Assembly (NCBI GenBank): GCA_030689765.1
Contig: JAUYEP010000127.1
Span: forward strand, 1 to 35,612
Reading direction: 5' to 3'
DNA: 35,612 nucleotides
Origin: Methylovulum sp.
GTDB taxonomy: Bacteria > Pseudomonadota > Gammaproteobacteria > Methylococcales > Methylomonadaceae
Below are positions 1-35,612 of this stretch, piece by piece; position 1 is the first letter of the stretch; each line of letters begins with the position of its first letter. The notes beneath the pieces were generated by a model. The model saw only the letters and a program-made list of their open reading frames with translations. It was not told the DNA's origin and did no database searches. The position numbers and the translations under genes were made by a program.

Positions 1-512
1 TTGTCTGCCGGTATATAAGGTATAAGTCCTTTTTGATAGGCCATTTCTTGTATTTCTCTAGGTAAATGTCGCGCATCTAACATTAAGCCATTCACCATGA
101 TCAACCAAGCCATCGGATTGTTATCGAGCTTGCTTGGCAAACACCAATTGGGATCAAGCTGCATCATTTTTAAGGTATCCCGCACAACCTTCGATTTGGA
201 AGCCCCTGTGCTTTTGCTGATGTTAAAGCTTTCACATAAATCGGTGGCACTAATATAAGGCTTTTCGCTCTTATCGAATAAAAAATTAACAAAACCCAAC
301 GCATAAATAATGCCACACGCCCAGGTATTAGCATGCCCGCTTACCAAGGGTGACGGTCGTTTTCGGCATAATGCGGCTGTAGCATAACGCGCTAATTGGG
401 CATATTCGTCATTCAGGTGCTGTCTGCTGAAATTATCAGTCAAGGCTACAATGGCATCGAATACCGGTTGCATGTTTTTAGGCATCTGCTCTGATTTATT
501 GGTTTTAGCCAT
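1..512 (-). CDS. DUF6398 domain-containing protein (partial; runs off the left edge)
   Basis: Manual reverse-strand translation from ATG at 512: MAKTNKSEQMPKNMQPVFDAIVALTDNFSRQHLNDEYAQLARYATAALCRKRPSPLVSGHANTWACGIIYALGFVNFLFDKSEKPYISATDLCESFNISKSTGASKSK..., open to position 1. Resembles DUF6398 proteins from memory. Not in the ORF track because no stop lies in the window. Confidence 0.75.
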   Translation of the reverse strand, partial: MAKTNKSEQMPKNMQPVFDAIVALTDNFSRQHLNDEYAQLARYATAALCRKRPSPLVSGHANTWACGIIYALGFVNFLFDKSEKPYISATDLCESFNISKSTGASKSKVVRDTLKMMQLDPNWCLPSKLDNNPMAWLIMVNGLMLDARHLPREIQEMAYQKGLIPYIPAD

Positions 513-636
513 TTTTCTGGAAGTATATAGGTCGCGTATGGGCGCTGGTGCATAAAAAAACCGCTGTCAGCATTTTCCCTTGCCTCAAATATCTCAGGAT
601 AAAGCTGTCCCTAACGTTAGTGGAGCGGTGTACGAC

Positions 637-766
637 GCCCCCCGCGTAGCCGTAGGGGCAGGGTGTTTTGACGAAGTTGGAGCGATAGCGGAAGCGAAGT
701 CAAAATACAAGGCCATCCGATACGGCGTCAAGTCATTGTGGTGGACATGGCGCACTGCGTATCGGA
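637..766. repeat. Cluster of short inverted repeats (intergenic palindromic element)
   Basis: gcccccc...ggggc (637-659), ttttgac...gtcaaaa (666-705), catccgatacg...cgtatcgga (714-766). Confidence 0.5.
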
Positions 767-823
767 GGGAAGTAGTGTGTCGTGGCGGACACAGGACGAA
801 CGCGGGCCGCCGAAGGCAATAAT

Positions 824-890
824 CGCCAGGTCATTTTTCGCTGCTGAAATTGGACGGACCCCATTTCAGCTTTCGCGAAAAATCCTGGCG
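824..890. repeat. 67-bp near-perfect palindrome
   Basis: CGCCAGG-t-CATTTTTCGC-t-GCTGAAATtGG ... CCcATTTCAGC-tttc-GCGAAAAAT-CCTGGCG; arms are reverse complements with few mismatches. Confidence 0.75.
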
Positions 891-1230
891 TGCTGGATCA
901 GGCTATGGACCAGTTCCAAAAAACTGAGGCCGGAAGGCCTACAGTTGGCCAACGGTTCTGTGCTGCCGCCGGAAACATTGGCGTCATTGGGCACTAAAAA
1001 AACCGTGGACCCTAAGCAGTTGCACGAATTCACCCAGATCAAGAAAGAGGCAGAACGCATTTGTTTGGAGGCGGCCACCCGTTTTATCGGAGGCTTTGCC
1101 AATCCAGCCGATGAAATCCCCCGCATTGTCAATGAATTTGATGCACTTTCCCGGCAGTTTTACGAGGAAAGGGAACGTTTACGCGTCCATCACCGATGAG
1201 TGGGTACAGCTGCATCCGGCTTTTGCGTCC
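891..1230 (+). pseudogene. DUF3150-like gene fragment, frameshifted and truncated
   Basis: KKLRPEGLQLANGSVLPPETLASLGTKKTVDPKQLHEFTQIKKEAERICLEAATRFIGGFANPADEIPRIVNEFDALSRQFYEERER matches the DUF3150 pattern. Homology seems to continue in another frame (NVYASITDEWVQLHPAFAS) before meeting the antisense transposase. Confidence 0.6.
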
Positions 1231-1975
1231 GATGGCCCGGAGTTTTAGGTTGTTGTGTAGTTCAGCAGGTAGTGGTAAAGGTGCGTTTTTAGTTGCCCCA
1301 CATCCTCGTAATGGAAGCGTTTGGTGGTGTTGGCCTTGGCCTTCTTGTCCGTGGCCTCGACCATGCCGTTCGTCCACGGGTGCCTGGCCAAGGTGGTGCG
1401 GTGTCCAATCTGCCGTCCCTTGCACAACGCCGCGAACGGATGCTCTTTGTCATTGGGTTTCTTGTTTTCAGGCAGCGGGTTATAGCTGAACTCCATGCCG
1501 TTGTCAGTGAGGATTTTTTCGACCTTGAACGGGTACTGCGCCAAGGCGTTTCCGAGGAAGGCGGTGGCGGTGTCCATCCTTTTGTTGTCATGCAGTTCCA
1601 AGTAGACATAGCGGGTGGCGCGGTCAATGGCGACGGACAAATACCACTTGTCTTTGCCCAAATTGATCTGGGCGGTGTCGATGTGCAGGAAGCCGGGTTT
1701 GTAAGCCTTGAAGGGCTTGGCCGCCTTCCCCTCGTCCGGCAACAGGTCGCCGAGGCGGCTGATGCCGTGGCGTTGCAGGCAACGGTGCAGGTTGGGGCGG
1801 GCCGGCGCGGGGATTTCTGGCTGCAACAAGTCCAGCAGGTCGTCCAGGGGCAACAGGGTCTTGCGCCGCGTCTCGACGGTCACGGCCTCGTCGGCCAGCA
1901 CGCCGCCCTGGCCCGGACGGCGGCCACATTTGAGGTCTTCGAGGGACTCCAGCCGCTGTCTGTGACAAACTGGCA
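1223..1975 (-). pseudogene. IS481-family-type transposase remnant (DDE/rve core), N-terminally truncated and frameshifted near the C-terminus
   Basis: TLLPLDDLLDLLQPEIPAPARPNLHRCLQRHGISRLGDLLPDEGK...GFLHIDTAQINLGKDKWYLSVAIDRATRYVYLEL...VEKILTDNGMEF...HPWTNGMVEATDKKAKANTTKRFHYEDVGQLKTHLYHYLLNY is a typical IS481 core. The expected continuation (NNLKLRAIGRKS) is in another frame, and the N-terminal HTH is absent. Confidence 0.8.
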
Positions 1976-2001
1976 TCACATTGAATTTGATAAGGAAAGT
2001 T

Positions 2002-2046
2002 ATGACGACGATTACATTTGATACTTTGAAATTTGTTGAAAAGCCC
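2002..2046 (+). pseudogene. 5' remnant of a DUF1640-like coiled-coil protein gene
   Basis: SD-like aaggaaag then ATG; MTTITFDTLKFVEK resembles the N-terminus of DUF1640 proteins, after which the similarity stops. Confidence 0.4.
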
Positions 2047-2090
2047 AAAGTAACCCGTAAGGAGATTCCCGTCAGTTGTCAATTAAACCA

Positions 2091-2118
2091 CCCCTGGGAA
2101 ACTGGGGGCTTTTTTTTG
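2091..2118 (+). terminator. Rho-independent terminator-like hairpin with T-tract
   Basis: cccctgggaaactgggggctttttttt: short GC stem followed by a T run. Confidence 0.5.
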
Positions 2119-2335
2119 TTTATGCCCGGCATCCCGATGTAACTTGGCCTCGAAAGTGAAAATCGGAAAATAAATTATGCTATAGTTTCAAGCAACAATT
2201 GATGTGGCCTGGATGCCCGCATCCAAAAAAACAAAAGCCGAAAACTTGACCGTTTTAAAGTATACGTTGTGTGCCATGTCCTGATTTAGAATAACAATCA
2301 TTCCCTCTAAGCAATAATTATCAATAGGCGACCTA

Positions 2336-4036
2336 ATGAAACATAATAAAAAAATTAATAGAAATGGGCTTGCTGTATTAGCCATAGGCATTTTATCCTC
2401 TAGTCCTTTGGTAATGTCAGCAACCTATGACCAATTAAATCTTCAACAAAAACATTTTAATGAAATAGACCAAATTGCGCCATTAAATAATGAGTCTGGA
2501 AGTTCACCGTCAATGTTAGATTCATTACAGCAAGCTGAAGTAAACAATAAAAAATCCAGTTACCGTGAAGTTCTAAATCTTTTAAAACAAAATAAGCTCA
2601 AAAATGCCAGGGATAAAATTTCCGCATTATTAAAAAAGACGCCAGGAGATTCGGAATTTTACAATTTACAAGCCTTATTGGAAACGCTGGAAAAAAACAC
2701 CTTCGCCGCACAACAAAGTTATCAAAAAGCACTACAACTCAACCCCAAAAATATTTTAGCGTATCTAGGAATAGCGAAAATAAATTTAGAAGCCGGAGAG
2801 ATGGATAAAGCTAAAGACTATGCTAATAAGGCATTGGCCATTAATAATAAAATTATTGGCGCTTATCTTCTGTTGGCGGATATCGCTAATAAACAGAAAA
2901 ATAATATTGAGGTGGAATCTGTTTTGTTAACGGCACATGAAAAAGTAAAAGGTGATATTACCTCAGAAATAGAAGTCATTAAAAATTTAGGGAAGTTTTA
3001 TGCGGTACAAAAACAGCCCGAAAAAATCCAATTATTAAGTGAAGATCTGGTCAAACGTTATCCCAATAACAGTCAAGCAATGTCCGTTCTTGCCGGTGTT
3101 CAAATTGTTAATGACAAAAAAGCACTAGCCGAGCAGACGCTACGCCAGATTATTGATCAAGAAAAACATGACACTAATCATCGTTTGTTGCTGGCTAAAT
3201 TACTTAGTGAACAACCGGATAAAGAAAAAGAGGTGCTGAAATTGCTGGATGAGGCATCAAAGATAGAACCCAATAACCCACAGGCGCTTGTTTTTAAAAC
3301 GGCTTATTTAATTAAGCTGCAACGCTATCCTGAAGCATCGGAACTCGCCAATAAAACCGAGACACTGTTTCCCAAGTTAGTGCTGGGTAAGCTTTTAAAA
3401 GGGGATGTCTTCTTGGCTGAAAAGAAATTGGACAAAGCCCTTGAAAGTTATCAACAAGCTTACAAAACACAGCCGAATGACAAAGTATTATTTACTATCG
3501 TCGATATAATGAATGCACAGAAAAAGTCGCCTGAAGCCATAAAGTTTCTTGATAAGGCATTAGAAAAAAATCCTAAGAATGGGGCTATCCATTTTAAACT
3601 GGCAGTAGTTTACCAACAACTGAATGACAACCCAAAAGCCGAAAACCATTACCAAGCAATACTGGCTGGACAACCTGATAATGTATTGGCACTTAATAAT
3701 TTAGCATGGCTTTATGTGCAACGGAATAATCCACAAGCTATAGAATTAGCAAAGAAAGCTTACGCTAAATCTCCTGAATCAGCGGCAATTGCAGATACTT
3801 ATGGTTACATCTTGGTTAAACAAGGGCAGGCTGTAGAAGGTTTAACCGTACTTGAAAAAGCGGCTAGTTTAGCGCCAGCAGCAAATGATATTCAGTTTCA
3901 TTTGGCTGAGGCTTACGCGGCTAATAATAACCGGAGCAAAGCTGTTGAAATACTCGAAACCCTTGCTAAAGCTGGACAAGACTTCTCAGAAAAAAAAGCC
4001 GCGCTTAACTTGTTAGATACATTGAAACCCAATTAA
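2336..4036 (+). CDS. TPR-repeat exported protein, PrsT-like (PEP-CTERM/XrtA-associated TPR protein)
   Basis: Signal peptide-like N-terminus (GLAVLAIGILSSSPLVMSA), many TPR repeats, and a PrsT-style C-terminus (NNLAWLYVQRNNPQAIELAKKAYAKSPESAAIADTYGYILVKQGQAVEGLTVLEKAASLAP). Confidence 0.75.
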   Translation: MKHNKKINRNGLAVLAIGILSSSPLVMSATYDQLNLQQKHFNEIDQIAPLNNESGSSPSMLDSLQQAEVNNKKSSYREVLNLLKQNKLKNARDKISALLKKTPGDSEFYNLQALLETLEKNTFAAQQSYQKALQLNPKNILAYLGIAKINLEAGEMDKAKDYANKALAINNKIIGAYLLLADIANKQKNNIEVESVLLTAHEKVKGDITSEIEVIKNLGKFYAVQKQPEKIQLLSEDLVKRYPNNSQAMSVLAGVQIVNDKKALAEQTLRQIIDQEKHDTNHRLLLAKLLSEQPDKEKEVLKLLDEASKIEPNNPQALVFKTAYLIKLQRYPEASELANKTETLFPKLVLGKLLKGDVFLAEKKLDKALESYQQAYKTQPNDKVLFTIVDIMNAQKKSPEAIKFLDKALEKNPKNGAIHFKLAVVYQQLNDNPKAENHYQAILAGQPDNVLALNNLAWLYVQRNNPQAIELAKKAYAKSPESAAIADTYGYILVKQGQAVEGLTVLEKAASLAPAANDIQFHLAEAYAANNNRSKAVEILETLAKAGQDFSEKKAALNLLDTLKPN

Positions 4037-4117
4037 TCCACTGTAAACTGACGGCCCAGATGATTTGGGGCGGATCGGATGGCTGCCTTAAATTTAGCTT
4101 GGTTTTACAGGCTTATG

Positions 4118-4165
4118 CCTTATGGGTACTTTACCGTTGCTCCTTGGCAAAGTACCCGCATAAGG
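4118..4165. repeat. Strong hairpin (CCTTATGGGTACTTTaCC ... GGcAAAGTACCCgCATAAGG)
   Basis: Inverted arms of ~18 nt read directly; no T-tract follows. Confidence 0.6.
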
Positions 4166-4240
4166 TGATCAAATGTTAAAAGACTTGCGGATGACTACTT
4201 ACAGCGTTTTCATTCTTCATTAAGGCTAGCCACTCAAGTT

Positions 4241-4388
4241 GGGACAGGTTAAGCCGTTCGTGGTGATCCTTCGGCTGCGCTCAGGACTAAAGGCCTTGTC
4301 GAAGGATGAACGGCTTAACCGCTCATCCTTCGACAAGGCTCTCCTGAGCGTAGCCGAAGGGCTCAGGACGAACGGTTAAGCCTTGTCC
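4241..4388. repeat. Long nested inverted repeat (ccttcgacaagg / ctcaggacgaacgg type)
   Basis: Outer arms gttaagccgttcgt..ccttcggctgcgctcagga and tcctgagcgtagccgaagg..acgaacggttaagcc; inner arms ccttgtcgaaggatgaacgg and cgctcatccttcgacaagg. Confidence 0.7.
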
Positions 4389-4637
4389 GTACCCGACTTA
4401 AATTATTAACGACGAATGAAACCGCTGTAAATAGGAAAAGGGCACAAGTGCAAACACTGGGTTTAGCCGCCATGATACCTGCCCCAATACCAGTAATAAG
4501 CATCCACAGGACAGGATTTATCCCGGCAATTTGCCCATAGTTTTTACTACACCTACCATCACATAGACTTCGTCCTCGATCCGTTAGCTCACCTTGCAAG
4601 CATTTTTCTTCGCTAACTTCATGTGTTATTGCAATAT

Positions 4638-5459
4638 TCACAGCCATTGCTTAACCTTATCACAACTTGCTTTAATCAAATCAGATGCTTCACAAGTCTC
4701 TTGACTAGACCAGAAAGCATCATCAACCACTTTTATCAGCGAAGCATTAATGTTTCGTTCTTGCAGAATAACAAGCAATTGCGTATTGCCAATGACACCC
4801 GGATTATCCTCGCCAGGCGCCACTTCAAAGATCGCTACTTCGTTAACGGTTTGCCAATCCAATCGATCAGCGTGTAAAGCCATTAACGGCTTAATCAAAT
4901 CCGAATTCAGCAAATAACCGGCGACCTCGATGGCCCGGCCTTCGAGCAATTGCTGCTTAATATCAGATACTTTTTCGCGTGATGCATGTTTATTCATCAT
5001 TGCCGCCGTTACACGCAAACGTAAAAATTGCGTGATAAAAACATCTCCATTTAAAACAGGCTGCCATGCAATCAGGTGTTGAATCCGATGCCGTTTTCGG
5101 CTAGAAAAATCCATCGCCAGCAATGCACCAATTCTTAAGCCCCATAAATCAACCGATTGCGCACCTTGCTGTTTTAACCAATCAATTCCGGCATCGATAT
5201 TTTGCAGCCAAATTTCCCATGTCGCTTCGCCGAAATCGCCTGTACTGTCGCCGGTCCCGAATAAATCCAGAACCAAAACAGCATAGCCTAGATCAGAAAA
5301 CGCCTGTGCTTGTAATGCCACCATACGCCGCGATTTGTTCATTTCTTCTGCGAAAGCGGGAATATGAATGATAGCTTTGTCAAAATAGGGTTTACCCACA
5401 GGTGGCCAATAAATGGCGAATAACTTTCCTACACTGCTTTCAATAAATAAGGGCTGCAT
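4638..5459 (-). CDS. Exosortase A system-associated hydrolase 2 (TIGR03101-like alpha/beta hydrolase)
   Basis: MQPLFIESSVGKLFAIYWPPVGKPYFDKAIIHIPAFAEEMNKSRRMVALQAQAFSDLGYAVLVLDLFGTGDSTGDFGEATWEIWLQNIDAGIDWL; start moved to the internal ATG at 5459. Confidence 0.8.
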   Translation of the reverse strand: MQPLFIESSVGKLFAIYWPPVGKPYFDKAIIHIPAFAEEMNKSRRMVALQAQAFSDLGYAVLVLDLFGTGDSTGDFGEATWEIWLQNIDAGIDWLKQQGAQSVDLWGLRIGALLAMDFSSRKRHRIQHLIAWQPVLNGDVFITQFLRLRVTAAMMNKHASREKVSDIKQQLLEGRAIEVAGYLLNSDLIKPLMALHADRLDWQTVNEVAIFEVAPGEDNPGVIGNTQLLVILQERNINASLIKVVDDAFWSSQETCEASDLIKASCDKVKQWL

Positions 5460-5716
5460 GGTCCATCGATAATCAAACAGGAACGGCTGATTTAACCGGC
5501 ATTTTATTGCAATGCCCACCAATATTGTTGCACATCTTCATTAGCCTCCCGATCATAGGTTTTCGTGATCGGCAAACGTAAAACAATCGCGGCATAAATA
5601 TCCCGTCGCCTAAATAGAAATGTTCAGGCTGCTAATGATGGCTACACCGACTGTAGGGCTAACGCACTAACAAGGACACCTATAATATGTACATAAGTAG
5701 ATTACTGACAGTCATG

Positions 5717-5992
5717 TTATCGCATTCCTAAAATTCGACCTGCCTGCTGTTTTCGTTCGACAAAAGTCACCAGTGAACCGAACGTTTCAAATACTGAGGC
5801 GTCAATTTCATCATCATCAACAACAAAACCAAAACAATCTTCCAGTGCGGTAATGATTGAAACAACAGCCATTGAATCGAATTCGGGGATAGCTCCAAGT
5901 AAAGGGGCCTCGTTCACCAGATAATTGCCGCCGTCACTAGATTGTAAAACAGAGTTAACTATTTCTTGTACCTGTTTTTTAATACCTGACAT
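5717..5992 (-). CDS. Acyl carrier protein
   Basis: ~90 aa; phosphopantetheine-attachment-like EFDSMAVVSIITALEDCFGFVVDDDEIDASVFETFGSLVTFVE. Confidence 0.8.
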   Translation of the reverse strand: MSGIKKQVQEIVNSVLQSSDGGNYLVNEAPLLGAIPEFDSMAVVSIITALEDCFGFVVDDDEIDASVFETFGSLVTFVERKQQAGRILGMR

Positions 5993-6005
5993 TTTTACCC
6001 TTTAA

Positions 6006-7091
6006 TTAGTTTGCAGACACTTTTCCTAAAATATTGAGCAATCGCTTCATGTAAAACTTCAACGTTTCTTTAGCATACCCAATACATCCCCTTACAGTGA
6101 ATGTATTAAATAGCAAAATTCCCCAGCGTTCACGCCTGTTAGACATCCAGTCTTTTTTATAGGCATCATCCCCGCACAAATAATCAACCACCTCAACTTT
6201 ATCGACATCAAGCACATATTCCATCAATTTTGTGGTTAGGATAGTACCCGCTGAATATTGTTTGTAATTTTCATCATAAGCCAATTTGAAAATATAGGCT
6301 GTTTTATCTGCCACGATCCAGACCTGTGCGGCTATTGCTTTATTTCCAAAATAGGCAACCCCCAAGCGCAAACCATCAATAGATGCGGCTAACTTCATCA
6401 ACCCCGGCATAAATTCAGGGAAAGCTTCTTCAACTTTCCAACTGGACTGATAAACATGCAGATAAGCCGCCATACCTTCAGCCAAACCTTGTTCGGAGGT
6501 AATAATTTCAATACGCGCGCCATCAAGCTGTAAAAACTTTTTGGATTTGCGCGAAACAGTATTTTTCAGTTGTGAAGAAAGGCCTGCAAAATATTCCTGA
6601 TATGACCGCCCGTTAACATCCAGATACCAATTACCAAAACAAAAGAAACTTACTGCAAACAGACCGGCTATTTTGAGTTGCCTTAATAAAAAATCACTCT
6701 CTTCAAATGCAAGCGGACGTAATTCCATCACATCCCATGCAGGCAATTGCTTTTGTAAGGTTATAAAAAAATCAGCAATATGCTGTCCATCAGCATCCGC
6801 TCTATTGCCTATGACAGAATAAATTGGCGAATAATAATTAGTTAAGCTTTTAACCGTTCTTAGCGAATGTTCAACCGTGAATATCACCGGCAAAACAACA
6901 GGTAATTCAGCGTCATCCTCATAAAAAAAACAGGCTTCAACGCCCATTGGCTTGGTAATGGTCTCGGTAAAGTTTTTAATCCAGATAAAAGAATTAAAAA
7001 ATTCTTTATCAGGACAGCTTAACCTCTTAACCACAGCAAGTGGTAAATCATCAATGCTTGACTTTACGACTGCCATAACATTAAATCCCAT
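6006..7091 (-). CDS. FemAB/GNAT-like acyltransferase, exosortase-cluster type
   Basis: SRKSKKFLQLDGARIEIITSEQGLAEGMAAYLHVYQSSWK...YFGNKAIAAQVWIVADKTAYIFKLAYDENYKQYSAGTILTTKLMEYVLDVDKVEVVDYLCGDDAYKKDWM; CelD/FemAB-like GNAT pattern. Confidence 0.75.
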   Translation of the reverse strand: MGFNVMAVVKSSIDDLPLAVVKRLSCPDKEFFNSFIWIKNFTETITKPMGVEACFFYEDDAELPVVLPVIFTVEHSLRTVKSLTNYYSPIYSVIGNRADADGQHIADFFITLQKQLPAWDVMELRPLAFEESDFLLRQLKIAGLFAVSFFCFGNWYLDVNGRSYQEYFAGLSSQLKNTVSRKSKKFLQLDGARIEIITSEQGLAEGMAAYLHVYQSSWKVEEAFPEFMPGLMKLAASIDGLRLGVAYFGNKAIAAQVWIVADKTAYIFKLAYDENYKQYSAGTILTTKLMEYVLDVDKVEVVDYLCGDDAYKKDWMSNRRERWGILLFNTFTVRGCIGYAKETLKFYMKRLLNILGKVSAN

Positions 7092-7284
7092 TCATCCAAG
7101 TGGAAAAAAAGATGAGGAAAACAGCCACATTGATTCTATTGTTTTCAAATTATCATCGCCGACAAAAAATAGCGCTTTGCATTTTTTCATACCCATGCTA
7201 GAAATGTGACCAATACGCCTCATAAATCCAAATTTGATACCGTCATCATTCGCCGTTATCTATACTTAACAGCCGATTTTTTAT

Positions 7285-10200
7285 ATGTCCGTTCTAGCTT
7301 TTAATCCTGTTAGGATAATCCCTATGCTACCGAGACTTGGCTCAATCCCTTTGTTTTATTTTATAGCCAGTCAGCTGATTAATTTTCCCATTTTCACAGC
7401 ACCACTTATCGGCGTAGTTGTCCTATATGCCATTGGATTAAGCTACTGGTCAAAACTCTGGTTAATCATACTTCCCACTTTACTTCCCATATTAGACTTC
7501 ACGCCTTGGTCTGGCCGCATACTTGTCACCGAGTTTGACCTTGTTATACTCACCAGCATTGCTGTTTCATTATTATTTAACCGCTTGGATTTTAGCTTTA
7601 TAAAACAGCTAGGGCACGTCAAATGGCTTATTCTATTTCTAACACTTAGCTTTAGCATGAGTACATTCATTGGCTACTCGGTCAAACTCCTCCCGCCTTT
7701 ACCTTTTTATGCTTATCTCGCTGAATATAACAGCATACGTGTCGCCAAAGGTTTTTTTTCAGCACTCTGTTTTTTACCTATTTTAGCCTATGAAAAAAAT
7801 CAAGGCGCACCCACCGCCAAGCTTCTTAGTTTAGGCATTATATCTGGCTTGATCTTAACCATATTATCCATAATATGGGAGCGAACGGTACTTCCTGGTT
7901 TTTTTGACTTCTCCTATACCTACCGCATTTCGGGCATGTTTTCAGGCTTGTTGCTCGGTGGGGAAATGCTGGACGGTTACCTGTTCCTGGCTTTTCCATT
8001 TTTTATTGTTTTATTTTATAGCTTCAACAACCCCTGGTTGCGGTTTTTGGGGCTACTTATTTTTATTGGCGGACTTTACGGCATTCTAGTCACCTTTACG
8101 CGCACCAATTATCTGGCTGTATTTGTCGTGATTGCCATTTTAATGCTAGGAAGCATAAAAACGCCGCAAATAATAACCAAACACAAAATACGCTCATCTA
8201 TTGTTTTTGTCACACTTGCTTTACTCATAACCATCAGTATTTTCAGGGGTGGATATATCGGCCAACGATTCTCAACATTACAAGATAGTTTTGACCAACG
8301 TCTAACACACTGGGAAAACACACTAAATATCAGTAAAGAAGGGATCATTCCCTTTATTTTCGGAAATGGCAAAGGCAGTTATCCAAATCATTATTTTAGC
8401 TATGATATTACAGGCCTTACCATGGCGCGTTTTTGGTTAATGGATGAAAAACTGGCGGATAAACGCACCCACTTCCTTCGCTTTAGCCCCAGCGATAAAC
8501 AAGGCACCTTAAATGTTATCCAACGATTCCCTGCAAACCAAACCGGTAACTATAAAGTAAAAATCACCCTCCGTACCCCCTCTGAAAAACCTCAAAAACT
8601 ACTGGTCGAATTTTGCAACAAAAATATTTTGCGCTTCCAGGATGAATGTCAATGGCTTGGTTTCAGCACACAAAAAAACACAACCAATCAATGGCAAACA
8701 ATCACACATGGTTTGCCATCTGACAATTTCACCAAACAACTCTTTAGCTCCATCACTCCAGTAGATATCAACCTGCTAAACCGCGGACTAAGTGAAACTT
8801 TGGATATCGGTCAGGTAGAAATTTTTGCCCCGGATGGAAAACAACTCATAAAGAACACCACATTCAACAATGGCTTTGACCATTGGTTTTTTTCCAGCGG
8901 CAATCACTTGGCATGGCATGTTAAAAACTTATGGATCTCTGCATTTTTTGAAGGCGGACTCATCGAACTAAGCCTGATTACACTCTTACTAATTTACTTA
9001 ATGAAACATCTTTTCAAACAGGCACTACAAGGCAACCATTACGCGCTTGCCATGCTGGCCGCGATAACCGGCATAATGATTGTCGGTATATTCGGGAGCA
9101 TTTTTGATGATCCCCGTATTAGCTGGTTATTTTATCTAATGGTCTGGCTAGCTATTCTAAAACCAGAAATGCCACCTATCCTACAAGCAAAAAAAACAAC
9201 GCTAGTACGATCATTGATACCTTTTATCGTATTCTTAATGATGGCATCAGGCATTACCGTCTATGTAATTAATAAATTCGGTTATAGTGCCGATGAAGCA
9301 GCTACCCTATTCATAGAAAAAACGGAGGCAAAACTCGGTCTTGCCTATGCCCAAACCTACCAGGCAAAACTGGACTTTCCTAGCCTTTATCAATGGCGGG
9401 GACAGGGGGCGAACCCGCTTTACAATCCAGTCATCAGCCGCTATACCTTAACTGGAAAACCTTTTACCATTTCGGATAGTGCTGAAAAAACAAAATTCAC
9501 CCGCCTCATTCAGGTAAACAACAGCCAACAATTCTTGCAAGCTATTGCCAATGCTGAACCCGGTGACGGCATTGAACTACAATCAGGTATCTATTCAGTT
9601 AGCCACAATATTGGCATCAGCAAAAACGGTACAACCGAAAAACCAATTATTATCTATGCCCGACAATTAGGCGATGTACTCGTCGAACTCGACACCGTAG
9701 AAGGTTTTAAAGTCAATGCCGCCCATTGGACTTTTCAAAACCTGATCATCAAAGGTGATTGCGCAACACATACAGAATGTGAGCATGCTTTCCACATTGT
9801 TGGCAATGCAGATGGCAGTATTTTGCGCAACAATATCATTTACGATTTTAACTCGGCAATAAAAGGCAATGGCCTACCACAACTAGACGGCACCATTATT
9901 TATCCGGATAACGTGTTGATTGAAAAAAACTCATTTACGAATACTTCGCCACGCAATACAGGCTCACCGGTAAATACCATTGATGTCGTAGGAGGTGATA
10001 ACTGGCGTATAAAAGCAAATTTTATTAGCGATTTTATTAAACTACACGGCAATAAAACTTCCCATGCGGCTTATTTAAAAGGTTACGGAAAAAACGGCTT
10101 GTTCGAAGAAAATCTGGTCATTTGTAATAAAAACCTCTACCAACCCGGTCACTCGCAAGTTGGCCTTTCTTTTGGCGGCGGCGGGACAGGCAGCCAGTTT

Positions 10201-11703
10201 TGTTTTGATAAAAAATGCCAATACGAACACGAGCTAGGCATCATGCAAAATAATATCATTATGAACTGTAACGATGTCGGCATTTACATCAACAAAGGCA
10301 AAGACACCCAGATTATCAATAACACCCTATATAATACTGCCGGTATTGATATCCGCTTTCCAGAATCCAATGCCACAGCCAGCAATAATCTGCTCACAAG
10401 ATCAATCAGACAACGAAATCAGGCAAGGCTTATCGGAACCAATAATCGCCAGGGAGTTGACAAACAACAATTTACCCGCTGGTATACCGATCCAGATAAA
10501 GCTGATTTTTCACTGCGGCAAACCACATCCGAACCATTACCTATAGCTAAGAATCAGACCCACAGTGATTATTGCGCCCTGCAATTAAACAACCTAGAAC
10601 GGAAGATAGGCGCGATTGACTCCGATAGCCAAGCATCATGCAACAACCTGTTAAATAATACATTACCCCCGCTCACCATTCAGTTTAATGAAGAAATCCA
10701 TCAACTTGTCAAACAACAGGAAAAATCCTTACAGCGTTATAAAGAAGAGCAAAAGCTTAAAACTTCGGTCACGGTGTGTCATGCAGGCTGTGAATATCAG
10801 GATTTAAGCAAAGCCCTCAGAGCCGTAAAAACGCATGGCACCATCTACCTGGAACCCGGAAAATATGAAACCTGTGGCATCATCAACCGTAGCGTACATA
10901 TTATTGGAAACCGCCAACAAGAAAATGGCGTACATTTAACCCAAACAGCTTGCGACGGCAAAGCGGCATTAATTGTCAATGCCCCCGATGTCACGCTGGA
11001 GGATCTTGAAATCTCCAGGGTGAGCGTTAATGATAAAAATGGAGCCTGCTTAAGGCTTGAAGCCAATGCCCGCAACTTGACCATCAACAGACTCAATTGC
11101 CATGATAATCAAGCTGGTATCATAGCCAATATCAATGAAGGGAAGCTGACGATAAAGCACTCAGTTTTTGAACGTAATGGGTTTAATCACGGTAAAGCCA
11201 GTAATATCAGCATCACTTCCAATGATGCAGTTGAAATCATAAACAGCAAAATTCTATCCACTACAGGCAAAGGACACGCCATACAACTTAATGCCCCGCA
11301 CATGCTAATTGACCATACAGAAATCGCTGGCTTAAACGGACAAAGTTCCCGTGCCATAGACAACACCATTGGCGGCGAATTGATTATCAGCAACAGCTGG
11401 CTTGAACAAGGCCCCAACACCGATAATGATGAACTAATAGGCTTCGCTCTAGGTGAAGAAAAAGCTTTGCTGGATAAGCAAATCGTAATCCTGGAAAACA
11501 ATCACATCATTTTTGACAAAAAGCTTAATATAGCGGCCAGTTTTCTAAACTCAAGAAAACTATTTAACACCACGGATAGCACCGAGACATTCTTAAAAGA
11601 TAATACCATCATCGGCATGGACAGCTATGGCGCAAGCCATATAACCTCAAGCGGTAACAAAATTTTTGCTGACCGGGAAGCTGCCGGGCTACCGCCGTAC
11701 TAA
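7285..11703 (+). CDS. Wzy/O-antigen-ligase-like polytopic membrane protein fused to C-terminal right-handed parallel beta-helix domains
   Basis: N-terminal ~300 aa multi-TM with an O-antigen ligase-like region; soluble loop ~aa 363-550; more TMs to ~aa 660; then two beta-helix-like regions (LIIKGDCATHTECEHAFHIVGNADGSILRNNIIYDF...; LVNAPDVTLEDLEISRVSVN... NLTINRLNCHDNQAGIIANINEGKLTIKHSVFERNG). Confidence 0.8.
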   Translation: MSVLAFNPVRIIPMLPRLGSIPLFYFIASQLINFPIFTAPLIGVVVLYAIGLSYWSKLWLIILPTLLPILDFTPWSGRILVTEFDLVILTSIAVSLLFNRLDFSFIKQLGHVKWLILFLTLSFSMSTFIGYSVKLLPPLPFYAYLAEYNSIRVAKGFFSALCFLPILAYEKNQGAPTAKLLSLGIISGLILTILSIIWERTVLPGFFDFSYTYRISGMFSGLLLGGEMLDGYLFLAFPFFIVLFYSFNNPWLRFLGLLIFIGGLYGILVTFTRTNYLAVFVVIAILMLGSIKTPQIITKHKIRSSIVFVTLALLITISIFRGGYIGQRFSTLQDSFDQRLTHWENTLNISKEGIIPFIFGNGKGSYPNHYFSYDITGLTMARFWLMDEKLADKRTHFLRFSPSDKQGTLNVIQRFPANQTGNYKVKITLRTPSEKPQKLLVEFCNKNILRFQDECQWLGFSTQKNTTNQWQTITHGLPSDNFTKQLFSSITPVDINLLNRGLSETLDIGQVEIFAPDGKQLIKNTTFNNGFDHWFFSSGNHLAWHVKNLWISAFFEGGLIELSLITLLLIYLMKHLFKQALQGNHYALAMLAAITGIMIVGIFGSIFDDPRISWLFYLMVWLAILKPEMPPILQAKKTTLVRSLIPFIVFLMMASGITVYVINKFGYSADEAATLFIEKTEAKLGLAYAQTYQAKLDFPSLYQWRGQGANPLYNPVISRYTLTGKPFTISDSAEKTKFTRLIQVNNSQQFLQAIANAEPGDGIELQSGIYSVSHNIGISKNGTTEKPIIIYARQLGDVLVELDTVEGFKVNAAHWTFQNLIIKGDCATHTECEHAFHIVGNADGSILRNNIIYDFNSAIKGNGLPQLDGTIIYPDNVLIEKNSFTNTSPRNTGSPVNTIDVVGGDNWRIKANFISDFIKLHGNKTSHAAYLKGYGKNGLFEENLVICNKNLYQPGHSQVGLSFGGGGTGSQFCFDKKCQYEHELGIMQNNIIMNCNDVGIYINKGKDTQIINNTLYNTAGIDIRFPESNATASNNLLTRSIRQRNQARLIGTNNRQGVDKQQFTRWYTDPDKADFSLRQTTSEPLPIAKNQTHSDYCALQLNNLERKIGAIDSDSQASCNNLLNNTLPPLTIQFNEEIHQLVKQQEKSLQRYKEEQKLKTSVTVCHAGCEYQDLSKALRAVKTHGTIYLEPGKYETCGIINRSVHIIGNRQQENGVHLTQTACDGKAALIVNAPDVTLEDLEISRVSVNDKNGACLRLEANARNLTINRLNCHDNQAGIIANINEGKLTIKHSVFERNGFNHGKASNISITSNDAVEIINSKILSTTGKGHAIQLNAPHMLIDHTEIAGLNGQSSRAIDNTIGGELIISNSWLEQGPNTDNDELIGFALGEEKALLDKQIVILENNHIIFDKKLNIAASFLNSRKLFNTTDSTETFLKDNTIIGMDSYGASHITSSGNKIFADREAAGLPPY

Positions 11704-11713
11704 ACACAATGAT

Positions 11714-12451
11714 TCACTTCAACCTAACCCAGTAATTCTTCATATAAATCAACAACGCCAAACCAAGATGCTTCAGCCCTCTGGTCTTCATATACAATGG
11801 CTTATTATAAACTCCCTGCAAATCATCCAGCGTCAACATACAACCCAAAAACGCATTAACACTGTCCAACGTAGCTTCAGGCCGTTCAATCAAATCGTCA
11901 AACAGCAACTCACAACAAGGCAACTGATGATCCGCTACAAACTGTCTGATTAACCGATTAATCGCGTCGTTATAATGCTTGCAATAACTAAAAGACTGGA
12001 TATTGCGCCTGAGCAGTTCAGAAATCCAGCGTTGCTGAACAGAGCGGTCAACCACTACAACCAGCACATTCTCTTTATCCAATAGCCGAATCCAGAAAGG
12101 CATGGTAATCCACAACCTAGGGTCTTTCCACAGCCAAGGTTCCGACTGCCCACATTCACTGACAAACTGCTTAAAAGGCAACAAGTCAATGGTATCAAAC
12201 AAGTGCCCAGCCTCAGACACTTTCCCCAGCCTAACAATTGAGCGGTATGCAGTATCATAGCCTAAGTGTTTCAGCAACATATCATTCAAAAAAACCAACT
12301 GGCAGTTCTCGTGAGTATCATAATCGTTTTTCTTGCAAGTCGAATCCCCCGTCCAATAGCCTGCTTTAGAAATCAGATTGGCAACTACTGAACTCCCCGA
12401 AAGACCACTCGTCAAAATGATAATGTTTTTATTCATATCCCTAAATCTCAT
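11714..12451 (-). CDS. Sulfotransferase-like P-loop protein
   Basis: MNKNIIILTSGLSGSSVVANLISKAGYWTG (PAPS-binding P-loop-like), WLWKDPRLWITMPFWIRLLDKENVLVVVVDRSVQQRWISELLRRN; typical sulfotransferase family layout. Confidence 0.65.
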   Translation of the reverse strand: MRFRDMNKNIIILTSGLSGSSVVANLISKAGYWTGDSTCKKNDYDTHENCQLVFLNDMLLKHLGYDTAYRSIVRLGKVSEAGHLFDTIDLLPFKQFVSECGQSEPWLWKDPRLWITMPFWIRLLDKENVLVVVVDRSVQQRWISELLRRNIQSFSYCKHYNDAINRLIRQFVADHQLPCCELLFDDLIERPEATLDSVNAFLGCMLTLDDLQGVYNKPLYMKTRGLKHLGLALLIYMKNYWVRLK

Positions 12452-12543
12452 TTATTGAATACAATTGTAATTCAGCTTTACACAATTCCAGCATTAAAGA
12501 ATATAATTGCCAAATCTGGAAAATCTCTCTCATTAACCACCCA

Positions 12544-14274
12544 ATGTCATTACAGCCAGAAAACGACTCAATACTTGTTCTTGACGGTGAAGAATTCTCA
12601 ACGCTGTCTATTGTCCGCTCATTAGGCAGAAAGGGGCTGACGATTACCGTTGCCGCAACTGATGACAAAGCCATCTGCCGCTACTCAAAATATACGCAAC
12701 ACTTCTTTACCTACCCTGACCCGCTTACCGCTACGGAAGGGTTTACCCAAACGATCATCAAAAAATTAACCGAGCAAAATTACACCCTGCTTATCCCTGT
12801 TACTGAACTGACAACACTACCGTTAGCAAAAATACGCCAACAAATCGAACAGCGAACCCTATTGGCCCTGGCCGATAACCAGGCACTGGACATAGTCACA
12901 AACAAAGCCAAAACCTTTGCGCTGGCAGAAAAACATGGCATCCCCATACCCAAAAGCTATCACATTGATGATCTGCAAGCCCTTGAAAACTGCATAACCG
13001 AGATCAACTATCCGGTAGTGATCAAACCCTCACGCTCCATAGCCGACCAGAAAAACGACATACGCGCCAAACTTAAAGTTGACTATGCTTTTAACGCAGA
13101 AGAATTACAGCAAAAAACACACAACCTACTTAAATACACGGAAATAATCTTACAAGAATACTTTGCCGGCACTGGCACTGGCATAGAGCTGATCGCCGAT
13201 CGTGGCACCATCATTCATGCCTTTCAACACCAGCGTTTGCATGAATTACCCTTAACCGGCGGTGGCAGTTGCCTACGCCAAAGCGTTGCCGTTCATCCGC
13301 AGCTATTAAACTATGCACAAGCCCTGATCAAAGCGCTCAACTGGCATGGCGTCGCCATGGTTGAATTTAAGCACAATGCAGAAAACAATCAAAGCTGCCT
13401 AATGGAAATTAACGGCCGCTTTTGGGGATCGTTGCCGCTCGCCGTCGCTGCCGGTTCTGATTTTCCTTGGTTTCTATATCAGATGCTAATCCATCAACAG
13501 TATCCGCAACAATTTAATTCAGAACCAGGCCATATTTCCAGAAAAATCAAAGAAGACTTGTATTGGTACATTCAGGTCATATTCCGTCGTGATAACAGCC
13601 CATTAATTAAATGGCCTACAACCACCCAGTTAATAAAAGATTTCTGCTCAATTTTTAACTACCGGCATCATTTTGACGCTTTTTATTATAAGGATCTAAA
13701 ACCAGGATTTATCGAGCTTGGGCGTACTGGCTTGTGGCTATATTATTTTATTAGTGGCTATATCCGAAAACGTTGGCTGAAAAAAAAACACTTGAAAATT
13801 AAGCAAACCCAAGCCATCGCACAACCACTCAAACTTGCGAAGAACATCCGGTTTCTTTGCTACGGCAATATAAATCGAAGCGCAGTAGCAGAATGCCTTT
13901 ACCATCAGCGAGACAACAAACGGTTTAGCGTCCAATCAGCTGGTTTTCATCCCAAAAACCAACGCCCAGCCGACCCCAATATGGTTAAAATCGCCCAAGA
14001 ATATCACTGCGATATGAGCAACTGGTCATCCCTCTCGCTCACGGAAAACATGCTTAACACAGCAGACTTAATTTTTGTGATGGAAATTGAACATATTGAA
14101 AAACTGACTCAACAGTATCCTAAACAGTCACGCAAAACCTATTTACTCAGTGCGCTTGATGCTGATGAAAAATCACCGCTTGAAATCAGTGACCCATACG
14201 GTAAAACATTGGACGAATACCGCCGCTGTTTTAACCAAATCAAAAACTTCATCAGTCAATTAAATAAACTTTAA
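12544..14274 (+). CDS. ATP-grasp domain protein fused to a C-terminal low-molecular-weight protein tyrosine phosphatase domain
   Basis: N-terminal ATP-grasp (VTNKAKTFALAEKHGIPIPKSYHIDD...YPVVIKPSRS...ILQEYFAGTGTGIELIADRG...VAMVEFKHNAENNQSCLMEINGRFWGSLPLAVAAG); C-terminal LMW-PTP (FLCYGNINRSAVAECLY, CX5R; late DPYGKTLDEYRRCF). Confidence 0.85.
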   Translation: MSLQPENDSILVLDGEEFSTLSIVRSLGRKGLTITVAATDDKAICRYSKYTQHFFTYPDPLTATEGFTQTIIKKLTEQNYTLLIPVTELTTLPLAKIRQQIEQRTLLALADNQALDIVTNKAKTFALAEKHGIPIPKSYHIDDLQALENCITEINYPVVIKPSRSIADQKNDIRAKLKVDYAFNAEELQQKTHNLLKYTEIILQEYFAGTGTGIELIADRGTIIHAFQHQRLHELPLTGGGSCLRQSVAVHPQLLNYAQALIKALNWHGVAMVEFKHNAENNQSCLMEINGRFWGSLPLAVAAGSDFPWFLYQMLIHQQYPQQFNSEPGHISRKIKEDLYWYIQVIFRRDNSPLIKWPTTTQLIKDFCSIFNYRHHFDAFYYKDLKPGFIELGRTGLWLYYFISGYIRKRWLKKKHLKIKQTQAIAQPLKLAKNIRFLCYGNINRSAVAECLYHQRDNKRFSVQSAGFHPKNQRPADPNMVKIAQEYHCDMSNWSSLSLTENMLNTADLIFVMEIEHIEKLTQQYPKQSRKTYLLSALDADEKSPLEISDPYGKTLDEYRRCFNQIKNFISQLNKL

Positions 14275-14279
14275 CCAAC

Positions 14280-15275
14280 ATGCTTAACCCACCCAAAAAC
14301 ACAATTGACTTATCGGGGCTAAAGCAGCCGATTTTATGCGTGGTTATAGATACCGAAGAAGAATTTAACTGGAAAGCGCCATTGCGCCGTGATGCCATCA
14401 GCGTTAAAAATATCGCCCATCAGGAAAAAGCCCAAAGAATTTTTGCCAGATACAGCATCAAACCAACCTATGTCATTGACTATCCTGTAGCCAACCAAGC
14501 CGATGGTATCCAACCGCTCAAGGCATTTTATGACGATAAGCTGTGTGACATTGGCGCCCATTTACACCCGTGGGTAACCCCGCCGTTCACTGAAATAGTC
14601 AATAACCGCAATTCGTTTCCCGGCAACCTAAGTTATGAACAGGAATATGAAAAGCTAAAAATACTCACCCAAACCATAGCGGACAATTTTGGTTTTAGCC
14701 CAACTATCTATAAAGCGGGGCGCTATGGCGTTGGCCCTAATACAACCGACATATTGACAAAGCTGGGTTATGCCATTGATTGCAGCGTAGTCCCCCATAC
14801 CAATTTCAACGCCATCGAAGGGCCTGATTTTTCAATGCTGCCTTTAACACCTTATTGGTTTGCTCAGGACAGCTTATTTGAAGTACCGCTTAGTTTTAAT
14901 TATGTCGGCTTTTTATCAAAATCAGGTAATCGTTTACAATCCATCATTACCCAGCAGCCGTTAGTTAAACTTAGAATACCGGCAATTTTCTCTAGGCTAG
15001 GCCTGTTTGAACGCATTAGATTGTCACCCGAAGGGCACTCTTTTGACGAACTTAAACGCTTAACTTTAAGCATGCTTAAACAAGGGCATAAAGTTTTTTG
15101 TTTGACGTATCATAGCTCCACATTAATGCTGGGCGGTTCGCCGTATGTAAAGAATGAAATTGAGCTTGAAGCATTTTTAAAAACGATAGAGCAGTATTGT
15201 AATTTTTTTGCTTCTGAAATAAGCGGAACTAGTGTTGGCCTAAAGCAACTAAAAGATAACTTTAGAAATGGATAA
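14280..15275 (+). CDS. Polysaccharide deacetylase family protein
   Basis: CVVIDTEEEFNWKAPLRRDAISVKNIAHQEKAQRIFARYSIKPTYVIDYPVA...CDIGAHLHPWVTPPF...YKAGRYGVGPNTTDILTKLGYAIDCSVVP; NodB-fold motifs. Confidence 0.8.
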   Translation: MLNPPKNTIDLSGLKQPILCVVIDTEEEFNWKAPLRRDAISVKNIAHQEKAQRIFARYSIKPTYVIDYPVANQADGIQPLKAFYDDKLCDIGAHLHPWVTPPFTEIVNNRNSFPGNLSYEQEYEKLKILTQTIADNFGFSPTIYKAGRYGVGPNTTDILTKLGYAIDCSVVPHTNFNAIEGPDFSMLPLTPYWFAQDSLFEVPLSFNYVGFLSKSGNRLQSIITQQPLVKLRIPAIFSRLGLFERIRLSPEGHSFDELKRLTLSMLKQGHKVFCLTYHSSTLMLGGSPYVKNEIELEAFLKTIEQYCNFFASEISGTSVGLKQLKDNFRNG

Positions 15276-15433
15276 AACAATGCGGCATTGGTACCTAAAT
15301 CAGTCATACAACATAATAAAAATATTTTCATTATGAATTGCCTAATATACTAGGGAAACGGCGATTTTTCGCACTAAAAATACACATAGGCTATTGATTG
15401 ATAATCGCCTTCATTATTCAGGAGTACCAGATA

Positions 15434-16453
15434 ATGCCCAACGAGACAGATGAAGTTTTTTTTTCGATCATTATCCCAACCCGAAACCGACCCGAATTAT
15501 TTTTGCTGGCGCTTAAATCAGTTTATGAACAAACGTTTGCCCAAAAAGAAATTATTATTATAAATGACGGCTCAATTAGTCCATTTTTGGAACAATATAA
15601 ATTACTGGAAAGGCATTATCCAGACATTCAGTTTCATTATCTTGTACATCGCCCTAATGGGCATGGCCAAAGTTATTCCATGAATTATGGCGCTGATCTA
15701 GCTAAAGGGAAGTACCTCTGTTTTCTCGACGATGATGACTACTGGACTGATAATCAATACTTGCAAAAAGCCCACAGCCATATTTCGACATACCACAAAA
15801 CAGTTGATCTGTTTTACAGCAACCAAAAAGCTTATTTCTCAAATGGTGAGCCACAAAATGCCAATGTATGGATTGAAGACTTAATACCTAAAGCAAAAGT
15901 ACAAGCTCGGGCATATAAAGAAACTTTTATCGTCGATACTCATTTTCTATTAAGTAGCGGTGGGTTTGCCCACCTTAATTGCAGTATTTTCAATAATGCT
16001 CTATATCATGCTATCGGCGGCATGGATGAGGGCATTCGTTATGAATGTGACCGGGATATCTATATCAGGGCAATAGATACTGCGGATAATATACTCTACA
16101 ATCCTGACTTTATTTCCAAACACCATATCCCAGACAAAAAAAAAGCGGACAACATGTCCACCATGATCTCAATTTATGAGAAAAAACTTTTTCAATTGCG
16201 GGTATATGATAAGGGTATATTACTGTCTAAAAATCCGGAAATAACAGCTTACTGTAAAATAGCAAAAGGCTATGAGCTTAAACATATAACAGAGGCTCTT
16301 TACAAAGCCAAGAGGAAAAATGAAGCCTTTTACTATGCCAAAGAAGCTTTAGGCGTATTGCCCACAATTAAATGGCTGTCTTTTACTCTGTCTATCTTAT
16401 ATTCAAAAATATTCTGTATTGACATAGCAAAAAATTTTATATCAAGATCTTGA
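15434..16453 (+). CDS. Glycosyltransferase family 2 (paralog 1)
   Basis: FFSIIIPTRNRPELFLLALKSVYEQTFAQKEIIIINDGS...YLCFLDDDDYWTD; start at ATG 15434 after SD-like caggag. Confidence 0.85.
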   Translation: MPNETDEVFFSIIIPTRNRPELFLLALKSVYEQTFAQKEIIIINDGSISPFLEQYKLLERHYPDIQFHYLVHRPNGHGQSYSMNYGADLAKGKYLCFLDDDDYWTDNQYLQKAHSHISTYHKTVDLFYSNQKAYFSNGEPQNANVWIEDLIPKAKVQARAYKETFIVDTHFLLSSGGFAHLNCSIFNNALYHAIGGMDEGIRYECDRDIYIRAIDTADNILYNPDFISKHHIPDKKKADNMSTMISIYEKKLFQLRVYDKGILLSKNPEITAYCKIAKGYELKHITEALYKAKRKNEAFYYAKEALGVLPTIKWLSFTLSILYSKIFCIDIAKNFISRS

Positions 16454-16471
16454 TTTATAATTGTACTGCTG

Positions 16472-17470
16472 ATGAATATTATCGATAATGACATTTTTTT
16501 TTCCATCATCATTCCGACCCGAAATCGAACAGATTTATTTTTAAAAGCTTTAGACTCAGTTATAAAGCAATCATTTAATGGTTATGAGATACTCATAATA
16601 GATGATGGCTCAAATGATGATAACCATAAAAAATACCAAAATATAATAAAGCAATATAGTGACAGAGTAACCTTTCTAAGGCTTATCTACAGACCCAATG
16701 GTCATGGACATTGCTTTGCGAGAAACTATGCTGTAGATAAATCGCGAGGAAAATATGTCGGTTTTTTGGATGATGATGACTATTGGACTGACACAAATCA
16801 TTTAGCCAACGCATTTTATTCTATTACCTCACAAAATACTGATGTGGACTTATACCTTACCAATCAGTGGGCTTTCTCGGTTGAAGGGGAAGTTATTAAA
16901 GATGTTTGGATTGATGATTTGCCGGATAAACTGTTTCTTAATTTACACGCTGATAACAATGGGGCATATAAATTAACAGCCGAACAACTGTTAGTAAGCG
17001 ACAATTTTTGTCATTTGAATTGCATAATTGTTAAAAAATCACTCTATCAATCAATTGGCGGTATGGATGAGTGCCTACGTTACGAACCTGATAGGGATAT
17101 TTATCTCCGCTTAATAGACGAAGCTGATAATATTATTCATAATCCGAACGTAATAGCCCGGCACAATATTCCAGATCAATCTAAAAAAAATAATGCATCA
17201 ACGGTGCACTCAGACTTGCAAAAAAAGCTGTTTCAATTAAGGGCTGTTGATAAAGGTATTTTATTTCTAAAAAATAAAAGCGTTATTAGCTTCTGCAAAA
17301 TAAGAAAATCTTATTTATTGAAACATATTGCAGAGCTCTTATTAAAGGAAAAAAAATATGATTTAGCTTTATTATATGCAAAAGAGGCTTTGTCAATTAG
17401 ATTTAGTATTAAATGGTTGGCATATACCCTTCTTATTTTCTTGCGTTTAATTACCCAAAAAGGATATTGA
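16472..17470 (+). CDS. Glycosyltransferase family 2 (paralog 2)
   Basis: FFSIIIPTRNRTDLFLKALDSVIKQSFNGYEILIIDDGS...YVGFLDDDDYWTD; closely similar to the preceding CDS. Confidence 0.85.
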   Translation: MNIIDNDIFFSIIIPTRNRTDLFLKALDSVIKQSFNGYEILIIDDGSNDDNHKKYQNIIKQYSDRVTFLRLIYRPNGHGHCFARNYAVDKSRGKYVGFLDDDDYWTDTNHLANAFYSITSQNTDVDLYLTNQWAFSVEGEVIKDVWIDDLPDKLFLNLHADNNGAYKLTAEQLLVSDNFCHLNCIIVKKSLYQSIGGMDECLRYEPDRDIYLRLIDEADNIIHNPNVIARHNIPDQSKKNNASTVHSDLQKKLFQLRAVDKGILFLKNKSVISFCKIRKSYLLKHIAELLLKEKKYDLALLYAKEALSIRFSIKWLAYTLLIFLRLITQKGY

Positions 17471-17473
17471 TTT

Positions 17474-18376
17474 ATGCGACTATTTGGCATTATGCTCAGT
17501 AAAAATGAAGGGGATGTGATCGAACACACCCTCAACCATTTGCGGCAAATGAACTGTTTTGAGAAGATATTTTTTTATGATACAGGTTCTAAAGATAATA
17601 CTTTTGAAAGTGCAAAAAAATATGCGGACTTATTGCACAATCCACAACAAACAGGGCTTACATTTTCAGATCAACTAAAGTTCGACTTACTTTATACAAA
17701 CCAGGAACATTTTAAAGAGGGCGATTGGTTTGCGATAATCGATTCAGATGAGTTTTATGTTGATAACCCCTTGGATATTATTAGGCTTGCAGAAGCTGAA
17801 AAGGCAACATGCATAAAGTCACTCAGCGCCCAATTCTACATAACAGAACAAGATAAAGATATTAGATATAATAATAATATATCACCAGAGCTACAACGGT
17901 CGCATTATCTCATCAATTGGGGTGAAGTAAGGCTGATGAAGCATATTCCTGCTTACTTGCATAATGAAAAAGACTGTAAATCTTCCTCATCACCATTACA
18001 AATGGCGTCTAAAAACTTACTTCTCAAACACTATCAATATCGTTCCCCTGAACAAATACAATTACGTATCAACACTCGATTAGAGAATCATAAATTATCT
18101 AATAACTGGGGGCACATACATTATACAAATTGGGAGGATTATATAGTTCCAAGTAAACTTTTACACAAATATGATGAAAGTTTTAAATATGGCTTGCCCG
18201 ATAATCTTAATTTGTATCGTGTAACAAATAACCCTGCCTATACACATAGTGGACTTAATTGGCTTAATAAAAATGGATTTTTACAAGAACCCTATGTTAA
18301 GTGGCTAAAAAGAAAACCAGTGAATCATTTTTTATATAAATTGATTTTTAAACTATTCCCCTATAAATACTATTAA
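17474..18376 (+). CDS. Glycosyltransferase family 2-like (Glyco_tranf_2_4 type)
   Basis: MRLFGIMLSKNEGDVIEHTLNHLRQMNCFEKIFFYDTGSKDNTFE...WFAIIDSDEFYVD. Confidence 0.7.
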   Translation: MRLFGIMLSKNEGDVIEHTLNHLRQMNCFEKIFFYDTGSKDNTFESAKKYADLLHNPQQTGLTFSDQLKFDLLYTNQEHFKEGDWFAIIDSDEFYVDNPLDIIRLAEAEKATCIKSLSAQFYITEQDKDIRYNNNISPELQRSHYLINWGEVRLMKHIPAYLHNEKDCKSSSSPLQMASKNLLLKHYQYRSPEQIQLRINTRLENHKLSNNWGHIHYTNWEDYIVPSKLLHKYDESFKYGLPDNLNLYRVTNNPAYTHSGLNWLNKNGFLQEPYVKWLKRKPVNHFLYKLIFKLFPYKYY

Positions 18377-18393
18377 TTTAAAAGTAATTCAGT

Positions 18394-19326
18394 ATGCAAC
18401 CTTTAGTCCATATAATAATTCTAAATTGGAATGACTATAAAAAAACAATTTCGTGCATTAAGTCATTAGATTCATTGAAATATCATAACTTTGAAACTAT
18501 AGTTATCGATAATGGTTCCACAAATGAGTCTATTGAAATTCTTTCTCAAAGTTCGAATATTGAACTTAAATGTAATTCAACTAATTTAGGTTTCACTGGC
18601 GGAAATAATGGCGCTATGGAAGAAGCTATCAATACTGGAGCGGATTATGTTTGGTTACTTAATAATGATGCTACCGTTGAGCCTGATTGTTTAGATAAAT
18701 TGGTTAACGCAGCGGAAAATGATAAAAATATCGGTTTATTAAGCCCTGTGATTTATGAGGCAGGAACAACGGATAAAATACAAAATTGTGGTACATGCTT
18801 TGACTTATCAAAACTAATGATGGAAGAAACAACCGATATACTAATTTCACAACAGTGGCAAAAAGAGACTCCTTACAACATTATTTTATGGGGAACGGCC
18901 TTATTAATACCTAAACATACCATTAAATCCATAGGTACGCTTGATGAACGATTTTTTGCTTATGCCGAAGATCTTGACTATTCAATCCGAAGTGCAAAGG
19001 CAGGTTATAAAAATATAACCGTTTACGATGCTAAAATTTGGCACGAAGGACATACAGGACACAGAAAACCTTACTATTATTACTACACAAACCGTAACAG
19101 TTTATTTTTATGGAAAAAACATCTTGGCTTTACGCAGTACATAAAACGCGCATGGTGGAATATTGATCGCACCAATAAACGCATGGCAGACTTAAATAAT
19201 CAACCAGAATTAATAAGTGCATGCGTATTAGGATGTTGGGATGGTTTATGCGGTGTTGGTGGTGAGTTTAACTCAGCAAGGAACGTCAACAAATTTATAA
19301 AAAAAATATTTTCGATGCTGTCATAA
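18394..19326 (+). CDS. Glycosyltransferase family 2 (rhamnosyltransferase-like)
   Basis: VHIIILNWNDYKKTISCIKSLDSLKYHNFETIVIDNGSTNESIEIL...LGFTGGNNGAMEEAINTGADYVWLLNNDATVEPDCL. Confidence 0.85.
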   Translation: MQPLVHIIILNWNDYKKTISCIKSLDSLKYHNFETIVIDNGSTNESIEILSQSSNIELKCNSTNLGFTGGNNGAMEEAINTGADYVWLLNNDATVEPDCLDKLVNAAENDKNIGLLSPVIYEAGTTDKIQNCGTCFDLSKLMMEETTDILISQQWQKETPYNIILWGTALLIPKHTIKSIGTLDERFFAYAEDLDYSIRSAKAGYKNITVYDAKIWHEGHTGHRKPYYYYYTNRNSLFLWKKHLGFTQYIKRAWWNIDRTNKRMADLNNQPELISACVLGCWDGLCGVGGEFNSARNVNKFIKKIFSMLS

Positions 19327-19404
19327 CTATTACAGCATTTTCATCTTTTGTTACAGCGGTTTCAATATGATGTGTCAACACTTTTCCGGACACAAAGCAG
19401 CCAG

Positions 19405-19490
19405 GTAGGGTGGGCAACGCTTTTCTGCCCACGCGTAACGATGCCGCGATGCTAAACGGTGGGCAAAACCGCCTGCCCACCCTACCCTAC
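19405..19490. repeat. Inverted repeat: gtagggtgggca ... tgcccaccctac
   Basis: Complementary arms (gtagggtgggca / tgcccaccctac) with inner tgcccac / gtgggca arms. Confidence 0.65.
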
Positions 19491-19831
19491 TACGACCAAC
19501 ACCCTATCCGTAATTTTTCGACTTTCAACTTAACGAACCCCATTTCAGCATCTTGTGTACTGTCAGCATTGGCTTAAGTCGGGTAGATACAAGAGCTAAC
19601 ATCTACTCTAAGATGATAGGATGCAGAAATATGCCGTTTTCATTAGATTTTAATATCCCACTTTTTTGTAAAATGGAATATTGCCATAAATTTTTAAATA
19701 AAAATAATTTATTGCAATAATAAACCCAAAGAGCAAAAGTAAAAATTAGCTAAAAACCAGTAAATTTCGACAACCTAGATGTTATCTGAAATTGGGGTAC
19801 AGTCAGTTAATGTTAACAGTAACATGGCAAT

Positions 19832-21292
19832 TTATATACGTGAAACATAAGCCTTTAAATTGCCATATATAAAGCGCTCCCCCCCTTCTCGCATTCCAGT
19901 TATCCACCATAGCGCCAGCAACAAAATGGAATAGGTAAAAATACCGGTTGTAATTTTAATTATTAAAGCAACCATCATATCTTTTGGAAGAAATTGGGCG
20001 ACATAGCAAACAACTGCCCCCATAATTAGCGTAACAGCAAGCGGGCGAATTATTACCATAAAAACACGTAGTAGTGATAACTTATTGAACTTTTTAATGT
20101 AAATTAAAAAAAAAGGCATAACGCAGAGGGCTAAAAAGGCCCTGCCAAACACAACATAAATAGCATTGTAGTTAAGCGACAAATAGATTAAAACTGGAAT
20201 TAAACAAATAACCATTCCCCAATCCATTAATGACAATAACTTAATTTTTCCTACAACCGTTAAATAATTGCTTAGTACATAAGTGTACAGTTGGGTCATA
20301 ACTAATATCAGTGCAGATTGAAAAAGTGGAATAATGCTTAACCATTTTTCACCCAACATTAACGGAATGAATTCCTCGGCTATCACCATCAGTCCCATAA
20401 ACATAGGCAATGCAATAACCGAGACAAGCCCGACAACTGTAATAAAGGCATTATCCAGTTTATCTGGTTCGTTTAATAGCTTCGCGTAGCCTGCATAGAC
20501 AGGTGCCAAAGCCGGATAAATGACTTCCGATGCAGGCAAATCTGCCAGCTCTAAGGACATTGTATAACGTCCCATCATTTCAACCCCCAGGAACTTACCA
20601 ACTACAATCTGATCGGTTTTCATCCGTGCATAACCCGAAAAATTCTTAATTAAATACCATTTAGAAAAGGCCCATTGCTGACGGAATCCGGATACGGTTA
20701 GTTTGGGGATATACCTAGAAACGACGTAGCTAAACAACACACTAACGATGGTTGTTGCCAAAGTCCCATACACCATAGCCCAATAATTCTTTAACAAATA
20801 AGCAAAATAAACGGTTACGATAAAACCAGAAATTTTAACAATGACGCCATGAAGAAAGATCCGCCCGTATTCAAGCTTCTTTTGTAATGCAATCAAGCCA
20901 ATATTTAGGAAGCCACTTATCGCGACATTTGCCGCTAATACCTTAAAGACATCCGTTAATAACTGATTATTAAAAAAACCAGCAAAGTATTCAGCGAAAA
21001 AAAATAAGATTAGACCAAGAAAAATATAAATGAATAACTTTAAAGTCCATGCCGTATCATAATCTTTTCTTACAATATCACTTTTCCGGATTAAATACGG
21101 AGCAATACCTGTTTCAGTGATAGTCTGCAATAATGACACAACTAACGAAGCCATAGCGACAATACCATAATCACTGGGCAGCAATAATCGAGCTAATATG
21201 ATGGTGCTAACTATACCCAACAGTTTGATGACCCATTGCATGCCGACCATCCAGATTGACCCTGCTAGTACTTGTTTACTTATTCCTGACAA
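19832..21292 (-). CDS. Wzx-type oligosaccharide flippase
   Basis: 486-aa polytopic protein; MSGISKQVLAGSIWMVGMQWVIKLLGIVSTIILARLLLPSDYGIVAMASLVVSLLQTITETGIAPYLIRK is a classic polysaccharide transport N-terminus. Confidence 0.88.
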   Translation of the reverse strand: MSGISKQVLAGSIWMVGMQWVIKLLGIVSTIILARLLLPSDYGIVAMASLVVSLLQTITETGIAPYLIRKSDIVRKDYDTAWTLKLFIYIFLGLILFFFAEYFAGFFNNQLLTDVFKVLAANVAISGFLNIGLIALQKKLEYGRIFLHGVIVKISGFIVTVYFAYLLKNYWAMVYGTLATTIVSVLFSYVVSRYIPKLTVSGFRQQWAFSKWYLIKNFSGYARMKTDQIVVGKFLGVEMMGRYTMSLELADLPASEVIYPALAPVYAGYAKLLNEPDKLDNAFITVVGLVSVIALPMFMGLMVIAEEFIPLMLGEKWLSIIPLFQSALILVMTQLYTYVLSNYLTVVGKIKLLSLMDWGMVICLIPVLIYLSLNYNAIYVVFGRAFLALCVMPFFLIYIKKFNKLSLLRVFMVIIRPLAVTLIMGAVVCYVAQFLPKDMMVALIIKITTGIFTYSILLLALWWITGMREGGERFIYGNLKAYVSRI

Positions 21293-21468
21293 AAAGACCT
21301 CATATAGTTACATTTAATAATCGTTGGCTTGCTTTTGATCCTGGTTGGGTAGGCATAATAGCGCTTCACCGAGCCAAATTCGCAGCAAGTTTGCCCATAC
21401 GCGCAATAAATGGTGATGAGAGAGAATTAACATTTCCATGAGACGACTTGAAATGCACAGGTTGGCGC

Positions 21469-22335
21469 TTATTTTTTAGCTTTTGCAATCCATACACTCG
21501 CTAAATTAGGGCAGAAGCAAAAACTGTATCGACCAAATAGAGTTGAAATAATTCTAAAATACAGCTTCATAGGCCATGAGGGCGCCTGCTTAAAATGTCC
21601 ACCATACGGACTATAAAAGGGGTAATGCGCTAGCCACGCCTCATAGCTTTCAAACGTTAACGCTTTAGATATGGGAACAAATTTTTTCCGCCAACTAAAA
21701 AGCTGCCAAGGCTTAACAAAATGATTGAATGTTTTATTATGATTGCCAAACAATCGACAATAAAACGGTCGCCAAGTTATGGGTAACCAATGAGAAAAAA
21801 TCACTTTGCTATCGTGGCTGACCCAGGGTGAAATTTGATTAGGTGTGGTGACAATAACCATCGATTTTGTCAATCGCAACATATTATCAATCGAAGGTAT
21901 TATGTTTTTTTCGCCGACATGCTCTAGCGTCTCTACAGAAACAAAAATATCAATTGCATTGTCGGGCAAGTCAATAGCTTGCAAATAATCGCTTCTAAAC
22001 TCGCATTGTGAGTCAACCTTTAAAATTTTTGCTATTTTCTTCGCTGCAATTAATTTATTTTTGTGGGGTTCTACAATAACCACTTTCTTTCCACCGGCTA
22101 ATAAAAAGGCAAATGACAACCAACCGAACCCAGCCCCACAATCGCAAAGCACACTTTCCGACAAGCAATTATGTTTGCTGATGCTATCGATATAAAGCTT
22201 ATTCATGTAGTCTATCGTTTTGATGATGTCCAGCTTGTTGTAATCACCATTTTTTGCAAACTCTTCTACCGCATAAATTTCTTTTAACTGGCTTTCTGTA
22301 ATGATTATCGTTGTCATTTCTTTAGTTTTTGGCAA
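21469..22335 (-). CDS. Class I SAM-dependent methyltransferase
   Basis: VLCDCGAGFGWLSFAFLLAGGKKVVIVEPHKNKLIAAKKIAKILKV...AIDIFVSVETLEHVGEKNIIPSIDNMLRLTKSMVIVTTPNQ. Confidence 0.8.
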   Translation of the reverse strand: MPKTKEMTTIIITESQLKEIYAVEEFAKNGDYNKLDIIKTIDYMNKLYIDSISKHNCLSESVLCDCGAGFGWLSFAFLLAGGKKVVIVEPHKNKLIAAKKIAKILKVDSQCEFRSDYLQAIDLPDNAIDIFVSVETLEHVGEKNIIPSIDNMLRLTKSMVIVTTPNQISPWVSHDSKVIFSHWLPITWRPFYCRLFGNHNKTFNHFVKPWQLFSWRKKFVPISKALTFESYEAWLAHYPFYSPYGGHFKQAPSWPMKLYFRIISTLFGRYSFCFCPNLASVWIAKAKK

Positions 22336-22635
22336 TTATTGTTTGAAACTGTAACCTAATGCGGATTCTCGTTAGCAATCCCCCACAATCGGAGCCGTAA
22401 TACAATATGATTCGAATCTTTTATATCTGATTGTTAATGATATTATAACGCCTAATGTTGGTGAGTGGCTGTTTGCTGAAACGAAACCGCGTTAAGTAAT
22501 CAGACAAAAATTTCAGTTCGTCAGTATATTTTATTTTCAATGACTTATGTTGTAAAAATATACCAAAACTTAAGCATGGTTACTTAAGCGCTCATGCTTC
22601 CATTTGAGGAAATGAACGAATGGACAGTTTGATAA

Positions 22636-23295
22636 TCATTTTTGTAATTGAAAACCGAATTGTGGAAATTTTATATCATGATAAAACCCGAACGTAATAA
22701 TAATAATTAAAGCCGTTATTATATTTTCAATAAAAATAATTTTTGTTTTGCGTCTATTAAAAACGCTATTGATACCACAAAACTTATTAACTTTAAAACT
22801 ATTCTCTGTAAAAGTCCTCCTAAGAGATTTCTCAGTAAAAAATCTTAGATGAGTGTAATCTAAAATTCCACAGCTAGAATACCTCCAATCTTTTAATATC
22901 AATAATCCAAACAAGTTATAAACATATCTTACATTTGGAATTGAACCTACTAAATAGGCATTTGGAGCCATTTTTTGTTTTATATTATAAAAAAACTCAT
23001 TATGATCTTCCATATGCTCAATTACATCATTGCAAATGACTAAGTCAAAATAGCTATCAGGAATTTCTTTTTCCACATTATCAAAAAAATCGTTAAATGT
23101 TTTATAATAACTACTGGAAGCCCTTTCAATTGATTTTTTATCTGGCTCAATTCCCCAGATTTCACAATGATTATCTAAATTTTGAAAAAAACCACCTTCG
23201 CCACAACCTATTTCTAGCACTTTACTATAATTTTTTGGTAAAAAATATATCATTTCACAACGGGTTAATGCATAGTACATAGGTATTGTATTCAT
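22636..23295 (-). CDS. Class I SAM-dependent methyltransferase
   Basis: KVLEIGCGEGGFFQNLDNHCEIWGIEPDKKSIERASSSY...YFDLVICNDVIEHMEDHNEFFYNIKQKMAPNAYLVGSIPNVR. Confidence 0.85.
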   Translation of the reverse strand: MNTIPMYYALTRCEMIYFLPKNYSKVLEIGCGEGGFFQNLDNHCEIWGIEPDKKSIERASSSYYKTFNDFFDNVEKEIPDSYFDLVICNDVIEHMEDHNEFFYNIKQKMAPNAYLVGSIPNVRYVYNLFGLLILKDWRYSSCGILDYTHLRFFTEKSLRRTFTENSFKVNKFCGINSVFNRRKTKIIFIENIITALIIIITFGFYHDIKFPQFGFQLQK

Positions 23296-23451
23296 TTCAT
23301 TATCTCAGCTGCTCTTAACATTTTATTTTGTTTTTTATTATAAGTAATCCATCATAAGTTTTCGTACATTTATAAATATTTAAAAAATTTATTTTTCAAC
23401 AAGTTAAATATTTTAGTGATTAAAAATATACCAAGATTTATGCTTTGTTAC

Positions 23452-24477
23452 TTACCCAATATTTATAGATTTAGGCCTAATACCCAGTAATACGCAACAT
23501 GCAACACCAGCCCTCTTCCATTTTTTGTTTAATAATCGTTTTAATATTGAACCAAACATTCCAAAATATACAATCAAAAGCCGACTTCTATAAAATTTAT
23601 GGGCAAACATTAATCGACCCCTAAGTAAATAATACTCTGATCGCATTCCTCGCTCACCAGATTCTGATGGATTCCCAATACTTGCCCCCCCCCGATGATA
23701 CACAATGCTTTTTATACAAACGGCTAAATTGAATATATTTTTACCTCTTTCGGCCCAATCAATTTCTTCAAAGTACAAAAAATATTCTTCCGACATCAGG
23801 CCAACTTGCTCTAACCATTGCCGCGTAACTAACATAGATGCGCCCGGCACAAAATCAATTTCCGTTGGTTGCGTAATTATTGATGCAGCATCTTTCCCGC
23901 CAAATAACGTATGCGTAGTACATAACCACGTATTAAGCTTTCCTCCTAACGTTTGGATAATATTTGGGGCGTGATAATAACGCACTTGGCTGCCGCAAAT
24001 TCCAATACTAGGATTGAGATTACACATTTTAATCATTTCCTCTAGTGCATTCTCATCAACTACAGTATCGTTATTTAACAACCAAACATGACTACATTGA
24101 AGGTCTTTTAATGCATAACGAACGCCGACATTACATCCCCCAGCAAAGCCTAAATTTTCTGTGTTATCTATAAGTATCAAGGGGGGAGTATTCTGGTCAA
24201 CAATTGCATATTCAACATCACTTCGTGATATTTTAATAGTTTGGATAGGTTTTATTGCTAACGGCATATTAATAAACTCAGTTTTCCTTGCGTTTAAAAC
24301 ACCATCAGCCCAATTTGATATTTTATCTAATGAATTATCATTTGATGCATTGTCACAAACTATTACTTTAAATTGGATTAATTTAAGTTGGAAAATACTT
24401 TCTAGGCATTCAATTGTATCTATCCATCCATTCCAATTAAGGATTATTACATATACAATTTTTTTTTCATCTTTCAT
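23452..24477 (-). CDS. Glycosyltransferase family 2
   Basis: VYVIILNWNGWIDTIECLESIFQLKLIQFKVIVCDNASNDNSLDKI...NLGFAGGCNVGVRYALKDLQCSHVWLLNNDTVVDENALEEM. Confidence 0.85.
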   Translation of the reverse strand: MKDEKKIVYVIILNWNGWIDTIECLESIFQLKLIQFKVIVCDNASNDNSLDKISNWADGVLNARKTEFINMPLAIKPIQTIKISRSDVEYAIVDQNTPPLILIDNTENLGFAGGCNVGVRYALKDLQCSHVWLLNNDTVVDENALEEMIKMCNLNPSIGICGSQVRYYHAPNIIQTLGGKLNTWLCTTHTLFGGKDAASIITQPTEIDFVPGASMLVTRQWLEQVGLMSEEYFLYFEEIDWAERGKNIFNLAVCIKSIVYHRGGASIGNPSESGERGMRSEYYLLRGRLMFAHKFYRSRLLIVYFGMFGSILKRLLNKKWKRAGVACCVLLGIRPKSINIG

Positions 24478-24686
24478 CTATCCTCCGTTTCAATAAATTT
24501 ATTCACTTCTACTGAACTCTTACGTTATCATATTTTGATGTTAGCAAGCTGCCTGAAATAATATCTTTTTATTAATGGTCACAATGATCTAGTAAAAAAC
24601 TTATTCTTTATTACTTTATTATCAGCCAATCCCTTTGAAGCTCTACCCTAAATGCTTTAACTGCTTCAAGGATTAAAAACTTGCAT

Positions 24687-25559
24687 TCACCATTTCTTTA
24701 TGAAGATAATATTTTTAATATCAAAAATAATGTTAACAAAATCCAGGCGAATGTCTTTTAACGATAACTTAGTATTAAATTTATATAGCTCTTCAATCGT
24801 ATGCGGTAATGATGAAAAATCATATTGATCGACATAAGTTCTAATACATTTTTGTTGGTAACGTCTTAAGCTATAGCGGTCTAACCGTCGTAAATAACTT
24901 CTGATATTTTTTATTGAATTAGGCAGAAGCCTTTCATAATAAAAAAGAGAATTGATAGATAATCCAAAATTAGCTTTATTGCGTTCATTTTTTATTGAAA
25001 GGTCATTTCCGCACACCCAGCTTAGGACACTATCATCGCCAATTAACCCGATGGGTAACTTAAAGTCTAACGCTTTTATTTTTTCTAAAAACTGTGGTGT
25101 CAGTGCATAAAAATTGCCTGGGGTTTCGCCATTCTCTATTAAATTTCTTCGCCAGTTTAATGCCCCGCGCCCTGTTGTTGCCGGAAAGCCTGCAATTGAA
25201 TTGACCCCTTTATTAGTCAAATAGGTTTTTACCATGTCTTCCAGTGCATTAATTGAAATAAAACAGTCGCCATCGATATAAATTGCTAGGCTATTCGCTT
25301 TATTGACCTGATAACTAAAATAATTCCAGGCATTTGCTTTATCACCCATAGCCAAATCATGTAAGGTAAAATGTTCAGGATTGATTTTACAAAATGCTTC
25401 GCAGAGTTTTACGGTGTAGTCGGTGCAGCCATTGGCAATAATTTCAACTTGAAATTGATAGGTGGAATACTGGATTGCATTGGCAATTTGTACTAAACAC
25501 TCTATGATCCTATCTTGTTCATTGTGCGCAACAACGCAAATTATTATCTCGTCTTCCAT
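24687..25559 (-). CDS. Glycosyltransferase family 2
   Basis: EIIICVVAHNEQDRIIECLVQIANAIQYSTYQFQVEIIANGCTDYTVKLCEAF...SLAIYIDGDCFISINALEDMVKTYL; ATG at 25559 with SD aggagg. Confidence 0.8.
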   Translation of the reverse strand: MEDEIIICVVAHNEQDRIIECLVQIANAIQYSTYQFQVEIIANGCTDYTVKLCEAFCKINPEHFTLHDLAMGDKANAWNYFSYQVNKANSLAIYIDGDCFISINALEDMVKTYLTNKGVNSIAGFPATTGRGALNWRRNLIENGETPGNFYALTPQFLEKIKALDFKLPIGLIGDDSVLSWVCGNDLSIKNERNKANFGLSINSLFYYERLLPNSIKNIRSYLRRLDRYSLRRYQQKCIRTYVDQYDFSSLPHTIEELYKFNTKLSLKDIRLDFVNIIFDIKNIIFIKKW

Positions 25560-25562
25560 CAA

Positions 25563-26861
25563 TTACCTCCTCGGTTGTATAATTTTTTCAGACACAATGC
25601 GGTTATCTAACACAAAGATAATCGCCAATACAGCATAAAAAAAATCAAAATAGGCAATAGCAACCGTCCCTCCGGAAATACAATAGACGGTGATCGATAA
25701 CCGTAGCATAGTTAATAGGTTAAAAACCCAGTCCTCCATGCCATTTGTTTTAGCCCGTTGTTCTATTTGCCCTATTTTTATATAAGCACTGGCTATGATT
25801 AATAAAAATAGGCCTAACCCCACAAAACCCTGATCACTGAGCACTTGAAAGTAAATACTATGGGATGCCCGTACTGATTCATTAAAGTCCGCATCAGGGG
25901 TGGGTATAAAATCAAGAATATAAAAGTCACCGACATATTTTTGCCAAATGGGCAGGTTTTCGACAGCCTTAAAGCCACCTCCAAAGTAAGGGTTATTTAG
26001 CGCAATGAGGACGCACATCTTCCAGACCATAACTCGATGCATAAATGAAGAGTCCCCCTCCGCACTTTCAACCGTATTCATTCGGGAAAACCATTCTTCT
26101 GGTAATATCTCAGCGGATAAACTGATAACTATAGCAAATATTGTTATCCACAATACTTTCCTTTTGCTGCTTTTAATAAAAAAAATGCCTAAAACAGCCA
26201 ACCCAACAAATCCAGATCGAGAATAGGTACTAATCAACCCCAAAACCATCAATATAACAACCCATACTAAACCTTGCTTGATGAATTTATGTGTTGTTTG
26301 CGTCACTAAATAAAATGACAGCGGCAATAAGGTTAAAATCATTACCGCAAAAAAATTATTATCTCCAGTTATTCCTATTAAATAACCAAACCTATGGCTT
26401 CCACCTGATGCAATAAACTTTAACCCCTCACTAGCCGCTAATGCACCAATAGACAATACTAATATCCAGATTATAAAGTCAACATGTAATTTTCGCTCCA
26501 GGATGGCAATCGAAAAAAAATAAAACAGGATAATTTTCATAAAAAAGTTCCATCTTTCCCACACTGTATCAGCATCAGCATCAGATAATAATGAAGACAG
26601 TGTTGTCCAAATGAAAAATATTAAAATAAGTATGGATATTTTATCCCATTTAAATTTCGGCTTATTTTTGCTGGCGAAATAAGCCAGCATGGTGATAATT
26701 GCAAAAAATCGATTATAGGTTATCGACGAAGCGAAACTATACACCAGCGCATTGATCTGAAAGGCCGATGTCCATAACCACAAGCCAATGCCAATAAACG
26801 GTCTTTTGAAGGCAAAAAACATCAATAGCGGTAAAACAGCCAGTAATGTTAAGTCACGCAT
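25563..26861 (-). CDS. Putative O-glycosylation ligase, exosortase A system-associated (TIGR03097-like; Wzy/WaaL superfamily)
   Basis: MRDLTLLAVLPLLMFFAFKRPFIGIGLWLWTSAFQINALVYSFASSITYNRFFAIITML...HRFGYLIGITGDNNFFAVMILTLLPLSFYL; recognisable family signature. Confidence 0.85.
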   Translation of the reverse strand: MRDLTLLAVLPLLMFFAFKRPFIGIGLWLWTSAFQINALVYSFASSITYNRFFAIITMLAYFASKNKPKFKWDKISILILIFFIWTTLSSLLSDADADTVWERWNFFMKIILFYFFSIAILERKLHVDFIIWILVLSIGALAASEGLKFIASGGSHRFGYLIGITGDNNFFAVMILTLLPLSFYLVTQTTHKFIKQGLVWVVILMVLGLISTYSRSGFVGLAVLGIFFIKSSKRKVLWITIFAIVISLSAEILPEEWFSRMNTVESAEGDSSFMHRVMVWKMCVLIALNNPYFGGGFKAVENLPIWQKYVGDFYILDFIPTPDADFNESVRASHSIYFQVLSDQGFVGLGLFLLIIASAYIKIGQIEQRAKTNGMEDWVFNLLTMLRLSITVYCISGGTVAIAYFDFFYAVLAIIFVLDNRIVSEKIIQPRR

Positions 26862-26866
26862 TGCAC

Positions 26867-26956
26867 TTAATCCTTATCACTATCGCTTTTATACACCCAG
26901 TAACAAAGGTAAGTTATTGATATGAGTTGCATGCCGAACATTAGTGTTTCAATCAT
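26867..26956 (-). CDS. Candidate 29-aa hydrophobic microprotein (MIETLMFGMQLISITYLCYWVYKSDSDKD)
   Basis: ATG overlaps the TGA stop of the upstream acyltransferase (ATGA, 26953-26956); stop is 5 nt before the O-glycosylation ligase ATG. Below the ORF-track size cutoff. Confidence 0.5.
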   Translation of the reverse strand: MIETLMFGMQLISITYLCYWVYKSDSDKD

Positions 26957-28092
26957 GATTTTATTAATTTGTGAGTTTTCGTAACTAAAGAAAAGGGTTT
27001 TTCAATGCACACAAATAGCAGTGTTGCCGGTATGAGCGTCGCCATAAAAACAAATACACCAAAGCTTATAAACCCCCATGTGCTTTCAAACTGTGCATTA
27101 AAATAGGATTTTGCAAAAAGCATGATTACAAACTGCACTGTAAGCCCATGAATTAAATAATACGAATAGCTCATATTGCCAAGCCAGCGCAATGGTCTTA
27201 GGCTGAGAAGTTTTGCAGACGGACTGCGCCAACTAAAGCATTCATAACACAACATAAAAAAGCCCAAGTAAATGATAACCATACGCCACCAACTACCATG
27301 GGGAATTTTAAAAAGCATTAATTGCACAATGCCTATCAGGCTGAGTACGAATAATACACCGCCAAGGTACGGCGTTGTTTTTTGTGTCTGCTTGTTATTG
27401 ATGACTTCAAATAACAAAATACCGGAAATAAACATCAGCATTCTAGGATGCCCTTGATTACTGAAAAAGTACATATAACCGAGTACGGTCGCAATTAAAA
27501 AAAATAATATACGCTGGTTGGCTTGCCATCGCCTAAGCCGAAATAGACCTACCAGTAGGGGCATAAACAGGTAGAAAAACATCTCATAACTGAGTGACCA
27601 AGCAACGGTAATTAAAGGCTCCGTATCTGAAAATAGGGGTGGCATCAGCAGAAAACTTTGCAATAAATAACCCAATGCTGCGATTGTTTCAGTCGGGATT
27701 TTGCTTTTTTCAGGTATTAAAAAAGATAGTGCAAGATAAATGATAAAAACGGCAATGAAGGTAGGATAAATGCGTTGAATGCGCCTTAAGATATACGGCA
27801 TGAATGCCCGGTGTTTGGAAATAATGGCTCCGTAAATGAGGTATCCACTGAGTACAAAGAATAGATCAACCCCTACACTGCCAATATTTCTGAACCATAA
27901 ATACAATTCGTAAACGAAGTGTTGCTGGCTAATGCCAATTTTTTCCTCCAACACGGCGACATAATGCTCTATAAAAACCAAGAAAGCAGCTATGCCGCGT
28001 ATGCCTTCCATTGAAGAGATATTTTTTTTGTTGTCATGGCTGTGCACTAATTCAAACGTGTTCTTTAGCCATTGATTAATTGCTGTTTTCAT
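26953..28092 (-). CDS. Acyltransferase family 3 (OafA/YrhL-like)
   Basis: ISSMEGIRGIAAFLVFIEHYVAVLEEKIG...VGVDLFFVLSGYLIYGAIISKHRAFMPYILRRIQRIYPTF; polytopic. Confidence 0.85.
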   Translation of the reverse strand: MKTAINQWLKNTFELVHSHDNKKNISSMEGIRGIAAFLVFIEHYVAVLEEKIGISQQHFVYELYLWFRNIGSVGVDLFFVLSGYLIYGAIISKHRAFMPYILRRIQRIYPTFIAVFIIYLALSFLIPEKSKIPTETIAALGYLLQSFLLMPPLFSDTEPLITVAWSLSYEMFFYLFMPLLVGLFRLRRWQANQRILFFLIATVLGYMYFFSNQGHPRMLMFISGILLFEVINNKQTQKTTPYLGGVLFVLSLIGIVQLMLFKIPHGSWWRMVIIYLGFFMLCYECFSWRSPSAKLLSLRPLRWLGNMSYSYYLIHGLTVQFVIMLFAKSYFNAQFESTWGFISFGVFVFMATLIPATLLFVCIEKPFSLVTKTHKLIKS

Positions 28093-28198
28093 TGCTGCTG
28101 GCTACCCTTTCAACGCGCGCACGACGGAACTTATATAAATATTATTACCGCTAACCTGAAACCACACAAGGATATGTGATCTAGCAGCAATCGCTCAA

Positions 28199-29347
28199 TT
28201 AATTGTTTTTTGGCATCGCTGAACCGTTCTGCTCTGATATTTTAGTGCGATCTTCGTATTGATAAAGATTAAGGTAATTTCTAGCCATTGCCTGCAGACT
28301 AAATGCTTGTTCAACCTTGCTTCTGGCAGCGGCACCATGCTGTTGGCGTAATTGGGCGTTATCCAGATAGTTTGCAATACCATCAGCCAAGGCCTGTTCA
28401 TTTCGCACCGGCACCAATTGCCCATTGATCCCTGAATCTATTATTTCAGGATTTCCCCCTACCTTCGTCGCAATCACCGGCAAGCCACTCGCCATTGCTT
28501 CCAGCAAGGTTAACGCTATGCCTTCGGCTAACGACGGCAACACAAACACATCAAAATCTTTTAGAATATCTGCGACATCTGTTCTGGCGCCCAATAAATG
28601 TACACAATCCTGCAATTGATGCTCATGCACATAAGTTTGCAATTGTGGTAGCAACTCACCATCTCCGACAATCAACAACTGTAACTTTAGCCTAAGCTGT
28701 GGATTACGCACTAGCAATTGCTCGACTGCTTTAACCAGACATAGCTGATTTTTAACCGCCACAGTACGCCCTACTGTGCCTACAGTAAAAACGGCATGGT
28801 TTCTTTCAATGGGTTGGTAATGTGTTAAATCGATGCCATTGTAAATGCGGTTGACTTTAGACGCGGGTATTTTTACGGTATTGACCAGCCATTGGGCTAA
28901 TTCTTCGGAAACAGGCACCCAATAATGGATAGCAGGGTTAACCAGACGGCGTAAAATTTGATATTTTTTATTGGAGCCATCAAGGTCATAGATATCACGA
29001 CCGTGTTCTGCATGAATCCGTAAAGGGACACCTGATAAAAATGCTACCAATTGATATTCCAAGGTTGCAAGATTATAACTATGGACTATTTGTGGGCGAT
29101 ACTGCCTGAATAATTGCCATAATCGGTAATGTATTTTAGGGTCATTGCCGGGCTGCTTGTGCAATTCAATAACTTCAACATTATCTGCTTTTATTGACGC
29201 TACCATTTGCGGATTTGAATCTGTTAAAGCTACAATTACATGCCTGAACTTATCAGTCGGGAGTGTATTGATTAAATTAACCAGAACCGTTTCTAATCCG
29301 CCTATATCAAAGCGATATACTAAATGTAAAACTATGGCAGGTGGCAT
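28199..29347 (-). CDS. Glycosyltransferase family 4, TIGR03088-like (PEP-CTERM/XrtA system-associated)
   Basis: VLHLVYRFDIGGLETVLVNLINTLPTDKFRHVIVALTDSN...IHAEHGRDIYDLDGSNKKYQILRRLVNPAIHYWVPVSEELAQWL...VFVLPSLAEGIALTLLEAMASGLPVIATKVGGNPEII. Confidence 0.85.
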   Translation of the reverse strand: MPPAIVLHLVYRFDIGGLETVLVNLINTLPTDKFRHVIVALTDSNPQMVASIKADNVEVIELHKQPGNDPKIHYRLWQLFRQYRPQIVHSYNLATLEYQLVAFLSGVPLRIHAEHGRDIYDLDGSNKKYQILRRLVNPAIHYWVPVSEELAQWLVNTVKIPASKVNRIYNGIDLTHYQPIERNHAVFTVGTVGRTVAVKNQLCLVKAVEQLLVRNPQLRLKLQLLIVGDGELLPQLQTYVHEHQLQDCVHLLGARTDVADILKDFDVFVLPSLAEGIALTLLEAMASGLPVIATKVGGNPEIIDSGINGQLVPVRNEQALADGIANYLDNAQLRQQHGAAARSKVEQAFSLQAMARNYLNLYQYEDRTKISEQNGSAMPKNN

Positions 29348-29388
29348 TATTATTTCCGATGGCTAAAATAAGTTGATAACCTTTATAA

Positions 29389-29817
29389 TTAATCAGGGTA
29401 ATAGGTGCTATCTGTAATCTGATCATAAGTCCAAGGGCATGTTGCAGGAAAATTGTTTTTATCAAAACCCGTTTCCTTTGATGCTGTTGTTCTGGCGTTG
29501 GAATATGATCTAACCAAAATAGCTTCCAGTTTTGACTTTAAGCTAGGGCTATCTTCTAAAACATCAAAGCAATTTTCACGTTGTCCTTCAATAGTCAGCT
29601 GCCAGCTTCTGCCGCGTCTGGCCGGTTGATACTTCCATTTAAGCAAATGAACGAGCAGCACCATCAAACGGCTCTGCAGTTCTCGTTTTTCGCTTCTTCC
29701 CATTGTTTCTATTTCCTCGATCAAATTGGTAACATCCAAAGCATCTAACTGCCCTTGCCTTAATAAACCGACTTGTTCTTGCGTCCAACCATAAAAATCT
29801 TGTTCATAATTAATCAT
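29389..29817 (-). CDS. DUF29 domain-containing protein
   Basis: YEQDFYGWTQEQVGLLRQGQLDALDVTNLIEEIETMGRSEKRELQSRLMVLLVHLLKWKYQPARRGRSWQLTIEGQR; DUF29 signature. Confidence 0.85.
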   Translation of the reverse strand: MINYEQDFYGWTQEQVGLLRQGQLDALDVTNLIEEIETMGRSEKRELQSRLMVLLVHLLKWKYQPARRGRSWQLTIEGQRENCFDVLEDSPSLKSKLEAILVRSYSNARTTASKETGFDKNNFPATCPWTYDQITDSTYYPD

Positions 29818-29897
29818 GATGATCTCTGTTTTAACCTTGTGTTTTTTGAGAACCGCTACGATTTAAACTTTTCGATTTAACCAGGCTCATTTTCAAA

Positions 29898-31049
29898 TTA
29901 ATTTTTTCTTAATTGATTAAATAACTCTTCAACACGCCGTGCATTTTCTTCCCAATATAGCTTTTTATCTTCAATCGTTTTAGCTGCTGCAAGTCCTAGG
30001 CGTTCTCTGGTTTCTTTGTTTGTACACAAACAATTTAAGTGTTGCATAAAGGATTGATCATCATCGGGATTAAATAAAAGCGCATTTTTTTCATGTGTTA
30101 GGATTTCCCGTATATTATCGCGGTCAGGCGCCAAAACAGCCTTACCTAACGCCATATATTCAAATAACTTGAGCGGGGAGGCATACTCCACTACATCTGA
30201 CAATAATGCAATGTCAAAAACCGTTATATAACGCGCAATCTCATCGCGATCAATAATGCCCGTTATCGTTATTCTATCGCCGATGCCCTGTTGTTTAGCC
30301 TGTAGCGCTATGGACTCCCTGGCAGGGCCATCACCCACTAACAATAAATGCCAATTTTCGGATTTATTGTTAGCAATGGCATCAAGCACACGATCTAACC
30401 TATGCCATTCCCTCACAAAGCCTACAAAACCCAGAACAAGTTTGTTATTCAAGTGTAACCGTTCAACTATATCAGCACTTTTGTCCGTGCTATTAAAACG
30501 TACCCGGTTGATGCCATTGGGTATGACAACAATTTTGTCGCCAGCAACCTTTCTTCGTTTTATTTTTTCTGCTAATACAAAGGTAACGGGTAAAACATAT
30601 TCTGCATTTCTCCATACAAAGTCCTCCGACCACTCGGCTAGAAAATTTAACTTTATACCTCCATTCTTTTTTCTTTCTTCATATAAGGGCGAGTTAATTT
30701 CTAACAGTAATGGCAATTTAAAAATTTTCTTGGCCCATATGCCTGATGGAAAGAATAAATTATAGCGCTCATAAATACAATCAGGCTTATGTTTTACAAT
30801 AAGCATTGATAATTTTATAAAGTCAAAAAATGTATAAGAGAATTCAATAATTTCATGCAAAAATCCGGGCAATATTTTACGCATCGTTTGTACAGTATTT
30901 GAGCTTTTGCCAAAACTTTTTTGGCCAATACCATTGGGTTCTGCCATGATAATGTCGTGCCCCAAACTTTTTAATGCCGTTGTTAATTCCTCAATGTGTA
31001 CATATTGTCCGTCTTTAGAGGCTATACGATGGTGATATAAAATTTTCAT
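29898..31049 (-). CDS. Glycosyltransferase family 4
   Basis: MKILYHHRIASKDGQYVHIEELTTALKSLGHDI...VVIPNGINRVRF...LVLGFVGFVREWHRLDRVLDAI...ALLSDVVEYASPLKLFEYMALGKAVLAPD; start moved to ATG at 31049. Confidence 0.85.
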   Translation of the reverse strand: MKILYHHRIASKDGQYVHIEELTTALKSLGHDIIMAEPNGIGQKSFGKSSNTVQTMRKILPGFLHEIIEFSYTFFDFIKLSMLIVKHKPDCIYERYNLFFPSGIWAKKIFKLPLLLEINSPLYEERKKNGGIKLNFLAEWSEDFVWRNAEYVLPVTFVLAEKIKRRKVAGDKIVVIPNGINRVRFNSTDKSADIVERLHLNNKLVLGFVGFVREWHRLDRVLDAIANNKSENWHLLLVGDGPARESIALQAKQQGIGDRITITGIIDRDEIARYITVFDIALLSDVVEYASPLKLFEYMALGKAVLAPDRDNIREILTHEKNALLFNPDDDQSFMQHLNCLCTNKETRERLGLAAAKTIEDKKLYWEENARRVEELFNQLRKN

Positions 31050-31065
31050 TAGGTATCCAGGCAAA

Positions 31066-32244
31066 TCAAGCCAATTGATTTTTTATAATATTTTCAAATA
31101 AATCGTACAAACGATGTACAGTTTCATCCCATGAAAATTTTTCTGCATATTCCCGTGTTTCTCTTCGTGATGCCCTGTTTTTTTCCATGATTCTAACGGC
31201 ATTAACGATCGCTTGTGCCGATTGTTCTTCGATGAGTATTCCCGCCGCTGGTGCAGTAATTACTTCGGCGGTTCCCCAAACATTGGTTGCTATCGCGGGT
31301 GTTCCACAGGCCATCGCTTCTAGCAGTACATTCGCCCAGCCCTCCCGACTCGATGCTAATACTAATATATCCACTGCACTGTAAATAGTGACCAGTTGAT
31401 TATGCGATACCGCCCCAAGAAAAGTAACCTGGTCTGAGACATTTAAATCATTAGCTAAATTTTTTAACCTTTGCATTTCCTCGCCATCACCGGCAATAAG
31501 TAACTCGTATTCGGGTAGGTCTGGCATGGCTTCAATGACTAAATGGTGACCTTTTCGTGCTATTAAATGACCAACAGACAAGAGAGTTGGACGATCAATT
31601 TTAAGCTTTTGTTTCGCCTGGACCCTTTCCTGCGGATAAAAAAACTCTAAATCCACACCATTTCTAAGTGTATGGATTTTTGTCGGATCGATTCCCAAAA
31701 CAACGAGTTCATCTTTAAGTGCCTGACAAACTGTAATGATTGAAGTTGCGCGTTTTGCCGCCCAAACAATCATCTTTCTAGGCCAGTAGTATTTCGGAAT
31801 TAGATTTATGTCTGTACCTCTAGCCGTAATAACCACTGGCTTGTTCAGCATTTTGCCGAGTATGGCGGCAGCTACGCCATCGGGATAAAAATAGTGCGCA
31901 TCAATTAAGTCAAACTCCTCACCGCGTTGTAGCATTCTTTTCAATATAGGATAAAGTGCTAACGCCATTAATATCGGCGCCAATGTCATGCCGACTTTAG
32001 GAATCAGAGGGTATCTGGGGTGGCTAACAGAAATGCCATAGCGTTCTTCTGATTTTGCTATCCTTGCAAATTGTGCGTATTGCCCAAATTTATCGGACGT
32101 AAACGGAAACCAAGGCACTGGCGCGATAACTTTTGCCTCAATGCCTTCAATTTTTAGCAGATTTCTCAAGCGTTGTTCTACAAAAACGCCGTGATTAGTT
32201 TTTATGTTATTTGGATATAGCGTTGTAAGCGTGAGAATTTTCAT
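31066..32244 (-). CDS. Glycosyltransferase family 4
   Basis: MKILTLTTLYPNNIKTNHGVFVEQRLRNLLK...VVITARGTDINLIPKYYWPRKMIVWAAKRATSIITVCQALKDEL...VLASSREGWANVLLEAMACGTPAIATNVWGTAEVI. Confidence 0.88.
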   Translation of the reverse strand: MKILTLTTLYPNNIKTNHGVFVEQRLRNLLKIEGIEAKVIAPVPWFPFTSDKFGQYAQFARIAKSEERYGISVSHPRYPLIPKVGMTLAPILMALALYPILKRMLQRGEEFDLIDAHYFYPDGVAAAILGKMLNKPVVITARGTDINLIPKYYWPRKMIVWAAKRATSIITVCQALKDELVVLGIDPTKIHTLRNGVDLEFFYPQERVQAKQKLKIDRPTLLSVGHLIARKGHHLVIEAMPDLPEYELLIAGDGEEMQRLKNLANDLNVSDQVTFLGAVSHNQLVTIYSAVDILVLASSREGWANVLLEAMACGTPAIATNVWGTAEVITAPAAGILIEEQSAQAIVNAVRIMEKNRASRRETREYAEKFSWDETVHRLYDLFENIIKNQLA

Positions 32245-32263
32245 TTTGTTTCATTGATTTGGT

Positions 32264-32563
32264 TTAGCCCATATTTACTGCAACTAAATATGAAGTCAAA
32301 ACCGCCAAATCTTCATTGGTAAATTGACGGAACGATGGGTGAATTTTAAGTAAGCCAAGTTCGCCCATAGTCTTTTTGTCTGGAGGCGATCCATAGAAGG
32401 TCTCTTTGAAACCTATAACTTCAACCATTTGTTTATTGGGATCGAGAAAACAGGATTCCATTTTCAATAGATTACTGAAGGATAAACACGCTCTATCTAC
32501 TTTAAACTTTCTCAGATAATTCAATTTGAGCCCGCTGATAATCTTCCGGAACACCAATATCAA
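32264..32563 (-). CDS. Hypothetical small protein overlapping the hddC 3' end (uncertain; may start at the internal Met, ~65 aa)
   Basis: ORF only; ...MESCFLDPNKQMVEVIGFKETFYGSPPDKKTMGELGLLKIHPSFRQFTNEDLAVLTSYLVAVNMG; no family recognised. Confidence 0.3.
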   Translation of the reverse strand: MILVFRKIISGLKLNYLRKFKVDRACLSFSNLLKMESCFLDPNKQMVEVIGFKETFYGSPPDKKTMGELGLLKIHPSFRQFTNEDLAVLTSYLVAVNMG

Positions 32564-33197
32564 TAAAATAAGCTTCCGTTATAAATGCACAAACCAACAC
32601 TTCATTTAATTTACATTGCAAAAAATCAGTTTCAAACGAAAACACCTCAGGCATTAAAAAAGGATTAAACAGCGATTTTTTTAAAATATAAACACCTGTA
32701 TTAATCTGTCCCGAAATAACACATCTTTTTTCTTCAAATGAAACCACCCGATCATTAAGAACCTTAACATTGCCATAACGCTCAAAACTCTGCATGGGTT
32801 TTAACGCAATGCTTAAGTCCGCGTGTTTAGCCGTATGAAAATCAAACATCAACTTCCAATCCACCGCACAAAATGTATCGCCATTTAAAACCAATACATG
32901 CTCGGATTGTATCCCGGACATTGCCAATGCGATTGCCCCTCCGGTACCCAATGGACTTTTCTCATAGGTGTACAGCAACTCTAACCCACGCCATTGACGC
33001 CCAAAATACGCTTCAATCTGCTCCCCTAAATAACCAACAGAAAGCACAACACGATTAAAACCATGTCCTTGCAACCGCCTCAATAAATACTCTAGAAAGG
33101 GTTGTCCCGCCACTGGCACCATAGGCTTAGGCACAGTTAGCGTTAAAGGATACAATCGAGTCCCTAAGCCCCCTGCTAAAATAATAGCCTCTTTCAC
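32502..33197 (-). CDS. hddC: Sugar-phosphate nucleotidyltransferase, D-glycero-alpha-D-manno-heptose 1-phosphate guanylyltransferase-like
   Basis: MKEAIILAGGLGTRLYPLTLTVPKPMVPVAGQPFLEYLLRRLQGHGFNRVVLSVGYLGEQIEAYFG...VLNGDTFCAVD; next to gmhA and hddA. Confidence 0.8.
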   Translation of the reverse strand: MKEAIILAGGLGTRLYPLTLTVPKPMVPVAGQPFLEYLLRRLQGHGFNRVVLSVGYLGEQIEAYFGRQWRGLELLYTYEKSPLGTGGAIALAMSGIQSEHVLVLNGDTFCAVDWKLMFDFHTAKHADLSIALKPMQSFERYGNVKVLNDRVVSFEEKRCVISGQINTGVYILKKSLFNPFLMPEVFSFETDFLQCKLNEVLVCAFITEAYFIDIGVPEDYQRAQIELSEKV

Positions 33198-33790
33198 TAC
33201 CTGTTCCCAAATAATCTTTCTTCAATTGCAGTACAAATAATGTGGCCCATCAAAATATGACATTCTTGGATTCGAGGGGTAACGGCAGAAGGTACCTTTA
33301 AGCAATAATCACAAAATTCATTCATTTTGCCCATTCTGTTTCCAGTTAACCCTACCGTCACTATCCCCATCTCCCGTGCTTTTTTGAGCGCGGCAATAAT
33401 ATTTGCTGAATTTCCTGAGGTAGAAATCCCAATAAAAACATCATCAGGTTTACCATTGGCCTCAACTTGCCGGCTAAACATAAACTCAACTGAGCTATCA
33501 TTCACTATTGCTGTCAATATAGACGTATCAGTCGTTAAAGCAACTGACGCGAGCGCAGGCCGATCAAAAGCCAGTTTATTCACCAACTCTGCGGCAATAT
33601 GCTGGGCATCAGCCGCACTGCCGCCATTACCAGCCAGCATTGTTTTTCCACCTTTTTGATAAGCCTGAACAATAACGCCAGTAACCTCATCAATTAATTC
33701 AAGCAATGATTGGTCAGCGAGCATCAACTGCTTCGTTTCAATGGACTGTTGCATTTCATCTGCTACAAACTGCACACCTAAATCTGCCAT
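33197..33790 (-). CDS. gmhA: D-sedoheptulose-7-phosphate isomerase (phosphoheptose isomerase, SIS domain)
   Basis: [52 protein letters not shown]...[32 protein letters not shown]. Confidence 0.88.
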
Positions 33791-34806
33791 GACTGAACTC
33801 CTTGCTTCTCAAAATGGAAACGGACTACCTTACCTGGATAAGTATCCAACCTATTTACTAAATCTAATTTTTTTACCGGATCAACTATAAACATAATAAA
33901 GCCACCACCGCCAGCACCAGACACCTTACCTGCCAAAGCCCCCACAGCCTTGGCATCAGACATTAAAGCATCTATTTCAGGATTTGTAATATTAGCCGCC
34001 AACTTACGTTTTGCCTCCCACGAACGGCCTAAGATATTGGCAAACCAGGGCATATCGCCTTTTAACAATGCTTCTTTCATCTCATATGCATCCCGCTTAA
34101 TTTGATGTGAAGCCACCAACGAATCAGAACCCACTATTTTAAACTGCTCAATCTGTTGTTCAATAATGCTCGCCGAGGATCGCGAAACGCCGGTATAGTA
34201 AAGCACCATGGAGCTATTTAACTCATTGATAATCCAATTCTTAACACGCAGAGGGTTGACAATCACATGATCGCCGGCATTAAACTCCATAAAATTAAAA
34301 CCACCAAAAGTCGCTGCATACTGGTCTTGCCGTCCACCTGACAAACCAATTTCTTTACGCTCAATCTCATAGGCCAGGTGTGCAATCTCATACTCACCTA
34401 ATGGCAAATTCAACCACTCCACAAAGGCCGTCAAAATTGCCACCATCATCGTAGACGATGAGCCCAATCCCGAGCCCGCTAACGCATCAGAATAAGTCGT
34501 TATGCGACAAGGTAATGGCTTGCCGTGATTAAATTCCCGTACAATGCGGTTATAAGCACCTTTATGTAAATCTAAAAAACCATCATAACAAAGTTGGCTT
34601 AAGGCTTCATTCTCAAATGTTTCACCTCGGTCTGCAGCAATAAAAATCACTTTGTTTTCAGTCAATGGCTCTATGGTGCAATAGGCATACATTCCAATCG
34701 TAGCATTTAAAACTGCGCCGCCATAATCATCACAATAAGGCGAAACATCGGTGCCTCCTCCCGCCAAACCTAATCTTAATGGGGCCCGAGATCTAATAAT
34801 TTTCAT
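33778..34806 (-). CDS. hddA: D-glycero-alpha-D-manno-heptose 7-phosphate kinase (GHMP kinase)
   Basis: [48 protein letters not shown]...[27 protein letters not shown]...[20 protein letters not shown] kinase motifs. Confidence 0.88.
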
Positions 34807-34856
34807 GTTGTAAACCTAGTCTTTTGTGCAACTTTATAGACGATTAATGTATAAAA

Positions 34857-35597
34857 TTATTTAAACCCCTTTAATTTTAAATAAATATCTTCTATCAATT
34901 GCTTTTTTGAATATATGTTATTAAGCATCCAGACAATTTTATTCGGATCATCTTCATACTCATGCGCTAAATCATTTCTTATTTGACGCAATATTTTCCA
35001 ATCTTCCGCGCTTTGTATTAATTGCAGCTTTTCTAATTTGTTTAAAATATCAATAAAAGATAATTTTTCTGTATTCTCCTCATATTGACTAATAATCAAT
35101 TTAAACAGCTTCTCGCCCATTGCATCCTGAAGTTTCGAAAAACGATACAAATATTGATCAATGTCCTGAATCTCGTCCTTTGACAGTTGTTGATATTTTT
35201 CTGGATTAAGCAACATAAACGATTGCATATCCTGATAGGCGTCATTCATTCTAAGTAAATGCTTGTCACATTCATTGAATACTTTTTGTATTCTTAGGTA
35301 CTCTATATTCAATTCAATACCCTCTTGTAGGGCGGTTTTCTCAATTAATCGGGTGGAATCTATTGCAAATACAATATCAATTTTTTGTTCTCCAATCATT
35401 CCTCCTAGTTTGACTAGAAATCTTAATTCCTTCTGATAGAGATCTTCTGTATTTTCGGGAATAATATATAAATCTATATCCCCTCCTTTCTTACAGTTAT
35501 CTATCCTGCTGCCAAACAAATAAACGCGTGCCCCACTCCCGAAAAACGATTTTGTATTTGTAACAATAGATGTAATTTCAAATTCTGTCAGGCGCAT
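34857..35597 (-). CDS. Fused nucleotidyltransferase (MNT)-HEPN protein
   Basis: N-terminal VYLFGSRIDNCKKGGDIDLYI (GSX9DXD nucleotidyltransferase motif); C-terminal helical domain with RQIRNDLAHEY (RNxxxH and Rx4HxY). Confidence 0.75.
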   Translation of the reverse strand: MRLTEFEITSIVTNTKSFFGSGARVYLFGSRIDNCKKGGDIDLYIIPENTEDLYQKELRFLVKLGGMIGEQKIDIVFAIDSTRLIEKTALQEGIELNIEYLRIQKVFNECDKHLLRMNDAYQDMQSFMLLNPEKYQQLSKDEIQDIDQYLYRFSKLQDAMGEKLFKLIISQYEENTEKLSFIDILNKLEKLQLIQSAEDWKILRQIRNDLAHEYEDDPNKIVWMLNNIYSKKQLIEDIYLKLKGFK

Positions 35598-35612
35598 GAT
35601 ATAAAAAATACG

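What the first reader, a model, noticed from the sequence alone, without database searches (positions are those of the whole stretch)
7285..11703. Wzy/O-antigen-ligase-like polymerase fused to two periplasmic beta-helix (polysaccharide lyase/epimerase-like) regions
One uninterrupted 1472-codon ORF joins a multi-TM O-antigen-ligase-like module, a ~190-aa soluble loop with jelly-roll/carbohydrate-binding character (approx. nt 8374-8935), further TMs, and two right-handed beta-helix regions (approx. nt 9505-10640 and 10762-11703). Beta-helix folds of this look are common in polysaccharide lyases, C5-epimerases and pectate-lyase-superfamily enzymes. A protein that might polymerise or ligate and also edit or trim the same chain would be an unusual architecture. 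Domain identities are my pattern reading, not a search.
Basis: partly seen in the sequence, partly recalled or inferred. Interest (0 to 1): 0.72.

Follow-up and report, generated by a model that had tools for sequence, protein, structure and literature searches.

The report
Sugar-chain polymerase fused to lyase-like domains
A methane-oxidising bacterium carries one giant membrane protein that joins the enzyme building an exported sugar chain to a periplasmic module related to chain-cutting enzymes, and relatives have attached different cutting-type modules to the same polymerase, which suggests the cell makes and processes the chain in one machine.

Summary
ORF 7285-11703 (1472 aa) is a Wzy/O-antigen-ligase-family membrane protein with a carbohydrate-binding-module-like jelly-roll in its large periplasmic loop, an extra TM helix, then two right-handed beta-helices (modelled at pLDDT 89.5). 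It is not an assembly join: full-length relatives (50-60% identity) occur in two other methanotroph MAGs. The first beta-helix (bh1) is a distant PL6 relative (alginate lyase/chondroitinase B), above Pfam's cut-off; the second (bh2) resembles the PL6 C-terminal helix, so the tail looks like a tandem PL6 lyase. PL6 catalytic residues are only ambiguously conserved, so activity is unproven. The strongest evidence is comparative. All six polymerases of this family with a C-terminal extension form one clade, bearing different modules: bh1+bh2, bh1+bh2+bh2, bh1 followed by a contig end, a heparinase-II homologue, and an unidentified 427-aa tail. bh1 was joined at least twice independently. One genome keeps polymerase and bh1 as overlapping genes (TGATG), and Colwellia encode bh1 and bh2 as adjacent genes. 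The locus is an XrtA/PEP-CTERM exopolysaccharide locus. Best reading: a polymerase with a tethered module that trims, releases or clears the nascent chain. I found no earlier description.

The parts
7285..11703 (+). Whole 1472-aa fusion protein
   Evidence: Open frame; full-length relatives L086 and L088
7324..8361 (+). TM module 1 of the Wzy/O-antigen-ligase-family core (aa 14-359); conserved R273, R328, R339, H342-W343; the conserved G360/G362/G364-P367 motif follows directly
   Evidence: Wzy_C match nt 8059-8400; conservation over 46 relatives; model helices
8416..8928 (+). CBM-like jelly-roll in the large periplasmic loop (aa 378-548); C444 and C455 invariant
   Evidence: Profile vs PDB 4mgq E=4e-7; CBM_4_9 in 2 relatives; all-beta in the model; cysteines
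8905..9159 (+). TM module 2 of the Wzy core (aa 541-625), overlapping the end of the loop profile
   Evidence: Model helices; hydropathy
9214..9279 (+). Extra TM helix (aa 644-665) after a K/R-rich stretch; brings the C-terminus to the periplasm; occupies the place of the N-terminal anchor of stand-alone bh1 proteins
   Evidence: Hydropathy and junction alignment
9280..9501 (+). Linker (aa 666-739) with the W-x-G-x-G-A motif shared with stand-alone bh1 proteins
   Evidence: Junction alignment; G625 stand-alone protein matches aa 644-1123
9502..10632 (+). bh1: PL6-related right-handed beta-helix (aa 740-1116)
   Evidence: PF14592 25.8 and 31.7 bits vs cut-off 24; PDB profile hits PL6, best E=1.8e-14; Foldseek top hits PL6; model pLDDT over 93 in most blocks
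10633..10755 (+). Helical linker between the beta-helices (aa 1117-1157)
   Evidence: Model; fast-evolving
10756..11700 (+). bh2: second right-handed beta-helix (aa 1158-1472), similar to the C-terminal helix of tandem PL6 lyases; several family-conserved polar residues replaced in this copy
   Evidence: hhalign to PL6 C-terminal domains prob 96.2, E=2.4e-9; model; residue losses
2336..4036 (+). Neighbour: PrsT-like TPR protein of XrtA systems
   Evidence: TIGR02917 281.5 bits, below cut-off 312.2
4638..5522 (-). Neighbour: exosortase A system-associated hydrolase 2
   Evidence: TIGR03101 258 bits, over cut-off
19832..21292 (-). Neighbour: Wzx-type flippase, the likely partner of the polymerase
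   Evidence: PF13440 E=2.4e-66
25563..26861 (-). Neighbour: XrtA-associated O-glycosylation ligase, the only other Wzy_C protein found in the genome
   Evidence: TIGR03097 359 bits; genome search
28199..29347 (-). Neighbour: PEP-CTERM/XrtA glycosyltransferase
   Evidence: TIGR03088 468 bits, over cut-off

Best explanation
The protein is the Wzy-type polymerase of an XrtA (exosortase/PEP-CTERM) exopolysaccharide locus with a PL6-related tandem beta-helix covalently attached. Proposed working: Wzx flips lipid-linked repeat units to the periplasm. The membrane core joins them at its periplasmic face, and the CBM-like loop there holds the growing chain. The extra TM helix places bh1 and bh2 on the same periplasmic side, where bh1, with its conserved basic residues (K860, K932, K1004, R1024), acts on the nascent acidic chain by cutting, probably beta-elimination. 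This would set length, release the chain or clear chains that fail to be exported. bh2 is more likely a binding or stabilising domain. Shown here: the domains, their order and homologies, the locus type, and the repeated and independent joining of modules to this polymerase. Inferred from hydropathy and charge: the topology. Inferred from homology: polymerisation, the acidic substrate, the cutting and its purpose.
For: Core: Wzy_C; it is the only Wzy_C protein found in the genome besides the XrtA ligase, and a Wzx lies in the locus. bh1 is PL6-related by Pfam (42 of 55 members; window 31.7 bits), by PDB profile search and by fold. bh1+bh2 align over nearly their whole length with two-domain PL6 lyases such as AlyGC, and bh2 matches PL6 C-terminal domains. 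The Lys of the PL6 dyad aligns with K1004 and its Ca-binding Glu with D997 in all ten alignment runs; the dyad Arg falls next to R1024 (54/55) or against a gap. Comparative: all six C-terminally extended polymerases form one clade (SH-aLRT 100, one label change) with different tails: bh1+bh2, bh1+bh2+bh2, bh1, heparinase II homologue (E=2.8e-22), unknown 427 aa. The Neptunomonas bh1 is sister (100) to a stand-alone Motiliproteus gene, not to the methanotroph fusions. G601 has the split form, polymerase stop overlapping the bh1 start. Analogy: AlgL clears periplasmic alginate during synthesis (PMC8829089); a wceF mutation lengthens stewartan (PMC7949094).
Against: No activity is shown. The register of the PL6 dyad is uncertain: counting beta-helix coils in the model puts the dyad opposite G964-967/N1003/K1004, and the base position is K in 28 and R in 25 of 55. 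The window's bh2 has lost near-invariant H1306, K1334 and E1390. None of 20 genomes with stand-alone bh1 carries this polymerase type, so bh1 is not its obligate partner. The window itself shows no uronate-making dehydrogenase, although the genome has one. The TM half of the model is of low confidence.
Confidence: 0.48

Rival explanations
1. The beta-helices are non-catalytic. They bind the nascent chain and act as a ruler, processivity clamp or hand-off platform to the export machinery.
For: bh2 of the window has lost several family-conserved polar residues; the PL6 dyad is not securely conserved; in the Methyloprofundus protein bh2 is duplicated, as binding modules often are.
Against: bh1 keeps more than 20 nearly invariant polar residues over 55 diverse sequences, including K860, K932, S962, D997, Y1001 and R1024, which is more like an active site. 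The heparinase-II swap brings in an enzyme family.
Confidence: 0.24
2. The module edits without cutting, for example a C5-epimerase or another polymer-level modifier.
For: Beta-helix folds also occur in alginate C5-epimerases such as AlgG, shown beside PL6 in PMC6879350; bh1 lacks a securely assigned PL6 acid/base pair.
Against: Sequence and fold searches rank PL6 lyases first, and no epimerase appears among the sequence hits or the top 50 fold hits. The alternative module is a heparinase-II homologue.
Confidence: 0.14
3. The membrane half is a ligase or glycosyltransferase to protein or lipid rather than a chain polymerase, and the tail trims the chain before or after transfer.
For: Wzy_C covers both ligases and polymerases; no solved WaaL or Wzy was reached by the profile; XrtA systems may transfer glycans to proteins (own knowledge).
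Against: The locus already encodes the XrtA-associated ligase TIGR03097; this is the only other Wzy_C protein in a genome about 92% complete, and a Wzx lies in the same locus.
Confidence: 0.13
4. Assembly or sequencing join of two genes.
For: The window comes from a 412-contig assembly.
Against: Independent full-length relatives from different MAGs and genera; third-position excess of changes through both linkers.
Confidence: 0.01

Closest known systems
Wzy polymerases / WaaL O-antigen ligases (Pfam Wzy_C, PF04932)
   Same: Multi-TM core with a large periplasmic loop and the Wzy_C motif region
   Different: CBM-like jelly-roll in the loop, an extra TM and a 780-aa periplasmic tail. A 2025 Wzy review (PMC12004945) and the BP-Pol survey (PMC10920833), searched by term, mention no such fusion
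PL6 polysaccharide lyases of the two-domain AlyGC type
   Same: bh1 and bh2 align with the tandem beta-helices; bh1 exceeds the PF14592 cut-off; bh2 matches the C-terminal domain
   Different: Membrane-tethered to a polymerase in a synthesis locus; low identity; catalytic dyad uncertain; bh1 and bh2 also occur as separate genes
AlgL of alginate synthesis (PMC8829089, PMC5099689)
   Same: Lyase working in the periplasm within a synthesis locus
   Different: Free alpha/alpha toroid, not linked to the polymerase and reported not to associate with other alginate proteins
WceF stewartan enzyme (PMC7949094) and RbmB VPS lyase (PMC11637428)
   Same: Beta-helix enzymes that process the organism's own EPS; RbmB is among the fold hits
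   Different: Separate exported proteins; WceF is a hydrolase
XrtA/PEP-CTERM exopolysaccharide loci (PMC1569441)
   Same: The window carries TIGR03097, TIGR03088, TIGR03101 and a PrsT-like protein
   Different: A term search of the founding paper found no lyase or epimerase and no polymerase-lyase fusion
VanZ-Wzy proteins (about 1100 aa) of related methanotrophs
   Same: Homologous Wzy core and CBM loop
   Different: VanZ-like domain at the N-terminus and no C-terminal module; sister clade

Membership tests
Wzy/O-antigen-ligase superfamily (PF04932) | Profile match over the curated cut-off | tested here: met
   33.3 vs 31.7 bits in the genome search; 34/37 relatives at E<=0.01. Whole-protein hmmscan of the window protein did not list it
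Wzy/O-antigen-ligase superfamily (PF04932) | Polymerase rather than ligase activity | not testable with these tools
   Inferred from locus content only
Polysaccharide lyase family 6 | Profile match over the curated cut-off (PF14592) | tested here: met
   25.8 bits for bh1 alone and 31.7 in the genome search, cut-off 24; the match is confined to the N-terminal ~115 positions of 426
Polysaccharide lyase family 6 | Right-handed parallel beta-helix with PL6 as nearest fold | tested here: met
   Foldseek top 8 hits and 18 of the top 19 PL6, the other RbmB, best E 5e-9; high rmsd with the multi-domain query
Polysaccharide lyase family 6 | Asparagine ladder | tested here: met
   N943, N990, N1013 55/55; N1035, N1054 54/55; spacing 19-23 from N990 on. 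That these residues stack was not checked on coordinates
Polysaccharide lyase family 6 | Catalytic Lys and Arg(-His) (K249/R270/H271 in BcelPL6, PMC6879350) | tested here: inconclusive
   Lys aligns with K1004 (28 K, 25 R of 55); Arg at or one residue from R1024, or against a gap; His absent; coil counting gives a different register
Polysaccharide lyase family 6 | Carboxylate Ca2+ ligands | tested here: inconclusive
   One Glu aligns with invariant D997, the other with Gly
Polysaccharide lyase family 6 | Beta-elimination activity | not testable with these tools
   No assay possible
NosD copper-family proteins (TIGR04247), for bh2 | Score over the curated cut-off | tested here: not met
   38.8-49.9 bits vs cut-off 300
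CBM (4/9-like) for the periplasmic loop | Sequence similarity to a solved CBM | tested here: met
   4mgq E=4e-7 with the loop profile; the window sequence alone gives no Pfam CBM hit
XrtA-associated ligase TIGR03097 | Equivalog score over cut-off | tested here: not met
   The window protein does not match; the neighbour 25563-26861 does

The most novel reading that the evidence does not exclude
A clade of exopolysaccharide polymerases works as a platform with an exchangeable periplasmic processing module. Lyase-type domains of unrelated folds (PL6-like tandem beta-helix, heparinase-II-like) have been fitted at the same C-terminal position, with the beta-helix type joined at least twice independently, so that synthesis and cutting of the same chain are coupled in one polypeptide: a self-trimming or self-releasing Wzy.
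Probability: 0.42. Interest if true: 0.77.

Novelty: new variant of a known kind. Interest (0 to 1): 0.63.

Why it matters
How Wzy-made chains are measured, released and cleared is a long-standing question, usually answered by separate proteins (Wzz/Wzc, AlgL, WceF). A polymerase carrying its own lyase-type domain makes the coupling testable in one protein, and the swapped modules (PL6-like versus heparinase-like) hint at the chemistry of each organism's chain, probably uronic-acid-bearing. It would also help to annotate the unstudied bh1/bh2 families that sit in XrtA exopolysaccharide loci of many Gammaproteobacteria, for which the libraries searched here assign no function.

Tried and rejected
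Single-sequence searches of the window protein in PDB, viral contigs and genome contigs found nothing; alignments were needed. Filing bh2 as NosD was rejected because scores are far below the cut-off. A solved Wzy or WaaL could not be reached by the profile; only the CBM was. hhalign between bh1 and PL6 aligned only 91 columns at the N-terminus, so it could not settle the catalytic register. CFTR hits of the loop profile are judged chance. An assembly join was rejected. The idea that bh1 always accompanies this polymerase was rejected: 0 of 20 stand-alone bh1 genomes have it. The 427-aa tail of L077 looked like a ConA-type jelly-roll by eye, but no search supported that. Literature searches found no description of a Wzy-lyase fusion; the library is open-access only. 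An earlier count gave the exosortase count as 13/18; the correct count is 11/18 (12/20 with G625 and G664).
Full report
Observation. ORF 7285-11703 (+) encodes 1472 aa without a stop. AlphaFold gives, in order, a helical membrane part, an all-beta insert at aa 398-523, more helices including one at aa 644-665, a beta-helix at 740-1080 (pLDDT mostly over 93), a helical linker, and a second beta-helix. The membrane part is modelled with low confidence because few sequences were allowed in the alignment.

Polymerase core. Wzy_C matches at nt 8059-8400 over its curated cut-off, and 34 of 37 relatives match it. The genome (about 92% complete) has only one other Wzy_C protein, the XrtA-associated ligase 25563-26861 in the same window. 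A Wzx-type flippase lies at 19832-21292. I therefore read this protein as the locus polymerase; that is inference. The insert in the periplasmic loop is CBM-like: PDB 4mgq E=4e-7, with two cysteines invariant over 46 relatives. Hydropathy and the K/R-rich stretch before aa 644 put the C-terminal half on the same, periplasmic, side.

The tail. bh1 exceeds the Pfam Chondroitinase B (PL6) cut-off (25.8 and 31.7 vs 24 bits) and 42 of 55 relatives match that family. All but one of the 15 PDB profile hits are PL6 enzymes, led by 7o7t at E=1.8e-14; the exception, 1ru4, is a pectate lyase. Foldseek ranks PL6 structures first; among the top 19 the only other is RbmB, a Vibrio polysaccharide lyase. The bh1+bh2 model aligns with two-domain PL6 lyases such as AlyGC over about 880-900 columns, but with poor rigid superposition (17-18 A), so the relative orientation of the two helices is not the same or not well modelled. 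bh2 matches the C-terminal domain of canonical two-domain PL6 proteins by profile comparison (prob 96.2, E=2.4e-9). So the tail looks like a distant tandem PL6.

Catalytic residues. The PL6 dyad (K249/R270, with H271, in BcelPL6; PMC6879350) was traced in three ways. HMMER aligns it with K1004/R1024 (a weak stretch). Ten MAFFT runs all place the Lys on K1004 and a Ca-binding Glu on D997, with the Arg at F1025, next to R1024, or against a gap. Counting coils in the model shifts the register by one, to G964-967/N1003/K1004. R1024 is 54/55, D997 55/55, and position 1004 is K or R in 53/55. I call this inconclusive. bh1 has its own invariant polar set (K860, K932, S962, Y1001 and others). The window's bh2 has lost residues conserved elsewhere (H1306, K1334, E1390).

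Comparative evidence. A 237-genome census of the family found the polymerase in 58 genomes; only four carry a C-terminal module: window, G002, G280 (bh1+bh2; G280 has bh2 twice, 1836 aa) and G066, whose tail is a heparinase II homologue (E=2.8e-22). Two more occur outside the family: a Neptunomonas MAG (bh1, cut by the contig end) and G434 (unidentified 427 aa). A further contig, L087, has bh1+bh2 fused but begins inside the gene. In the polymerase tree all six form one clade (SH-aLRT 100) next to the VanZ-Wzy proteins, with a single change of the label. In the bh1 tree the Neptunomonas bh1 is sister to a stand-alone Motiliproteus gene (62% identity, support 100), while the methanotroph fusions group elsewhere (97): at least two joinings. 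Both are quick-method trees.

Split forms. In G601 the polymerase gene ends in TGA whose last base starts the bh1 ATG (TGATG). Six Colwellia loci encode bh1 and bh2 back to back, and one Alteromonadaceae locus has them in the other order. In G024 a bh2 gene follows a VanZ-Wzy gene by 35 bp, and in G050 and G115 it is divergent and adjacent. The extra TM and the W-x-G-x-G-A linker of the fusion correspond to the N-terminal anchor of stand-alone bh1. The fusion can thus arise by simple end-to-end joining.

Setting. The window is an XrtA exopolysaccharide locus (TIGR03097, TIGR03088 and TIGR03101 over cut-off, a PrsT-like TPR protein below it); the exosortase itself is on another contig. Twelve of 20 genomes with stand-alone bh1 have an exosortase over the cut-off; the four Myxococcota checked do not. 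None of the 20 has this polymerase. The window's genome has one nucleotide-sugar dehydrogenase, elsewhere in the genome.

Mechanism. A polymerase with a covalently attached, periplasmic, PL6-related module is best explained by action on its own product: length setting, release or clearing. AlgL clearing periplasmic alginate (PMC8829089) and longer stewartan in a wceF mutant (PMC7949094) show that such enzymes are used during synthesis. The alternatives (binding clamp, epimerase, ligase) are listed with what would refute each. The architecture is as good as certain; the mechanism is not.

Noticed in passing
L006-L032 (e.g. L006:1483-4821 -): Most relatives of this polymerase in methanotrophs carry a VanZ-like N-terminal domain (PF04892) fused to the same Wzy core and CBM loop, about 1100 aa.
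   Followed up: partly
L037:117-4394 (G066): Same polymerase fused to a heparinase-II (PL21-like) homologue in place of the beta-helices.
   Followed up: yes
L077:6395-9658 (G434): Same polymerase with a 427-aa C-terminal extension that no library or PDB search identified.
   Followed up: partly
L050:5494-11004 / L088:7958-13468: 1836-aa version in a Methyloprofundus MAG with bh2 present twice.
   Followed up: partly
L038:12664-15072: In the syntenic Methylomonas MAG a PcRGLX-like (rhamnogalacturonan-lyase-type) gene is inserted directly after the fusion gene; the window lacks it.
   Followed up: partly
L162:9692-12704 (Thiorhodococcus drewsii): The bh1 gene is split in two by a 1.4-kb stretch with a 468-aa ORF, possibly an inserted element.
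   Followed up: no
L071:6904-10020 (G522): 1038-aa protein joining bh1 to another pectate-lyase-type beta-helix (PF12708).
   Followed up: no
window 12544-14274: ATP-grasp domain fused to a low-molecular-weight phosphotyrosine phosphatase in one protein; conserved in L038.
   Followed up: no
window 32502-34806: Nucleotidyltransferase, a 197-aa ORF (77% identical to its L038 counterpart) and a kinase resembling heptose kinase HddA (459 bits, below its 600 cut-off): the exported glycan may contain D-glycero-D-manno-heptose.
   Followed up: no
L033:202-2055 (G045): 617-aa protein with a Chondroitinase-B-like N-terminal part and bh2, without a polymerase.
   Followed up: no
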